Shown here: one piece after another, positions 1 through 64,000 of the stretch
How positions within the stretch are numbered: the first letter of the stretch is position 1
Layout of the letters: every line of letters starts with the position of its first letter
Source of the DNA: Streptomyces mangrovisoli
GTDB taxonomy: Bacteria; Actinomycetota; Actinomycetes; Streptomycetales; Streptomycetaceae
Length of the DNA stretch: 64,000 bases
Direction of reading: 5' to 3'
Assembly (NCBI RefSeq): GCF_000974985.2
Contig: NZ_LAVA02000046.1
Span: 1-64,000 of the forward strand
Notes under the pieces: model-generated
Told to the model about the DNA's origin: nothing
The model's database searches: none
Seen by the model: only the letters and a program-made list of their open reading frames with translations
Position numbers and translations under genes: made by a program

Positions 1-156
1 GCCCCCGCATTCATGCGGGGGAGTAGTCACGTGAAGGCGCTGTCGGAGTTCGCCGCGGCAGGGTTCGACACGGTGTACGTCAACCAGATCGGCAAGGACC
101 AGCAGGGCTTCTTCGACTTCTACCGCACCAAGGTGCTGCCCGAGCTGCGCGGTTGA
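1..156 (+). CDS. C-terminal end of an F420-dependent LLM-class oxidoreductase (partial)
   Basis: Only the last 51 codons lie in the window; the frame is open from base 1 to the TGA at 154-156. The tail HVKALSEFAAAGFDTVYVNQ followed by IGKDQQGFFDFYRTKVLPELRG is the usual ending of luciferase-like (LLM) F420-dependent oxidoreductases of Streptomyces, flavin-type hydride-transfer enzymes with a TIM-barrel fold. The family call rests on this tail alone, so substrate cannot be given. The codons just before HVKAL (APAFMRGSS) do not look like the family and overlap a perfect inverted repeat, so the gene may be broken upstream of base 28. The gene points toward the phosphatase at 194-1258 (opposite strand), ending 37 bases from its stop. 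Confidence 0.6.
   Translation, partial: APAFMRGSSHVKALSEFAAAGFDTVYVNQIGKDQQGFFDFYRTKVLPELRG
2..21. repeat. Perfect 9-bp inverted repeat with 2-base loop
   Basis: CCCCCGCAT at 2-10 and ATGCGGGGG at 13-21 pair perfectly around TC. It lies inside the open frame of the partial oxidoreductase, where the encoded residues stop resembling the family, so it may mark a junction. There is no T-tract, which argues against a terminator. Confidence 0.5.
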
Positions 157-193
157 GAGGAAGAGGAGCTGGGGGCGCTCTCCGGCGTGGCGG

Positions 194-1258
194 TCAGCCC
201 CCTCCGCCCGCCTGGGGCGCGGGCGCCTGGAGGCGTGCCGCGAAGACGATGATGTCGTCGTCGGGGTCCTCTCCGAAGAGGTCCACCAGGTGGGCGCACA
301 ACTCCTCGGGCTCGCCGGGTCCTTCCGCCACGACGGCGCTCAACAGGTCGAGTCGCTCGTTGAGTTCAACGTTGCGGGTCTCGACGAGCCCATCCGTGAT
401 CATGACGAGCCGGCTGCCCGACTCGATGTCGTGGCAGGCGGCCGCGGGCTGCGGCAGGCCCAGGCCCAGGAGCGGTCCGTGTTCCCGCAGGTAGCGGGGC
501 GTCCCGCCGGGCCCCAGGAGCAGGGGCGGCAGGTGCCCCGCGTTGGCGACGTGCAGCCGGGCGAGGTCGGCGTCGACCAGGACGATGCACACGGTGGCGG
601 TCCATCCGGGCTGGTGCAGGCGCAGCAGATGGTCCAGGTGCTCCAGCAGGACGTGTGGGGCGAGGTTCTGTGCGGCGTAGGCGCGCAGGGCGTGGCGGAT
701 CTCGCCCATGACCATGGCGGCCTGGAGGGAGTGGCCCACGACGTCCCCGACGGCGAGGAGCAGGCCCTGTGCGGTGGTGACGGCTTCGTAGAAGTCGCCG
801 CCGATCTCGGTCGTGGCGGCGGGGAGGTAACGCACCGCGAGTTCCGCGCCGGGGCTCCGGGGCAGGCTCGCGGGCAGGAAGGTGCGCTGCAGGGCCAGGG
901 CGAGTTCGTGCTCCTGCCCGAAGCGTTCCACCACGTCCTTGTGCTCGGCCGTGAGTTCCGCGTAGAGCGCCATCACCCCGGCGTTGGTCTCGGTCAGTTC
1001 CTCGTTGAGGCGTTCCAGTTCGTCGCGTTGGGCATGGGCTTCCTGGAGCGCGTTGATCAGGTCGCGGGACTGGGCCTGGAGGTCGTCGATCGCGCTGGCG
1101 GGGCCGTCCGACTCCAGGCGGGCGAGGACGTGTTCCACCGCCAGGTCGCGGGCGGCGAGTTCGGGGATGCGGCAGACGATCTCGATCCGGCCGCCGTCCG
1201 GTTGATCCGGACGGTCGAGTGCCGGCTCGTAGCGGGTCTGCGGCAGCAGCCGGGTCAC
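194..1258 (-). CDS. SpoIIE/PP2C-type phosphatase (RsbU-like), downstream half of a split gene
   Basis: A 354-residue protein starting at GTG 1258. About residues 60-115 form a coiled-coil linker (ALQEAHAQRDELERLNEELTE). The C-terminal SpoIIE/PP2C domain shows EIGGDFYEA, VGDVVGHSLQAA, MITDGLVETR and EDPDDDIIVF, the metal-binding acidic motifs of serine phosphatases that dephosphorylate STAS anti-anti-sigma factors. Family knowledge places such enzymes at the output of the RsbR-S-T stressosome. In relatives the N-terminal part is an ATPase-like domain continuous with the phosphatase. Here that part is in another frame (1264-1563), and reading this frame upstream of the GTG gives HDRTPSGESLTAV, which continues the ancestral protein. 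The phosphatase half is intact and could still be translated from the GTG by coupling. It is the last gene of the five-gene rsb run. Confidence 0.7.
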   Translation of the reverse strand: MTRLLPQTRYEPALDRPDQPDGGRIEIVCRIPELAARDLAVEHVLARLESDGPASAIDDLQAQSRDLINALQEAHAQRDELERLNEELTETNAGVMALYAELTAEHKDVVERFGQEHELALALQRTFLPASLPRSPGAELAVRYLPAATTEIGGDFYEAVTTAQGLLLAVGDVVGHSLQAAMVMGEIRHALRAYAAQNLAPHVLLEHLDHLLRLHQPGWTATVCIVLVDADLARLHVANAGHLPPLLLGPGGTPRYLREHGPLLGLGLPQPAAACHDIESGSRLVMITDGLVETRNVELNERLDLLSAVVAEGPGEPEELCAHLVDLFGEDPDDDIIVFAARLQAPAPQAGGGG

Positions 1259-1263
1259 GGCGG

Positions 1264-1563
1264 TCAGCGACTCGCCGCTGGGGGTGCGGTCGTGCGCCAG
1301 TGCAGAAGGGTGCGGAGCGCCGCCGGTTTCCGTTGCAGGCTAAACATGGCGGTCATCGCCGAGGGGCGCAGCAGATCCCGGCCCAGTTCGCTCACCGCGG
1401 TGGCCAGGCGGACCTGGTCGCGGTCGTCCAGACCGACGGCCGAGGCGATGGTCTTGGCGTGCCGGCGCAGGGCGAAGATGTCCTGCTCGGTGCTGAGCGG
1501 CGTCACCAGCAGGGCACTGGCGCCCGCGGTGCGGCGGTGGACGCGCGGGGCGGGTGGATTCAC
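1264..1563 (-). pseudogene. Frameshifted N-terminal ATPase-like segment of the SpoIIE phosphatase gene
   Basis: This 99-residue frame begins at GTG 1563, overlapping the TGA of the upstream ATPase/PP2C gene as GTGA (1560-1563). Residues from about 20, LVTPLSTEQDIFALRRHAKT and DRDQVRLATAVSELGRDLL, are the truncated HATPase-like domain that precedes the phosphatase domain in Streptomyces ATP-binding SpoIIE proteins. After LLHWRT the frame runs into an unrelated tail and a TGA at 1264-1266. The ancestral continuation lies one frame over, in the gene starting at 1258, so a 1-base loss (or 2-base gain) near 1290-1300 explains the split. It could be a true mutation, programmed frameshifting or a sequencing error; the sequence alone cannot decide. 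Confidence 0.6.
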
Positions 1564-2855
1564 CGTGCCGCCTTGGCGATCACCGCGCTGGCGTCGTCGC
1601 GACGGGTTCCGGCCTGCCGCAGCAACGCGGCGGCGATCAGGGCGGGCGGGTGGTGGAGCAGGCCGGCCAGGTCGCCCGGGGCCCAGCGTTCGCTGAGGCC
1701 GTCGGAGTGCATCACCAGGACCCCGTGCCGCGGCAGGTGGTGCTCGTAGGTGCGCAGTTGGTGTATCTGGTGGCCCGTGATGCCCGGGTGGGAGAGCAGC
1801 GTGGTGCGGCTGGTGCCGGTGACCAGGGCGGCGGTGATGTTCCCGACGCCGCAGAACAGCAGGCGGCCGTCCGGCTCCAGGCGTGCGACGGCCACCGCCG
1901 CGCCGCGGGTTCCGCGCAGGGCGCGGTGTACCTGCTCCACGGTCTCCTCCGGGGTGCGGGCGGTTCCCGTCCGAAAGGCGTGCACGGCCGCCTGGGCCGC
2001 CACGGCGGCCATCGGGCCGTGGCCCAGCCCGTCGCAGGACATGACCAGCACACCGGTGCCGGGCCCCGCGGCCGCGGCACGCACCGCCGTCGGGCGACCG
2101 GTGCGGCCCGGGCGGCCAGAACCGCCGGGGCGCACAAAGGGGTCCGCGGCGGGGGGTGTGGGCGGGTGGGGTTCGGACGGACGCGGTGCGGGCGAGTGGG
2201 GTGAGGGTGGGCGCGGTGAGGACGGGTGCGATGAGGGCGGCCGGATCCCTGTCAGGGCGGACCAGCTGACGCCGCCGGACGCCGACGGGGCTGGGGTGTC
2301 GCCGATGTGCGGGGCGCGCTGCCGCTCACCGGTGTCCGTGCGGGCGGCCCAGGCGTCGCCGCAGACCTGCTCGCCGCCGATGGGCCGGGTGACACCGCCG
2401 ACCACGGGCTCGCCGGTCGCCGAGGGATCCGCGGGACGCGGCCAGAAACGGGCGAGTTGCACCGTGCCGAGGCCGGGCTGGGAATGGATGTGGAAGGAGT
2501 CGGCGAGGCGTCGGACCGCGCCGAGGCCGATACCCAGGGTGCCTGCCGTCGACATGCCGTCCCGCAGGGCCGCCTGCACGTCGACGATCCCCGGGCCGCC
2601 GTCCACGGCCAGTACTTCGACCCCGGCAGTGGCGTGGTTACGCACCACGCGCAGCAGCAGGGAGCCGTCGACGGCGTGCTTGGCGATGTTGCCGGCCAGT
2701 TCGGCCACCGCCAGGACGAGCTGGGAACTGCGCTGCTCCCCCAGGCCGATGCGCCGGCCCAACGCGGCGGCCGCGCCGCGGGCGGCTTCCGGCTGGTCGC
2801 GGAACCAGGCGACGTCCTCGCAGTCCATCAGGGGCGGGGCGTCCGTGTCCGTCAT
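1560..2855 (-). CDS. ATP-binding / PP2C (SpoIIE-like) phosphatase fusion of the Rsb operon
   Basis: The 431-residue product starts at ATG 2855, overlapping the rsbT stop as ATGA. Residues 1 to about 145 are a GHKL/RsbT-like ATPase: AELAGNIAKHAV is the N box and VDGGPGI plus GTLGIGLGAVRRLAD are the G boxes. A proline-rich linker of roughly 100 residues (PSSHPSSPRPPSPH region) follows. The C-terminal domain is PP2C-like, with VLVMSCDGLGHGPMAA, HPGITGHQ, VLVMHSDGLSERW and RDDASAVIAK. In family terms this is an RsbX-like phosphatase tethered to a serine kinase-like domain, thought to reset RsbR/RsbS phosphorylation. Position after rsbT with 4-base overlaps implies translational coupling. An alternative reading from further upstream would run through rsbT in another frame and was discarded. 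Confidence 0.85.
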   Translation of the reverse strand: MTDTDAPPLMDCEDVAWFRDQPEAARGAAAALGRRIGLGEQRSSQLVLAVAELAGNIAKHAVDGSLLLRVVRNHATAGVEVLAVDGGPGIVDVQAALRDGMSTAGTLGIGLGAVRRLADSFHIHSQPGLGTVQLARFWPRPADPSATGEPVVGGVTRPIGGEQVCGDAWAARTDTGERQRAPHIGDTPAPSASGGVSWSALTGIRPPSSHPSSPRPPSPHSPAPRPSEPHPPTPPAADPFVRPGGSGRPGRTGRPTAVRAAAAGPGTGVLVMSCDGLGHGPMAAVAAQAAVHAFRTGTARTPEETVEQVHRALRGTRGAAVAVARLEPDGRLLFCGVGNITAALVTGTSRTTLLSHPGITGHQIHQLRTYEHHLPRHGVLVMHSDGLSERWAPGDLAGLLHHPPALIAAALLRQAGTRRDDASAVIAKAAR

Positions 2856-3265
2856 CGCGCCCACTTGGTGACGGTCACGGTGGTGCCCTGTCCGGGAACG
2901 GTCTCCAGCAGGAATTCGTCGACCAGCCGCTTGGAGCCGGACAGCCCGAGGCCCATCCCGGCGCCCGAGGTCCAGCCGTCGGTCAGCGCCAGGTCGACAT
3001 CGGGGATGCCGGGGCCCCGGTCGTCGAATACCAGGCGCACCCCGCGCCGGCCGCGTTCCTCCACCAGGCCGCCGGTCATGGTGCCGCCGCCGCCGTGGAT
3101 GAGGGTGTTGCGGGCCAGCTCGCTGGCGGCGGTGATCAGCTTCGTCTGCTCCACCAGGGAGAAGCGGCACTGCTGCGCGAGGGCCCGTACCCGCTGGCGC
3201 GCCTGCACCACACCGGCGTTGGCCGTGATCTCCAGCGTCTGCGAGGCGCTGGAGGCGCCGTTCAC
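2852..3265 (-). CDS. rsbT: RsbT-type serine kinase / switch ATPase
   Basis: The product has 137 residues from GTG 3265, which overlaps the rsbS stop as GTGA. It is a single GHKL ATPase domain: ASELARNTLIHGGGG is the N box with the Mg-binding asparagine, FDDRGPGIPD is the G1 box and GAGMGLGLSGSKRLVD the glycine-rich G2 box. In the stressosome model RsbT phosphorylates the STAS proteins RsbS and RsbR and is then released to activate a PP2C phosphatase; here the phosphatases are the next two genes. Length and order (R-S-T) match the family. The end overlaps the next start as ATGA (2852-2855). Confidence 0.9.
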   Translation of the reverse strand: MNGASSASQTLEITANAGVVQARQRVRALAQQCRFSLVEQTKLITAASELARNTLIHGGGGTMTGGLVEERGRRGVRLVFDDRGPGIPDVDLALTDGWTSGAGMGLGLSGSKRLVDEFLLETVPGQGTTVTVTKWAR

Positions 3266-3702
3266 AGGCCTGCCGCGGCATCCGGTCCGACGCCATCGGC
3301 GCCGGGACCGGCCGCGGCGTCGGGCTCGGGCTCCTCGAGGGACTCGGCGCGCGCCCGTTCCAGCAGGCGCAGGCCCTTGTCCAGGGACAGCGCCGTCCGT
3401 ACGCCGCCGAGGGACAGGCCGAGCTCCACCAGGGTGATGGCGACGGCCGGGCGCATACCGACCACGACCGTCTGCGCGTCCAGCAGCCGGGAGATGGACG
3501 CGATGGTGGCCAGCATCCGGCCCACGAAGGAGTCGACGATGTCCACCGCGGTGATGTCGATGACCACCCCGTGGGCGCCGGTCTCGACCACCTCGGCCGC
3601 CAGTTCGTCCTGAAGGAGCATCACCGACTGGTCGTCCAGGTCCGTCTGGATCGACACCAGCAGGACGTTTCCGATCTGCAGGATGGGAACGCGTTCGGTC
3701 AC
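3262..3702 (-). CDS. rsbS: RsbS-type STAS domain antagonist
   Basis: A 146-residue protein from GTG 3702 (GTGA overlap with the rsbR stop). Residues 5-115 form one STAS domain, with VTERVPILQIGNVLLVSIQT at the N-terminus and VVIDITAVDIVDSFVGRML holding Ser58 in the position phosphorylated by RsbT. The last 30 residues are an acidic, alanine/glycine-rich tail (LEEPEPDAAAGPGADGVG) not usual in short RsbS proteins. RsbS forms the stressosome core with RsbR and sequesters RsbT. The 4-base overlaps on both sides imply near-stoichiometric, coupled synthesis. Confidence 0.9.
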   Translation of the reverse strand: MTERVPILQIGNVLLVSIQTDLDDQSVMLLQDELAAEVVETGAHGVVIDITAVDIVDSFVGRMLATIASISRLLDAQTVVVGMRPAVAITLVELGLSLGGVRTALSLDKGLRLLERARAESLEEPEPDAAAGPGADGVGPDAAAGL

Positions 3703-4553
3703 CGGGCACCGGCCTGCGGCGCCGTGCGGGAGAGCGTGAGCCCGGAGCGGCGCAGCGCGTGCCTCAGGGCGTCGGCCAGGGTGGCCTTGGTGACGATGTC
3801 GCCGAAGTTGATCCCCAGTGCCACGATCGTCTGCGCGATCTGGGGCCGGATCCCGGAGATGGTGCACTCGGCGCCCATCAGCCGGGCGGCCACCACGGTC
3901 TTCAGCAGGTGCTGGGCGACCTCGGTGTCGACCGCGGGAACGCCGGTGATGTCGATGATGGCCTGCTCGGATCCGGTGTCGATCAGGGCCTGGAGCATCT
4001 TCTCCATGACCACCATCGTGCGCGCCGAGTCCAGGGTTCCGACCAGCGGAACACCGATCACGCCGTCCCACAGCTTCACGACCGGCGTGGACAGCTCCAG
4101 GAGCTGCTCGGCCTGCGCCGAGATCAGCTCCTCGCGGGTGCGGGTGTAGACCTCCATGGTGAACAGGCCCAGGGTGTCCAGCAGCGTGGAGAACTTCAGG
4201 TAGGCCTGGAGGTCGCTGTCGTCGCCGGACAGGGCCGGCTCCAGGACCTCCTTGAGGGCGAAGACGCTCACCGCCGTCTCGGTGGGGGTGAAACCCTGGT
4301 GCGCGCGGTTGCGCGACAGTTCGGTCAGCAGCGCGCGGACCTCGCCGAACGCTTCCCCGCGGCCGTCCATACCGCCCTCGGCGAGGGCTGCCACGAGCGC
4401 CGTGTAGATCTCCTTCAGCTCCCGCTGGACCTCGGCTCGGCTCACCCGCCCGCCCAGGGAACCGGCGACCTTGTCGGACCATTCGGCACCGAGGTCCTCC
4501 CCCCGGACCGTCAGCAGACCGACCAGACGATCCGACACGCTTTCAGCAGCCAC
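3699..4553 (-). CDS. rsbR: RsbR-type stressosome sensor (N-terminal sensor plus STAS)
   Basis: The protein has 284 residues from GTG 4553. I chose this start because a strong GAAGGA ribosome site sits 8 bases upstream and relatives begin (V/M)AAES; an ATG at 4562 is possible but too close to that site. Residues 1-145 are the helical, non-heme sensor-like region of RsbR proteins; residues 150-270 are the STAS domain, with DITGVPAVDTEVAQHL placing Thr210 where RsbR is phosphorylated. It heads the run rsbR-rsbS-rsbT-ATPase/PP2C-SpoIIE, all on the minus strand and all overlapping by 4 bases down to 1560. Role: sensing of a stress signal and control of RsbT release. The signal is unknown. Confidence 0.9.
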   Translation of the reverse strand: MAAESVSDRLVGLLTVRGEDLGAEWSDKVAGSLGGRVSRAEVQRELKEIYTALVAALAEGGMDGRGEAFGEVRALLTELSRNRAHQGFTPTETAVSVFALKEVLEPALSGDDSDLQAYLKFSTLLDTLGLFTMEVYTRTREELISAQAEQLLELSTPVVKLWDGVIGVPLVGTLDSARTMVVMEKMLQALIDTGSEQAIIDITGVPAVDTEVAQHLLKTVVAARLMGAECTISGIRPQIAQTIVALGINFGDIVTKATLADALRHALRRSGLTLSRTAPQAGAR

Positions 4554-4805
4554 AAAACACATCCTTCTTCGCAGGCGGCCAAGCGGCCTGTCCGAAACCA
4601 TCGGCCCTTCGTGTGACCTGCGAACGCCGCCCAAAACCGTGATGTGCGCCACGCCGGATGGCCGCTCGCGACCCACGGGCGGGGGCGCGTCGCGACCGGC
4701 CTCGACGGCGCCGGTCCTTCCCCGCCGTCCCGACGCCGCGCACGCGCGGCAACTGTGTTGTTCATCCCGGGTTCTGGAACACGCGGAGGACGCGGTGCGC
4801 GGACG

Positions 4806-5040
4806 ATGGTGCTGCCGGTGCGCCGGCTGGGCGAGGAGGAGTTCCGCGGCGAGGGCGGCCGGCTCCTGCTCGCGGGCAACGCCCTGCACGCCGACCTGGC
4901 GCCGGAGGCCGCGGGCAGCGGCGGTTTCGGATGGCGCATGTCCATGCTGGGCCAGACGCACGGCTTCCCCGTCCCGGCCGGCGGCTCGGGAGCGCTGAGC
5001 GGCGCGCTCGCCCGCCGTCCGGCCCGACGCGGCGGCGGCG
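4806..5040 (+). pseudogene. Internal fragment of an FAD-dependent (phytoene-desaturase-like) oxidoreductase
   Basis: The frame from 4806 reads LPVRRLGEEEFRGEGG, LLLAGNALHADLAPEA and FGWRMSMLGQTHGFPVPAGG. These are characteristic of the middle of NAD(P)/FAD-dependent amine-oxidase/phytoene-desaturase-like proteins. The similarity begins and ends abruptly: there is no N-terminal Rossmann GxGxxG, and after about 5040 the frame becomes arginine/glycine-rich noise (RRGGGVHGAPGAD). I read this as a deletion remnant of a roughly 500-residue enzyme, stranded between rsbR and the kinase gene at 5251. No function is expected. Confidence 0.55.
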
Positions 5041-5177
5041 TCCATGGGGCCCCGGGCGCTGATGCCGCACGGGCCGCCCTGCGCCGCCACCGCACGGCCG
5101 CCCTCTCCCGCCTCCAGAACCGGCTGACCCACCGCGACCGCGGGGGCCGACGATGACCGGGGAACAAGATGTTGCGT

Positions 5178-5202
5178 GAATGAACGACGGCAGAGCGGGT
5201 AG
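5178..5202 (+). promoter_or_regulatory. Sigma-B-like promoter upstream of the 5251 kinase gene
   Basis: GAAT at 5178-5181 and GGGTAG at 5197-5202 are separated by 15 bases. This fits the Streptomyces general-stress sigma consensus GNNT-N14-16-GGGTAY apart from the final base. It lies 48 bases before the ATG at 5251. An RsbW-like gene under stress-sigma control would form the usual feedback loop. Pattern match only. Confidence 0.4.
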
Positions 5203-5250
5203 AAGCGCGCTCGCACACCAGAATGACGAGGACGGGGGCAGTGGCATCTC

Positions 5251-5703
5251 ATGGCTGACGGTGACGGCTGTCCCGAACCGGACGGCTGTCTGCTGCGCGC
5301 CGGCCACGCCCTGACCGGGAACGACGGCTGCATCGCCGACGCCCGCCACCGTGTCACCGCCTTCCTGGAACAGGCCGTCACCGCACACCGGTTGACCGTC
5401 AGCGACCGCGTTCGCGACCTGACCCGGCTTGTCGTCAGCGAACTGGTCACCAACGCACGCAAGTACGCCCCGGGACCCATCCTGATGGAACTCGCCATCG
5501 ACGCCGACCATGTCGAGGTGACCGTGTGGGACAGCGACCCCACCGTCCCCACCCCGCGCGGCGCGGACCCGGGCAGGATCGGCCAGCACGGCCTGGAGAT
5601 CGTCCAGGCCGTCACCGAGTCCCTGCGCATCGAACGGGGGCCCGTCGGCAAGCGCGTCACCGCCCGCCTCGCCCTGGCCGACCCGCCCGCCGCAAGGGCG
5701 TAG
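5251..5703 (+). CDS. RsbW-like ATP-binding anti-sigma regulatory kinase
   Basis: The protein has 150 residues from ATG 5251, with a single HATPase_c domain (about 30-140). The N box is LVVSELVTNARKYAPG; the G1-type region is VWDSDPTVPTPRG and GRIGQHGLEIVQAV is the G2 region. It belongs to the large Streptomyces family of RsbW/SpoIIAB-like kinases that bind sigma factors or phosphorylate STAS antagonists. A close paralogue is encoded convergently at 6256-6744, and a STAS partner lies at 6899-7276. The upstream GNNT-N15-GGGTAG element suggests stress-sigma control. The partner sigma cannot be named. Confidence 0.85.
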   Translation: MADGDGCPEPDGCLLRAGHALTGNDGCIADARHRVTAFLEQAVTAHRLTVSDRVRDLTRLVVSELVTNARKYAPGPILMELAIDADHVEVTVWDSDPTVPTPRGADPGRIGQHGLEIVQAVTESLRIERGPVGKRVTARLALADPPAARA

Positions 5704-6259
5704 CGCCAACGCCCTCGGCAGGCGGAACCCGGCAGGTGGCGGTCAGGACCAGGGCCGCCTGGTCGTCGTCGATGCCGCGCCCGCCTGTGAAGGCGCCCAC
5801 GGCCCCGGTCAGGGCGTCGACGACATCGGCGGCGGGCCGGTGCGCGGTGGGCCGATGCTCGGCGGGCCGCTACGGGCCGGTCACGGCGTCGGCGAGGCGT
5901 TGTCCACCGAACTCCCGCCAAAGGCGTCGCGGGGCTCGGTGATGCCGTCGGTGTAGAGCAGCAGGCTCTCGGTCAGCCGGTGGGCCTGCTTGGCCTGGGT
6001 GGTCTCCACTCCGGTCACGCGCACCCCCATGACGTTGCCGCGGACGTCCGTGCGGGGCTCGCACGAGGTCGAAGAACGCCTCCCGCGCCCGCTCCCTCTC
6101 GCCCAGCAGCACCCGGGCATCGCGCGCCGTGCGGGGCTTGCTGGTGCGGTACACCTGGTCCAGGAGGGCGATGAACCCCCTGCCCGGCCAGTTCCGGCAA
6201 CAGCTGCCCGGCCGGAGGCCGGTGCGGACGCGCCCGCTGTCGCCGACCGCGGCGATCAC
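5704..6259 (-). pseudogene. Decayed PAS / SpoIIE phosphatase gene with internal deletion
   Basis: The frame from 6259 (ATGA overlap with the kinase at 6256-6744) gives a PAS-domain piece, FIALLDQVYRTSKPRTARDA and REAFFDLV. A shift to a second frame continues EPRTDVRGNVMGVRVTGVET and jumps directly to the phosphatase C-terminus, SLLLYTDGITEPRDAFGG. A shift back gives FGGQRLADAVTGP, a TAG stop, and then the last family segment VDALTGAVGAFTGG, GIDDDQAALVLT. So there are two frameshifts, one nonsense codon and loss of the central GAF/PP2C region. Originally it was probably a phosphatase paired with the adjacent RsbW-like kinase. Confidence 0.65.
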
Positions 6260-6744
6260 CGGACCGCCCCCGCCCCGTCGCCACTGCCATCGCCGTCGGC
6301 CAGGGCGATGCGGGCGATGACGCGTTTGCCCGCCGGCTCGCGCCGCACCTCGAAGCGCTGCGCGACGGCCCGCACGATCTCCAGGCCGTGCTGGCCGACC
6401 CTTCCGGCGTCCGCCGCCCGCGCGGCCGGCAGGGCGGGATCGGTGTCCCGTACGACGACCTCGACCGTGCCCGCGACGACACGCAACTCCAGCAGGACAG
6501 CTCCGGGGGCGTACTTGCGGGCGTTGGTGACCAGCTCGCTGACCACCAGCTGCGTGAGGTCCACTACACGCTGCGCGACGGGAAGCCCTCGCTCGCCGCG
6601 GACGCCCGCGAGGAAGGCCGCCGCCAGATGCCTGGCCCGCGCGATGTCCGTGCCGTCCCCGGTCAACGACACGCCGGTCCGCGGAACTTCGCCGTCGACT
6701 TCCGTGTGCTCCCCCGCTCCCGGGTCCTGGCCTGGCCTCATCAC
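6256..6744 (-). CDS. RsbW-like ATP-binding regulatory kinase (paralogue of the 5251 gene)
   Basis: A 162-residue protein from ATG 6744 (VMRPG-type N-terminus, then a charged 40-residue lead-in). The HATPase_c domain has LVVSELVTNARKYAPG, VVRDTDPALPAARAAD and GRVGQHGLEIVRAVAQ; the N box is identical to that of the paralogue at 5251-5703. It is expected to act as an anti-sigma factor or STAS kinase. Its stop overlaps the start of the decayed PAS/SpoIIE gene, so kinase and phosphatase were once coupled and the kinase now lacks its dedicated phosphatase. A sigma-B-like promoter sits 35 bases upstream of the start. Confidence 0.85.
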   Translation of the reverse strand: MMRPGQDPGAGEHTEVDGEVPRTGVSLTGDGTDIARARHLAAAFLAGVRGERGLPVAQRVVDLTQLVVSELVTNARKYAPGAVLLELRVVAGTVEVVVRDTDPALPAARAADAGRVGQHGLEIVRAVAQRFEVRREPAGKRVIARIALADGDGSGDGAGAVR

Positions 6745-6778
6745 GCTGCCGTACTTACCCCCTCACAATTTCCGCCGC

Positions 6779-6803
6779 ATACCCGGGTACCTCCCGCCCA
6801 CAC
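6779..6803 (-). promoter_or_regulatory. Sigma-B-like promoter for the 6256-6744 kinase gene
   Basis: On the minus strand GTGT (6803-6800), 15 bases, then GGGTAT (6784-6779), fitting GNNT-N14-16-GGGTAY exactly. The ATG at 6744 is 34 bases downstream. This is the second such element in this cluster. Pattern match only. Confidence 0.45.
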
Positions 6804-6898
6804 CCGGCCGGCCGTGTCGCATCCGCCACATGCCGTCCACGCCCCACGTCGTGCGGGGCGGCACCCACCCGGCGTGTCGGTGTGCCAGGATCAGCGCC

Positions 6899-7276
6899 AT
6901 GGCTGAGGAAGAGACCACGGGCGGCGCGGACGCCGGGAAGCCGGGCGGGTTGACGGTGACGACAGCCACCGCCGACGGGGTCCGCGTACTGACCGCGGTC
7001 GGAGAGATCGACCACCACACGGGCGGCCTGCTCCGCGAGGCACTGGACGCCCCCTACGCGCCGCGCGCCCGGATCGTGGTCGACCTGGGCGGGGTCACCT
7101 TCATCGACTCCACCGCCCTCAACATCTTCATCGCCGCCCACCGCGACCTGGACGACGCCGGTGGCCGGCTGCGCCTGGCCGCGGCGTCCGACTCGGTGAT
7201 GCGTACCCTCGCCATCGTCGGCGTGGACACATTGATCGACTGCCGCGCGACGCTCGCTCACGCGCTCGGCGACTGA
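6899..7276 (+). CDS. STAS-domain anti-sigma factor antagonist
   Basis: The product has 125 residues from ATG 6899. Residues 18-120 are a STAS domain: GVRVLTAVGEIDHHTGGLL, then VVDLGGVTFIDSTALNIFIA carrying the DS motif whose serine is phosphorylated by RsbW-type kinases, and IVGVDTLIDCRATL at the end. Unphosphorylated STAS antagonists release sigma factors by binding the kinase. It is divergent from the kinase at 6256-6744 across 154 bases, and two RsbW-like kinases are within 2 kb, so these are the obvious partners. No clear sigma-B-like box was found on its own strand. Confidence 0.9.
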   Translation: MAEEETTGGADAGKPGGLTVTTATADGVRVLTAVGEIDHHTGGLLREALDAPYAPRARIVVDLGGVTFIDSTALNIFIAAHRDLDDAGGRLRLAAASDSVMRTLAIVGVDTLIDCRATLAHALGD

Positions 7277-7577
7277 CCTGGCGTCCGCTCGGTGAAAGTT
7301 GCTCTACCCTACGAACTCGCACGCCCTGGCGCGGCGCGCCCCGGTTTCAGGCAGCGGAGCCGGACCACCGTCCGCACATGTCCGCACTCATCGGCCGCGC
7401 GCCCGACGACATGACTGCTGCGCCATGCCCGGGAGCCCGCGAGGCCCACCGGGACTGATCGTTCGCTAGTTCATGGCCGGCGACTCCACCCGGACCGGCC
7501 CGAGGTCCCCGGCCGGCGCCAACTCTCCCGCGCCACTGCCGGTTTCGCCCGCCTTCCGGCTCCGGCAGGATGAGCAC

Positions 7578-7703
7578 ATGCTCATCGTGATCGGCGGACT
7601 GCCCGGCACAGGCAAGACCACCCTGGCGCGCCTTCAGCGGTCCATGTCTGGACGACGGCGCCGCGGGCGGAGCCGGGAACGCGGCAACGGTATACATCGC
7701 TGA
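7578..7703 (+). pseudogene. N-terminal remnant of an AAA/adenylate-kinase-like P-loop ATPase
   Basis: The ATG at 7578 starts MLIVIGGLPGTGKTTLARL, the typical first strand and Walker A (GLPGTGKTT) of small Streptomyces P-loop ATPases of about 160-200 residues. After some 20 residues the frame turns into arginine-rich sequence and stops at 7703, with no Walker B. I read it as a truncated gene, not a functional small protein. Confidence 0.55.
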
Positions 7704-7840
7704 CCAGTGACGTAGGTCCAGGTTGAATACGCGGTTCACGCGCTCTTCAGGGTCGATCATGCTGGCCCTGCCGACGCGCCCGTCCCACCTGGCCCCGGAT
7801 TGATCCCGCCTCCCGCTCCTACCGCGGGCCAGCCTCCCGT

Positions 7841-7874
7841 TTGCTATGCGCTGGTACCGGCACATAGCTACAGT
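7841..7874 (+). promoter_or_regulatory. Promoter/operator region of the toxin-antitoxin pair
   Basis: TACAGT at 7869-7874 is a -10-like hexamer only 6 bases before the ATG at 7881, which suggests a leaderless transcript. A palindromic GGTACC (7853-7858), and GCTGGTA occurring at 7850-7856 and 7875-7881, could be autoregulator contacts. A TTGCTA at 7841 is too far away to be an ideal -35. Tentative. Confidence 0.25.
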
Positions 7875-7880
7875 GCTGGT

Positions 7881-8144
7881 ATGGGAAAGCAGACGAACAT
7901 CCGCCTGGACGAAGAGGTCAAGGCAGCCGCCGAGGACCGGGCCAAGCGCCGGGGCCTGAGCCTGCAGGGGTACGTGGCCGACCTGATCGAGGCCGACCTC
8001 AACCAGTCCCGCGCAGCCTTCATGGCCGGCGCCGCATCGTTCCTGGCCGCGTACACGGACGCATTCGATGCCGAAGTCGGCGAGGACCGCTACCCCGGAC
8101 TCCCGGGCACCCCGGCGAAGACGGCGCCCAGGGACGCCGCGTGA
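7881..8144 (+). CDS. Ribbon-helix-helix-like antitoxin of a Fic-type toxin-antitoxin pair
   Basis: An 87-residue protein from ATG 7881. MGKQTNIRLDEEVKAAAEDR then AKRRGLSLQGYVADLIEADL is a short strand plus two helices, as in RHH/MetJ-type antitoxins; the C-terminal 35 residues (FMAGAASFLAAYTDAFDAEV) would bind the toxin. Its TGA overlaps the GTG of the next gene (GTGA, 8141-8144), the usual coupling of antitoxin then toxin. It probably binds its own promoter. The pair resembles Streptomyces genes annotated as Fic-family toxin-antitoxin systems. Confidence 0.75.
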   Translation: MGKQTNIRLDEEVKAAAEDRAKRRGLSLQGYVADLIEADLNQSRAAFMAGAASFLAAYTDAFDAEVGEDRYPGLPGTPAKTAPRDAA

Positions 8145-8506
8145 ACCTCCGCATCGACCTCGCGTGGATCCTGGCAGTCGCGCAGCAGATTCCGGGAGAC
8201 CCCCAGGTCGTCGACTACGGCGTCCCCGTAGCCGCCGAAGCACGTCACCGTGCGGAGATCCTCGACCACGAGGTCTACCCCGAGCCCCACCACAAGGCCG
8301 CCGCACTGCTGTGCGAGCTGGCGAGAAACCCGAGCCTCCAGGTGCGGAACCTCCTTTTCGCAGCAACCGTGACCGCCGCCTACCTCTCCGCATGCGGCCT
8401 CCCGGTGAGCCCCGGCCTGGACACCGTCGTGCCCCTGGCCCGCGCGGCCCGCGACGGGCTCCCCGTACGCGATGTCGCCGCCCAGATCAAAACCTGGACG
8501 AGCTGA
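8141..8506 (+). CDS. Fic/Doc-like toxin component with degenerate active-site motif
   Basis: The 121-residue product starts at GTG 8141, coupled to the antitoxin. MNLRIDLAWILAVAQQIPGD at the start, DHEVYPEPHHKAAALLCEL in the middle and LLFAATVTAAYLSACGLPVS near the end match the all-helical Doc-like fold. Doc toxins use an HxFx(D/N)GNKR motif to phosphorylate or AMPylate targets. At the equivalent place this protein reads NPSLQVRNLLFA, without the catalytic histidine or the GNKR phosphate-binding loop. It is therefore either inactive as a transferase or acts in another way. The open frame itself is intact, so I do not call it a pseudogene. Confidence 0.65.
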   Translation: MNLRIDLAWILAVAQQIPGDPQVVDYGVPVAAEARHRAEILDHEVYPEPHHKAAALLCELARNPSLQVRNLLFAATVTAAYLSACGLPVSPGLDTVVPLARAARDGLPVRDVAAQIKTWTS

Positions 8507-9244
8507 CCCAGCCAGCTCTTCCCACGGCCCGCACCCAGTCCGGTTCTGTTCACACGGCCTGATGCAGGTTCGGGTGATGGGTCAGAATGTCACCCGCTCA
8601 CGCATCAGAACCCGAGCAAGTCCAGCGACACCGGGTACAACATCTTCCGCATACCGCAACTCCCCCGACAACGGGCAGGGGTTTCGCGTGGCTCAGCCGT
8701 CGGACATCGAGCGCGCCCCTACGATCACGGGCGAAGTAGCGCACACAGCCACCTGCGGGGCCTTCCGCAGCCCTCCCACTACGCCACCGAGGACTACCGC
8801 GTGCTGTGAACGCTGGGCGGCGTGGGAGTCGGCGTCCTCGTCATGATGCTGGCAGACGTGCTCGCCAAACACACCACCCGGACCTCGCCACGACCGGCCT
8901 GAGTCCGTGAGACAGCCCGCCGCTCCGCACCCCTCGTCCCTTGGGAGCACCGGCCCCGGACGCCGCGGCGACCAGATCGCTGCCTGGTCACTGGAGGCCG
9001 CCCGTGCCCACGGCGGCGCCGACTGCGAGCCACCGCCGAAGACCCTGACCTCGTCATCACCGTCGCAGGCACCACCAATCGGCCCAACCGCCTTCCATGA
9101 TCGGGTGGATATCGGCCGGGACACACCCTCGATTAATCCTGCTCTCACCGAACACCTACTCCTACCTGCTGTAGTACCCGCATGCGGGCCAAGCCCGGAT
9201 CCCGCGCCACCCGGGATCCGGACCGGACGAAGGAGGTGGGCACC
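8507..9244. other. Gene-poor stretch upstream of the membrane protein
   Basis: No intact gene. Apart from the remnant at 8777-8902 I see no recognisable coding. GGAGG at about 9231-9235 is the ribosome site of the gene starting at 9245. Confidence 0.5.
8777..8902 (+). pseudogene. C-terminal remnant of a small membrane protein with an in-frame stop
   Basis: The frame reads HYATEDYRVL, then TGA (8807-8809, one base from TGG), then TLGGVGVGVLVMMLADVLAK and HTTRTSPRPA to a stop at 8900-8902. The hydrophobic glycine/valine stretch looks like a transmembrane helix. Parent family not recognised. Confidence 0.3.
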
Positions 9245-10993
9245 ATGGCCGACGCCCACGGCGCCCGGCTGCGGAGTACGGCGGACCGGCGGGTGCCGCC
9301 CCCGGCATCGGGCCCGGCATCGGGCCCGGCCGACGCCGGGCTGCAGGCGCACCGCGGGATGACTCTGCTGGCGACCATCAGCCTGTTCATCGGGACGCGC
9401 GCCGCCTGGACCGACGCGATCAGGACCAAACCGGCCGTCGCCGCTGTCATCTCCCTCGGCTACGCCTCCATCCTCGCCTGCGGTGTCCTCGCCCTCCTGG
9501 TACGCCGCCAACGCTCGCTGATCCGGGTGGACGCCGCCGTGCTGATCACCGCGATCACCCTCGTGACCTGCGGATACCTGCTCGACCACGCGGGCACGGA
9601 CGAGGGTGTCCTGACCGCCCAGGCGGCGAACGAGATCCTCCACGGCCACGTCGTCTACGGCCGGGCCTGGCCCTGGCTCTTCGGGACCCACTCCGTCGGC
9701 ATCACCAAGACCATGTCCGGCGGCGCCGACTACACCTACGCCTATCCTCCGCTCACCGCACTGATCGCCGCCCCCGTCCACGCCGTCGTCCACTCCACGG
9801 CCGCCGCCACTCTGGTCACCACCGGGGCGCTGCTCGCCTCCACGGTGCTGCTGTGGGTGCTGCTGCCACCGCTGTGGCGCTCCGCCGCCACGGCCGTCTG
9901 CCTCGGCTTCGGCTTCCTGCCCCACTACGCCTACGACGGCTATCCGGCGATCACGGCGCTCGCGCTGCTCATCCCGGTGGTGGTCCGATGGCCGCAGACC
10001 GGCGCGGACGGTCGTCTCGGCACCCCCGGAGTCCTGCGGGCGGTCTGCCTGGGCGCCGCGTGCGCCGCCCAGCAACTCGCCTGGTTCCTCACCCCCTTCC
10101 TCCTCATCGGCCTGTACGCCGTCCGGCGCGGCGAACTCGGCCACCGGCGGGCCCTCGCGGTGGTCCTGCGCTACGCGGGCACGGCCGTGCTCACCTGGTC
10201 CGCGATCAACGCCTACTTCGCCGCCCAGGACTTCTCCGCCTGGCTGACCGGCACGTTGCTGCCGCTCAGCCAGAAGGCGATCCTGCACGGCCAGGGCGCG
10301 ATGGGCATCTCCTACTACATGACCTCGGGCAGCAGCCGCCTCGACTTCTACTCCTACGCCAGCGTGCTGCTCCTGCTCGGACTGCTCGTCGCCACCTGGC
10401 TGTTTCCCCGCAGACTCGGCCCCGCCGTCACCGTCCTGCCATGGACCGCGTTCTACCTGGCCACCCGCTCCCAGGACGGCTACTTCCTGATGATGACCCC
10501 GCTGTGGCTGGCCGCCGCGGCCACCGCCCCGGGCGCCGCGTTCGCCCGCGCCTGGCAGCCGCGGCTGCCACGGGCCGCGACCGGCCGCCGCGCCAAGGTC
10601 GCCCTGACCACGGCGCTGCTCGCACCAGCCCTGGTGTGTGTCGTGGTCGCCGCCGCCAGCCCGCCGCCGCTCCACATGAGCCTCACGGCCCGCTTCGCCA
10701 CCCACCGCGCGCACCTCGGCATCACCGCCCTGCACGTCCGTGCCCGGAACACCACGGGCAGACGGCTCACCCCGCACTTCGCGAGCCGCACCGGCCAGGG
10801 CGCCTCCAACTGGTGGACCATCGCCGCCGGGCCCGCCGCGCTGGCCCCGCACTCCTCCGCCGAATACGTCGTGACTCCCCCGGGCGGCTTCCGCAGGGTG
10901 AAGCCGCGGACCTATCTCATCGCGGTCACCGGCACCCCCATGACGATCACGACGGTCCGCGTCCCCTCGACGGCGGCCTCGGCCGCCCGGTGA
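9245..10993 (+). CDS. Polytopic membrane protein, possibly a GT87-like glycosyltransferase
   Basis: The protein has 582 residues from ATG 9245, with GGAGG 10 bases upstream. A 40-residue proline-rich cytoplasmic lead is followed by about ten hydrophobic helices (MTLLATISLFIGTR, ILACGVLALLV, AAVLITAITLVTCGYLL, TALIAAPVHAVVH, VLLLLGLLVATWLF, PLWLAAAATAPGA). A final helix (ALVCVVVAAASPPP) and a roughly 100-residue outside tail, rich in beta-type residues (SLTARFATHRAHLGITALHV to the end), follow. TDEGVLTAQAANEILHGHVVYGR with an acidic pair early in the first loop, and YTYAYPPLTALIAAP, resemble polyprenyl-phosphate-sugar transferases of the GT-C class, but the family call is an inference from layout. 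Its neighbours give no pathway; the nearest downstream gene converges on it. Confidence 0.6.
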   Translation: MADAHGARLRSTADRRVPPPASGPASGPADAGLQAHRGMTLLATISLFIGTRAAWTDAIRTKPAVAAVISLGYASILACGVLALLVRRQRSLIRVDAAVLITAITLVTCGYLLDHAGTDEGVLTAQAANEILHGHVVYGRAWPWLFGTHSVGITKTMSGGADYTYAYPPLTALIAAPVHAVVHSTAAATLVTTGALLASTVLLWVLLPPLWRSAATAVCLGFGFLPHYAYDGYPAITALALLIPVVVRWPQTGADGRLGTPGVLRAVCLGAACAAQQLAWFLTPFLLIGLYAVRRGELGHRRALAVVLRYAGTAVLTWSAINAYFAAQDFSAWLTGTLLPLSQKAILHGQGAMGISYYMTSGSSRLDFYSYASVLLLLGLLVATWLFPRRLGPAVTVLPWTAFYLATRSQDGYFLMMTPLWLAAAATAPGAAFARAWQPRLPRAATGRRAKVALTTALLAPALVCVVVAAASPPPLHMSLTARFATHRAHLGITALHVRARNTTGRRLTPHFASRTGQGASNWWTIAAGPAALAPHSSAEYVVTPPGGFRRVKPRTYLIAVTGTPMTITTVRVPSTAASAAR

Positions 10994-11118
10994 GCGGAGA
11001 CCTGTGCCCCGCGACACTCGGTACGGCAACGGTTCTTGTAGTACAGCAAGGGAGCTTCCTCCAGCGGCCTCGACGTCCTCGTCGCCCCACCGTTCCCACG
11101 ACCTGCTTCAGCGCGAGT

Positions 11119-11352
11119 TCAGGTGGAGGAGGTGAGGACCGAGTCGTCTTCCGGACGGGCCCCGGGCAGCTGAAAGCGGGCGGCGATCGGGGCGGCGTCG
11201 ATATCGCGGGTGCCCGTGGCCACGCACAGGGTGTAGGCGACGTCGTCCATGCGCTGGCGCACCTCGCTGCACCCGTTCTCGGCATGCAGGACCCGCAGCG
11301 TTTCGTACTGTTCGATCAGGCTCGTCAGAACTGCCGGATGTGCCATGAGCAT
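11119..11352 (-). CDS. DUF5133 small protein
   Basis: A 77-residue protein from ATG 11352 (MLMAHPAVLTSLIEQYETLR), with AGGGAGG five bases upstream deciding the start. The helical core VRQRMDDVAYTLCVATGTRD and the tail FQLPGARPEDDSV are typical of DUF5133 proteins, which are common in Streptomyces and often lie near stress or sigma-factor genes; their function is unknown. It is convergent with the membrane protein ending at 10993. Confidence 0.75.
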   Translation of the reverse strand: MLMAHPAVLTSLIEQYETLRVLHAENGCSEVRQRMDDVAYTLCVATGTRDIDAAPIAARFQLPGARPEDDSVLTSST

Positions 11353-11965
11353 GAGGGCCTCCCTGATTCCCCGCCGAATGGCGGGTGGCGGTGCAGCCGC
11401 CGGGTACCTCGTTCTGCCGTGCGCCATGCCCGCGCAGCACAACCGGATTCACGAACGACCCTCCCGCGTCCCCCACACCCAGGGCCCCACCGACGGGCGG
11501 TACCGAACAGGGCGGCCGGGCATCCCCGGCCGCCGCGGGAGTCACTCGCCCCGACACCCGGGGCCGACAGGGGCGGGGATGCCGCTCCCTCGAGCGATAT
11601 GGAACGTCGTTCATCGACGAACTCGGCCTCTGCCGCATCCTGGGACCCGGCGGCGGTCGCTTCGGCGCGGAGACGTCCGTCCGGGAGTGGCTCGGGCATT
11701 GCCCGGCTCGGGAGATCCGGCTCATCGGTAGGCGCGTGATTGTTTCGCCTCGGGGGCCGACGGGGACCCGCACGGCACGCCGTCGGCACGCCGAAGCAAC
11801 GCCTGGCAAGGCCGGCGGGAAAGCGACCGTTCCACCTGGCCCAGGCGGAACGGCTCTCCTGGGGCGTGCCGGAGCCAAGCCTCGTCGCGGCCTTGCAGGA
11901 GTCCAGCCTTTTGCGCCCTCTTCATCGGGCATCACCGCCACGGAGCGACATCAAGGGAAGTCACC
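11353..11965. other. Intergenic stretch, no gene supported
   Basis: Open frames exist on both strands, but none has a family signature, a ribosome site or consistent coding character. The last 25 bases contain AAGGGAAG, the ribosome site for the dehydrogenase at 11966. Confidence 0.5.
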
Positions 11966-13141
11966 ATGAAGGCAGCGGTATACGAAGGACCGCGAACGGT
12001 CACCGTGAAGGACGTACCGGACGCGAAGATCGAACATCCCTGCGACATCATCGTCAAGATCACCACCACCAACATCTGCGGTTCGGACCTGCACATGTAC
12101 GAGGGCCGCACCTCGTTCGAGTCCGGCCGCACCCTGGGACACGAGAACCTGGGCCGGGTGGTGGAGATCGGCCCGGCCGTCCGCAAGGTCCAGGTCGGCG
12201 AGTACGTGGTCCTGCCCTTCAACATCGCCTGCGGCTTCTGCAAGCAGTGCGAGCAGGGGCTGACGAACTACTGCCTGACCATGCAGCCGGAACCGGCCCT
12301 CGCGGGAGCCGCCTATGGATTCGCCGAAATGGGCCCCTACCAGGGCGGCCAGGCGGAGTTGTTGCGTGTGCCCTACGGCGACTTCAACGCGCTGCGTCTG
12401 GGCGAGGACGCCGCCGAGCGGCAGACCGACTACGTGATGCTCGCCGACATCTTCCCCACCGGCTATCACGCCACCGAGATGGCCCACGTCAAGCCGGGCG
12501 ACCAGACCATCGTCTTCGGGGCCGGTCCGGTCGGGCTGATGGCGGCCTACTCCGCCCTCCTCAAGGGCGCCGGCCGCGTCTGGACGGCCGACCACCAGCC
12601 CGACCGGCTGCGCATGGCAGAGGAGATCGGGGCCATCCCGATCAACACCGCCGAACAGGACCCCGCCGAGGTCGTCAAGGAGGCCACCCTCGGACTCGGC
12701 GCCGACAACGGCTGCGAATGCGTCGGCTACCAAGCACACGACCCCCAGGGACAGGAAGACGCCGGCCTCACCCTCAACGGACTGATCGACTCGGTCAGGT
12801 TCACCGGCGACATCGGCGTGGTGGGCGTGTTCCTGCCCCAGGACCCCGGCGGCACGCAGGCACAGAGTGAGCTGGAAGCGCAGGGCAAGATCCCGATCGA
12901 CTTCGGCATGATGTGGTTCAAGGGCCAGCGCATGGGCACAGGACAGGCCCCGGTGAAGAAATACAACCGGGCGCTGCGAGACCTGATCGCCGGAGGGAAG
13001 GCGAAGCCGAGCTTCGTCGTCTCCCACGAACTCAGCCTGGACGAGGCCCCCACCGCCTACGAGCATTTCGACGCCCGTGACGAAGGCTGGACCAAGGTCG
13101 TCCTGCACCCCGACGGGCACGGCAACGGCCACAAGCGGTAG
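11966..13141 (+). CDS. Zinc-dependent, glutathione-independent formaldehyde dehydrogenase-like enzyme
   Basis: The enzyme has 391 residues from ATG 11966. MKAAVYEGPRTVTVKDVPDA at the start and NICGSDLHMYEG (catalytic zinc cysteine and adjacent histidine) with GHENLGRVVEIG define the medium-chain zinc alcohol dehydrogenase fold. CGFCKQCEQGLTNYC holds structural-zinc cysteines. VFGAGPVGLMAAYSALLKGA is the NAD-binding loop, and the long insertion with CECVGYQAHDPQGQED is typical of FdhA-type glutathione-independent formaldehyde dehydrogenases or dismutases. The likely reaction is NAD-linked oxidation of formaldehyde or another small aldehyde. It stands alone on its strand, so no pathway is implied, and a broader alcohol substrate is possible. 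Confidence 0.8.
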   Translation: MKAAVYEGPRTVTVKDVPDAKIEHPCDIIVKITTTNICGSDLHMYEGRTSFESGRTLGHENLGRVVEIGPAVRKVQVGEYVVLPFNIACGFCKQCEQGLTNYCLTMQPEPALAGAAYGFAEMGPYQGGQAELLRVPYGDFNALRLGEDAAERQTDYVMLADIFPTGYHATEMAHVKPGDQTIVFGAGPVGLMAAYSALLKGAGRVWTADHQPDRLRMAEEIGAIPINTAEQDPAEVVKEATLGLGADNGCECVGYQAHDPQGQEDAGLTLNGLIDSVRFTGDIGVVGVFLPQDPGGTQAQSELEAQGKIPIDFGMMWFKGQRMGTGQAPVKKYNRALRDLIAGGKAKPSFVVSHELSLDEAPTAYEHFDARDEGWTKVVLHPDGHGNGHKR

Positions 13142-13445
<304 letters not shown>

Positions 13446-13667
13446 CTACGACCTGGCCGGGTTGCTGCCCGGTTCCTTCACGATGCGGTCGCCGGCCGCC
13501 AGCGACTTCCACAGCCCGCGGTCGACGCGCACCTTGACACGCCGCCCGTCGGCGAGCCGCACCTTGGCGAAGTGGTAAATGTTCGCGCCGTCGAGCATGC
13601 CTCGCGACTTGCCCTCGACGATGCCCTCCCAGGCGTCGTCCGGTCCTGGTTTGCGAGATGTGAACAT
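13446..13667 (-). CDS. Small conserved hypothetical protein (MFTSRKPxPDDAWEG type)
   Basis: A 73-residue protein from ATG 13667. MFTSRKPGPDDAWEGIVEGK, then MLDGANIYHFAKVRLADGRR and GLWKSLAAGDRIVKEPGSNP, matches a small beta-barrel-like family common in actinobacteria and without known function. Several in-frame residues (VKVRVDRGLW) suggest an RNA- or protein-binding OB-like fold, but this is conjecture. A longer frame extends upstream to 13859; the family start fixes 13667. Confidence 0.7.
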   Translation of the reverse strand: MFTSRKPGPDDAWEGIVEGKSRGMLDGANIYHFAKVRLADGRRVKVRVDRGLWKSLAAGDRIVKEPGSNPARS

Positions 13668-14325
13668 GCCGCAATCGTACGAAGGAAGACAGCCGCGCCG
13701 CAGTGTCACCAGGCACCCGTTCCGCCGTACACCTGTCGCCCGCGGGGCCGTACAAATGTCCCCGACGGGACCACGGCCTCGTCGCGCGTGGCGACAGAGC
13801 GGGCGGATTGGTCCGCCGGACGGACGCGACACATTTCGACCAACTCGAAGGAATGACATGCGCCTCGGCCACTCCCCCCACCATCACAAGGCGGTACGAC
13901 GCTCGAAACGCCCGGGGTCGTGGCCGGACGGCCGCTGACCTGGCTGCGGCTCAAGGCATCACCACGGCCGCGATCGTCGTCTTCGCCGGCCCCGGACCGG
14001 TGTGGCGGCTGGTCCCTGCTCTGTTCGTCGTCCAGACCGTGCCGCTGTCGCTCCGACGGCTCCTCCCAGGGTGGCGGAGGTCCGCGGCCGGACGGAGAGC
14101 GGATCTCGGTCGCGCTGCGGCCGCGCGCCACCCTCCGGACGGATCAACGCGCCGTCGCCTCGCCTGCGGGCGGCGCCCCGTTCCGGGGACGGCCGACTGC
14201 GGGCGAGGCCGGCGGAAGGCTCGTCGAGGGCGGGCCCAAGGTGGGGGCGAAGGCGACGGCACCGGTCGTTCCCCGGCCTGGGTGGCATCTGCGGGAGCCG
14301 CGCTGCCGACGCGGTCCCGACGCCT
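13668..14325. other. Intergenic stretch, no gene supported
   Basis: A hydrophobic segment on the plus strand (TTAAIVVFAGPGPVWRLVPA, about 13957-14017) could be a relic of a membrane protein, but the surrounding frame is not coding-like. Nothing else recognisable. Confidence 0.4.
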
Positions 14326-16140
14326 TCATTCGGCGTACAACTGCGCCAGGGCGTCGGCGTACTTGTCCCGGATCACCCGCCGCCGCAGCTTCAGCGACGG
14401 GGTCAGCTCGCCCGTCGTCGGGCCCCACTCCTCGCTCAGCAGGCGGTACTTCTTGACCTGTTCGGTCCGGTTGAGCCTGGTGTTCGCGGCGGCCACCGCC
14501 CGCTCCACCTCGGCGAGCACCTCCGGGTGCGCGGCGAGCGCCGCAAGGTCGCCCTCGATGCCGTGCGCCGCGGCCCAGGCGGGGGCCGCCTCGGCGTCCA
14601 GTACCAACAGGGCCACCAGATAGGACCGGTTGTCGCCGTGGACCAGGGCCTGCCCGATCAGCGGGTGTTCTTTGAGGGTGTTCTCCACCAGCGCCGGGGA
14701 GACGTTCTTGCCGGTCGAGGTGATGATCATCTCCTTCTTGCGGTCGGTCACCCAGACGTAGCCGTCCTCGTCGATCCGGCCGATGTCTCCCGTGTGCAGC
14801 CAGCCGTCGTCGTCCACCGCCGGGTCGACCGAACCGTCCGGACGCAGGTATCCGGCGCACACCGACGCGCCCCGCACCTCCAACTCGCCGTCCGCGGCGG
14901 TGCGTACGCTCACGCTGGAGACGGCCCGTCCCACCGAGCCGAGCCGGAATCCGGACTTGGGGCTGTTCCCGGTGGCGACCCCCGTGGTCTCGGTGAGCCC
15001 CCAGGCGTCCATGACGACGATGCCGAGACCGGCCCAGAACCGCACCACGTCCAGCGGCATCGGCGCGGAGGCGCTGGCCGCCCAGGTGACCCGGTCCAGC
15101 CCGCCCTTCGCCAGTACCGGCAGCAGGATCTGTTCCCGGCAGCGGGCGTAGAACGCTTCCAGCTCGGCGGGCGGCCGCTCCCCGCGCTCACGGAACGCCA
15201 CGTGTTCACGGGCCACCGCCGCGGCCTCGTCCACCGCCTTGCGCTGTTCTTCCGGCAGGGCGGCCAGCGCGGTACGGATCGCGACCGCGAGCTTCTCCCA
15301 GATGCGCGGCACGCCGAAGAACTGCCGCGGGCGCACCTCACGCACCAAGGGAGCGACGGCGGCCTGATCGGCGCACAGGTGGACGTGCGACGCCCGATGG
15401 CAGGGCAGGTAGATGCCCAGCATCCGCTCCGCGATGTGGGCGAAGGGCAGGTAGCAGATGTGCTCCACATGCGCGGGCAGCTCCGCCACGTCGTCCAACG
15501 CCCGCGCGTTTGCCAGAACTTGCGCGTGGGTCAGGACGACGCCCTTGGGTTCCCCCGTGGTGCCGGAGGTGTACACGACGGTCAGCGCGTCGTCGGGGCG
15601 GGCCGCGTCGAGCGCCTTGTCCAGGTGGTCCGGCACCGGTTCCGCGAGCAGCGCGGCACAGGGCAGATGGCCGCCCTCCTCGCCGGGTTCCGCCACCACG
15701 AGCCTGGTGAGCGGGGTCCGGTCGTCGTCCAGCAGGGGCGCCCACACGTCCACCTGGGCCGCGCCCTCCACGACCGCCACCGCCGCCCGGCAGTTGCGCG
15801 CGATGTGTGTGATCTGCCCCGGCGCGGCGGTGCCGTAGACGCTGACCGGCACGGCGCCGAGGCGGACCAGCGCGAGATCGGAGAGCCAGTGTTCGGGCCG
15901 GTTGCCCATCATCAGCAGGACGTGATCGCCGCGGGTGACGCCCAGTGCGGCGTAGCCGGCCGCCAGACGCCCGGTGTGTTCGCGCACCTGCGCCCAGGTG
16001 AGCGTGCGGTTCTGCGCACCGCCTCGTTCCTTCCAGGAGAGGGCGGGCAGGTCGCGGTGGAGGCGGGCGTTGCGCTCCAGCAGCTGCGGGAGTGTGGACA
16101 CGGCCGGTTCTTCCCGGTCGGCGCGCGGTGCTGATGTCAT
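14326..16140 (-). CDS. Long-chain fatty acyl-CoA / carboxylate-CoA ligase (FadD15 type)
   Basis: The enzyme has 604 residues from ATG 16140, with GGAGGCC 5 bases upstream. It is an ANL-superfamily adenylating enzyme: VVYTSGTTGEPKGVVL is the AMP-binding P-loop, FFGVPRIWEKL and DAWGLTETTGVATG the core motifs, GWLHTGDIGRIDEDGYVWVT and DRKKEMIITSTGKNVSP the hinge and A8 region. It forms an acyl-AMP and then an acyl-CoA. It is the last gene of the operon that starts with the aldehyde dehydrogenase at 25252, so its likely substrate is the carboxylic acid made from isoprenoid aldehydes. A paralogue of similar length is at 35823-37643. A 235-base gap separates it from the preceding gene, so it may have its own promoter. 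Confidence 0.85.
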   Translation of the reverse strand: MTSAPRADREEPAVSTLPQLLERNARLHRDLPALSWKERGGAQNRTLTWAQVREHTGRLAAGYAALGVTRGDHVLLMMGNRPEHWLSDLALVRLGAVPVSVYGTAAPGQITHIARNCRAAVAVVEGAAQVDVWAPLLDDDRTPLTRLVVAEPGEEGGHLPCAALLAEPVPDHLDKALDAARPDDALTVVYTSGTTGEPKGVVLTHAQVLANARALDDVAELPAHVEHICYLPFAHIAERMLGIYLPCHRASHVHLCADQAAVAPLVREVRPRQFFGVPRIWEKLAVAIRTALAALPEEQRKAVDEAAAVAREHVAFRERGERPPAELEAFYARCREQILLPVLAKGGLDRVTWAASASAPMPLDVVRFWAGLGIVVMDAWGLTETTGVATGNSPKSGFRLGSVGRAVSSVSVRTAADGELEVRGASVCAGYLRPDGSVDPAVDDDGWLHTGDIGRIDEDGYVWVTDRKKEMIITSTGKNVSPALVENTLKEHPLIGQALVHGDNRSYLVALLVLDAEAAPAWAAAHGIEGDLAALAAHPEVLAEVERAVAAANTRLNRTEQVKKYRLLSEEWGPTTGELTPSLKLRRRVIRDKYADALAQLYAE

Positions 16141-16375
16141 GACGGCCTCCTGGCGGACTGAAGCGGTGCGGGTGCGATCGAGCGGGTGCGGCACAGCGGG
16201 ATGCGGTGGGACGGGGTGCGGAGGAAGGGCGTGCGGAGCGAGGAGTTGCGAGGCGACGGGACTGCGGCGCAGCGGAGCGGCGTGGCGCCGGACGACGGGG
16301 CGGACCCGCCCGGGGTGCTCTCCGGGCGGGTCGGCGGCGGCCGACGCCGGGATCGCTCCCGCGCCGGCCCCCTTC

Positions 16376-19541
<3,166 letters not shown>

Positions 19542-19581
19542 CTCTCGAAGGCTCTCTTTCGGTACGCGGTGGGTGCGGCGG

Positions 19582-20790
<1,209 letters not shown>

Positions 20791-20835
20791 GACGCCCCCT
20801 TTCCTGGGATCGGGACGAGGTGGTGGGGCGGGGGT

Positions 20836-21999
20836 CTACAGGCCCAGGTCGCGGCCGACGATCTCTTTCATGATCTCGGTGGTGCCGCCGTAGATGGTGG
20901 TGATGCGCGAGTCGAGGTAGTCCTGGGCGATGCGGTATTCGCGCATGTAGCCGTAGGCGCCGTGGAGTTGGAGGCAGCGGCCGACGACGGCGACGTAGTT
21001 CTCGGTGGCCCAGAACTTCGCGGCCGCCGCGTCCACGGCGGTGAGTTCGCGGCGGGAGTGCCGGGCGAGGAGGTCGTCCAGGTAGGCGCGGCCGACCCGG
21101 GCGGTGGTGACCATCTCGGCCAGTTCGAAGCGGGTGTTCTGGAAGGTGCCGATCGGTCGGCCGAACGCGGTGCGCCCCTTGACGTACTCCAGGGTGCGTT
21201 CGAGCACCCCCTCGAGGGAGGCCACGGCGTTGGCGGCGATCGAGATGCGTTCCTGGGGGAGGTTGCGCACGAGCGACTTGAAGCCCGATCCCTCCTCGCC
21301 GAGCAGGTTGCAGTCCGGTACGCGGACGTCCAGGAAGAACAGTTCGCTGGTGTCCTGGGCGTGCAGGCCGATCTTCTCCAGGTTGCGTCCGCGGGTGAAG
21401 CCCGGACGGTCCGCCTCGATGACCAGGAGGCTGATGCCGCCGTGGCGGTCCTCGCCGGTGCGGACCGCGGTGACGACGAGGTCGGCGTTCTGGCCGTTGG
21501 AGATGAAGACCTTGCTGCCGTTGACCACGTAGTCGTCGCCGTGGCGGACGGCGGTGGTGGTGATGCCGGCCAGGTCGCTGCCCGTTCCCGGTTCGGTCAT
21601 CGCCACCGCCACGACGAGTTCACCGGCGGCGATGCCGGGCAGCCAGCGCGCCTTCTGGGCGTCATCGGTCAGGTCGGTGAAGTAGGGCACGACGATGTCG
21701 TTGGAGAGCGTCACCGCGGCGAGGGCGTCCGAGGCGGGGTGGCGGGAGAACTCCTCGCCGATCACGGCGTTGAAGCGGTAGTCGTCGACCCCGCCGCCGC
21801 CGTACTCCTCGGGGATGTTGAAGCCGAGGATGCCCGCCCGGGCCGCCTCCTCGAACAGGGAGCGGTCGACCTTGCCCTCGGCCCGCCACCGCTCGACGTG
21901 CGGGGTGGCGTGCTTGTCGGCGAAGGCGCGGGCCGTCTTGCGGAGGAGTTCGTGCTCGTCGTCGTAGAGCGGCCGGTCTGCGGAGATCACATGGGCCAT
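20836..21999 (-). CDS. Acyl-CoA dehydrogenase
   Basis: A 387-residue flavoenzyme from ATG 21999. The N-terminal helical domain has FNIPEEYGGGGVDDYRFNAV; VAMTEPGTGSDLAGI is the FAD/substrate signature of the middle beta domain; VFISNGQNADLVVTAV follows. The C-terminal domain ends QLHGAYGYMREYRIAQDYLD and TIYGGTTEIMKEIVGRDL, the usual family close. It introduces the alpha-beta double bond in acyl-CoA and passes electrons to ETF. Third from the proximal end of beta-oxidation in this operon; substrate chain cannot be read from sequence, though a methyl-branched isoprenoid acyl-CoA would fit the lcp context. Confidence 0.9.
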   Translation of the reverse strand: MAHVISADRPLYDDEHELLRKTARAFADKHATPHVERWRAEGKVDRSLFEEAARAGILGFNIPEEYGGGGVDDYRFNAVIGEEFSRHPASDALAAVTLSNDIVVPYFTDLTDDAQKARWLPGIAAGELVVAVAMTEPGTGSDLAGITTTAVRHGDDYVVNGSKVFISNGQNADLVVTAVRTGEDRHGGISLLVIEADRPGFTRGRNLEKIGLHAQDTSELFFLDVRVPDCNLLGEEGSGFKSLVRNLPQERISIAANAVASLEGVLERTLEYVKGRTAFGRPIGTFQNTRFELAEMVTTARVGRAYLDDLLARHSRRELTAVDAAAAKFWATENYVAVVGRCLQLHGAYGYMREYRIAQDYLDSRITTIYGGTTEIMKEIVGRDLGL

Positions 22000-22107
22000 C
22001 GGTGGTCCTGTTCTGTTCCGGGGCAGGGGTGCGGAAGGAAAGCGGCAGCACGGCGGGCGGCGGTGCCGGTCGCGGGGCCGCCGCGCAAGGGAGGGCGGCG
22101 GCGACGC

Positions 22108-23160
22108 TCAACGCGTGGGCACGAGGACCGGTTTGAGGGTCAGGCCCGCGCGCTGGTCGGCGACGGCGCGGTCGAAGTCGCCCAGGGCGTAGGTGGTCAC
22201 CAGGCGGTCCAGGGGCAGGCGGCCCTGACGGTGGCGCCGGACCAGTTCGGGGATGAGGACCGAGGGTTCGGCGTCTCCCTCGACACAGCCGCGGAGTTGG
22301 AGCCCGCGCAGCATCAAGGACCGTATGTCGAGGGTGGTTTCGGCGGGCCCGAGGCCAGTCAGCGCCAGCGCGCCGCGTGGCCGCAGCAGGGTGAGGGCGC
22401 GGGCAATCGACTCGGGCCGCCCCGTGGTGTCCAGGGCGTGCGTCACCGGCGGGATCGGTTCGTCCAGCGAGGCCACGGCAGTGGCACCGAACCCGGCGCA
22501 CAGCGCGCGGCGCGCGGCGACGGGTTCCGCCACGACGGCCTCGACGCCTTCGGACAGGGCGGTCAGCACCGCGGCGGCGCCGACGCCGCCCGCGCCGACG
22601 ACCAGCAGCCGGTCGCCGGGGCGGGGGCGCAGCACGTTGAGCACCGCCCCCGCCCCGGTCAGGAACCCGCAGCCCAGGGGTGCGACCACTTCCGGCGGCG
22701 CGTCACCGACGGGTACGCAGGAGCCGGCCGGCGTCAGCGCGGCGGTGGCGAACGACGACTGGCCGAAGAAGGCGCCGAAGACCGGCTCGCTTCCGACGCG
22801 GATCGTCGACGACCTGTCCAGCCGCCGTCCGGAGCCGTTGAGCGCGCCGGCCCAGGCGCAGTACGCGGGATGCCCGCCCCGGCACTGACCGCAGCGCCCG
22901 CACGACGCGAAGGCGATCACCACCCGGTCGCCGACGGTGAGGCGGTCGACGGCCGAGCCGAGCCGCTCGACGGTGCCGCAGCCCTCGTGGCCGAGGACCG
23001 CCCGCCGCGCCCCGAGGTTCTCCCGGGTGACGAGGTCCGTGTGGCACACTCCGACGGCCTCGATCCGGACGATCACCTCGTCGGCGCGCGGTTCGTCAAG
23101 TTCGGCCTCGACGAGCTCGCTGGGCGCCGGGCCGTGCGAGAGCAGCGCGGATATCCTCAT
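22108..23160 (-). CDS. Zinc-dependent alcohol dehydrogenase (medium chain)
   Basis: The protein has 350 residues from ATG 23160, overlapping the GXWXG gene stop by 4 bases. VGVCHTDLVTR (catalytic zinc cysteine), GHEGCGTVERLG, and CGRCGQCRGGHPAYC (structural zinc cysteines) identify the MDR family. LLVVGAGGVGAAAVLTALS is the cofactor loop. Layout resembles aryl/allylic (terpenoid) alcohol dehydrogenases such as geraniol or benzyl alcohol dehydrogenases. In this operon it could interconvert isoprenoid alcohol and aldehyde next to the aldehyde dehydrogenase. The substrate is inference. Confidence 0.85.
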   Translation of the reverse strand: MRISALLSHGPAPSELVEAELDEPRADEVIVRIEAVGVCHTDLVTRENLGARRAVLGHEGCGTVERLGSAVDRLTVGDRVVIAFASCGRCGQCRGGHPAYCAWAGALNGSGRRLDRSSTIRVGSEPVFGAFFGQSSFATAALTPAGSCVPVGDAPPEVVAPLGCGFLTGAGAVLNVLRPRPGDRLLVVGAGGVGAAAVLTALSEGVEAVVAEPVAARRALCAGFGATAVASLDEPIPPVTHALDTTGRPESIARALTLLRPRGALALTGLGPAETTLDIRSLMLRGLQLRGCVEGDAEPSVLIPELVRRHRQGRLPLDRLVTTYALGDFDRAVADQRAGLTLKPVLVPTR

Positions 23161-23636
23161 TCGCGCTCCAGGCCGAAGTAGAAGAGCCGGCCGCTCGCAA
23201 GCACTCCGTCGGCCTTGCCGTTCATCACGCCCATGAGGGTGGCGTCGTCGACCCGCTTGAAGTGGTCGAACACGGGCATGCCGTCGTAGACCATGGTGGC
23301 CGTCACCTCGCCGCGGAACTCGATGTTCCAGAGGCTGGCCTCTCCGCGGCCCGAGGTGGTGTCGGAGTAGAGGCTGCCGTCCTCGGTCCGGCAGATCAGG
23401 GGTTTGGCGTCGTGCAGGGCGTCGAAGCGTTTGCCGTGCCACCGGCTGCGGGCGAGCATCCGCTCGACTGGATGGCCGGTCGGGAAGGCGAAACCCCGCC
23501 AGGAGCCGAGCAGGTCCGCGGCGTCGACGGTGTCCAGGTCCCGCCACAGGGCGTCGAGTTCGCCCGGATCGACCGGTCCGGCCGCCACCCGCAGGACTCG
23601 CCACCGCTCGGACACGGAGGCTGTGAGGTCGTTCAC
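23157..23636 (-). CDS. GXWXG / DUF4334 domain protein
   Basis: A 159-residue protein from GTG 23636, which overlaps the aldehyde dehydrogenase stop (GTGA). The GXWXG motif is seen as LLGSWRGFAFPTGHPVE near residue 43. The DUF4334 part follows: KPLICRTEDGSLYSDTTSGR, ASLWNIEFRGEVTATMVYDG and PVFDHFKRVDDATLMGVMNG. The function is unknown; members occur beside oxidoreductases of lipids and hydrocarbons in actinobacteria. Tight coupling on both sides suggests a role with the two dehydrogenases, perhaps as a small ligand-binding (lipocalin-like) protein; that is inference. Confidence 0.85.
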   Translation of the reverse strand: MNDLTASVSERWRVLRVAAGPVDPGELDALWRDLDTVDAADLLGSWRGFAFPTGHPVERMLARSRWHGKRFDALHDAKPLICRTEDGSLYSDTTSGRGEASLWNIEFRGEVTATMVYDGMPVFDHFKRVDDATLMGVMNGKADGVLASGRLFYFGLERE

Positions 23637-25252
23637 CGCACACGCATCCGGCGCAGCAGGGCCAGTTGGCCGTTGGTGCGGCGGACGAAGCTCTCGACGG
23701 CCCCCGGTGGCGGGCCGAGCGGCATGAGGCGCTGCGCGGCGACGGTCTGGCTCTCGGTGTACTTGAGGATGCCCTCGGCGCCGTGGCGGCGCCCCAGTCC
23801 GCTGTCGCGCATCCCGCCCATGCCGGCCTCGATGCTGCCGGCCGCGGCCGCGGCGCCGTCGTTGATGTTGACCGATCCGCAGTGGATCCGCCGGGCCATC
23901 CGGTCGGCCGTGCGGGTGTCGCGCGACCAGATCGACGCGGACAGGCCGTAACTGCCCTGGTTGGCAAGGCTCACGGCCTCGTCGTCCGAGGCGAAGGGGT
24001 AGAGGGAGACGACGGGGCCGAACGTCTCCGCTCGGCAGACGGCCATGGCGTCGGTGACGCCTTCGAGGACGGTGGGAGCGTAGAACAGGGGGCCGATGTC
24101 GGGCCTGGGCCTGCCACCCGCGAGCGCGGTCGCGCCCTTCGCCACGGCGTCGCCGACATGATCCTCGACCGCCGCGAGCTGTGCCGCGGAGAGCAGCGAT
24201 CCGACGTCCGCCGAGTAGTCGTAGGTCGGCGCGAGCCGCAACTTCCCTGTCAGGTGCACGAGTTCGTCACGGAAGGCGTCGTACACCCGCTCGTGCACGT
24301 AGACGCGTTCGATGTGGATGCACATCTGGCCGGTGTTCGCGAAGGCGGCGACGACGGTGCCGGCCGCCGCGGCGGTGACGTCGGCGTCGGCGCGCACGAT
24401 CAGCGGGTTCTTGCCGCCGAGTTCGAGGGAGCAGCCGACCAGTCGCCGGGCGGCGCGCTCGGCGACGGTGCGCCCGGTGGCCGTCGAGCCGGTGAAGCAG
24501 ACGTAGTCGGCGGCGTCGACCACGGCGCTGCCCACGACTTCCCCGTCTCCGGCCACGATCCGCCACAGCCCGGCGGGCAGACCTGCCTGCGCCATCAGCT
24601 CCCGCGTCCACAGCAGGGTCAGCGCGGTCTGCGAATCCGCCTTGGAGACAACGCCGTTGCCGGCGAGGAGCGCGGGAAGCACGTCTCCCACTCCGAGATA
24701 GAGGGGGTAGTTCCACGGCGAGACGATGCCGACCAGCCCCCTCGGCACCCGTACTTCCCTGACCTTCGTCAGGCCGGGGACCATGCCCCGCACCCGCCGT
24801 GGGGCCAGGTAGCGGCGGGCCCTGCGGGCGTAGTGCCGGGCGATCGCGGCGACCTGCGCGACCTCCTGCCAGGCGTGGTAGCGCGCCTTTCCGGTCTCCC
24901 ACTGGATCAGGTCGAGGACTTCGTCCTGCCGCCGCAGCAGCAGGTCGTGGAAGGCGAGCACGATGGCGGCGCGACGCCCGATCGGCGTGTGCGCCCAGGT
25001 GTGTCGGGCCTCCGTGGCGGTTGCGGCCGCGGCGGCGACGTCCCGCGGGTCGCAGGCGGGGACGGGCGGGAGGGGCGACAGATCGTACGGCGCCAGGGCG
25101 GTCACCGCGCCGGGGGCGGGACGCCCCTCGCGGGCCCCCTCCTGGTGCACCCACGCGCACCAGCGCTCGATCAGTTCGTCGGTCACCCATGCGGGTCGTG
25201 AATTCGCCATCCGGGGCGGAGGCGCTTCGATCTGGTCCTGCTCCGTGCTCAT
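23633..25252 (-). CDS. Aldehyde dehydrogenase (succinic-semialdehyde-dehydrogenase type), first gene of the catabolic operon
   Basis: The enzyme has 539 residues from ATG 25252, with AGGAG 6 bases upstream. NAD(P)-aldehyde dehydrogenase motifs: GIVSPWNYPLYLGVGDVLPA, FTGSTATGRTVAERAA, LELGGKNPLIV with the general-base glutamate, and FANTGQMCIHIERVYV with the nucleophilic cysteine. About 60 extra residues precede the usual N-terminus. It leads the minus-strand operon ALDH-GXWXG-ADH-ACAD-thiolase-FadB-NMO-ligase and is divergent from lcp1 (262 bases between). Known rubber degraders must oxidise the aldehyde end of Lcp cleavage products to acids (OxiAB in Streptomyces sp. K30). No oxiAB is visible here, so this ALDH is the obvious candidate; that assignment is inference. 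Confidence 0.85.
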   Translation of the reverse strand: MSTEQDQIEAPPPRMANSRPAWVTDELIERWCAWVHQEGAREGRPAPGAVTALAPYDLSPLPPVPACDPRDVAAAAATATEARHTWAHTPIGRRAAIVLAFHDLLLRRQDEVLDLIQWETGKARYHAWQEVAQVAAIARHYARRARRYLAPRRVRGMVPGLTKVREVRVPRGLVGIVSPWNYPLYLGVGDVLPALLAGNGVVSKADSQTALTLLWTRELMAQAGLPAGLWRIVAGDGEVVGSAVVDAADYVCFTGSTATGRTVAERAARRLVGCSLELGGKNPLIVRADADVTAAAAGTVVAAFANTGQMCIHIERVYVHERVYDAFRDELVHLTGKLRLAPTYDYSADVGSLLSAAQLAAVEDHVGDAVAKGATALAGGRPRPDIGPLFYAPTVLEGVTDAMAVCRAETFGPVVSLYPFASDDEAVSLANQGSYGLSASIWSRDTRTADRMARRIHCGSVNINDGAAAAAGSIEAGMGGMRDSGLGRRHGAEGILKYTESQTVAAQRLMPLGPPPGAVESFVRRTNGQLALLRRMRVR

Positions 25253-25514
25253 GGCGCTCCTAGGGATGCCGGACGGGACGGGGAAGGCGTGGTGGTTCTG
25301 CGGCGGTTCGCGGTGGCGCGGCCGGTGAGCGGGATCGGGCACCGGGCTGCGACAGCAGTGGCCTCTGAGGCGCGCAGAGGTCTTGCCGCCGCCGGATCAC
25401 GTCGTTATGTTAATCAAAAATCACATCGGTGGACAAGCTTGCTGCCGCCCTCAACTGGCGCTCGATGTCAACAGGAACGGCACTGTCCGACCTACCTCGA
25501 AAGTAGGTAAGTGA
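25253..25514. promoter_or_regulatory. Divergent promoter region between lcp1 and the aldehyde dehydrogenase operon
   Basis: An AT-rich pocket (TTATGTTAATCAAAAATCAC, 25404-25423) stands out from the high-GC surroundings, as expected for promoter -10 regions. The inverted repeat at 25490-25508 lies at the lcp1 end. The region must carry promoters for both transcripts; exact boxes are not assigned. Confidence 0.45.
25490..25508. promoter_or_regulatory. Inverted repeat overlapping the lcp1 ribosome-binding site
   Basis: ACCTAC (25490-25495), 7-base loop, GTAGGT (25503-25508). The right arm contains the AGGT of the likely Shine-Dalgarno AGGTAAG just 6 bases before the ATG at 25515. It could be a TetR operator or an RNA hairpin that hides the ribosome site. 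Confidence 0.45.
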
Positions 25515-26723
25515 ATGACAAATCTCAGCAGAAGGCGCGCGATGACGCTGGGCGCCGCGCTGGGCCTGGTGGGCCTGACGAACGTGCCGCAGGCCTGGTC
25601 GTGGTCGTCCAGCGGCTCGATCGCCGCCACCGACACCGTCACCGACCCCTTCCAGGTCTGGGACCCCGCGGCCGACGACGTGGCGACCCGGCTCCTGGCC
25701 GACGGCTCCGTCCCGGCGGTCAACACGGCCTGGGAGTCCTGGGTCAACAACGCCGACGCCCTGCCCTCGGGGATGCCCGCCTACCTCACCAGCTACCTCA
25801 CGCAGGTCAACAAGCTGCCGTCATGGGCCGATCCCGCACTGCTCGCCGCCTCCGAGACGCTCTACGTCCGCCTGAGCAGCTACCTGTTCGTGTCCGAGAG
25901 CCTCGGCAGCGGGATCCTGAGCACCGTGATCCCGCGCGAGGCCCGAGCCGTCTACTGGTCCGCAGGCGGCGCCGACATGAAGGCCCGCGCGGCCAAGACC
26001 TTCACCTTCGGCTACGACCTCCACAACGGCAACGCCTGGAAGAACAACGGGCACTTCGTCGTCACCGCCAACAAGACGCGCCTGGTCCACGCGGCGGTCC
26101 GCAACCTGCTGCCCACCTCGGCCCACTTCTCGGCCACCGCCGACCAGCCGAAGCCGATCAGCAACGGCGACATCCTGCGCACCTTCCACTCGGTCGCCAC
26201 CGTCGCGCACAACAACATGAAGAAGTGGGGCATCCCGCTGTCGGCCGCGGAACAGGCCGCCGACCTCCACGCCTGGCAGGTGGCCCTCAGCCTGCTCGGC
26301 GTCCAGGAGCAGTTCATCCCCGCCAGCTGGTCCGCCGCGCAGACGCAGGCGAGCCAGATGCTGTGGCCGGTAGTCGCCCCCACCACCGAGGGCATCGACC
26401 TGGCCAAGACGCTCCTCGGATACGTCGAGGACCCCGTCGCCGGCCTCGACACCGGATTCGTCAGCGAGTTCACCCGCTACCTGATCGGCGACCAGTACGC
26501 CGACTGGCTCCACCTCCCCCACGACCTGGTCTCCCGCGCCCTGATCCAGACCGCCTGGCCGCTGTACGTCGCCTTCCGCGAGGGGCTCTCGCCCATCGTG
26601 CCGGACGGCTTCTACCTCTTCGACCAGACCCTGCGCGGCATCGCGATGCTCTTCCTCAACAACGGCACCTCGCCGACGCAGACACCGATCACACTCCCCA
26701 CCGCGAACCGGCCCGGCGCCTGA
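25515..26723 (+). CDS. lcp: Latex-clearing protein / rubber oxygenase (DUF2236), secreted by Tat
   Basis: The protein has 402 residues from ATG 25515. Residues 1-30 are a Tat signal (SRRRAMTLGAALGLVGL). The DUF2236 rubber-oxygenase core carries the residues known from Lcp of Streptomyces sp. K30: Glu142 (PREARAV), Arg158, Lys161 and Thr162 (KARAAKTF) and the proximal heme ligand His192 (TRLVHAAV). The Glu-to-His spacing of 50 equals K30 Glu148-His198. Lcp is a b-type cytochrome that cleaves double bonds of poly(cis-1,4-isoprene) outside the cell, giving oligomers with keto and aldehyde ends. This copy is more divergent from the K30 type than the one at 33869-35092. It is divergent from the ALDH/beta-oxidation operon, and a hairpin overlaps its ribosome site. 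Confidence 0.9.
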   Translation: MTNLSRRRAMTLGAALGLVGLTNVPQAWSWSSSGSIAATDTVTDPFQVWDPAADDVATRLLADGSVPAVNTAWESWVNNADALPSGMPAYLTSYLTQVNKLPSWADPALLAASETLYVRLSSYLFVSESLGSGILSTVIPREARAVYWSAGGADMKARAAKTFTFGYDLHNGNAWKNNGHFVVTANKTRLVHAAVRNLLPTSAHFSATADQPKPISNGDILRTFHSVATVAHNNMKKWGIPLSAAEQAADLHAWQVALSLLGVQEQFIPASWSAAQTQASQMLWPVVAPTTEGIDLAKTLLGYVEDPVAGLDTGFVSEFTRYLIGDQYADWLHLPHDLVSRALIQTAWPLYVAFREGLSPIVPDGFYLFDQTLRGIAMLFLNNGTSPTQTPITLPTANRPGA

Positions 26724-26741
26724 GCCGGCCCGCCCCTCGTA

Positions 26742-26780
26742 CGACGCCCCGTGACCGTCCCCACCGGCCGCGGGGCGTCG
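26742..26780. terminator. Hairpin terminator between lcp1 and the double-TetR gene
   Basis: CGACGCCCCG (26742-26751) pairs perfectly with CGGGGCGTCG (26771-26780) around a 19-base loop. It sits between two convergent genes, so it can serve both. No T-run. Confidence 0.5.
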
Positions 26781-26896
26781 CCGCGCCACGCCGACCGGGA
26801 CCGCATCGTCCATGGCGGCTCCGGCATCCGACCGCACGCCGCGGGGCCTCTCCCGGAAGCGGCGTCCGCCGCACGACGCCGCTCTCGCACCATGCC

Positions 26897-28060
26897 CTAG
26901 ACACCCAGGGCGGCCACGACCAGAGCCGTCACGGTGTCCCGGTGCTCGACCGAGTCCTGCCAGTGCAGCCTGCGCCCGGCCTCGACCACGACACCGAATC
27001 CGGCGTGCACCAGGACCCGCGCCTGGCGCGGGTCCAACTCCGGCCGCGCCGCGCGCAGTTGCTGCTCCCACAGATCGACGTGCTCACGCTGCGCGAGGAT
27101 CAGGGGCTGCTGCACGTCGGCCGGCAGACCGCGGATCTCGGCTTCGGCGACGCTGGTGAGCTCGGTGTGCTCGAAGCTGTAGGCCACGTACGCCGCCGCC
27201 AGGGAGAGCACGGCGTCGTGCGGGTCGGTCACCTCGCCCAGGCCCTGGTCGACCGTCTGCGACAGCAGCGCCGCCGCCTGCAGGCACGCCGCCACCAGGA
27301 TGTCCACCTTGGTGGGGTAGTGACGGTAGAGGGCCGACGGGGCCAGCCCCACCGCCTCGGCGATCTGCCCGTTGGTGACCTTCACGAACCCGTCGCGCGC
27401 GAAGAGCGGAATGGCGGCCGCGAGAATCTCCGCGCGTCGCGTGCGCGGCACGGGCCGGACGGGCAGTTCCGTGCGGCGCGGTCCCTCCACGGTCCGCGCC
27501 GGATCACTCGTGCACACCCGCAGGGCGGACGCCACCAGCACCTCTTCCAGACGGCGTTGGGTGAGGGAGACATGGTGCATCGTGATGGACCCGATCGCCC
27601 CGAGGGCGGCCGCTGCGTGCAACTCCGGGTCCGGCACGGCGTACTCCTCGCGCACCGCCTCGGTGACCCGGCCGACGACCCGCCCCAGCTTCACACCGAG
27701 CAGGCGGCGGTCCTCACGGACCAGGTAACGCGCCTCCCACCGGTACAGACCGCCCGACGCCCGATGGGCGACCGCGGCCCGGGCGACACCGCCCAGCACC
27801 CGCTCCAGACCGGCTCCCGGCGGTAGCTCGTCGACCGCCGCCAGGAGTTGGTCCGCGTTGACGTGCGCGCACTCGGCGAACAGGGCGTACTTGTTGGGGA
27901 AGTGCCGGTAGAGGGCCGCCGCGCTGATCCCCACGTCGGTGGCGATCTCCTCCATGGACGCCGCGTGATAGCCCCGCTTGCTGAACACCCGTCCGGCGGC
28001 CTCGACGATCAGTTGCCTGCGGTTGCGCGGTCTGGTGGCCGCGATCGGATCCGTGTTCAC
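26897..28060 (-). CDS. Tandem double-TetR transcriptional regulator
   Basis: A 387-residue protein from GTG 28060, about twice the normal TetR length. The first half has a DNA-binding domain at 12-60 (ASMEEIATDVGISAAALYRH then FPNKYALFAECA) and a ligand domain to about 190. The second half begins RTRRAEILAAAIPLFARDGF and has its own HTH, NGQIAEAVGLAPSALYRHYP, followed by another ligand domain. One polypeptide thus carries two complete TetR units, which could bind DNA as an intramolecular pair and sense two effectors. It is convergent with lcp1 and divergent from the TetR at 28215. A role in controlling the lcp/beta-oxidation genes is inferred from position; known lcp loci use a single-domain TetR (LcpR). 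Confidence 0.88.
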   Translation of the reverse strand: MNTDPIAATRPRNRRQLIVEAAGRVFSKRGYHAASMEEIATDVGISAAALYRHFPNKYALFAECAHVNADQLLAAVDELPPGAGLERVLGGVARAAVAHRASGGLYRWEARYLVREDRRLLGVKLGRVVGRVTEAVREEYAVPDPELHAAAALGAIGSITMHHVSLTQRRLEEVLVASALRVCTSDPARTVEGPRRTELPVRPVPRTRRAEILAAAIPLFARDGFVKVTNGQIAEAVGLAPSALYRHYPTKVDILVAACLQAAALLSQTVDQGLGEVTDPHDAVLSLAAAYVAYSFEHTELTSVAEAEIRGLPADVQQPLILAQREHVDLWEQQLRAARPELDPRQARVLVHAGFGVVVEAGRRLHWQDSVEHRDTVTALVVAALGV

Positions 28061-28214
28061 CGGCAGGCGGACATACGGGGAGACAGTGCCATGCGCCCTA
28101 GTGAATCACAAGGCGATCGAGGCCCAGAACCCACCGCCGCGCCGACGGCGCCCAGGCCGCCTGCGCCCCGGCGCTGTTGCCGCGCGAAAGAGTCCCGGTA
28201 CCGTGAAAGGCACC

Positions 28215-28841
28215 ATGAACACGACCGCCCTGGACTCCCTGCTCGCGCGCGCCGTCGCCCGCCCCGAGACCGAGGAGAAGCTGTCCCGGCAGATCCTGGA
28301 CGCCGCGGTGGAGCAGTTCACCACGTTCGGTCTGCGCCGCTCGTCGGTGGACGACGTCGCCAAACGGGCGGGCGTCTCACGGGTGACGGTCTACCGGCGG
28401 TTCGGCACCAAGGACCGTCTGGTCGAGGCGTGCCTGGTGCGCGAGGCCGGCCGCTTCTTCCATGAGCTGGACTCCGCCGTGGCCGGCCTGCCGACCATGC
28501 GGGACAGGATCGTCGAGGGTTTCGCGGTCGCCCTGCGCCACACCCGGGCACACCCGCTGTTCGGCGGGCTGCTCCGGATCGAACCCGACGTGGTCCTGCC
28601 CTACCTGACGGTTCAGGGCGGTCCGGCGCTCGCCGCGACGACGGAGTATCTCGCGGGACACCTGCGGCGGGCCCGGGAGGCCGAGGGCCTGCCCGAGTCC
28701 GACCCGCGCCCCGTGGCCGAGCTGATGGTGCGGGTCGCGGTGTCGTTCCTGCTCAACCCGGCCGGCTGCATCGGGCTCGACGACGACGACCAGGCGAGGG
28801 CCTTCGCCGGCCGGTACCTCGCGCCGCTGCTCGACGCGTGA
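28215..28841 (+). CDS. TetR-family regulator
   Basis: A 208-residue protein from ATG 28215 (GAAAGG 9 bases upstream). The N-terminal HTH spans about 25-70: LSRQILDAAVEQFTTFGLRR, SVDDVAKRAGVSRVTVYRRF and GTKDRLVEACLV. The ligand-binding domain has DRIVEGFAVALRHTRAHPLF and ELMVRVAVSFLLNPAGCI. Divergent from the double-TetR gene (154 bases between). It converges on the MpaB-type oxygenase gene. Target and ligand unknown; control of neighbouring lipid or rubber catabolic genes is inferred. Confidence 0.88.
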   Translation: MNTTALDSLLARAVARPETEEKLSRQILDAAVEQFTTFGLRRSSVDDVAKRAGVSRVTVYRRFGTKDRLVEACLVREAGRFFHELDSAVAGLPTMRDRIVEGFAVALRHTRAHPLFGGLLRIEPDVVLPYLTVQGGPALAATTEYLAGHLRRAREAEGLPESDPRPVAELMVRVAVSFLLNPAGCIGLDDDDQARAFAGRYLAPLLDA

Positions 28842-28894
28842 GCTGACGGCTCGAACGCTGCGGCACGCACGACGCCGGAGGCGAGACCGGCGCC

Positions 28895-28911
28895 CCACCG
28901 GCCGCCGGTGG
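28895..28911. terminator. Short hairpin between convergent genes
   Basis: CCACCGG, loop CCG, CCGGTGG. It lies between the TetR ending at 28841 and the oxygenase ending at 28927. Compact and GC-rich with no T-run; a bidirectional terminator is plausible. Confidence 0.35.
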
Positions 28912-28926
28912 CGCGGACCGGCTCCG

Positions 28927-29808
28927 TCACCGCGCCTCCTCGCCGGCCGGCCCCGGCAGGGGTCTTTCGTGCGCCCAGTGCGGGCCCAGGTCGTCGAGGG
29001 TCCAGCCGAAGGGGTAGGTGCGGGGCTTCGGCCGGTGCGGCCGGTGTTCGGGCCGGGAGGGCAGCCGTCGTACGAGAGCGGCGCGGGCCCGCAGGGCGCG
29101 GTGGGCCGCCGTGCGCAGCCAGAGAGGCTGGCGATGCAGACCGAGCGCGGTCAGCAGCGGGCCGTCGAGCAGGGCGAGCACGACGCGTGAGACGAACGGA
29201 CGCAGGAGGCGCGGGTAGAGGTCGACGACGACCCGAAGCGTCGCGGCGGCGACGCGCCGGTTGGCGGGGTCGTAGGCGAACTTCTCCTTCTCGTAGGAGT
29301 CGAGGAGCTGCTCGAACCCGGTGTAGTCGTCGGGGAGTTCCGTGATGCCCATCATCTCGCCCATGCGGCGGCCCACTTGGGCGAGGCTCTCGGTCTCCTG
29401 CCGGCACAGGGGGCGCCAGCCGTACCGGTCGATCCAACGCTTGGGTCCCACCACGGTGGTGGCGAGGACGTACAGGTAGTCCTCGTTGGCGATCCGGTAG
29501 CGGCCGTGGATGCGGTTGAGGTGCTGCGCGGTGGCCCGGCCGTGCTCGGAGTCGAGGCCGTCGCGCACCATCTCGTAGGCGATGAGCACGGTGTCGTCGT
29601 ACCGCTTGCGCCCGGTGCGCTCGAACTCCTGGGTACGGTCGAGGAGTCGGGAGATGCGGGGGATGCCGTAGTCCCGCAGGAACGCGACGGACACGCCCTG
29701 GAGGTAGTCCCACGGGAACTCGTACTGGGTGGTCCACCAGAATATCTGCTGGTAGTCACGCCGGGGGTCCAGGGCTTCGATGCGGCGCAGCCGGGTGTAG
29801 CGGCCCAT
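28927..29808 (-). CDS. DUF2236 oxygenase, MpaB / ER-bound-oxygenase-like family
   Basis: A 293-residue protein from ATG 29808, with AGGAG upstream. It belongs to the wider rubber-oxygenase catalytic (DUF2236) superfamily but to the MpaB-like branch: YQQIFWWTTQYEFPWDYLQG, KRYDDTVLIAYEMVRDGL, LNRIHGRYRIANEDYLYVLA. Arg69-x3-Thr73 and His101 correspond to the Arg/Thr/heme-His set of Lcp (Arg164, Thr168, His198), with a lysine-to-aspartate change between. There is no signal peptide, so it is cytoplasmic or membrane-associated, unlike Lcp. It may oxygenate a small terpenoid or fatty product. It is the third member of this superfamily within 10 kb. Confidence 0.85.
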   Translation of the reverse strand: MGRYTRLRRIEALDPRRDYQQIFWWTTQYEFPWDYLQGVSVAFLRDYGIPRISRLLDRTQEFERTGRKRYDDTVLIAYEMVRDGLDSEHGRATAQHLNRIHGRYRIANEDYLYVLATTVVGPKRWIDRYGWRPLCRQETESLAQVGRRMGEMMGITELPDDYTGFEQLLDSYEKEKFAYDPANRRVAAATLRVVVDLYPRLLRPFVSRVVLALLDGPLLTALGLHRQPLWLRTAAHRALRARAALVRRLPSRPEHRPHRPKPRTYPFGWTLDDLGPHWAHERPLPGPAGEEAR

Positions 29809-29949
29809 GAGCTGTCTCCTGTCGCGGCCCGTTGCTCACGGTGGCGCCGGCCGCCGAGTCCGGAACCGGGCTCGACGGCGAGGGGCCCGGAGCCGGGTTC
29901 CGTCGAAGTGGCGGGAGGTGCGGGGCGGATCGCCGAGGGCGGCGAAGAT

Positions 29950-29968
29950 ACAAAAACTATTCACTTGT
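29950..29968. promoter_or_regulatory. Imperfect palindrome upstream of the MpaB-type gene
   Basis: ACAAAAACTATTCACTTGT: ACAA and TTGT ends mirror each other in an AT-rich island otherwise rare in this DNA. It is 140 bases upstream of the oxygenase start (29808). It could be a TetR operator or the promoter core. Confidence 0.3.
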
Positions 29969-30018
29969 CTCACCGGAGGCGTCAACACCTCGGCGGGACA
30001 AGGGAGACGAGGGCGATC

Positions 30019-30651
30019 TCAGGAACGTGTCCGGTGGCCCACGGTGGACAGGGCGATGGCAACGTAGCGCTCCGCGAGCGTGGCCGGGGTCAACGGCCCT
30101 TGCGGGCGGTACCAGTTCACAACTCCCTGACACATGGTCAGGACCGCGCGCGCCGCGTCCACGGGGTAGGGGGTGGTGAACGCCCCGAGGTCCACGCCGT
30201 CCTGCACGCTGTGCCGGAGCATGGCCTCCAGTTCGTCGCGCAGTCCGACGTAGCGTGCCCGGTTGTCGGGTTCAAGGCTGCGGATCTCGGTGTCGAGGAA
30301 GGCCAGCGGTCCGCGGTGGGCCATGTAGAGCACGACGCACTCGACCAGGGCCCGGAAGCGGGCCACCGGGTCGGTGGCGTCCTTCGCCGCGTCGCGGCAG
30401 CGCCCGAGCACCGCCCGCATCGACCCCATGAGCAGTTCGACCAGCAGCGCCTGCTTGTTGTCGAAGTGGTAGTACAGCGTGGGCACGGTGACCCCGATCC
30501 GGCGCGCGATCTCGCGCACGCTGGTGCCGTGGTAGCCCTGCTCGTCGAAGACCTCCAGGGCGGCGGCCAGGATGGGCGGCAGTTCCAGCGGCCCGTACGT
30601 CCGCCAGTCCTCGTGCCCGTCCGCACGCAGTGCCGCCACCGCTTCCGCCAT
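30019..30651 (-). CDS. TetR-family regulator downstream of an acyl-CoA ligase
   Basis: A 210-residue protein from ATG 30651. HTH region: LPPILAAALEVFDEQGYHGT, SVREIARRIGVTVPTLYYHF, DNKQALLVELLMGSM. The C-terminal part (VLYMAHRGPLAFLDTEIRSL, ARAVLTMCQGVVNWYRPQGP) matches the KstR2/FadR-like TetR_C group that often senses acyl-CoA thioesters. It lies 38 bases after the ligase (30690-32249) on the same strand, so it is likely cotranscribed and may act on the palindromes upstream of that ligase (32296-32315 and 32431-32450). The ligand class is inference from context. Confidence 0.88.
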   Translation of the reverse strand: MAEAVAALRADGHEDWRTYGPLELPPILAAALEVFDEQGYHGTSVREIARRIGVTVPTLYYHFDNKQALLVELLMGSMRAVLGRCRDAAKDATDPVARFRALVECVVLYMAHRGPLAFLDTEIRSLEPDNRARYVGLRDELEAMLRHSVQDGVDLGAFTTPYPVDAARAVLTMCQGVVNWYRPQGPLTPATLAERYVAIALSTVGHRTRS

Positions 30652-30689
30652 GACCGGTGCCTTCCGTCCGCCCGCTTCCGGCGCCGAGT

Positions 30690-32249
30690 CTATCGATCAT
30701 CGAGGCCGTACTCGCGGTTGCGGCGGTATCGGTCGACCAGAACCCGCTTGAGCAGCTTGCCGGTCGGCGTGCGCGGAAGGCTGTCGACGAAGTCCACGTG
30801 GCGCGGCGCCTTGTAGTGGGCGATCCGCTCCCGCACGTACGCGATCAGCTCGCGCTCCAGATGCGGTCCCGGTCGGACGCCGGGCTCGACGGCGACCACC
30901 GCTCTGACCTCCTGCCCCATCTCCGGATCGGGCAGCCCGATCACGGCCGTGTCCGCCACCTTGGGGTGCAGGGCCAGCGCGTTCTCGACCTCCTGCGGAT
31001 AGATGTTGACTCCCCCGGAGATGATGACGAAGTCGCGCCGGTCGGCGAGGAAGAGATACCCCTGCGCGTCGACGTGCCCGACGTCACCGGTGGTGGTCCA
31101 GTACGGGTGGAGGGGGTGCTGCGCGGCGCGGGTCCGTTCGGGATCGTTGTGGTACTCGAAAGCCGGCTCGTCGCGCTCGAAGTAGACGGTGCCGACCTGG
31201 CCCGACGGCAGTTCCCGGCCGTCGTCGGCGCAGATCCTCAGCGTCCCCAGCAGGGCACGGCCCACCGAGCCGGGCCTGCGCAGCCAGGCTGCGGTGTCGA
31301 TGAAGGTCAGCCCGCTGCCCTCGGTCGCCGCGTAGTACTCGTGGACGATCGGTCCCCACCAGTCGATCATCGCCCGTTTGACGTTCACCGGGCAGGGCGC
31401 CGCGGCATGGATGGCGACCCGCAGCGACGACAGGTCGTACCGGGTGCGCACCTGCGGGGGCAGCTTCAGGGCGCGTACGAACATGGTCGGCACCCACTGG
31501 GTGTGGGTGACCCGGTGCCGCTCGATGGCGGACAGCGCCCGTTCCGCGTCGAAGTGCCGCATCATCACGACGGTGCCGCCGTAGGCGTGGACCACGCCGC
31601 CGAAGCGCAGCGGGGCGGCGTGGTAGACGGGTGCGGGTGACAGGTAGACGGTGTCCGGGCCGAATCCGTACAGGGGGCCGAACAGCGCGGTCGGGATGTC
31701 GCCCGGCTCGTGCACCTGACGGTCCGGCAGCGGAGGCTTGATGCCTTTGGGACGACCGGTGGTGCCGGACGAGTAGAGCATGTCGGCGCCGCGCGGCTGG
31801 TACGGCCGTGGCGTGGCGGACACGGCCGCCAGCGTCGCCGTGTAGGAGTCGTGCCCCGGTACGTCTCCGCCGAAGGCCAGCCGCAGCGCGACGCCGGGTG
31901 TTTCGGCCGCCACCGCCCGCGCCAGTTCCCCCAGTTCGGCGGAGACCACCAGGGCACGTGCCCCGCTGTCGTTGATGACGTAGGCCACCTCGGCGGGGGC
32001 GAGGTGGCGGTTGACGGCGGTGACGTACAGGCCTGAGCGCAGCGCCGCCCAGTACACCTCGAACACCTCGACGGCATTGTCGGACACCACGGCCACCACG
32101 TCGCCGCGGGCGAGGCCGGCGGCGCGCAGAGCGTTCGCCAGCCGGAGCGAGTTCTGTTCCAGTTCGGCGTAGGTGAGCGTCCGGCCGGTCTCCGCCATGA
32201 CGACCGCGGGCCTGTCGGGGGACGTACGGACGTGTGCTCCCGGATACAC
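30690..32249 (-). CDS. Acyl-CoA synthetase (AMP-dependent, FadD-like)
   Basis: A 519-residue enzyme from GTG 32249, with GAGGAGG 7 bases upstream. ADMLYSSGTTGRPKGIKPPL is the AMP-binding loop, VHEYYAATEGSGLTFIDTAA the core, TTGDVGHVDAQGYLFLADRR and DFVIISGGVNIYPQEVENAL the hinge, and PRTPTGKLLKRVL holds the catalytic C-terminal lysine. It resembles actinobacterial acyl-CoA synthetases of the FadD4/FadD12/FadD13 group, which activate fatty acids or steroid side-chain acids. It shares an operon with the TetR at 30019 and is divergent from the DUF3068 gene across a region with two operator-like palindromes. Isoprenoid acids from rubber are one candidate substrate. Confidence 0.88.
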   Translation of the reverse strand: MYPGAHVRTSPDRPAVVMAETGRTLTYAELEQNSLRLANALRAAGLARGDVVAVVSDNAVEVFEVYWAALRSGLYVTAVNRHLAPAEVAYVINDSGARALVVSAELGELARAVAAETPGVALRLAFGGDVPGHDSYTATLAAVSATPRPYQPRGADMLYSSGTTGRPKGIKPPLPDRQVHEPGDIPTALFGPLYGFGPDTVYLSPAPVYHAAPLRFGGVVHAYGGTVVMMRHFDAERALSAIERHRVTHTQWVPTMFVRALKLPPQVRTRYDLSSLRVAIHAAAPCPVNVKRAMIDWWGPIVHEYYAATEGSGLTFIDTAAWLRRPGSVGRALLGTLRICADDGRELPSGQVGTVYFERDEPAFEYHNDPERTRAAQHPLHPYWTTTGDVGHVDAQGYLFLADRRDFVIISGGVNIYPQEVENALALHPKVADTAVIGLPDPEMGQEVRAVVAVEPGVRPGPHLERELIAYVRERIAHYKAPRHVDFVDSLPRTPTGKLLKRVLVDRYRRNREYGLDDR

Positions 32250-32295
32250 AAGGCACCTCCTCGACCTGAGATTCGCGCTTGCCGCGCAAGTTCTC

Positions 32296-32315
32296 TACTG
32301 AGCGATCGCTAGAAT
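32296..32315. promoter_or_regulatory. Operator-like palindrome A upstream of the acyl-CoA synthetase
   Basis: TACTGAGCGATCGCTAGAAT with the perfect core AGCGATCGCT (32301-32310), 47 bases before the GTG at 32249. It matches palindrome B (32431-32450) at 14 of 20 positions. Likely a TetR operator. Confidence 0.55.
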
Positions 32316-32430
32316 CGGGAATGTGCTGCGAGGCGCAGCCTAGAGCGCATCAGGTCACCCAACAACGCTTCCAACGGCCAAGGTTGAGTTCCGGCCGAAG
32401 CATTGACCACCCCTCAGAGGCGCTCTAGCT

Positions 32431-32450
32431 TACCTAGCGCTCGCTAAGTA
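32431..32450. promoter_or_regulatory. Operator-like palindrome B upstream of the DUF3068 gene
   Basis: TACCTAGCGCTCGCTAAGTA pairs at 8 of 10 positions and lies 62 bases before the ATG at 32513. With palindrome A it suggests that one TetR-type repressor controls both divergent genes. Confidence 0.55.
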
Positions 32451-32512
32451 CGGGTCGCCGTACATCTCTCGTGCGCCGGCCCGTCGGCATCCCCGCCCCG
32501 AGGAGAACCGCC

Positions 32513-33553
32513 ATGCGCAAGAGCAGCTGGATCCTGACCGGGACGGCCGTGGTCCTGGTGGCCACGTCGGCGGTCACCAGGTTCGGCGCCTATCCCGCCC
32601 TGCACCAGATTCCCTCCGACGCCGACAGCACGTTCCACTACAAGGGCACCGCCTCCCTGCTCAACGCCCCCGCCCTGGCCGCCGGGGACAGCGCCCACGC
32701 GTACCTGCGCGACCTGCCGGTGACCCTGGACTGGCGCATCGCCGTACGGGACACCAGCGGCCGTACCGCCGTCGTCCTCGACGACGCCGTGCTGCGCGGC
32801 CCCGGGGGCAAGACGCTGAACAGCGCCCAACACATCTGGGCGGTGGACCGGCGCACCCTCTCCGACCGCCCGGCACCCGCCGGCTCGGGCGCCGAGCAGC
32901 ACTCGGGACTGGTGTTCTCCTGGCCGCTGGACCCCGAGAAGCGCGACTACCCCTTCTGGGACACGGGCGTCCGCCGGACGGTGACCGCCCGCTACGCGGG
33001 ATCGGACCAGGTGGACGGCCGTCAGGCCTACCGCTACGCCATCAAGGCCACGGGCGCGCTCGCCGACCCCACCACGGTCAAGGCGCTGCCCAAGGTCCTC
33101 CCCCGCAGCGCTGTCGCGGCGCTCAGCCAGGCGCTGCCCGCGGCCCAGCGGCCCGGAAAGGCGGCGCTCGCGGCCCTGCCCGAGGCCGTCCCGCTCACGT
33201 ACACGTCCACCACCGAGCGCACGGGCTGGGTCGACGCGAGCACCGGACTGGCACTGAACGGCTCCCTGCACCAGACGGTGCTCGCGCAGACGCAGGGCGC
33301 GAGCGGCCCGGTCACGCTGTTCCCGGTGACCGACGTCTCGGTCAAGGGCGCGGCCGCCTCGGTGCACCAGCAGACGCACGACGCCTCGGTGGCGCAGCGC
33401 GCGTGGTGGTGGCTGAGTACGGGCGTCCCGCTCGGCCTGCTCGTCCTCGCCATCCTGGCGGCGGCCCTCGCCTTCCGGTTCGCCCGGCGCGCGGCCGGCG
33501 ACCGCAGCCCGTCCGAGGACGAGCGCGAGGAGGCCCCGACTCCGGCGGCGTGA
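32513..33553 (+). CDS. DUF3068 (porin PorA-like) membrane-anchored protein
   Basis: A 346-residue protein from ATG 32513, with GAGGAGAA 6 bases upstream. An N-terminal helix (SWILTGTAVVLVATSAVTR) precedes a long extracytoplasmic domain containing LPVTLDWRIAVRDTSGRTAV and SGLVFSWPLDPEKRDYPFWD. A C-terminal transmembrane helix (LSTGVPLGLLVLAILAAALA) and an acidic tail complete the DUF3068 layout. The family occurs in mycolate- and lipid-handling actinobacteria; its function is not established. It is divergent from the acyl-CoA synthetase and shares operator-like palindromes with it, so a role in uptake or handling of hydrophobic substrates is a fair guess. Confidence 0.85.
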   Translation: MRKSSWILTGTAVVLVATSAVTRFGAYPALHQIPSDADSTFHYKGTASLLNAPALAAGDSAHAYLRDLPVTLDWRIAVRDTSGRTAVVLDDAVLRGPGGKTLNSAQHIWAVDRRTLSDRPAPAGSGAEQHSGLVFSWPLDPEKRDYPFWDTGVRRTVTARYAGSDQVDGRQAYRYAIKATGALADPTTVKALPKVLPRSAVAALSQALPAAQRPGKAALAALPEAVPLTYTSTTERTGWVDASTGLALNGSLHQTVLAQTQGASGPVTLFPVTDVSVKGAAASVHQQTHDASVAQRAWWWLSTGVPLGLLVLAILAAALAFRFARRAAGDRSPSEDEREEAPTPAA

Positions 33554-33566
33554 GCGGAGGAGGGCC

Positions 33567-33597
33567 GACGGGACCCGCCCAAGGGGCGGGTCCCGTC
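33567..33597 (+). terminator. Strong hairpin terminator after the DUF3068 gene
   Basis: A perfect 14-base stem, GACGGGACCCGCCC (33567-33580) with GGGCGGGTCCCGTC (33584-33597), loop AAG, then CTTTC. It starts 13 bases after the stop codon. Confidence 0.8.
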
Positions 33598-33621
33598 CTT
33601 TCGCATGTTCCGCCTCACGCC

Positions 33622-33700
33622 CCACCTTCCGACTCCCACCCCCCACCTTCCGCCTCCGCCTTCCGCTGTCCGCCTCCGCCTCCCGCCTTCCGCTGTCCGC
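33622..33700. repeat. Pyrimidine-rich imperfect tandem repeat
   Basis: CCTCCGC, CTTCCGC and CTGTCCGC units alternate; CTTCCGCTGTCCGC occurs at about 33659-33672 and again at 33687-33700. The tract lies between two hairpin terminators and carries no gene. The plus strand is almost pure C/T, so it could form unusual DNA structure. Confidence 0.6.
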
Positions 33701-33707
33701 GCACACG

Positions 33708-33736
33708 ACAACGGCCGCCCTGTCGGCGGCCGTTGT
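33708..33736. terminator. Bidirectional hairpin terminator
   Basis: ACAACGGCCGCC (33708-33719), loop CTGTC, GGCGGCCGTTGT (33725-33736): a perfect 12-base stem between the convergent DUF3068 and lcp2 genes. Confidence 0.75.
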
Positions 33737-33868
33737 GACGTCTTGCCCGGTGGGGGGAAGTCGCGGTCCTGATGGATGCCGCCAGGGGCGGGGTGGAGCG
33801 GCCTGCCGCCCCTGGCAGCGGTTGCGACCCGTGCGCGACTGCCGCGCCCGGGGCTGGTGGGGCGGCGC

Positions 33869-35092
33869 TCAGGCGGGGCGGTTCGTGTCGGGGATCGAGA
33901 TGGCTATCGGCTGCGCCTCGTTGAGGAACAGGAGGACGAACTGACGCAGGGCCTCCTCCAGGGTCCAGGCGATCGCGGGGATGGCGGGCAGCGGGATCAG
34001 GCCCTCACGGAAGGCGACCAGCAGCGGCCAGGCGGCGGCGATCAGCGGTTCGAGGATGGGCTCCTGGGCCAGTCCGATCATGTCGCCGATCCGGTCGCCG
34101 AGCGTGTACCGGGAGAAGGCGCTGATCAGGTCCCGGGTGAGGCCGGCGTCGATCTCCGCGACGATGCCGAGGAGGACCTGGGTCAGCGCCTTGCCCTCGG
34201 GAGTGGAGCCGAGGACCGGGTCGAGGAGCTGCTTGGACTGGGCGTTGGCCGCGTCCCAGCTGGCCGGGATGTACTCGTCACGCACGCCGAGCATGTGCGC
34301 GCTGACCTGCCAGACATGCAGGTACGCCGCGGCGTCGGCATCACTGACGCGGACGCCCCACTCCTTCATCTTGCGCATGACGAACGTGGCCAGGCTGTGC
34401 CAGGTGACCAGGATGTCGGCCTGGCTGATCGGGGTCGGCTGGCCGCCGCTGGTCTGGGTCCAGGCCGGGGACTGCGGCAGCAGGTGCCGTACCGCGGCGT
34501 GGACCATCCGCGTCTTCACCGCGGTCACGATCATCGAACCCTGCGGCAGGTAGGCGTCCGTGGCTCCGATGTCGTAACCGAGTTTCGCCGTCTTGGCGAT
34601 GCGGTCCTTCATGTTCGCACCGCCCTTGGAGTAGTAGACGGCGCGGGACTCCCGGGGGATGGCGGTACTCATGAGGCCGCTGCCGAGGCCGTAGAGCGCT
34701 CCGATGTAGATGCCCTTCGTCGAGTTGATCCGGGAGGCCCGGTCGAGCTTGTCGGCGTCCGCCCAGGACGGCATCTGCCGGGCTGAGTCCATGAACTCCC
34801 GCAGATCCGCGGGGAGTCCCGCGGGCGGCGCCTGATCGTTGCGGGTCCACGTGGCCAGTTGGTCGTTGATCGCGGAGATTCCGCCGCGGTCGAGCACGGC
34901 CGCGAGGACGGGGTCGGCCTCGTCGTCCCACACCCACTGCGGGTCGACACCCGCACCGGTGCCGGCCACCGACTCGTCCGGCGCCCACGTCCACAGCGAG
35001 CGGGCGCCGGCCGGCGTGGCCAGGCTCAGTGCTCCGAGGGCCCCGAGGACCCCTCCTGCCGTCAGTACCTTGCGCCTGCTGAACCCGTTCAT
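33869..35092 (-). CDS. lcp: Latex-clearing protein / rubber oxygenase, K30 type
   Basis: A 407-residue protein from ATG 35092, with AAGGAG upstream deciding this start over a longer one at 35146. Residues 1-30 are a Tat signal (FSRRKVLTAGGVLGALG). The DUF2236 core matches Lcp of Streptomyces sp. K30 in numbering as well as residues: Glu148 (AIPRESRAV), Arg164, Lys167 and Thr168 (KDRIAKTAK), and heme ligand His198 (TRMVHAAVRHLLPQ). It performs oxidative cleavage of poly(cis-1,4-isoprene) outside the cell. It is the closer of the two copies to the characterised enzyme and probably the main rubber oxygenase. It has no co-directional partner and is flanked by a bidirectional terminator. The 730 bases upstream hold an outward-facing inverted repeat. 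Confidence 0.95.
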   Translation of the reverse strand: MNGFSRRKVLTAGGVLGALGALSLATPAGARSLWTWAPDESVAGTGAGVDPQWVWDDEADPVLAAVLDRGGISAINDQLATWTRNDQAPPAGLPADLREFMDSARQMPSWADADKLDRASRINSTKGIYIGALYGLGSGLMSTAIPRESRAVYYSKGGANMKDRIAKTAKLGYDIGATDAYLPQGSMIVTAVKTRMVHAAVRHLLPQSPAWTQTSGGQPTPISQADILVTWHSLATFVMRKMKEWGVRVSDADAAAYLHVWQVSAHMLGVRDEYIPASWDAANAQSKQLLDPVLGSTPEGKALTQVLLGIVAEIDAGLTRDLISAFSRYTLGDRIGDMIGLAQEPILEPLIAAAWPLLVAFREGLIPLPAIPAIAWTLEEALRQFVLLFLNEAQPIAISIPDTNRPA

Positions 35093-35387
35093 TGCTCCGA
35101 ACTCCTTCGTGAGTCCTGTCTGAATCGTGCTCGGGATCACGCGCACCGGGCACGTTGGGGCGCACTACGCGCGAGGGGGAACCGATGACGCGTGCAGGGT
35201 CGGCCCACGAGGGGCCTCGCTGGGGGCGGCCCTGCGGCACCTGCGCCTCGGGGTTCATCGACGCCTGCAACTCATGTGCTCTGAGGCCGAGTTGACACGA
35301 TGGAACAGATCGAGGCTCTCTGTATCACCCAGGGGAGCACAGGCGGCACCGGAGCGCCAGGGTCTGCACCGAATCAGGAGGAGCCCG

Positions 35388-35746
35388 TGGGACCCGACCC
35401 GCCGGGCGACGGCGGCCGAACGCTCGCCGCGGTGCGGCAGTTCCTCACCGAAAGGCCCCGCGAGGAGCAGCGGGCAGACCGAATGGCGGGCGAGGTGGAC
35501 ATCGGCGTGGTCACGATGCCCGAGCCCGCCGCGCCGCGGGACCCCTCGCTCGTGACCACCGCCGCTTGCCACCTGCTCCGCCGGGGAACGGGCGGCTCCG
35601 CGCGTCCGGCGAGGACAGGAAAGGGCAGATGTTGGCCTCGTGTCAATAGTTGGTCGGAGTTCTACTCGCCTTGGCGTCGCTCCAGTTGGGGCGGTGCGGC
35701 GGATTTCTCCATGATCGCAAGGAACGAACTCCGCGCTCTCTATTGA
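35388..35746 (+). CDS. Possible small hypothetical protein or coding relic
   Basis: The frame from GTG 35388 has GGAGGAG 5-6 bases upstream and strong GC bias at third positions over its first 80 codons (VGPDPPGDGGRTLAAVRQFL, RADRMAGEVDIGVVTMPEPA). Its 3' end runs into the inverted-repeat element, where coding character is lost. No family recognised. It may be a gene truncated by that element. Confidence 0.3.
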
Positions 35747-35758
35747 CACTTCGCCAAC
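35631..35758. repeat. 128-bp inverted-repeat element (MITE-like or mirrored promoter)
   Basis: Ends: GTTGGC-N3-GTGTCAATAG-N5-CGGAGTTC on the left (35631-35662). The right end (35758-35726, complement) reads GTTGGC-N3-GTGTCAATAG-N6-CGGAGTTC. The central 63 bases are unique. Each arm carries TTGACA, a perfect -35 hexamer, facing outward (35743-35748 on plus, 35646-35641 on minus). CACTGT lies 18 bases after the right one. It may be a transposon-derived element or a mirrored regulatory module serving lcp2 and the ligase. Confidence 0.6.
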
Positions 35759-35822
35759 AGCGGCGCCACTGTGGGCCCCGCCCGAGGAGAGAGCGCACGG
35801 TTCGCGAGAGAGGGAACCCGAC

Positions 35823-37643
35823 GTGAGCACAGCTGAGCCGCTGCACGAGTACGTCGAGGGGCTGACGATCACAGGGCTGCTGCGCCGCAACGCGCAGGAC
35901 TTCGCCGAGCTGCCCGCACTGACCACCGGCCCCGGCCCGCACGCGGGCACCCTGAACTGGGCGCAACTGCGCGCCGAGGTCGCGGCCCTGACCCGCGGCC
36001 TGGCCGCGCTCGGCGTGCGCCGCGGGGACCGGGTCCTCGTCGCCATGTCCCGGCGGGCCGAGCACTGGGTCACGGACCTGGCCGTCGCCCACCTCGGCGC
36101 CCTGCCGTGCAGCACGTACGACACGCTGAGCACCGAGCAGATCGGCGCGCTGGCCCGGCACAGCGACGCCCGCGTGGTCGTCGTCGAGGCCGGGGAGCCG
36201 TGGAGCCGCTGGCGGCCGGTGCTCGACCAGCTGCCCCACGTGCGCGTCGTCGTCCTCGACCCGGACACCACCGCCCCGGCGGACGACCCCCGCATCGTCG
36301 CCTACGCGGCCGTACGCAACGCGCTGCCGCCGGACGCCGCCGCGTTCGAGGCGCTCACCGACGCCGTCGTCCCCGACCAGCCGCTGGCCCTGGTGTACAC
36401 CTCGGGCACCACCGGCGACCCCAAGGGAGTGGTGCTCACCCACCGCAACGTGATCCACGAGTGCGCCATGCAGGACCGGCTCTTCCCCCTCCCCGACCAT
36501 CCGGCGACGGTCGCCTACCTGCCGATGGGCCATGTCGCCGAACGGGTCCTCGGGATCTACCTGCCCGTGTACACCGCCGGACACGTCACCCTCTGCCCGG
36601 ACGCCGGCCAGTTGCTGCCCACACTGCTCGCCGTGCGCCCGCAGAGCTTCTTCGGCGTCCCCCGCGTCTGGGAGAAGCTCGCCGCGGGCCTGCTGTCGCA
36701 GATCACGGCGCTCCCGGCGGACCGGGCGGCGGAGGTCGCGCGGGCCCAGCAGACCGCCCTGGCGGTGTACCGCCTGCGCTCCGAAGGCGCCGAGGTCCCG
36801 GCCGAAACGGTCCGCGAACTCGACGCGTCGGACCGGCAGGTGCTGGAGCCGCTGCGCGCCACCGTCGGCCTCGACGGATGCCAGCGCGCCTTCAGCGGCG
36901 CGGCGCCCATCCCCACCGGTGTGCTGGAGTTCCTCGCAAGCGTGGGTCTGCCGGTCTACGAGGTGTGGGGGCTGAGCGAGACGACCGGTGCCGCCACGGT
37001 CAGCACACCGCAGGCGTTCGCCCTGGGCTCGGTCGGGCGGCCCGGCCCCGGTATCGAGGTCAAGGAGGCACAGGACGGCGAGCTCCTGATCCGCGGCCCG
37101 GTCGTCTTCGCCGGGTACCTCCAGGCCGACGGCCGGGTGGAGCCCGCCACGGACGCCGAGGGCTGGCTGGCGACCGGCGACGTCGGCACGGTCGACTCGC
37201 GCGGCATCGTCACCGTCACCGACCGCAAGAAGGAGATGATCATCACCGCCGGCGGAAAGAACATCGCCCCGGCGAAGATCGAGTCCCGGCTGCGCGCCCA
37301 CCCTCTGATCGCCTACGCCGTCGCGGTCGGCGACCGGCGCCGCTACGTCACCGCGCTCCTCGTCCTCGACGAGGAGGCCGCACCGCTGTGGGCGCGCAGC
37401 AACGGCATCGACGCCACCAGCCTCGACGAACTGGCCCGCCACCCGAAGGTGCTGGCCACCCTGGACACCGCCGTCGAGGAGACCAACGCGGTGCTCTCCA
37501 GAGCGGAGCAGGTCAAGCTGTACCGGGTCCTGGCCGGCCCCTGGACCGCGGAATCCGGTGAGCTGACCCCCAAGCTGAGCCTGCGCCGCAGGGCCATCGC
37601 CGAACGGCACGCCGCGACGATCGAGTCGATGTACGACGGCTAG
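35823..37643 (+). CDS. AMP-dependent acyl-CoA ligase (FadD15 type)
   Basis: A 606-residue enzyme from GTG 35823 (GAGAGGGA upstream). LALVYTSGTTGDPKGVVLTH is the AMP-binding loop, SFFGVPRVWEKLAAGLLSQ and YEVWGLSETTGAATVSTP the core, GWLATGDVGTVDSRGIVTVT and DRKKEMIITAGGKNIAPAKI the hinge. It is a paralogue of the ligase at 14326-16140, with the same architecture and near-identical length. It activates carboxylic acids to CoA thioesters. Position next to lcp2 suggests rubber-derived acids as substrates, which is inference. Its stop codon falls inside the first unit of a 29-base tandem repeat, so its C-terminus has been involved in a local duplication. Confidence 0.88.
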   Translation: MSTAEPLHEYVEGLTITGLLRRNAQDFAELPALTTGPGPHAGTLNWAQLRAEVAALTRGLAALGVRRGDRVLVAMSRRAEHWVTDLAVAHLGALPCSTYDTLSTEQIGALARHSDARVVVVEAGEPWSRWRPVLDQLPHVRVVVLDPDTTAPADDPRIVAYAAVRNALPPDAAAFEALTDAVVPDQPLALVYTSGTTGDPKGVVLTHRNVIHECAMQDRLFPLPDHPATVAYLPMGHVAERVLGIYLPVYTAGHVTLCPDAGQLLPTLLAVRPQSFFGVPRVWEKLAAGLLSQITALPADRAAEVARAQQTALAVYRLRSEGAEVPAETVRELDASDRQVLEPLRATVGLDGCQRAFSGAAPIPTGVLEFLASVGLPVYEVWGLSETTGAATVSTPQAFALGSVGRPGPGIEVKEAQDGELLIRGPVVFAGYLQADGRVEPATDAEGWLATGDVGTVDSRGIVTVTDRKKEMIITAGGKNIAPAKIESRLRAHPLIAYAVAVGDRRRYVTALLVLDEEAAPLWARSNGIDATSLDELARHPKVLATLDTAVEETNAVLSRAEQVKLYRVLAGPWTAESGELTPKLSLRRRAIAERHAATIESMYDG

Positions 37644-37743
37644 ACGCACCTTCGCCGGTGTACGACGGCTGGACGCACCCTCGCCGGTGTACGACCGCCA
37701 GGGCGCGGCTTCGCCGACGTACGACGCGTGGGCGCACTCGCCC
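37631..37743. repeat. 29-base tandem repeat covering the end of the ligase gene
   Basis: Four head-to-tail units begin GTACGACGGCTAGACGCACC (37631), GTACGACGGCTGGACGCACC (37660), GTACGACCGCCAGGGCGCGG (37689) and GTACGACGCGTGGGCGCACT (37719); each ends in a TCGCC-type motif. The ligase stop TAG is in unit 1; unit 2 has TGG there. Units decay from first to last. Confidence 0.75.
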
Positions 37744-37772
37744 ACCATGTGCGGCACTTCGGAATGCGCGCA

Positions 37773-37820
37773 CCGTGCGGTGAACGCCCCGTACGGTGAA
37801 CGCGCACCGTACCGTGAACA
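37773..37820. repeat. Three direct repeats upstream of a TetR gene
   Basis: CCGTGCGGTGAACG (37773-37786), CCGTACGGTGAACG (37789-37802) and CCGTACCGTGAACA (37807-37820), spaced 16 and 18 bases. They lie 69-116 bases before the TetR start at 37889, so they may be operators or promoter elements. Each contains a palindromic GTAC-type core. Confidence 0.5.
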
Positions 37821-37888
37821 CCCGCCGGCAGGCGGTACGTCACCGGCACCCCCGTCGGCGGCTGTTCAGCAGAAGAGGAAATGACGGC

Positions 37889-38509
37889 ATGGAAGGTCAG
37901 CGCCAGACGCCCCGGCGCAGGATGGAGCCGGACGCACGGCGCGCCGAGATCCTCAGTGTCGCCCGCCGGCTCTTCGGCGCGAACAGCTACGCCTCGGTGT
38001 CCACGTCCGACATCGCGGCCGAGGCCGGAGTGGCCCGCGCGCTGATCAACCACTACTTCGGGGGCAAACGGCAGCTCTACCTCGAAGTGGTACGGCAGAT
38101 GATGGTCGTGCCTGCCTCCGTCTCCGAGCGACTGCCGCCGACGACACCGGAGGAACGCCTGTCGATATGCGTCGACCGTTGGCTCGAAGTCGTGGAACGC
38201 AACCGGGACATGTGGCTGTCGGCGATCGGCCTGGAATCCCTGGGCAACGACCCCGAGATCGACCGCATCATGCTCGAGGCCGACGAGATCGCCACCGACC
38301 GGATCCTCGAGGCGGCGATGATGACCGACGTCGGCTCGGGGGCCGTCAAGCTCCGGGCGATCATCCGCGCCCACAGCAGCATGCTGAAGGCAGCCTCCCG
38401 CGAGTGGCTGGTGCGGGGCACCCTCAGCCGCAGCGACCTGCACGTCGTCCTCACCCGCACGATATTGCACCTGCTCAACACCGTGTTCCCCGCGCTGCAG
38501 GAGGACTGA
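37889..38509 (+). CDS. TetR-family regulator
   Basis: A 206-residue protein from ATG 37889, with AGAGGAAA upstream. HTH region: EPDARRAEILSVARRLFGAN then SVSTSDIAAEAGVARALINH and YFGGKRQLYLEV. The ligand domain contains ERLSICVDRWLEVVERNRDM and LKAASREWLVRGTLSRSDLH. The LINHYF wording is typical of TetR proteins next to acyl-CoA or lipid enzymes. It follows the ligase on the same strand after 245 bases of repeats, so it probably has its own promoter. It is the fourth TetR in the catabolic island. Confidence 0.88.
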   Translation: MEGQRQTPRRRMEPDARRAEILSVARRLFGANSYASVSTSDIAAEAGVARALINHYFGGKRQLYLEVVRQMMVVPASVSERLPPTTPEERLSICVDRWLEVVERNRDMWLSAIGLESLGNDPEIDRIMLEADEIATDRILEAAMMTDVGSGAVKLRAIIRAHSSMLKAASREWLVRGTLSRSDLHVVLTRTILHLLNTVFPALQED

Positions 38510-38730
38510 GAGGACGGGGGTCAGCGCCGTGCCCGCTCCGGTAAAGGCTCCAACCCGCCCGTACGTCACTTCCCACCTCCACAGGACCTGGGATTGATGG
38601 TCGGCCCCGTGCCGAATCTCCGTCTCGGCGCTGTGCAGGGCGGTGGCCCCCGGCTGCGACTGAAGAGAGGGTTAAGGCTGGTCACGCCGGACATAAAGGG
38701 TGCGACGCGATACTGCGATCGGGGGGCCGC

Positions 38731-39975
38731 ATGGCACAACTCGACGTCCTGCAGCCACAGTTGACCGGAGCGATCTTCCGCGCGTGGGAGCCTCTCGGGA
38801 TCCGCGGTGCGATGTGCGTGCTTCGCCGGCTCCCGCGTCCCCTGCGGCGTGCGGCACGCCTGCTGGTCCGTCTGTGCTACACGCCCTGGACCCCCAAGAC
38901 CAGGTTTCTGTTGATCAGCCTGTGTTCCTCGGTGGCGCTGCTGGGTCTGGCGGACGCCGGTGGAGTGCTGGTGTCGCCGACTGCCGACGGCGCACGGTCG
39001 GCCCTCAGCTACCTCTTCTCCGTGAACGCCGAACCGAGCGCGGTCAGCCTCTCGCTGCTTCAGGATCCTGCCGGCCTGATCATCCTGGCCGTCGTCTTCG
39101 TCACGCCGATGTTCTACTGCCAGCAGGTACGGGCGATCTCCGACTTCGTACCGATGAATGAGCGCAACGGTGGTGCCTCTCAGCTTTCAGGACGCCGGAT
39201 CGAACAGCTCAATCGGCTGACCGCCAGAACCAACAGGGCGTTTGCGGCGCTCGGTCGCAGGGACTTTTCGGCGGTCATCATGGCTACCGTGGCGGTCGGC
39301 ACCGCCCTGCTGTACGTCTTCGTCAACGACCACGGTCTCCTGGAGAGCTGGAACTCGACGACGCTCCCGGACGCGGTCTGGCGGTCCGAGGTGTACGACG
39401 GCTGGTGGGCCAACCGGTACACCCACCCCGAACTGGCGATGGCACTGTGCGTGGCGGGCGCGTACGCCTTCTACTTCCTGGCAAAGCAGCTGGTGATGGG
39501 CGTCGTCTTCACCATCTACCTGAAACGCTCCTCCGAACTCGGCTTCGGCGTCACACCGAACATGGCCTACGACAGTGACGGCTTCCAAGGACTGCGCACC
39601 CTCAGGCAGTTCATGCTGTGGACCTACGGTTCCGCCGTCGCTCACCTGACCGGGCTGCTGGTCCTGTTCGTGGTATGGCTGCCCGCGGCACCGTGGACGC
39701 TCTTCGCAGTGGTGGTGGTGATGGTGGTGGACGCCCTAGTGATCATCTATCCCTCCTCCATCGGCTACCACTCGGCCCTGGACGCGAAGAAGAAGTACGT
39801 CGCTTCGCTGTCCGTGACCGACATGCCTCCGAACGACCGTGACGCGGCGATAGCCCAGGTGTGGTCCGTGTCGGTGCTGCCCGTCGGAACGCGCAAGGCC
39901 ATCACCGCGATCACCGGGTACCTGCTGGTGCCCGCAGTCATCGCATGGCTCCCAGCAGTCGTCCAGAAGCTGTGA
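38731..39975 (+). CDS. Unrecognised polytopic membrane protein
   Basis: A 414-residue protein from ATG 38731 (GGGGGG 4-9 bases upstream). After a basic 45-residue amphipathic start, hydrophobic helices appear at LLISLCSSVALLGLADAGGV, LIILAVVFVTPMFYC, FSAVIMATVAVGTALLYVFV, ELAMALCVAGAYAFYFLA, LTGLLVLFVVWLPAAPWTLF with FAVVVVMVVDALVIIYP, and GYLLVPAVIAWLPAV. A polar loop (SGRRIEQLNRLTARTNRAFA) lies between helices 2 and 3. I do not recognise the family. It stands alone between the TetR at 37889 and a tract of insertion-sequence debris, so context gives no role. Confidence 0.7.
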   Translation: MAQLDVLQPQLTGAIFRAWEPLGIRGAMCVLRRLPRPLRRAARLLVRLCYTPWTPKTRFLLISLCSSVALLGLADAGGVLVSPTADGARSALSYLFSVNAEPSAVSLSLLQDPAGLIILAVVFVTPMFYCQQVRAISDFVPMNERNGGASQLSGRRIEQLNRLTARTNRAFAALGRRDFSAVIMATVAVGTALLYVFVNDHGLLESWNSTTLPDAVWRSEVYDGWWANRYTHPELAMALCVAGAYAFYFLAKQLVMGVVFTIYLKRSSELGFGVTPNMAYDSDGFQGLRTLRQFMLWTYGSAVAHLTGLLVLFVVWLPAAPWTLFAVVVVMVVDALVIIYPSSIGYHSALDAKKKYVASLSVTDMPPNDRDAAIAQVWSVSVLPVGTRKAITAITGYLLVPAVIAWLPAVVQKL

Positions 39976-40069
39976 CGCCTCCCGAGTCTGCGCCACGTTG
40001 ACCTTGCGGCCCGTCCTCCGCCCCAAGGGCATCAGGGGATTTGTCGTGCTGCCCCGATGCTGGAAGGCC

Positions 40070-40200
40070 GAATGGTCCAACGGCTGGATCACGAACACCC
40101 ACCGCAACTGGCGGACTACGAGCGTCTGCCTCCACACGCCGAAGCCCACCTGAACCGGGCATTGATCACCTCCATGCCGCGTCGCCTGGCACGGAGAGGC
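40070..40200 (+). pseudogene. C-terminal relic of an IS5-family transposase
   Basis: One frame reads HPPQLADYERLPPHAEAHLN then RALITSMPRRLARRG, the close of IS5/IS427-type transposases (DYERLP.HAEA....I..M.RRLAR). The catalytic DDE region is gone. Confidence 0.55.
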
Positions 40201-40447
40201 CCCGGCACCGGCTGCTGGGAGACGAAGTCGTAGCCGACTGCGTCAGGTTGGGCCCGGTCGCCCTTGGGCAGGGGCCGGCGCGCACCGCGGTGGTCACGCG
40301 GGAGCTGCGCACGGATCGGGGTGTCCCCGTCGCCAGATCTGCTCTGCTTCGCGGGTAGGGTCCGCGGCATGTACCCGTCGGCCGCGCCTGGCCCTCGATC
40401 CCCACCAACAGCGCGGCGCAACCGTGGGATTCGCTCCTCGCCCTGAC

Positions 40448-40680
40448 AGACGGGGGGTTGGCTACGGCCGGGCAACGGTGGTCTTGCTCTTGGCCGTCGC
40501 CTTCGACGATCTCGGCCTGCATCGGGTGTGGGGTGCGATGTCGCCACTGAACACGGCTTCGGCGCGGACCATGGAGACGACGGGAGTGACCGAGCAAGGC
40601 ACGAATCGTGAGCATGTGCTGAAGGCCGGCCGGTGGCGGGACTCCGTCCCGCACGCGATCCTCGACCGCGAGGTGGAGCT
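40448..40680 (+). pseudogene. C-terminal half of a GNAT acetyltransferase
   Basis: The frame gives RRGVGYGRATVVLLLAVAFD, LGLHRVWGAMSPLNTASART and GTNREHVLKAGRWRDSVPHA, then ILDREV: motif A (acetyl-CoA pyrophosphate loop, here GVGYGR), motif B and the usual RimJ-like end. The N-terminal half is absent, and the frame continues into IS-derived sequence. Confidence 0.6.
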
Positions 40681-40684
40681 GAGC

Positions 40685-40785
40685 CCGGCACCGGCGTCCG
40701 GTCCGGCAGCAACGGCTCGATCCCCGCCCACTGCGCATCAGTCAACGACACAGCCAGACCAACGATCCGATGGTCCAAACGCCCT
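40685..40785 (-). pseudogene. N-terminal relic of an IS5-family transposase
   Basis: On the minus strand VSLTDAQWAGIEPLLPDRTP is the standard N-terminus of IS5-type transposases (LTDAQW..IEPLLP). It breaks off after PVPG at the GNAT relic, suggesting an insertion that was later deleted. Orientation is opposite to the C-terminal relic at 40070. Confidence 0.6.
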
Positions 40786-41120
40786 AGCCGTGAATGGGTG
40801 GCGATGGGACAGTGCCCCGGCGGACCGGACCCGGTGATGAACTCACCTGGGTCGGGCGCGCGCTTGCTCAACCCGCCCGTCGTCCGACGTGCCGCGCGGG
40901 AGCCGGATCGTCCCGTCATCTCGTGGCTCGAAAGCGATGTCGAGCACGGCCCCCACGACCTCACGCGTCGAAGCGTCAGCAGGTGCTCCTGAGTGAAGAC
41001 GACCTCGCCCCTCAGCAGCAGGAACACACCTACAGAGCGTCACAAATCACCGATGGTGACATGACTTGCCACCAGCATCGATGAATTGCAGATCGAACCG
41101 TGTGCCGGGCTGGAAGGACT

Positions 41121-43553
41121 TCAGCTGCGGGAGCGCAGTATCCGGCGCATCCGGTCGGCCTGGTCCAGGAGGTTCGTGCGGACGACCGGGACAGCCTCTG
41201 CCGCAAGGCCCTCCGCTCGTCCCACGAAGGTCAGGTCGATACCGAACAGCGGGAAGAGCCATTTGGTGTAGGTCCTCGCCGGCACGGTTCCACCGTGGTG
41301 GATGGTTGGCACGAGATCGAGGTAGGCCTGCGCATAGGGCCTCAGCACGTCGTCCTGGCCGGCGCTCCAGAACAGTGCCGCAACCGAGTGGACCGAAGCG
41401 ATGGGCACCGCGCGGTCCGTCACCAGCGTCTGCCACACCGCCTTCTTCTCGGCCGCGTCCGGAGTCGCAGCGCTGACCTGGAGCCTGCTGACCCACGCAT
41501 CGGGATCCGGGTCGCGATCGAGCAGGGCCTGAGCCTCGGCCGCGGTCTCGCTTCCGAGCTGAGCCTTGCGCACCAGTGCTCGCCACTGGAGATCGATGTC
41601 CTGCCCGGCCTCGTCCTGGAGCCAAGCCACCTCCTCCACGTCGGTGGCGGTGCGGGCGTAGCCACGCAATGCCGCTTTGCGGTAGGCGCCGATGCCGGAG
41701 AGGCTGCGGCACGCCGCAGCCACTGCTCCCAGCAACTCGTCCCGATCCGAGGCCGGGCTCCATAGATCCGCGGCCTCGAGAGCCAGGTTGAGATACGGCT
41801 CGATCACCGACGCGGACGTCTCGACGGCCAGCACTGCGGTCAGGCACTGCACGGCTTCGGCGGCTGTCGCCTCGCCGTTGATCAGCATGTCCCAGGCCGT
41901 GGTGACGGCGACACCTCGCGCGGTCGCGGTGGGCAGGCGGGCGGCGTTGCGGAAGAACGCGTCCCTGGTCGCGGCGTCAGGTCTCGTCGAGGCGAAGGTC
42001 AGGTCCTCATCGTTGACCAGATACAGGTCGGCTCCTGCGGGCAGGTCGAGCCGGGTCCGTTCGCCCGCCACCTCGACTGCGACGAGTGCCGTCCGCTCAA
42101 GATGATCCCCGCAACCCTTATAGGCGCCGACGGCAAGCACGTGCGGGCGCGGCCGGCCCCCCGGACCCTGCGCGACCAGGGTGAACCCGTCTGCGTCGCG
42201 GTCGAGAGTGAGCCGGTCGGTGCCCGCTGTTTCCAGCCATCCCGTGCGCCACTGGTCCAGGTCACGTCCGCTGGCGTCGGCGACGGCGTCGATCAGATCC
42301 TGCAGCGTGGTGCTGCCCCAGGCATGCGTGGCGAAGTAGCTGCTCAGACCCGCGGAGAACTGTGCCTCACCGACGTACGTCATCAACTGCCGCAGCACGG
42401 ACGCGCCCTTGGGGTAAGTGATGGCGTCGAACGTCGCCGCGGCCTCGGAGACGTCGCGGACCTGCTGGCGGATCGGGTGCGTCGTGGGTCCCTGGTCCAT
42501 GAAATAGGCCTTGAGTTTCTCGCCGGCCAGATGTGCCGTCCAGGCATCGGTGTACGACGTCACGCTCACCGCGGCCCAGTTGCTCGCGAACTCCGCGAAC
42601 GCCTCGTTCAGCCACAGGTCGTCCCACCAGCGCATCGTGACGATGTTGCCGAACCACATGTGCGCGAGCTCGTGCAACAGGTACCGCGAGAAGATGTCCC
42701 ACTCCGCCCTGGTCGGGGTGGTCCTGCGCAGGAACCAGTCCATCCAGGTGACACAGCCGAAGTTCTCCAGCGCGCCAGGGAACTCGGGCGTGAAGACCTG
42801 GTCGTACTTGTGCTGCGGAAACGGCATGCCGAACTTGCCGGCGAAGAACTCGAGCCCCTGGGTGGTCAGGGTGAACAGCTCCTCGGCGTCCCGATCCAGG
42901 ATCGAAGCCAGCGACTGCCGGCAGAAGAGCCCGAGATCATGACCAGCTCCGGTGCGACGCACTTCGTAGTACGGGCCCGCATTGATCACCGTGTTGTACG
43001 CCGCCAGCGGCGGCGTCGGCGGGAAGGTCCAGCGTCGCACCGAGCCGCGGTCTTCGACCTGCGGGTCACCGCTGTTGCTCAACACCCGCCAGCCGCAAGG
43101 AGCGGTCACCGTGAACGCCCACTCCGCCTTGAGATCCGGCTGATCGAAGCAGGCCAACACATACCGGGCGCAGTCGGGACTGAAGTCGGTGAACACGTAG
43201 GCCTCACCGTCGGCGGGATCGACCGCCTTGTGCACGCCCTGGCCATCGGCCGAGCACTCCGTCACCGAGACCACCGTGAGGACGTTGCGCTCGGCAAGAC
43301 CGCTCAGCGCGATCCGGTCCTCAGCGGCCGGCCGCAACACGACCCCGTTGAGCGTGGCGCTCTCTACCGTCGCCGCACAATCGACAAAGGTCTCGGCCCC
43401 GGGCCGGCGACACGCAAAGGTGACCGTCGACACGCACCGGACCCGCGAGCCGGCCAGCAGATCCGAAAGGTCCACGGCAACGTCATACCGCTCGACCAGC
43501 AGCAGACTCGCCCGCCCCTCGGCCTCAGTCCGGGACAGACTCCTGACGCTCAT
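41121..43553 (-). CDS. pepN: Aminopeptidase N (M1 zinc metallopeptidase)
   Basis: The enzyme has 810 residues from ATG 43553 (GAGGGG 5-10 bases upstream; a GTG at 43559 is less well placed). Glu-binding exopeptidase motif PGALENFGCVTW (a variant of GAMEN) starts at residue 259. The zinc site is HELAHMWF with His294 and His298, plus Glu317 in WLNEAFAEF: exactly HExxH-x18-E. The C-terminal 350 residues are the helical ERAP1-like domain. It is a cytoplasmic enzyme that removes N-terminal residues from peptides. It lies between the IS graveyard and an orphan CRISPR-like repeat, with no operon partner. Confidence 0.93.
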   Translation of the reverse strand: MSVRSLSRTEAEGRASLLLVERYDVAVDLSDLLAGSRVRCVSTVTFACRRPGAETFVDCAATVESATLNGVVLRPAAEDRIALSGLAERNVLTVVSVTECSADGQGVHKAVDPADGEAYVFTDFSPDCARYVLACFDQPDLKAEWAFTVTAPCGWRVLSNSGDPQVEDRGSVRRWTFPPTPPLAAYNTVINAGPYYEVRRTGAGHDLGLFCRQSLASILDRDAEELFTLTTQGLEFFAGKFGMPFPQHKYDQVFTPEFPGALENFGCVTWMDWFLRRTTPTRAEWDIFSRYLLHELAHMWFGNIVTMRWWDDLWLNEAFAEFASNWAAVSVTSYTDAWTAHLAGEKLKAYFMDQGPTTHPIRQQVRDVSEAAATFDAITYPKGASVLRQLMTYVGEAQFSAGLSSYFATHAWGSTTLQDLIDAVADASGRDLDQWRTGWLETAGTDRLTLDRDADGFTLVAQGPGGRPRPHVLAVGAYKGCGDHLERTALVAVEVAGERTRLDLPAGADLYLVNDEDLTFASTRPDAATRDAFFRNAARLPTATARGVAVTTAWDMLINGEATAAEAVQCLTAVLAVETSASVIEPYLNLALEAADLWSPASDRDELLGAVAAACRSLSGIGAYRKAALRGYARTATDVEEVAWLQDEAGQDIDLQWRALVRKAQLGSETAAEAQALLDRDPDPDAWVSRLQVSAATPDAAEKKAVWQTLVTDRAVPIASVHSVAALFWSAGQDDVLRPYAQAYLDLVPTIHHGGTVPARTYTKWLFPLFGIDLTFVGRAEGLAAEAVPVVRTNLLDQADRMRRILRSRS

Positions 43554-43634
43554 CCCCACCCCTCACGAAAAGTCGATCATTCCCGGCGAACCACCCGCCC
43601 AGCAGAAGGCTGCGGCACCACCCACAGAAACTTC

Positions 43635-43724
43635 GGAACCACCCCCGCGGGCGCGGGGAACAGAGCAGCTGGTCCTGAGTGATCGTCATCCGGCAGGAGA
43701 CAACCCCGAAGCCTCGGGAGGAGG
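43635..43724 (+). CRISPR. Orphan type I-E-like CRISPR repeat, with a possible degenerate second repeat
   Basis: A 29-base unit at 43635-43663 begins GGAACCACCCCCGCGGGCGC and ends GGGGAACAG. It closely fits Streptomyces type I-E repeats, with the CCCCGCG/CGCGGGG hairpin. Exactly 32 bases later (the I-E spacer length), 43696-43724 matches it at 17 of 29 positions and keeps a hairpin (CCGA/TCGG). No cas genes and no further units are seen, so this is a relic at best. Confidence 0.4.
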
Positions 43725-43868
43725 CTGAAGCAACACCCTCCCCGTCAACAACTGGTCGAAAGCGACGGTCTCCTCCCCCAAATAACTGATCGCCTGTCAC
43801 ACTACTGACCGCCCTGCGCAACAACCCGTACCACCGCGGATCTCGCCCCACCCATCCAGGAGTTGCGC

Positions 43869-44354
43869 ATGTGGTCCACGATCGTCGCTGTCCTCGGCAC
43901 CCTCGCCGGCGTGGCACTGGCCGGATACGCCCAACGGTCAAGCGATCGGCAGGCCCGCGACCAGGCACACCGCCAAGAGGTGACGCGCGCTGTCGCTGAT
44001 CTGTTGGAGGCAATCGTCCGCCACCGGGAAGTGCACTGGCTGTTCGTCGAATCTCAACGCGCCGGCGCCCCCGAGTCAGCGCACGAGCGCACCGCTCGGG
44101 CCACCACCCGCAGCGCGGCAACGGTCGCGCGTGACCGAGTCGGACTGCTCGTCGTCTCCGAGCCTGCACTGCTCGGCGCTATTGAGACCGCGTGGCGGAC
44201 AGCCACAGATCTGCCCGACATAGCCCTGGGCCAGGCAACCGACGGCCGATTCTCACACGAAGTGGAAACAGCCCTGGAAGCCGCCAGGGAACGATGCCGC
44301 GCCGCCCACACAGCGCTCCACATCGCGGGCTCAGCCTACATACACGCACGCTGA
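43869..44354 (+). CDS. KilB-like small membrane-anchored protein
   Basis: A 161-residue protein from ATG 43869 (AGGAG 6 bases upstream). One N-terminal helix, MWSTIVAVLGTLAGVALAGY, is followed by a charged helical domain (SSDRQARDQAHRQEVTRAVA, SAATVARDRVGLLVVSEPAL). The start and layout match Streptomyces proteins annotated as KilB, originally from conjugative plasmids, though chromosomal homologues are common and of unknown role. It is flanked on both sides by orphan CRISPR-like repeats (43635 and 44443). No tra, rep or integrase genes accompany it. Confidence 0.55.
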   Translation: MWSTIVAVLGTLAGVALAGYAQRSSDRQARDQAHRQEVTRAVADLLEAIVRHREVHWLFVESQRAGAPESAHERTARATTRSAATVARDRVGLLVVSEPALLGAIETAWRTATDLPDIALGQATDGRFSHEVETALEAARERCRAAHTALHIAGSAYIHAR

Positions 44355-44442
44355 CAAAAAGCCCCTATCGGCATGAACACCGCTACCTCACCCTGCACCT
44401 GAAGCAAGTGCGGTGCCGGTGCCCCCTCGACGCGATCTGCGG

Positions 44443-44470
44443 GGCACCATCCCCGCGCGCGGGGAACAAC
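44443..44470 (+). CRISPR. Second orphan CRISPR-like repeat
   Basis: A 28-base unit, GGCACCATCCCCGCGCGCGG then GGAACAAC, differs from the repeat at 43635 by one deletion and a few substitutions and has the same orientation. It is a solitary copy; no repeat follows at 61-base spacing. Confidence 0.35.
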
Positions 44471-44607
44471 AGCAGGGAACGACGCCGGAATCATCCATCC
44501 CTGCGTAACTCCGGACGCAGATACTCCGCGCCGGAAATGGGCATCCACTGTTACGGGCGTGTACAGCGATGCCGGGGGGCATCGGATGTCGATCCGGGGG
44601 AGGTTCG

Positions 44608-45036
44608 GTGACGGGCATTGAGCTGTTGGCGGGGGCCGCGGTCGGGTACCTGGTGCGCAAACTGCGCCGAGTGGCGGGGCGGGCCGACGCGGAGGTCGAT
44701 CAGGTCCTCGACACCGGTATGGACGCCATCCACGAGTTGGTGACCCGGCAGTTGTCGGGCGATACGGCGCTGGAGACGCTGGTCGCGGAAACGGCGAACG
44801 GCGATGGAGAGGTCCGGGAGCGGACGTTGCGCAGGGTGAGCGACGCGGTGGCCGAGCACGCCGAGAACGACGCCGGATTCGCTGAACAACTACGACGTCT
44901 GGTGGACGAGTTGGACCGGCACAGGGCCGAGTCCCCGAAAGGCCGCGGAAACATCAGCCAGTCGACCGTCGCCTCGGGGAGCAGTTCGGTGAACCAGGCC
45001 GGCGGGAACATAACGATCTACCGGAGCGAGTCGTGA
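44608..45036 (+). CDS. Small membrane protein with a C-terminal NQAGGN motif, coupled to a STAND ATPase
   Basis: A 142-residue protein from GTG 44608 (GGGGGAGG 4 bases upstream). GIELLAGAAVGYLVRKL is a probable membrane helix or amphipathic anchor. A helical middle (EVDQVLDTGMDAIHELVTRQ, RRVSDAVAEHAENDAGFAEQ) follows. The C-terminal stretch is low-complexity and beta-prone, NISQSTVASGSSSVNQAGGN then ITIY. The gene ends in GTGA shared with the start of the next gene. The NQAGGN motif recurs as QAAGDQV and NQAAGDI near the N-termini of the two following ATPases. No family is recognised; a membrane partner or adaptor for the ATPase is the likely role. Confidence 0.7.
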   Translation: MTGIELLAGAAVGYLVRKLRRVAGRADAEVDQVLDTGMDAIHELVTRQLSGDTALETLVAETANGDGEVRERTLRRVSDAVAEHAENDAGFAEQLRRLVDELDRHRAESPKGRGNISQSTVASGSSSVNQAGGNITIYRSES

Positions 45037-48000
45037 GCCGAGCACGTAGGCGCTGGCCCCGCCCGGAGGAGCCGACCCCCGCGAGACGGGTGGAACAGCG
45101 TGCCGTCGCTTCCGGGTTCGCCCGGATCTTCCAGGCCGCGGGCGACCAGGTGGTGTACGCGGGCGGTGAGCCCTACCGCCTCTCGACGTGGCCGGTCACT
45201 GCGTCCCGGAGCGGCGCGCCGTCCGGCGGGCCGCTCGACGGGTCGCTCGACGCGGGCGGGGTGCGGCCGAGCGCCCTGTTGCAGGCGAGCGGCGCGGTCG
45301 TCGACTTCACCGGCCGTACGGCGGAGCGGCAGCGGGCCCGGCGGTGGCGTGACGCGCCCGGCCTTCTGCGGGTCAATCTCCTCCACGGGCCGGGCGGGCA
45401 GGGAAAGACGCGCCTCGCGATGAAGATCGCGCAGGAGTGGCGTGCCGAGGGCTGGATCGTCCTGGGGGCGTTCCACCACAGGGACCGGCAGGCGCCGCCG
45501 GCGTTCGACGTTGCGTCGGACTTCGAAAGGGCCGCCGGTGTGCTGGTGGTGGTGGACTACGCGGAGCGCTGGGACACCGAGGATCTGCTGACGTTGCTCG
45601 GGGACACGTCCGTGGGCGCGCAGCGGGGTGTCCGGGTACGCGTCCTGCTGCTGGCCAGGCCGAGCGGGGTGTGGTGGCAGAACGTCGCCTACCGTGTCGA
45701 GCGCGACTTCGGTGTCCGCGCGGAGCGGTTCGAGCTCCTGCCGCTGGAGGACGATCCGGCCGTGAACCGGGAGGGGCTCTTCTGCGCCGCCCAGAGCCGG
45801 TTCGCCGAGCTGCTGGACGTGCCCGTGCCCGGAACGGCCCATGTCCCTGCCGGCCTCGGGGTCCGCGAGGAGTATCGGCTGGTCCTCGCCGTGCACATGG
45901 CCGCCCTCGCCACGGTGCTCGCGACCCGCCATGGCGTCGCCCCGCCGACCGACCCCGCCGAGGTGTCGGCGTTCCTCCTGAACCGGGAGCGCGATCACTG
46001 GGTCTCGCTGCGTCACCGACGCGAGGACCCTCTCGCCGTGACCGTGGACGGCATGGGTCAGCTGGTCTACGTGGCCACCCTCACCGGCCCGCTCGGCTAC
46101 GGCGACGCGAAGCAGGCCGTCGTCCAGGCGGGCATCGAGAGCTTGCAGTCACCGGGGGCGATGGTAAAGGACCATGCCCGCTGCTATCCCGCCGCCTCGC
46201 CGGCAGGAACGGTGGGTGGGCCGGGCACCGTACTGGAGCCCCTGTATCCGGACCGTCTCGGCGAGGACTACCTCGCGCTGCTGACCCACGGGCATCACCA
46301 CCCATTCGCCGCGGACCCGTGGGCCGACGACGCACCCGCGCGGCTGTTCGCTCCCGCGGTCGAGGCCGGCTCTGCGGCCGACGTCCCGGTGTGGACCCGC
46401 CGCGGACTGCTCACCCTCGTCGAAGCCTCCGCCCGCTGGCCCCACTTGGCCGACACGCAGCTCCATCCGCTGCTGCGCGCCAGGCCCGAGTTCGCCGTGC
46501 TGGCCGGCGGAGCCGCCGTTGTCACACTCGCCGCGCTCCCCCATGTCGACCTCGACGTGCTGGAGGCGATCGACGCGCTCCTGCCCGAGGGGCGAAGCGA
46601 GTGGGCCCCCGCGGCCGCAGCGATCGCCGACCGGCTGCTCGACCGCCGCCTGGCCGCGGCCGACGACGCGGAAGGCGCGCGGATCCGTGCGGACCTGTCC
46701 AACCGTCTCGCCGACGTCGGACGGCACGAACGGGCCCTCGTGCTCGCCGAGGAAGCCTTCATGGCCTTCCACGCGCTGGCGCCCCGCGCCCCGTCGGCGC
46801 ACCTGCTCGACTTCGCGTACGCCGAAGGCAACTACGCCGTACGCCTGGCCCAGGTCGGACGCATCGAGGACGCGCTGGCCCGTTCCAACGGCGCGATGCT
46901 CTGGCTGTCGATTCTCGCGGCGCAGGACCGGGCCCTGCACCTCTTTGATCTGGCGCTCGCGACGCGCAACCACGCGACCTGGCTGGCGGACGCCGGACGC
47001 CACGAGGAGGCGGTCGGCTGGTCCGAGAGCGCCGTCGAGATGCTGCGCGAGCTCGCCACCCAGCGGGTCGGCAGCCTCCACATCGGGCACACGCGGGAGT
47101 TGTTCTCAGCGGTGTCGGTCCACGCGGGGCTGCTGGTGGCCACGGGCCTCGTCGCCGATGCCCTCACCTACTCGGAACTGGCCCTGGCCGCACTGCGCGA
47201 CCTCGTCCGTCTCGACCGTAGTGAGTTTCTGCCCGACCTTCCCGTGGCGCTGAACGACCACGCCAGGCTGCTGGAGCATGCCGGGAGCCCGCTCGATACC
47301 CTGGTGCACTCGGCTGAATCGGTGGAAGTGCTGCAGGAGTTGGCGCGCCTGGACCCGGACGTCCACCTGCCGGATCTCGCGCAGGGGCTGGCGGCGCACG
47401 CGGTGTGGCTGTCGGAGACGGGTAGTGCGGTGGAGGCGGCCGAAGCGGCCGGGGAGGCGGTCGCGGTCCGCCGGGTGCTGGCCGACCACGACCGCCACAC
47501 GCACCTGCCAGCGCTCGTCCTGGTGGTCTCGCTCCTCGCCGTACTGCTGGAGGAGGCCGGAGCTGCGCAGGAGGCACTCGTCTGCTCCGAGGAGGTGGTC
47601 GTCCTGCACCGGGAGAACGCCCGGCGCGATCGCGAGCCGCACAGCCTCGCGGACCTGGTCCGGGCGCTGCTCTCCCACGCGTCGCGGCTCAGAGAGGCCG
47701 GGGGTCTCGATGAAGCGCTCGCGTACGCGCAGGAAGCCACGTCCGCCGCTCGCACGCTGAGGGGAGGACCGGCCGACACCGTCGACCTGCCCATCGCCGC
47801 CGCCCTGCACGCGAAGTTGCTGGAGGAGGCGGGACGGCTCGACGAGGCCCTCGTCCATTCCGCGGAGACCATCGAGATCGCACGGACACGCGTACGGGAC
47901 GACCGCGACGCCAATCTGCCGGACCTGGCGGCCGCGGTCGGCAATCACGCGTCGAGACTCGCGGACGCGGGGCGGCAGACAGAGGCGCTGGACCACAGCC

Positions 48001-48314
48001 GGGAGTCGTTCGACCTGTTCGCGGAACTCCACGAACGGGACCCCGACGCCCATCTCGTCGGCTATGTACGCAACGCCGCGATCCTGGGGCACATCCTGAC
48101 CAAGGGCAGCCGGTTCACCGAAGCCATCGTCCCACTGCTCTTCGCGCTGGGGATGGCGCCGCACCTCAAGGAACACGAGCATCCGATAGGGGTCTGGGTC
48201 AGCGATCTGATGCGCGCTGCTCATGCCGGCGCCCCGCGAGCCGTCCAACGGGAGTACCGAAAGCTCACCGGCCAGAAGATCCCGCCCTGGTTCCAAAGGC
48301 CCCCGGCCCCTTGA
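45033..48314 (+). CDS. STAND-type P-loop ATPase with C-terminal TPR array
   Basis: The protein has 1093 residues from GTG 45033, coupled to the preceding gene. Residues 30-45 (ARIFQAAGDQVVYAGG) hold an NQAxGD-like motif. Walker A is GPGGQGKTR (119-127) and Walker B is LVVVDYAE (171-178), followed by VRVLLLARPSGVWW (sensor-1-like). About 480-1050 is a long array of degenerate 48-residue TPR-type helical repeats (LADVGRHERALVLAEEAF, LADAGRHEEAVGWSESAV, LEEAGRLDEALVHSAETI). Central NTPase plus TPR sensor is the layout of bacterial NLR-like STAND proteins, many of which are antiphage. I see no obvious effector domain, so the small membrane protein encoded upstream may supply that function. Function is inferred from architecture. 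Confidence 0.8.
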   Translation: MSRARRRWPRPEEPTPARRVEQRAVASGFARIFQAAGDQVVYAGGEPYRLSTWPVTASRSGAPSGGPLDGSLDAGGVRPSALLQASGAVVDFTGRTAERQRARRWRDAPGLLRVNLLHGPGGQGKTRLAMKIAQEWRAEGWIVLGAFHHRDRQAPPAFDVASDFERAAGVLVVVDYAERWDTEDLLTLLGDTSVGAQRGVRVRVLLLARPSGVWWQNVAYRVERDFGVRAERFELLPLEDDPAVNREGLFCAAQSRFAELLDVPVPGTAHVPAGLGVREEYRLVLAVHMAALATVLATRHGVAPPTDPAEVSAFLLNRERDHWVSLRHRREDPLAVTVDGMGQLVYVATLTGPLGYGDAKQAVVQAGIESLQSPGAMVKDHARCYPAASPAGTVGGPGTVLEPLYPDRLGEDYLALLTHGHHHPFAADPWADDAPARLFAPAVEAGSAADVPVWTRRGLLTLVEASARWPHLADTQLHPLLRARPEFAVLAGGAAVVTLAALPHVDLDVLEAIDALLPEGRSEWAPAAAAIADRLLDRRLAAADDAEGARIRADLSNRLADVGRHERALVLAEEAFMAFHALAPRAPSAHLLDFAYAEGNYAVRLAQVGRIEDALARSNGAMLWLSILAAQDRALHLFDLALATRNHATWLADAGRHEEAVGWSESAVEMLRELATQRVGSLHIGHTRELFSAVSVHAGLLVATGLVADALTYSELALAALRDLVRLDRSEFLPDLPVALNDHARLLEHAGSPLDTLVHSAESVEVLQELARLDPDVHLPDLAQGLAAHAVWLSETGSAVEAAEAAGEAVAVRRVLADHDRHTHLPALVLVVSLLAVLLEEAGAAQEALVCSEEVVVLHRENARRDREPHSLADLVRALLSHASRLREAGGLDEALAYAQEATSAARTLRGGPADTVDLPIAAALHAKLLEEAGRLDEALVHSAETIEIARTRVRDDRDANLPDLAAAVGNHASRLADAGRQTEALDHSRESFDLFAELHERDPDAHLVGYVRNAAILGHILTKGSRFTEAIVPLLFALGMAPHLKEHEHPIGVWVSDLMRAAHAGAPRAVQREYRKLTGQKIPPWFQRPPAP

Positions 48315-48529
48315 TCCGAGGCGCGACCTGCTCCAGCAGACGTTCAGCAACTCCCCTCCGGCAGACGTCGGACACTTCGGGAGGCGTTCAGCCACTCCTG
48401 CCGAAGTTCAGCCGCTCCCGCAGGCGTTCACCGTCGACCCGGCCCAGAGACATTTGCTGACCCAGCGAACCTTGTTGTGCTTTCCTGGCTGAAAGCACAT
48501 CGCAACATCCTTTCGGGGAAGGAAAGTTG

Positions 48530-50785
48530 ATGGCGGGGGAAATTCCCAGACAGTGGGCGGCCGCCACGCACGGATCGATCGTGAACCAGGCGGCCGGTGA
48601 CATCATCCAGCTGATCTCCTCCGCCCCCTCGCTGGGACACCAGCCGGGGATGGAGAGCATCGTTGCGCCGTACGGCCAGCTTCCCCGGGTGATCCGCGGT
48701 CGCGCCTCACTGCTGGACGAACTGACCGACGCGGTCCTACGACCCCACCCCCACCCCCGCGTCCACGTACTGCACGGGATCGGCGGTAGCGGCAAGACGA
48801 CCGTGGCGCTCGAAGTGGCCCGCCGGGCGCAGACATCGATGCCCGTGTGGTGGGTGTCCGCCGCCGGCGCCGACACGCTCAGCTCGGGCATGCGCCAGCT
48901 GGCGCTCGCCCTCGGAGCGGACATCGAGCAGATACAACTTGCCTGGTCCGGACAGGCCAGCGCATCGGATCTGGTGTGGAGCCTGCTGGACGCCCGCACC
49001 GACCACTGGCTGCTCGTCGTGGACAACGCGGACGACTCCCAGCTGCTGGCCCCCGCGCACGGACGCGTGGCCGGCGGGACGGGCTGGATCCGGCATCCCC
49101 GTTCCGCCCGGGGCACGCTCCTGGTCACCCGGCGCAGCAGGGATCCGCGCCTGTGGGGGACCTGGGCCGAACTGCGCCTGGTCGACCAGCTCTCCCCCGA
49201 GGACGGGGCCCAGGTGCTGCTCGACCTGGTCGGCGCCACCGCGGGAAGCGAGTCGGACGCCCAGGCACTCGCCACCGACCTGCAAGGGCTTCCCCTGGCG
49301 CTGCGCCTGGCGGGCGCGTATCTGCGCGAGTCGGTCACCCAGCCGCCCTGGCCCGGAACCAGCCCCGTGCGCAGTTTTGCCGCCTACCAGCGGACGTTGC
49401 GCTCCCGCTTCACCCTGCTCGACACCACGCCGCCGGGTCAGTACGAGGACCGCACCCAGCAGGAACTGATCACGCGTACCTGGGAGTTGTCCCTGGATCT
49501 CCTGCACGCGCAGGGCAAGGACCAGCCCCGTCCCCTGCTCAGGCTCCTCGCCCACCTGGCCGACGCGCCGATCCCGTTCGTGCTGCTCCTCGATCCGGCA
49601 ATCCTCTCGGACTCCCCCGAGGTCGGCCCCATCACCTTCGAGCAACTGCACCGGGCGCTGACGAGCCTCGCCGATCTCGCGCTGATCGACATGACCACGC
49701 GTCCCGACCCCAACCCCGACAACCCTCTCGCCTATACGCTCAGTCTGCACGCCCTGGTGCGCGCCACGAACCGCGAGCATCCCCAAGTCGTGGCGCGCAG
49801 GCCGGAGTACCTGGACGTCCTGGGGGCGAGCATGCACAAGGTCACCGACGCCCTGGATCCCGACGAGCCGGCCGCGTGGCCGGCCTGGCAGTTCCTGGCG
49901 CCGCACGCCAGCAGCCTGCTGGAGCTGCTGGCGACCAGCGTCGACATCGACCGCGAGACGGCCCGGGAGCTCTCCAGAGCCGCCCAGGGCTCCGCCGACT
50001 ACTTCGGCGCGCTGGGCATGTACGAGCGCGCGGAGACCGAATACCGCGCCGTCCTCGACGTCCAGCGCCTCGTGATCGGCGAGGACCACCCCGACACGCT
50101 GAGCACGCGGCACAATCTCGCCTACACCCTGCGCGACCGCGGGATGCTCGAAGCGGCCGAGACCGAATACCGCGACGTACTCGCCGTACGACGCCGGGTC
50201 CTCGGCGAAGAACACGCCAAGACACTGGTCACCCGCAACCAACTCGCCCGCGTCTACCGCGAACAGGGCCGCTACGAAGAGGCGGAGGAAGAGTTCCGCA
50301 ATGTACTCGCCGCACAACGCCTCACGCTCGGCGAACAGAACCTCGACACGCTCATAACCCGCAGCAATCTGGCGTCGATGTACTTCGTGTCCCGCAAACT
50401 CGACGAAGCCGAGGCCGAATACCGCGACATCCTCGCCACCGAACGCCGCGCCCTGGGCGAGGACCACCTCGAAAGCCTCGTCACCCACGGCAACCTCGCA
50501 CGCGTGCTGGCCGAACAAGGACGATTCGACCAGGCCGAGGCCGAGTACCGCGACGTGCTCTCCGCCGAGACACGTGTCCTGGGCGACGAACACCCGGACA
50601 CCCTCACCACACGCCACAACCTCGCGGCGACACTCGCCGCCCAAGGACGCCAGGCGCAAGCCCGCAAGGAATTCCAGGCGGTCCTCGAAGCACGCGAACG
50701 CCTGCTCGGCCCCGACCATCCCAACACCCGCCAGACCGGCACAGCACTCGCCCTCCTCGCCGCGCCGCCGGACGAACCGGTGTAG
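48530..50785 (+). CDS. NB-ARC / STAND ATPase with kinesin-light-chain-type TPRs
   Basis: The protein has 751 residues from ATG 48530, with GGAAGGAA upstream. Residues 14-27 (HGSIVNQAAGDIIQ) carry the NQAxGD motif seen in the two genes before it. The NB-ARC core has Walker A GIGGSGKT (83-90), Walker B LLVVDNADD (161-169), a sensor TLLVTRRSRDP and the GLPLALRLAGAYL winged-helix motif. From about 480 come some six 42-residue TPR_12 repeats (YERAETEYRAVLDVQRLVIG, LDEAEAEYRDILATERRALG). Such proteins are prokaryotic relatives of plant and animal NLRs; in Streptomyces they are abundant and mostly unexplained. There are 215 bases between it and the previous STAND gene, same strand. Confidence 0.85.
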   Translation: MAGEIPRQWAAATHGSIVNQAAGDIIQLISSAPSLGHQPGMESIVAPYGQLPRVIRGRASLLDELTDAVLRPHPHPRVHVLHGIGGSGKTTVALEVARRAQTSMPVWWVSAAGADTLSSGMRQLALALGADIEQIQLAWSGQASASDLVWSLLDARTDHWLLVVDNADDSQLLAPAHGRVAGGTGWIRHPRSARGTLLVTRRSRDPRLWGTWAELRLVDQLSPEDGAQVLLDLVGATAGSESDAQALATDLQGLPLALRLAGAYLRESVTQPPWPGTSPVRSFAAYQRTLRSRFTLLDTTPPGQYEDRTQQELITRTWELSLDLLHAQGKDQPRPLLRLLAHLADAPIPFVLLLDPAILSDSPEVGPITFEQLHRALTSLADLALIDMTTRPDPNPDNPLAYTLSLHALVRATNREHPQVVARRPEYLDVLGASMHKVTDALDPDEPAAWPAWQFLAPHASSLLELLATSVDIDRETARELSRAAQGSADYFGALGMYERAETEYRAVLDVQRLVIGEDHPDTLSTRHNLAYTLRDRGMLEAAETEYRDVLAVRRRVLGEEHAKTLVTRNQLARVYREQGRYEEAEEEFRNVLAAQRLTLGEQNLDTLITRSNLASMYFVSRKLDEAEAEYRDILATERRALGEDHLESLVTHGNLARVLAEQGRFDQAEAEYRDVLSAETRVLGDEHPDTLTTRHNLAATLAAQGRQAQARKEFQAVLEARERLLGPDHPNTRQTGTALALLAAPPDEPV

Positions 50786-50968
50786 GACCGCCACGCACAC
50801 GACCGACGGATCAACTCGCCGCCGGACGTGTGGCGTTCGACGCTGCCAGCTCGGCGGCGGTCCGTCACGCAGAAACCCGGACGACCACACGCGGGCCAGC
50901 CGCAGGCTCTCACCGAAAGACGGGCACGGTGGACACCACCGGAGCCCGGGCACAGACGAGTCGATCGA

Positions 50969-51262
50969 TCACCGGGTAGAGGCTTTCGGGACCGGCTGGT
51001 CCTCGCCGAGGAACTTCGCCGTCTGCCGGACGATCGCCAGCTCGGTTTCCAGCTCTTGGATCCGTCAGCGAGCGGCCCGCAACTCAGCAGACTCACTCGA
51101 CGGCGTTGCCGGTCGCCGCCCGTTGTCGATGTCGTCCTGCCGCAACCACTTCGACAACGTGACGGGATGGACGCCGAGCTCCACCACCGTATGTGTGGCC
51201 CGCTTGCCGGCGCGGACCAGCGCGATGGCACACACCCGGAACTCCGGAGGACAGGGACGAGA
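50969..51262 (-). pseudogene. Relic of an IS3-family OrfA transposase
   Basis: The minus-strand frame reads PPEFRVCAIALVRAGKRATH, TVVELGVHPVTLSKWLRQDD and SESAELRAAR, then TGA in place of an arginine codon, then RIQELETELAIVRQTAKFLG. This is the helix-turn-helix and leucine-zipper pattern of IS3 OrfA. OrfB is absent. One nonsense mutation is enough to kill it. Confidence 0.7.
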
Positions 51263-51333
51263 CAGAACCGCCGGCGTTCCGTGAAGGACTGTCAGTCAGC
51301 CACCACAACTGGAACCTGAGAGGTAGGGCAGGT

Positions 51334-51467
51334 CACTCCTCGGTGGGACAGCCGTGCACGTCAGCGCCGTCTTGCATGTGATGGAGTTCGGCGAAGAGAC
51401 TCTGGGGCCGGGACAGCAGCTCATGGTAGGTGCCCGTCTCGACGATGCGTCCTTCGGCCATCATCGG
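51334..51467 (-). pseudogene. C-terminal relic of an ABC transporter ATPase
   Basis: The frame MAEGRIVETGTYHELLSRPQ then SLFAELHHMQDGADVHGC matches the last 45 residues of exporter-type ABC ATPases (G.I.E.GTH.EL....G.F..L...Q). Walker motifs and the membrane part are missing. It abuts the lipoprotein gene. Confidence 0.65.
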
Positions 51468-51486
51468 GCCAACGCCCCCCGACAAG

Positions 51487-52623
51487 TCAGCCGCGCTTCC
51501 CCTGCCGCCGCCACGTGCGCCCGCCGTCGTCCGAGGCGTACAGCCCCTCGCCCTTCACGAGGTCGTACGTCGGCTTCGTCGCGTCCGCGATGCCGTACAG
51601 CGTCTTGCCCTGGGCGGTGAACGAGGTGAACGGCACCGGGGTCTTGAGCTGGTGGAAGGCCCGGTTCGAGCGGTCGTCGGCGAGCCAGCAGCGGCCCCCC
51701 TTCTCGCCGACGAGCAGCCGCCCGTCCGGCAGCGCCCGCAGCACCAGGGACACCGATTCGAGCTTGAGGTCCTGCCAGGGGATGCCGTTCCCGGTGAGAC
51801 TGCGCCAGTGAGCGCCGTCGTCCGCGGTCACCATCAGGCCTCGGACCGTGCCGTTGGGGCCGCCGAGGAGCAAGGCCAACGCCGTCGTGCCGCCCGCCGC
51901 GGTGACGGCGCCGCCGTTGGTGTACGGCTTGGGCATCGGCATGGAGGTGAGGGTGCGGCCGTCGCGTTGCTGCACGACGCGGTTGGGCATCCGCGACCGG
52001 TCCACGAACCAGACCGAGCCGCGCTCGTCCAGCGCGAAGTCCACGTATTCCGGTGCGCCGGCCGGGGCCGCCATGGTGCGGTTGGCGGGGCGGTAGAAGC
52101 GAGCCGGCATCCCCTCGTGGAGGACGATGTCGTCGGGGTGGGTGCTCAGCGCGCGGTCCGACGCGGTGACCTTGTGCCGCTTGCCGCGTACGTCGAGCGC
52201 GTACGCGCTCTCCGCGCCCCGGCTGCTGCGGTGCCAGCGGACGAAGCCGTCGCGCACGCCGATGTACTGGTCCGGCTGATCCTCCACATTCGCGTGCCAC
52301 GCCTGCTGCGCGACCGTGCGGCCGGCCGGCGAGACGATCCGCCAGGCGGCGGCCGCCGGGCCCTCGTCATCCCCGATGTAGCGCGCGTTGTACGACAGCA
52401 GCAGGGAGCCGTCGCCCGCCCGCGCCACCCCGGCCGGTGCGCCGGCCGCCTCGATGACTGCGTCAGGACTCGGGTGCGGGTCCTTGATGACGCGCTTGTA
52501 CGCCGCCTCGCGGTCACCGCTGCCGACCCCGGAGTCGCTCTGCGCACACGCGGTCAACGCCAGGGACAGGACGCTCACGACCGCCGTGGCGACTGTGAAC
52601 ACGTGCCTTCTCAACCTCACCAT
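51487..52623 (-). CDS. Secreted lipoprotein, probable beta-propeller
   Basis: The protein has 378 residues from ATG 52623. A lipoprotein signal, TVATAVVSVLSLALTACAQS, has lipobox L-T-A-C with Cys26. The mature part contains repeated strands with WxxD/SxDGGxxW-like elements (MVTADDGAHWRSLTG, LYASDDGGRTWRRQG), the Asp-box/BNR signature of sialidase-type and related beta-propellers. Catalytic residues of sialidases are not evident, so this is more likely a binding or scaffold protein on the cell surface. It is isolated: relics lie downstream and the TGCGCA-rich tract upstream. Confidence 0.75.
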   Translation of the reverse strand: MVRLRRHVFTVATAVVSVLSLALTACAQSDSGVGSGDREAAYKRVIKDPHPSPDAVIEAAGAPAGVARAGDGSLLLSYNARYIGDDEGPAAAAWRIVSPAGRTVAQQAWHANVEDQPDQYIGVRDGFVRWHRSSRGAESAYALDVRGKRHKVTASDRALSTHPDDIVLHEGMPARFYRPANRTMAAPAGAPEYVDFALDERGSVWFVDRSRMPNRVVQQRDGRTLTSMPMPKPYTNGGAVTAAGGTTALALLLGGPNGTVRGLMVTADDGAHWRSLTGNGIPWQDLKLESVSLVLRALPDGRLLVGEKGGRCWLADDRSNRAFHQLKTPVPFTSFTAQGKTLYGIADATKPTYDLVKGEGLYASDDGGRTWRRQGKRG

Positions 52624-52763
52624 CGCGCCATCCTCGCAGCTCAGCATCACGGAAGGGCACCTTCCGGACTCTTGGTCATCTCGATCCGGTGACCGGCCGC
52701 CTGAGCGGGGTGAAGCGTGTGGTTTCGCCGAACACTGACGCCGTGCGGGACGCGGCCCCGTGC

Positions 52764-53431
52764 TGCGCAATCGACTCAGAACCAGTGCGCAGTCCCGGCC
52801 CGGCGAGGCACTGTGCGGCCTGGCTGAGCAGCAGACACCGGACCGAGTGCATGCGTGCGCAGCCCACCACTGCCGAACCTGGGCACTGCGCAGCGTCGGC
52901 GCAGGCCGAAGCGGCGTAGCCGGTGGTCGGTGCCGCAGCAAGCGGCTTGATGCCCCTGCACACCGGATGTCCAGCCGCCCCTCGCACGACGCGCGGGCCG
53001 ACGCCCAGTGCCAGCCGGGATCCGTCCCTGTGGTCGGACATCCGGTCAGGGCGTGGTCAGTGTGACCACGGGCTTCGTGCCGCGATCGTGACCGTGGTCG
53101 GGTCCCCATGGTCAGCCTTCCGGTCGGGTGCCCGGTTGCCTCCGGTGCTAGCGCCCGTCGCCGACACCGTCCCCCGCACGTCTTCACCACTGCGCACAAC
53201 GGCCGCCTCCACACACGGAACACACAGGCGTGCGCAGCTGTTCGCGCAAGCGCGGCTGCGCAGCAGCAACGACCGTGCAGACAGTGCGCAGGCCCGGCTG
53301 CGCATCGCCCCGACCCGACCGTCGACCTGCCCGAACCGGTGGCCGGGGTGCGCAATCCGCGCCGCAGACCGTCCTGGTCGTGCGCAGGCGCAGGTTTCGG
53401 CTGCGCAGTCGCTGGTGGCGGTAGCTGCGCA
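52764..53431. repeat. Composite array: 13 TGCGCA palindromes around a GTGGTC cluster
   Basis: TGCGCA starts at 52764, 52786, 52856, 52887, then at 53191, 53231, 53257, 53285, 53299, 53349, 53381, 53402 and 53426. The gap between the two groups holds GTGGTC at 52923, 53030, 53053 and 53094, plus an inverted copy at 53064. The pair at 53052-53070 forms a perfect 8-bp inverted repeat, CGTGGTCA-GTG-TGACCACG. TGCGCA is rare elsewhere in the window. This looks like an array of protein-binding sites (partition, transfer, replication or nucleoid function), but no owner protein is visible. Confidence 0.65.
53052..53070. promoter_or_regulatory. Perfect 8-bp inverted repeat CGTGGTCA/TGACCACG
   Basis: Arms 53052-53059 and 53063-53070, loop GTG. 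It lies in the middle of the GTGGTC cluster and is probably a dimeric binding site. Confidence 0.5.
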
Positions 53432-53544
53432 GTACGCAGACGACCGGCAGCGGCTGAACGTGCTGCGCGACCTCGCGGCCAGCCGGAGGCCCGATCATGT
53501 GTCATCGTTCGCAGGGGACTTCTCGGCGTACCCTCTCGAAGCGG

Positions 53545-53943
53545 TCAACGGCGCACCCGATAGCGCAGGTGAAGCACCCGGTCGCCCTGGACCACCTCGT
53601 CAGGATCCTCGAAGAGATGCTGCGTGTGGACCGACCCGAAGTAGCGCTTGCCGGAGCCGAACACGACGGGTACGACGTCCATGCGTACCTCGTCGATCAG
53701 GCCCGCGTCAAGGACCTGGCCACCGACGTCGCCGGCGGCAACCTCGACGATGCGGTCGCCCGCCAGCTCCTGCGCCTTGGCCATGGCTGCCTCGACGCCG
53801 TCGACGAAGTGAAACGGCGCCTGGGGGTCCCAGCCCTCGGGCTCTGGCCGGTGTGTCACGACGACCACGTGGTCGACCGCCGACACAGAGCTGTACATGA
53901 CCACCTTGCCCACCGGGATCTCCTCCGCTTCGGGGTGCCCCAA
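53545..53943 (-). pseudogene. Dihydrofolate-reductase-family (RibD C-terminal-like) gene with internal deletion
   Basis: The frame has the family start (GKVVMYSSVSAVD), then jumps straight to HVVVVTHRPEPEGWDPQAPF, FVDGVEAAMAKAQELAGDRI, DVGGQVLDAGLIDEVRMDVV and PVVFGSGKRYFGSVHTQHLF. Intact relatives (about 180-190 residues) have some 70 residues between the first and second segments, including much of the substrate and NADPH site. The frame is kept, so a short protein may still be made, but it should not be an active reductase. Confidence 0.65.
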
Positions 53944-54001
53944 ATTAGCGTGCTGCGGGCTGCGCTCGTGTCACCACCATCCCGGCGCCGCCGCGTCGCT
54001 G

Positions 54002-55399
54002 TCAGGGTCGTCCCCTCGCCACGGGAGTGCTGTCGCCAGACGGCCCGAGTGGTCGGCCATGAGTGGTGACAGGCGACGGGGTGGGGTCCTCGCCGTTCGT
54101 GTGCGGGCACGCGTGTGAAGCTTCACCGTTGCGCGGCTCGCCTGGCCGAGCCGCGGCCTGCACCGCCAGATCCGACAGCAGGACTTCAGCCACCAGTTCT
54201 TCGACCACGGCCGTTCCGTGCTCGGCGATGGCAGGGACCAGCCCGGGGTCCCAGGGAGCGTCGGTCAGGCGGCCGGGCCCGGGCCCGTGAGGGGTGCGCC
54301 GCACCGCGGCACGATAGTCCGCGGCCGTCATGCGCCAGGGGCGGACCGGCGTCTTGTCCAGCAGGTAGGCCGCGATGCGGATGCCCTCACCGTCGAAGTC
54401 GCCGTGGTAGAGCAGGGTGGCGCCCCGATCCGCCAGGAGGCGCAGGTAATGGACGGCCGCGCTGTTGGGCCAGCCGGACGTGCACACCAGCGGTGGACAG
54501 TCCGGGCCGAAGCGCCGCAGGGCCAGGGCCACAATGCTGGGGTTCTCGACGGCGTGCACGACAGGCGGGGGATGACCGGCGAGGGTGAAATCGCCCGGGG
54601 CCCGCACTTGGGCAAGGGTCAGGCTGGCGGCCTGGCCTGCCTCGGCACAGGCTCGGGCCACGCGGGCGAGCGTTCCCTCGCCGGCCGGGCGCAGTCCGGC
54701 GACGAGAACGGTGGCCGACAGGTCGTCGTCTGCGACACCCGCGCGCGCCCACAGAGCACGCCGGTCCGCAGCGGAGTTCGGCACGGCGCACGCGTGGAGG
54801 ACCGCCAGGGCCCGCAGGACGAGGGTGGACAGCCGGGTGCCGTCGTCCAGTGCGTGGGAGTCGCCCTTGAGGACCCGGGCGGCGAAGACCGGAAGAGGCT
54901 CGGCCGCGGCCGGGAGGTCCGCGAGCACGGCCAGCGCCTGCGCGAGCAGCACTCGGGTCCCCTCCGGTGAGCCGCCGACCAGGCCCGCGGCGCGGCACGA
55001 GGCGGTCCAGTCGGCGAGCGCGGGCTGGGCCCGCACGGTGGCGTGAGCGTCCAGCCAGGCCCATGTCCGGGCACGCGCGTCCTCCTCCCGGCGCCGGTCC
55101 GCCGCGCGGTCGGCGAGCGGGCCGACAAGCTCGGTGACGGTCTCGCGTACCGTGCGCCCGGACAGCTCGGTGACGGCCTCTTCCAGCCGGGCCAGAGAGA
55201 CGTAAGGGCGCGGGTCCGGCAGGCGGTCGAGGCCCAGGAGGTCGGCGAGCGCCTCGCGTTGGGCCTCGTCGAGCGGGCCGATGCGCACGCGGGTGACGGG
55301 GCGGCCGGAACAGAGCCGGCTGTGGACCATGGCCCACAGCGGGCGGAGTTCGGCACGGCGCAGGGTGCCGTCACCGGGGGCCGGCTCGGTGTGGGTCAT
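54002..55399 (-). CDS. jetD: Wadjet JetD, Toprim-type nuclease subunit
   Basis: The product has 465 residues from ATG 55399, overlapping the jetC stop as ATGA. The C-terminal DUF2399/Toprim-like domain has Glu285 in HAVENPSIVAL and Asp334/Asp336 in LYHGDFDGEGIRIAAYLL, the metal-binding set of topoisomerase VI/Spo11-like nucleases. The N-terminal 270 residues are the TIGR02679-type region (VTRVRIGPLDEAQREALADL, LVLRALAVLHACAVPNSAAD). JetD cleaves small circular DNA that the JetABC condensin complex has extruded. An extra, low-complexity tail of about 60 residues (SHACPHTNGEDPTPSPVT) follows the domain. Last gene of jetABCD. Confidence 0.92.
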   Translation of the reverse strand: MTHTEPAPGDGTLRRAELRPLWAMVHSRLCSGRPVTRVRIGPLDEAQREALADLLGLDRLPDPRPYVSLARLEEAVTELSGRTVRETVTELVGPLADRAADRRREEDARARTWAWLDAHATVRAQPALADWTASCRAAGLVGGSPEGTRVLLAQALAVLADLPAAAEPLPVFAARVLKGDSHALDDGTRLSTLVLRALAVLHACAVPNSAADRRALWARAGVADDDLSATVLVAGLRPAGEGTLARVARACAEAGQAASLTLAQVRAPGDFTLAGHPPPVVHAVENPSIVALALRRFGPDCPPLVCTSGWPNSAAVHYLRLLADRGATLLYHGDFDGEGIRIAAYLLDKTPVRPWRMTAADYRAAVRRTPHGPGPGRLTDAPWDPGLVPAIAEHGTAVVEELVAEVLLSDLAVQAAARPGEPRNGEASHACPHTNGEDPTPSPVTTHGRPLGPSGDSTPVARGRP

Positions 55400-58300
55400 C
55401 GCGCCTCCAGGTCGGTGCCGTTCCAGACGAAGCGGGCGCTGGTGACGGCGTCGTCGTCCCCGTCGGTGAGCAGCTGGTGGACCGCGATGCCCGGCAACTC
55501 GCGGTAGCTGCACCACTCGTGGTCGGAGGTGATCATGAGGTCGAGGTCGAGAGCGGTGAGCAGGGCGAAGACCTGTCCCCGGTTGACGGTGTCCACGCCG
55601 ACGAAGACCTCGTCCAGCAGGATGGGCCTCGGAGCAAGCGGTACGGCCTCGTAGTGGGCGGCGACAGCGGCGAACAGCGGCAGGTGCAGGGCGATGGCCT
55701 TCTCTCCGCCGGAGAGCGCGCCGTGCAGTTTCTTGGTCAGCGGCTGCCAGCCGGTGCCGCCCGCCCGGTCCAGGCGCACGGTGAAGCGGTGCCAGGCGGT
55801 GTAGTCGAGTACCTCGCCGAGCTGCTCCTCCCAGCTCGCTGCCGTGTCGCTGCCCTTGGCCTCCTCGATGCGCGCGCGGAAGAAGGAGTGCAGTGCGGCC
55901 CGGTCCGCTTCGCCGACCCGGCCGGGGTCCTTGAGCAGCAGCTGACGGGCGGTACGGGTGCCGTCCGGCAGATCGGGGCGGACATCCCAGACGAGCTGGA
56001 CGGCGACGTTGGAGGCGGTCCGCACCCGCTCCAGGTGACCGTTCATGCGGTCGACGAGTTCGCCGGCCTGGCGGATGCGGGCGGCGAGGTGGCGGCGGAT
56101 GTCGCCGGTGAGGATCTGGTCGAAGAGGCTCCGCTCGGCGGTGGTGATGTCGTCACGGCTGCGGTCGCGTTCCTGGGCGAGGGTGGTGAGCAGGCCGGTG
56201 GCCCCCACGCGCAGGCCGTCCAGGGTGGCGTGGAACAGCTGGGTGTCGTCGTCGGGTTCCAGGTCCAGGTCGGCGCGGGCGCCCAGGCGCTGACGGGCTT
56301 CGTGGACGGCTTCCGACAGGCGGGTCGCGGCGTCCCCCAGGTTGCGTGGCGCGTGTGGAACCGTCGGCCATCTCGCCGCCGTGGCGCGGGCCGCCTCCAG
56401 GGTGGCCTTCGTGCCGTCACCGGCGTCGGGTTCGAGCGGGAGGCCCGCGTCCTCCGCGAGACCCACAAGACACAGGTGTCGGAACCGGTGTGCCGCACGG
56501 TCACGCTCGGCGACGGCTCGTTCCCGCCGCTCGGCGTCCTGTCCGCTGGTGGCGCGCAGCCCGCCGATACGGCCTTCCAGGCGTAGGAGGAGCTCGGACG
56601 CGCGGCCCGCCTCCTCACGGCAGCGCGTCAGTTCGGCCCGCGCTTCGGCGACGCGTGCGACGATCTGCCGGTAGTCCTCGCCGGCGGTGGCCTCCACCGC
56701 CTGAAGTCGCGCTGTCAGCCCCACCGCCTCGGCTTCGGCGGCTGCCGCCTTCTCCGTCTCCTTCTCGGCCGTCCGGTGCGCGCGTTCTGCCTGCGTGGTG
56801 ATCTGACGGGACCGGTGGGCCGCGGCGGTCGCGGCAAGCCGGGCATCCACCCAGAGGTCGGCGCGGTCCCTGAACCCCTCGACGTCGCGGGAGAGTTCGT
56901 GCAACCGGACCCGATCGGTGGGCAGACCGTGTTCTGCCGCCCGGCGGCTGAGCGTGCGCAGGGCGTCGGTCACCGTGGACTCGCACCGCGCCACATGGGC
57001 GGCCGCGTCGCGTACGGCGTCGTCACGGGCGGCCACGTGCTCCTCGGCACGCTCCCAGGCACGTCGGCGGGCGTCGAGCTCACGGTGGTCGGGGCGGGCC
57101 TGCCGGTCCGCCTTCAGCCCCTCCCGGCGCGCGTCGAGGCCGCGCAGCTGGTCGTCGAGCGCGGCAATCCTCGCGTTCGCCTCGCTGATGAGTTCGGACA
57201 GCTCGCCGATCCTGCGCCGGCGGGCCCGCAGCCGCGCGACGGCGCCGATGTGAGCGGGCTCCGACTTGCTCCACGTTCCCGTGGCCAGCGCGAGACGCCA
57301 GGCTCCGTCGGCACCGACCGCCGCCGGATGGCCTCCGGGAAGCGTGGAGCCGTACGCGACGCCGGCGAGGATGCGCAGCACGGTGTCGACCGGGACGGGA
57401 ATGTCGTCCTCGGGTTGGAGCACGTCCAGCAGACTGGGCCCGGCGGCGGCCAGGGCCAGCGTCGCTTCGGCCCGGGTGTCGTGCCCCGGCAGCGTGATCC
57501 CGTCGTAGGGGCTGACCCAGGCGTCCAGGAGGCCCGATGCCTCAAGTGCCGCCTCCACCGCGGCCTGAACGGCAAGCGGAACACCTTCCCGGAAGGCGAC
57601 CAGGCGCCACAGCGGCGCGCCCGCCGTGGCCGTGCGGACGGTGGTGCGGGTCGCCGGAGGCACCGGTGGCAGGTCGCTCTCACCGCTCAGCCGTCGGACC
57701 TCCTCCTCGACGCGGCTCCGCTCGTCCCGCACCTGTGCACGCGCGGCCGTCGCAAGGGCCGCCGAGGTGGCGATCTCCTGCTCCACCGGTCGGGCAGCAC
57801 CTTCGACCAGCGCCGTCACCTCCGACTCGGTCCCGGCCGAGGCCGCCAGCTCGTCGAGGTCGGCAATACGCAGTTCCGCGCAGTCGTCGGCCCAGGCGAG
57901 GAGGCGTTCCGTATGGTCGGCCAGGGCGGCGTCCCACGCCCCGGACGCCTCGTCCCGCCTCGTGATCGCCTCCGAGAGCCGGCCGCGGGCCTCTTCCAGC
58001 AGGCCCTCGGCAGCGCCCCTGTCCCGCACGGCGCGGTCGTGGCCGTCCATCGCCTCGGTGATGAGGCCCACCTGCTCGCGCCGCGCGGCGACCGCGCCCC
58101 GCAGCAACGATCGTGCCTGCCGTGCCCCGTACTCACCCGCACTGCGCGCACCGCTCGACCCCGCGGGCCGGGCCCCGCCCGCGTCCTCCTGCGCACGGTC
58201 GGCGCGTTCTGCCGCCCGGTTCGCGTCGAGCAGCGTCGTCACCTCGCGGTGGATCGACTCCATGCCCGCCGCCCGTGCCGCCCGTCGCGCCTCCTCGGCG

Positions 58301-59553
58301 GTTTCGCGTGCGTGCGCGTCGAGGGAGCGGGCCTGGCCGGCTGCCTCGTCGGCTTGCCTCTGGTCCTCACCTGCTCCGTTCCGGGCGGCCCGGGCAGCGC
58401 CGCGCTGCCGCCCGGCGGCGGCCACCGCCTCCTCCGTGTGCCGCCGCAGGCGGTCGAGTTCCTCACCCTGCTTGTACGCGTCGCTCTCGCGCAGAGCGTC
58501 GACGGTCTCCTGCAGGGCGTGCGCGCGAAGCTGCTGTTCCTCGTGCCGGAGCCGAGCGGACTCTCTTTCCTCCAGCGCCTGTTGGAGGTCCTCCGCGCTC
58601 TGCCGGGCGGCCCGGGTGAGGTCGTCCATCTCGGTGGTCGCCGAGATCAGGGCGGCCGAGCCGGCGCGCAGGACGCGTCGTGAGTAGGCCCGCTGGCGGG
58701 ATGCGACGGTCTCCGCCGCGGCGACCTCGTCGTCGAGCCGTTTGAGGTGCTCGCGCTGGCGGTCCAGCCGTTCGAAGCCCTCGGCCAGTTCAGCGATCTC
58801 GCCGTCGCCCAGCGGAGGAAGGGCGCGGGACAGCAGCGTGGAGAGCAGGGACGGATCGAGCCGTTCGGACAGTTTGGGCTGCCGCAACTGGAGCAGAGCG
58901 GACACCAGCGACTCGTAGCGCTGCTCCCCCATCCCCCTGAACAGCTCTCGTCGTACGGCCGTACGGTAGTCGGCGGCCGAAGCGTGGACCTCGCCGCGGT
59001 CACGCAGGGACTCTGCGAGCGCTGCGCGCGTCAGCGGCTGACCGGCCTCGTTGACCAGAAGGACACCGGTGGGGTGCGCGATCCTGGCACCGGAGGTGAA
59101 GTAGTCGGCGTGCACCCCGCTGGTGTGCACACTGGCCTGCAGGCGGGCCCCGCAGCCGAACCACCGTGGTGCGCCGTCATCGTCGATGCGGCGGAACTCC
59201 ATCCACACATAACCGACACGCGTTTTTCCGGACGCCCCTTCGCCCAGCAGGTTCCAGTGCATGGTGCGTTCCGAACCGCCGAACGTGGACAGGCGGTTGG
59301 GGCGCAGGCTGGCGTCGAAGAGGAAGGGCAGCAGCAGCTCCAGGGCCTTGGACTTGCCCGATCCGTTCTGCCCGCGCAGCAGCAGGCGTCCCTGGTGGAA
59401 GGTGAAGGTCTCGTCGTAGTAACGCCAGACGTTGAGGATGCCCGCCCGGTGCGGCTGCCAGCGGCTGCCCGTCGCATCGACCGTGCCGGCCGCTGCCGCG
59501 GGCGGCTGTGCGGGCTCCGGTCGCCGCGGGAAGGGCAACTCCGTCACACTCAC
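55396..59553 (-). CDS. jetC: Wadjet JetC, MukB/SMC-like ATPase
   Basis: The protein has 1385 residues from GTG 59553 (GTGA overlap with jetB). Walker A is GQNGSGKS at 61-68 (LLLRGQNGSGKSKALELL). Long coiled coils run from about 290 to 580 and 700 to 1150 (ALEERESARLRHEEQQLRAH), with a hinge-like middle (WVSPYDGITLPGHDTRAEAT). ABC signature LSGGEK is at 1280-1285 and Walker B PILLDEVF at 1310-1317. These are the marks of TIGR02680-type SMC proteins. JetC is the motor that extrudes DNA loops and recognises small circles. Long open frames on the opposite strand across this gene are composition artefacts. Confidence 0.95.
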   Translation of the reverse strand: MSVTELPFPRRPEPAQPPAAAAGTVDATGSRWQPHRAGILNVWRYYDETFTFHQGRLLLRGQNGSGKSKALELLLPFLFDASLRPNRLSTFGGSERTMHWNLLGEGASGKTRVGYVWMEFRRIDDDGAPRWFGCGARLQASVHTSGVHADYFTSGARIAHPTGVLLVNEAGQPLTRAALAESLRDRGEVHASAADYRTAVRRELFRGMGEQRYESLVSALLQLRQPKLSERLDPSLLSTLLSRALPPLGDGEIAELAEGFERLDRQREHLKRLDDEVAAAETVASRQRAYSRRVLRAGSAALISATTEMDDLTRAARQSAEDLQQALEERESARLRHEEQQLRAHALQETVDALRESDAYKQGEELDRLRRHTEEAVAAAGRQRGAARAARNGAGEDQRQADEAAGQARSLDAHARETAEEARRAARAAGMESIHREVTTLLDANRAAERADRAQEDAGGARPAGSSGARSAGEYGARQARSLLRGAVAARREQVGLITEAMDGHDRAVRDRGAAEGLLEEARGRLSEAITRRDEASGAWDAALADHTERLLAWADDCAELRIADLDELAASAGTESEVTALVEGAARPVEQEIATSAALATAARAQVRDERSRVEEEVRRLSGESDLPPVPPATRTTVRTATAGAPLWRLVAFREGVPLAVQAAVEAALEASGLLDAWVSPYDGITLPGHDTRAEATLALAAAGPSLLDVLQPEDDIPVPVDTVLRILAGVAYGSTLPGGHPAAVGADGAWRLALATGTWSKSEPAHIGAVARLRARRRRIGELSELISEANARIAALDDQLRGLDARREGLKADRQARPDHRELDARRRAWERAEEHVAARDDAVRDAAAHVARCESTVTDALRTLSRRAAEHGLPTDRVRLHELSRDVEGFRDRADLWVDARLAATAAAHRSRQITTQAERAHRTAEKETEKAAAAEAEAVGLTARLQAVEATAGEDYRQIVARVAEARAELTRCREEAGRASELLLRLEGRIGGLRATSGQDAERRERAVAERDRAAHRFRHLCLVGLAEDAGLPLEPDAGDGTKATLEAARATAARWPTVPHAPRNLGDAATRLSEAVHEARQRLGARADLDLEPDDDTQLFHATLDGLRVGATGLLTTLAQERDRSRDDITTAERSLFDQILTGDIRRHLAARIRQAGELVDRMNGHLERVRTASNVAVQLVWDVRPDLPDGTRTARQLLLKDPGRVGEADRAALHSFFRARIEEAKGSDTAASWEEQLGEVLDYTAWHRFTVRLDRAGGTGWQPLTKKLHGALSGGEKAIALHLPLFAAVAAHYEAVPLAPRPILLDEVFVGVDTVNRGQVFALLTALDLDLMITSDHEWCSYRELPGIAVHQLLTDGDDDAVTSARFVWNGTDLEAR

Positions 59554-60902
59554 CGCTGATCCCCTTCCAGCACATCGGCGCCGGCGGCTGCCTCGCCTGC
59601 GGTGTCCGGCGGGCGCCCGTCCCGCTCCCGCTGGGGCCCGGCGTCCGGCTCCCGGCTCTTCATCTCCGTCAGGCGATAGCGGTAGGCGGCCGGGCAGGCG
59701 ACGACACGTCCCTCGACCGTGCGGACGAGCCCCACATCGCGCAGGACGCGCACCGCGTCGGCGGACAGCCGCAGGGGGCCGTCGTCGGACTGATAGGCCT
59801 TGGCCCATCGCGGGAAGCGGCGCAGCAGTCCTGTCCCGGCCTCGGCCAGCTGCTCGGGCAGCAGTCCGGCGGGCGCGGCGCACAGCGGCTCCAGCAGGAG
59901 CAGTGCGGCGACCCTGGCGGTGGATGTGTCGTCGGGGAAGCGGACGTCGGTGGCGATGCCGTCCGGGTCCACGAGCAGGAAGCCCTCCGCGCGCTCCTCC
60001 AGGAGGAAGCCGGCTTGCTCGACCGAGCGGCGCAGGATCTGACGTCCGGTCAGCGACGTGACGTAGGCCAGCTCGTCCTCGCCGAGATCCGCCCGGTAGA
60101 GCACGGGATCGTCGAACAGGCGCCGCAGCACCGAGTGGCGCAGCCGCAGATTGCGCTGTGCGTCGGTGGCGGTTCTCTCGCCGTGCGTCCCGTCGGCCGT
60201 GGCGTCGAGGGCCGTGTTCGTGCCGCCGTATCGGCGCTCCCTCACCAGTGCCGTGAGGAGCTCTCCGAAACGAGCGGGCACCTCTTCGGGCGGTACGGCG
60301 AGTCGGGAGGCGCCGACGGGCGCCGCGGGAAGGCGCATCAGCAAGGTGGTGTCCACGCGGTAGAGGACCTTGGCCTCGGCGGACTCGACGTACGTTTCGG
60401 TCGTCCCGTCCACCGCACGGAGCACGTCGTACGACTCCAGCAGCTTGAGGACGTCGACGAATGCCATCCGCTCGGACCGGTGGACCGGGTCGAACGCGGC
60501 CAGGGCACGGTCGGCGGCCGTGGCCTGCACGACGCGGTCGGCCAGCATGCCGATGGTGGTCATCGGAAGGGACAGCAACTCGGCCGCGGTGACACACAGC
60601 AGCACGTAGCGTCGCCGGTCGAACGGGGCCCGGCCGGAACGGACCCTGCGGGCCGGGCGGGAGGCGTCCGGGTCGGCGCGGACCTTGCCGAGGCGGGCGT
60701 AGCCACGGCGGGGCTCCACCACCAGGCTCCAGCCGCAGGTGTAGTCGAACCACTGGGCCAGCGGTTCCCGCCGACGCCGTACCAGCTCGAATCCGGCCGG
60801 GTCGACGGTGTCGGTGAGCAGGGGATGAGCCAGGAGCAGCCGGATGGCGCGGGCGACCTCTTCCCTTTCCGCGGCGGCCAGTTGATTGGCGAGGGTACTC
60901 AT
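59550..60902 (-). CDS. jetB: Wadjet JetB, MukE-like subunit
   Basis: The product has 450 residues from ATG 60902, sharing ATGA with the jetA stop. TIGR02678-type features: AAAEREEVARAIRLLLAHPL, FELVRRRREPLAQWFDYTCG (winged-helix kite), APFDRRRYVLLCVTAAELLS, and the C-terminal LRLSADAVRVLRDVGLVRTV. JetB forms a kite-type dimer that joins JetA and the JetC heads. The last 50 residues are polar and low-complexity. Coupled on both sides by 4-base overlaps. Confidence 0.92.
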   Translation of the reverse strand: MSTLANQLAAAEREEVARAIRLLLAHPLLTDTVDPAGFELVRRRREPLAQWFDYTCGWSLVVEPRRGYARLGKVRADPDASRPARRVRSGRAPFDRRRYVLLCVTAAELLSLPMTTIGMLADRVVQATAADRALAAFDPVHRSERMAFVDVLKLLESYDVLRAVDGTTETYVESAEAKVLYRVDTTLLMRLPAAPVGASRLAVPPEEVPARFGELLTALVRERRYGGTNTALDATADGTHGERTATDAQRNLRLRHSVLRRLFDDPVLYRADLGEDELAYVTSLTGRQILRRSVEQAGFLLEERAEGFLLVDPDGIATDVRFPDDTSTARVAALLLLEPLCAAPAGLLPEQLAEAGTGLLRRFPRWAKAYQSDDGPLRLSADAVRVLRDVGLVRTVEGRVVACPAAYRYRLTEMKSREPDAGPQRERDGRPPDTAGEAAAGADVLEGDQR

Positions 60903-62452
60903 CCCGCCACCTCCCGCGAGGCGGCCCGCAACGCCGGAACGGCGCTCGGTCCGCCCGCCGCCGTGATCTGGACGACGTAGTCCGGTCCGGTCAGTGAGCC
61001 CTTCGTGGTGTGCAGCACGGCACTGCTCGTGTCGGGAGGCGGCACCAGCACGATCTCGACGCGGCCGTCCCCGGTCGTGGCGCGCCTGAGCCCGCTCGCG
61101 TCCGGCCTGGCGGCCAGGGCGCGGCCGAGCAGGTCGAGCAGGCGGTCGAAAACAGCGGGGTCCAACGATCCGAACGACGACAGGCGAACAGGTCCGCCGG
61201 TCTCCAGCACCTGCCAGGCGAGGGCGAGTTCGGTTCGCTCCGCACGGGCCCGCTCGGCGCGCTCGGCCCTGACGGCCGCGACGTCCCGCACCTTGGCCGT
61301 GCGGGTGAACCGCTCCGTGCGGCCACTGGTCCGCAGCAGGGCCGAGACCTCCACCGGCGGCGCATCGCGCCACGAGTGGGACGACGGAATCAACTCCGGG
61401 TCCAGATGGGCGAGGTGAGCATGACGTGCCGCACCCAGGCCGAAGGCCGCCGACCACAGCCGGTGCAGATCCTCTTCGCCGGGAGCCGCCTCGAACCAGC
61501 GCGCGAGTTCCCGGAAATCCTGCACGGCGCTGGACGACCGCCGCCGCGACTCGTTGATCCGCTCCAGCACCTGCAGAAGCGAGACAATGGCCCGACGGGC
61601 GATGTCGTGCAGCTGCTCGATGCGGGGCCGGGCGCCGTCGTCCGGCAGGAACCATGCCCGCAGACCCGCCCAGCGCGCCCTTCTGCCCTCCAGCCAGCCG
61701 GCCGCGGGATCCGCCCCGGTCACCGGCGGCAACTCCGCCCCACGCAGGGCCCGCTCGCGCAGTACGGCAATCCCCCGTTCCTCCACCCGTTCCACGGCCC
61801 CGGCGACGGCCTGCCCCCGCCGGTCCAGGTTGACCAGGAACTCCTGCAGATACGCCACGGTGGCGGCCTTGACCTCGCGAAACACCTCCAGATCCGCTCC
61901 CTCGGCGCGCAACAGGCGCTGCAGTTCGCCGTTGAACGCCTTGGTGTTCTCCACCAGGGCGTCCAGATGCCCCTCCAGTTCCCGCAACGTGGTGAAGACC
62001 CGGCGATCCGCCGCGGCGGGCTCGCCGCTCAGCACGCACAACTCGTCCAGACGGTCGGAGATCGCCTCCAGCACCGCCGTCTGCAGCGCCCCCGTGGAAG
62101 TGAGCACCTCAAGCGCGTGCCGCACACCGGCAAGGGCGGCCTCACCCTGGCGGGTCAGCGAATACTGCAGGTTGCGCCGCTCGTACTCCTCCGCCGTGCG
62201 GTAGTGCTCCGCGTGGTTGTGCACCACGTCCAGCAGCTCCCACTGCACGAGCTTCCTGAGCGCCTCGTGCAGATCCTCGTCCTCGACGACCGCCACCCAG
62301 CCCACCTGGCGCAGTCGCTCGCGTACCGCGTCGAGTCCCAGCGCCGTCTCCAGGTGCTCGCCGGCCACACCGAAGACGTCGAGCACCGCTCCGTAGAGAT
62401 CGGACCTCTCCACCGTCGTGAACCGGAACATTTCCGGCGGCACCCTGCGCAC
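60899..62452 (-). CDS. jetA: Wadjet JetA, MukF/kleisin-like subunit
   Basis: A 517-residue protein. I chose GTG 62452 because AGGGAGGGG lies 6 bases upstream; frame extension beyond it would need a TTG. TIGR02677-type features: PEMFRFTTVERSDLYGAVLD, WVAVVEDEDLHEALRKLVQW, RTAEEYERRNLQYSLTRQGE (winged helix), DFRELARWFEAAPGEEDLHR, and a C-terminal head-binding domain. It is the first gene of the four-gene operon jetA-B-C-D, the canonical type I Wadjet order. The system blocks plasmid establishment by cutting small circular DNA. Confidence 0.92.
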   Translation of the reverse strand: MRRVPPEMFRFTTVERSDLYGAVLDVFGVAGEHLETALGLDAVRERLRQVGWVAVVEDEDLHEALRKLVQWELLDVVHNHAEHYRTAEEYERRNLQYSLTRQGEAALAGVRHALEVLTSTGALQTAVLEAISDRLDELCVLSGEPAAADRRVFTTLRELEGHLDALVENTKAFNGELQRLLRAEGADLEVFREVKAATVAYLQEFLVNLDRRGQAVAGAVERVEERGIAVLRERALRGAELPPVTGADPAAGWLEGRRARWAGLRAWFLPDDGARPRIEQLHDIARRAIVSLLQVLERINESRRRSSSAVQDFRELARWFEAAPGEEDLHRLWSAAFGLGAARHAHLAHLDPELIPSSHSWRDAPPVEVSALLRTSGRTERFTRTAKVRDVAAVRAERAERARAERTELALAWQVLETGGPVRLSSFGSLDPAVFDRLLDLLGRALAARPDASGLRRATTGDGRVEIVLVPPPDTSSAVLHTTKGSLTGPDYVVQITAAGGPSAVPALRAASREVAG

Positions 62453-63086
62453 CCCGACGCCCCTCCCTGTTGTCCCGACGCCATCTCGATCTCCACCGTA
62501 GAGGGAGGCACTGACATTCAAGGGTCATTCGAGGAAGATCGGCTTCAAACGGCCGGAAGGGGAAGGGCCCGTGTCCTGGGCTCCTTCAGAGCCGGTGACG
62601 GCGGTTCGCACTGCGCATGATCGAAGATACCGACCCGAGATGCCGACACGAAGGACGCGTTACGCGATGCCGACAACGGCCCGGGAGACGATCCGATGGT
62701 TCACCCACGCACCCGTGGCTCCGGCGTGAACGAGTACGCCCATTTCCGCCCAGGTCGGGCAACCTGGCGTCAGCCGGCTACACCGAAGTACGGATCGCCT
62801 TACCTCAGCGCCCCCAGAAGCAGATATGGGCGATACCCACCCCAAACTCCCCTTTGAATCCCCCATGCTACCCAACACGTCGAAATGCAACCGGCAGTTG
62901 ATCTTCAATGCCGCGGCGGGAGACACTACGTGACCGATGCGCGTTCCTGACCGGGTGCCACTCGCTCCGACACTCTCCCGCGCCGGTCGCCAGGGGCCAA
63001 TTACCCCAGGATTACCGGGCAGTTGACCTCCTGGTTTCGTGGTAGCGTCCTCATTCTGAGGGACAGTGCAACCTGAAAGGGAAATC
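62453..63086. other. Divergent intergenic region between jetA and the gene at 63087
   Basis: No gene supported. Composition is less GC-rich toward 62820-63060. TTGACC (63023-63028) and TAGCGT (63043-63048) resemble promoter boxes, but the 14-base spacing is short. Confidence 0.4.
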
Positions 63087-63695
63087 GTGAACACGGAGAA
63101 GATCGCCGCTCGCCGCCTCTCGCTGGAAGAGGTGACGAAGCTCGGCGTGAAGGACAGGCTCTTCATATCCGCCGACACGGCAGAACTCAAGCTTCCCGGC
63201 TGCTACGTCCCTGCTTCTCTGACCAAATCCGGTGAGCATTTCGAGGGCGGTTCCGTCACGGCGAGAACTGTATTCCAGGAAGAGATCTCCTGCCTTCCCG
63301 ACGACGAGAACGAAGCCGGAATCTACGTGGCCGACGAGAACGGCGCGGTGACCATCGAGGTCCTCCAGTCCGCAGGCGTCGTGCTGGACCTGGCGCTTTT
63401 CGTCCCCGGTGGGGACAAGGGGGCCCTCACGGCCCTCTACGCCGCCGCCCGGCAGGCGTTCGGCGCGGACATCGTGCAGATCTGGCGCCAGGGCCTCAAG
63501 GAGGTCCCCGACGTGAAGGTCGACATCTTCGAGGAACAGGTTTCCCGGGGGCGCAAGGGGAACGACAGCCCCAAGCGTGACCGTCGCGCGATCGACACTT
63601 ATCCCACCCGTGCGGACTTCATCGAGTTCTCCGCGGGGTGGAAGCCGGTGGTCGAGATTCACCAGCCGATTGTCGACGACACCCCGACCATCTGA
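63087..63695 (+). CDS. Unrecognised soluble protein
   Basis: A 202-residue protein from GTG 63087, with GAAAGGGA 5 bases upstream. VNTEKIAARRLSLEEVTKLG, VKDRLFISADTAELKLPGCY, EGGSVTARTVFQEEISCLPD and EAGIYVADENGAVTIEVLQS suggest an alpha/beta or beta-rich cytoplasmic protein; the end is DFIEFSAGWKPVVEIHQPIV. No signal peptide, membrane helix or catalytic motif is obvious. Codon GC is a little lower than in its neighbours. It is divergent from the Wadjet operon across 634 bases. I do not recognise the family and assign no function. Confidence 0.65.
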   Translation: MNTEKIAARRLSLEEVTKLGVKDRLFISADTAELKLPGCYVPASLTKSGEHFEGGSVTARTVFQEEISCLPDDENEAGIYVADENGAVTIEVLQSAGVVLDLALFVPGGDKGALTALYAAARQAFGADIVQIWRQGLKEVPDVKVDIFEEQVSRGRKGNDSPKRDRRAIDTYPTRADFIEFSAGWKPVVEIHQPIVDDTPTI

Positions 63696-64000
63696 GGGAC
63701 GACGCCACCTCTCGAACTCTGCGTGAGACAAAACCGAGAACGCGTGCGCCGGAGCCGCAGAGCTTCGGCGCAGTCGGCGTGCGTCTGTTACCACGTGCGG
63801 TGAAGGGGGCGCGAGCGGACGGCTCCTGTCTCCTGTCGCTCGCGCCACGGTGGCCTGCGTCGCCGCCCACCGTGGGGTGAGCGGGCCGACGGTGCCGGGA
63901 TGATCCCCTGCGCGGCTGATGAGACAGCCACAGGTGCGGGCCCGAGTCCGGCACAGAGTGCACCCTGCGACGTGGCGACGTGGCACCGGCGGTCGGCTCC
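63696..64000. other. Window end, no gene seen
   Basis: After the stop at 63695 there is no recognisable coding sequence on either strand up to the end. Confidence 0.5.

Follow-up and report, generated by a model that had tools for sequence, protein, structure and literature searches.

Thirteen copies of one palindromic hexamer lie within 668 bases of a Streptomyces mangrovisoli contig. What is this array, where does it come from, and what might bind it? The window, by which we mean the whole 64,000-nucleotide stretch analyzed (positions 1 to 64,000 of contig NZ_LAVA02000046.1), contains two groups of TGCGCA, of four and nine copies, around five sites of a second motif, GTGGTC. A first-pass annotation made from the sequence alone had described this layout, calling the spacing irregular and the density far above that of the remaining window, and had proposed a parS-like, clt-like or origin-like region.

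The palindrome array of the window

The layout is as that annotation described it: the palindromes of both groups, the GTGGTC sites and a perfect inverted repeat among them are all present (Table 1). Spacing within groups is irregular, at 14 to 70 bases, and 304 bases separate the two TGCGCA groups. The 13 copies per 668 bases compare with 0.35 per 668 bases in the remaining window. Markov models of order 1, 3, and 4 predict 0.26, 0.21, and 0.37 copies, respectively, and the maxima reached in 3,000 simulations each were 3, 3, and 4, so that chance arrays under the same composition model, raised at the outset as a possible refutation, do not account for the observed count. The search was then extended to the whole genome of 9.17 Mb, as had been proposed. 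Triple TGCGCA (gaps of 1 to 31) occurs at 16 forward places, compared with two in a backward-read control, and is concentrated in three loci: 15 of the 16 places belong to the window element, to a further copy near 139 kb of the window's own contig (C141), or to a locus at 55 to 56 kb of a second contig of the same genome (C164). The remaining one is on contig C2.

Table 1. Features of the palindrome array and of the element that contains it (window coordinates).
Feature	Position	Strand	Remarks
Whole element: remnant of a transfer-operon control region and 5' part of tcpC	52749..53464	+	blastn
Upstream TGCGCA block, 4 sites	52764..52892		Starts 52764, 52786, 52856, 52887
GTGGTC/GACCAC cluster, 5 sites	52923..53099		Second motif; promoter region in intact loci; GTGGTC starts (+) 52923, 53030, 53053, 53094; GACCAC start 53064
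Promoter-region core, conserved	53044..53137	+	81% identity to C164 transfer operon
Perfect inverted repeat GTGGTCA gtg TGACCAC	53053..53069		
Junction of ~200-base deletion relative to C164	53137..53155	+	tcpC start codon and N-terminus gone
tcpC remnant (TcpC-family conjugation protein)	53155..53465	+	blastn, 74% to C164
Downstream TGCGCA block, 9 sites	53191..53431		Inside tcpC remnant; starts 53191, 53231, 53257, 53285, 53299, 53349, 53381, 53402, 53426

The element lies between a gene without a Pfam match and a RibD_C fragment (53548-53943, minus strand; 132 amino acids, covering only part of the profile), beside Wadjet genes. These Wadjet-type defense genes, JetD2 (E 1e-141) and JetC2 (E 0), occupy 54005-59550 on the minus strand and directly adjoin the element. 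An NB-ARC/AAA_16 and TPR protein with internal DNA repeats is encoded at 48527-50782 on the plus strand.

Origin of the window element

Searched in distant mode with the element, 72,556 plasmid records yielded 16 matches, all from Streptomyces. In 14 of these plasmids the matched DNA is annotated as a "conjugal transfer protein"; of the other two records, one carries no annotation and one lacks a feature at this place. We trace the element to the control region of a transfer operon, T4SS-like in type, that giant plasmids of Streptomyces carry. Among 60 relatives, 14 matched the element at E 0.001, mostly over 26 to 60 bases, which we treated as chance; only two (G011 and G024) matched over more than about 70 bases. 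A viral origin was considered and rejected: the element has no match among phage records, and of 80 pattern matches that TcpC gave in viral contigs, none was confirmed.

The first gene of the intact operon encodes a TcpC protein (PF12642, E 7.8e-15). In plasmid NZ_CP108729, the gene order is divergent genes B and A, the intergenic region, tcpC, two small genes, a VirB4-like ATPase gene (AAA_10), two genes, an NlpC/P60-SLT protein gene, another gene, and an ATP/GTP-binding protein gene. The genome that contains the window has a nearly complete operon of its own on C164, bounded by tcpC (55579) and the ATP/GTP-binding gene (42887); one of the small genes went undetected there, gene A is absent, and only the C-terminal part of B matched. 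The VirB4-like ATPase and further transfer genes follow tcpC in C164 as in two plasmids that carry arrays (W02 and W04), and in all three a Replic_Relax gene comes after the operon by position. The C164 tcpC is flanked by TGCGCA blocks of nine and eight sites.

The window element aligns to the inverted C164 locus in two pieces, at 74% and 81% identity (blastn). Its tcpC remnant corresponds approximately to residues 89 to 189 of the genome's own TcpC (51%, E 2.7e-17, by tblastn and DNA alignment); the start and the 3' part are lost, and small indels disturb the frame. A full-length TcpC query, searched together with the other transfer proteins, missed this remnant at the cutoff used there. The second copy on C141 (138988-139701) is 81% identical over 738 columns (blastn) and has the same deletion of about 200 bases. 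Since this deletion is common to both, we infer that the two copies are duplicates of one truncated ancestor. Differences between them, sorted by former codon position, amount to 0.20, 0.24, and 0.18, an even spread as expected of noncoding drift. The upstream TGCGCA block of the window is partly common to the second copy and gave no blastn alignment to plasmid DNA; its position and motif match those of the upstream block of intact loci.

Both C141 copies lack the tcpC start codon and the downstream operon, and searches of C141, window included, with the VirB4-like ATPase and the other transfer proteins tried gave no match. We therefore count the window copy as an operon remnant; it is not itself the control region of a TcpC/VirB4-type operon. 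The palindromes in it have been kept somewhat better than other hexamers: TGCGCA is identical in the other C141 copy at 8 of 13 and 8 of 11 sites, compared with 35% of all hexamers (binomial 0.043 and 0.011, for sites that are not independent). Against such retention, only six of the nine aligned sites of the genome's own tcpC are kept in their exact place in the window copy, and four of the nine in the second copy. The window copy is probably vestigial, though the C164 system may still bind it.

TGCGCA and GTGGTC in intact tcpC loci

Conservation in relatives had been proposed as a check on the array, and the intact tcpC loci do keep TGCGCA arrays at the DNA level. We selected 15 plasmid loci by hand along the identity range from 167 plasmid records with a tcpC relative and counted TGCGCA in the 700 bases upstream of tcpC and within the gene. 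The counts (upstream/gene) are 8/9 in L048, 7/8 in L049, 9/8 in L050, 8/9 in L051, 9/9 in L052, 9/9 in L063, 9/9 in L064, 3/7 in L065, 6/7 in L066, 8/9 in L067, 0/3 in L068, 0/0 in L069, 3/7 in L070, 1/0 in L071, and 0/0 in L072; the two regions together thus hold 13 to 18 copies in nine loci, 10 in two, and 0 to 3 in four. The background of these loci is 0 to 0.9 per 700 bases (1.4 in L071). Intact relatives mostly have 6 to 10 copies upstream and 6 to 9 within the tcpC coding sequence. A tcpC gene was found at E 1e-10 in 52 of 295 genomes of the window's genus, and 23 of 30 genome loci contain at least eight TGCGCA in the 700 upstream bases and the gene.

Within tcpC, the sites of L048 begin at +205, 242, 268, 296, 311, 359, 391, 398, and 437. 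These positions are near-constant among close relatives. They differ in L067 and L070, whose TcpC sequences share 52% and 45% identity, respectively, with the L048 protein, and the count is still high there. The sites are read in two reading frames, as Ala-Gln and as Leu/Val-Arg in L048, and once, in L100, in the third. When codons were shuffled synonymously (1,000 shuffles per gene), the mean count was 0.28 to 1.30, versus 5 to 9 in the real genes, with p 0.001 in 35 of 45 genes, which are related by descent and do not represent 45 independent events. In the remaining 10 genes, p was 0.005 for L068 and 0.026 for L095 and was not significant for L069, L071, L072, L097, L099, L101, L102, and L103. 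Because the shuffles recover so few sites, it is the DNA itself, rather than the protein, through which TGCGCA is conserved within tcpC.

The core is strict in the block outside the gene. The upstream noncoding blocks of nine plasmid loci contain 69 TGCGCA against 1.0 expected, and each one-base variant occurs 0 to 4 times. Bases next to the hexamer follow a weak symmetric preference, R-N-TGCGCA-N-Y, of the kind that a dimer site would have. In three replicons or contigs, all palindromic hexamers were compared, and every time TGCGCA formed the strongest cluster. The pattern as a whole points to an undescribed DNA-binding array.

In intact loci, GTGGTCGG makes up the GTGGTC cluster, repeated in both orientations between about -154 and -68 relative to the start of tcpC. 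The repeated unit has changed to GTGGAGGG in L066, where TGCGCA is retained, and L095 retains GTGGTCGG with only two TGCGCA. Since each of these loci keeps one motif while the other changes, GTGGTC and TGCGCA belong to two systems, and the GTGGTC cluster is, judged by this comparison, a second, separately evolving promoter motif. The promoter unit of L069, L070, and L103 contains GTGGTGA, and TGCGCA is retained in L070. A promoter box like that of tcpC, without TGCGCA, also precedes Replic_Relax genes in L048 (985-1046) and on contig C17 of the window's genome (11387-11447). We interpret the cluster as the operator for a transfer-gene regulator, one that the Replic_Relax genes would share.

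Candidate binders and readings of the array

Triple clusters occur in 13 of 17 plasmid records scanned, and in four of the six array plasmids listed in full (W01, W03, W04, and W05) a second array is located at the 3' end of a gene that we call D. In W02 and W06, D is present and its gene has no TGCGCA cluster. Extra single triple clusters were also seen in W05 (C1:309529-309556) and W06 (C1:101312-101361). In L073 (2488-2902; NZ_CP108729.1 192487-192901), a ParA-family gene precedes a DUF2637 gene, and the array covers the 3' end of the latter and continues into the gene after it. In W01, all three frames are represented among the sites at the coding end of D.

D contains a DUF2637 domain (E 1.7e-47), which we take, from its hydrophobic stretches, to span the membrane. 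Its C-terminal part was modeled as four three-helix repeats (340 residues, mean pLDDT 77.8, pTM 0.41). Foldseek gave no match to this fold at E 0.001, and a sequence search against solved structures gave a best E of 0.083. The structure search with VIA ranked a SUN1 chain highest (Z 7.5), followed mostly by sigma-factor chains at Z 4.5 to 5.6, values within VIA's range for unrelated helical proteins. The modeled repeats may be helix-turn-helix-like; D is our candidate TGCGCA binder.

The distribution of D offers a further view of this candidacy. D matched over at least 80% of its length in 19 of the 342 plasmid records with any D match, and, among the 50 matches listed, those reaching the D C-terminus include 9 of the 10 array plasmids (W01 to W10), W08 being the one not there. 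Of 48 loci found by the D C-terminus, 25 have at least four TGCGCA within -200 to +500 of the D end and 23 have fewer. The corresponding fraction is 5 of 30 among genome loci fetched in the same way, in which D C-termini of about 34 to 47% identity, that of the window's genome included (C164:36560-37759), have 0 to 2 TGCGCA near the end. Three plasmids with only the N-terminal part of D (L192 to L194) have scattered TGCGCA and no cluster. At the genome level, the D C-terminus is present in 18 of the 21 genomes of L074 to L094, which have 6 to 9 tcpC sites each, versus 4 of 31 other tcpC genomes (Fisher 2e-7), only nine of these 31 having had loci examined for arrays. Two of the four D-bearing genomes in the latter group (G093 and G269) also carry nine sites each. 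D gave no match in 3 of the 21 array genomes (G091, G264, and G011), and 15 of 33 D genomes are outside the array group. This co-occurrence of D and tcpC fits D as the binder and may equally arise from linkage on one plasmid backbone, which would look alike.

The divergent gene A, which lies beside the array in close plasmids, encodes tandem winged-helix repeats with weak HTH_36/MarR_2 matches. We disfavor its product as the TGCGCA binder: no TGCGCA or GTGGTCGG cluster was found within 4 kb of five A relatives not beside tcpC (L104, at 73% identity; L105; L106, partial; L107; and L108), and A has no match in the window's genome. In a Streptomyces albidoflavus plasmid, the A relative (L107:3983-5044) lies directly before a dnaB helicase gene, which suggests a replication-initiator-like family.

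Based on these observations, we propose, with a probability of roughly 0.52, that the window element is a duplicated, decayed copy of the composite control array of a T4SS-like operon, and that this array forms a nucleoprotein complex that controls the operon. A plasmid-encoded protein would bind TGCGCA as a symmetric dimer or via several helix-turn-helix units. With many sites flanking the promoter, binding could be cooperative and produce a looped or bridged nucleoprotein complex, through which the transfer operon would be controlled. D would be the candidate for this role, its own gene carrying a TGCGCA array in part of the plasmids, and the complex may tether transfer-region DNA to the membrane beside the transfer machine through D's DUF2637 domain. 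At the GTGGTC cluster, a different regulator would have its operator. It is the layout of the sites that suggests regulation, tethering, and looping. A more far-reaching reading, which we consider doubtful, is that a membrane-anchored multi-repeat protein grips hexamer arrays plasmid-wide, anchoring the transfer region and switching the T4SS; it takes in both the array that runs into the first transfer gene and the one at the binder's own gene.

Other readings draw on the same loci. The suggestion that the region is parS-like, clt-like, or origin-like was borne out in its link to plasmid transfer, with clt, oriT, parS, and origin as putative identities. A role of the broken window copy itself, for instance as the decoy array that the annotation also considered, would be conjectural. 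An oriT- or clt-like start site, with the repeated TGCGCA as the loading place of the transfer machine and tcpC just happening to overlap it, is a possibility that we hold only tentatively. The array heads the transfer operon in intact loci, clt loci consist of short repeats (TRS; PMC4170104), and S. mirabilis pI, as described in the accessible text of PMC9195940, transfers and has a tcpC locus. PLSDB MOB-suite typing assigns a MOBP relaxase to 4 of the 10 array plasmids (W02, W03, W05, and W10); the other 6 have no typed relaxase, however, and a family search placed the PF03432 relaxase in none of the 10, nor in the window's genome. TrwC exceeded the cutoff in only two (W09 and W02) and FtsK/SpoIIIE (PF01580) in three (W01, W06, and W07), which leaves seven arrays without the latter, and the second array of W01, W03, W04, and W05, some 25 to 37 kb away, also sits poorly with a single start site. 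An initiator of another kind may nonetheless serve these plasmids. We think it unlikely that the arrays are centromere-like segregation sites with the DUF2637 protein acting as a ParB of unusual type. Segregational stability is indeed affected when SpdA2 binds sps palindromes (PMC4170104), and in W01 the DUF2637 gene and its array come after a ParA-family gene, but the parS sites of SCP1 are inverted repeats of 13 and 19 bp, of which each system has three, with no hexamer arrays in the accessible description (PMC13245405). Moreover, many D loci have no array, and partition by the ParA of W01 was rejected, since this protein has no tblastn match at E 1e-6 in three other array replicons (W02, W04, and C164).

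Less probable still, to the point of being a marginal reading, is that TGCGCA, which is also the sequence of a restriction site, is the target of a modification enzyme and that the array serves as bait or as a switch that senses methylation. Variants of the core are almost absent, and in L050, L051, L069, and L070 genes annotated as cytosine methyltransferases lie near the operon; yet L069 has such genes and no TGCGCA array, and the weak symmetric preference outside the hexamer suggests a binding protein. The view that a coding repeat, or composition, produces the density as a by-product can almost be dismissed. Decayed coding repeats had been named in advance as something that could undo the array, and the nine-site group is indeed decayed coding DNA, lying inside the tcpC remnant. 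Coding does not cause the density, however: the motif occurs in two reading frames, the other block lies in noncoding DNA, Markov models yield 0.2 to 0.4 sites per 668 bases, and for intact loci the by-product reading is refuted by the synonymous shuffles, which yield only 0.3 to 1.3 sites.

Conjugation in Streptomyces is known best from TraB, a route that relies on one protein, and how transfer starts and is controlled on large TcpC/VirB4 plasmids appears little studied in the literature searched. An array strict enough to constrain the code of the first transfer gene provides a direct handle on this system, in the form of a 6-bp target and a short list of candidate binding proteins, and illustrates clearly how a DNA motif can be superimposed on a protein-coding region in two frames. 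The literature searched (titles and abstract starts, with subscription papers mostly outside) contained no description of the TGCGCA array. Known already, from the accessible parts of the sources, are clt arrays, sps palindromes in plasmid genes, and tcpC loci on linear plasmids (PMC4170104, PMC9195940).

Set beside these systems, the array resembles several and coincides with none. Like S. mirabilis pI, a linear Streptomyces plasmid, the array loci combine a TcpC gene with an AAA-like (Pfam 12846) ATPase; the accessible description of the pI tcpC locus mentions no repeat array (PMC9195940). SCP1 offers inverted-repeat sites, parS1 and parS2, on a linear Streptomyces plasmid, although there three identical 13- or 19-bp sites surround each parAB operon (PMC13245405). 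The clt locus, in which 8-bp TRS repeats are bound by TraB, is by its description likewise a repeat array in a Streptomyces transfer region (PMC4170104), whereas the operon here is of the TcpC/VirB4 type and FtsK/SpoIIIE-type proteins exceed the cutoff in only three of the 10 array plasmids. Also comparable, by description, are the sps palindromes bound by SpdA2 in pIJ101-type plasmids: a conserved palindrome inside the coding sequence of a Streptomyces plasmid gene, bound by a plasmid-encoded DNA-binding protein (PMC4170104); the TGCGCA array here has a candidate binder. The sps palindrome is 12 bp long and present in one to three copies within spdA (PMC4170104), whereas in the array described here a strict core of 6 bp occurs up to 18 times, both before and inside tcpC.
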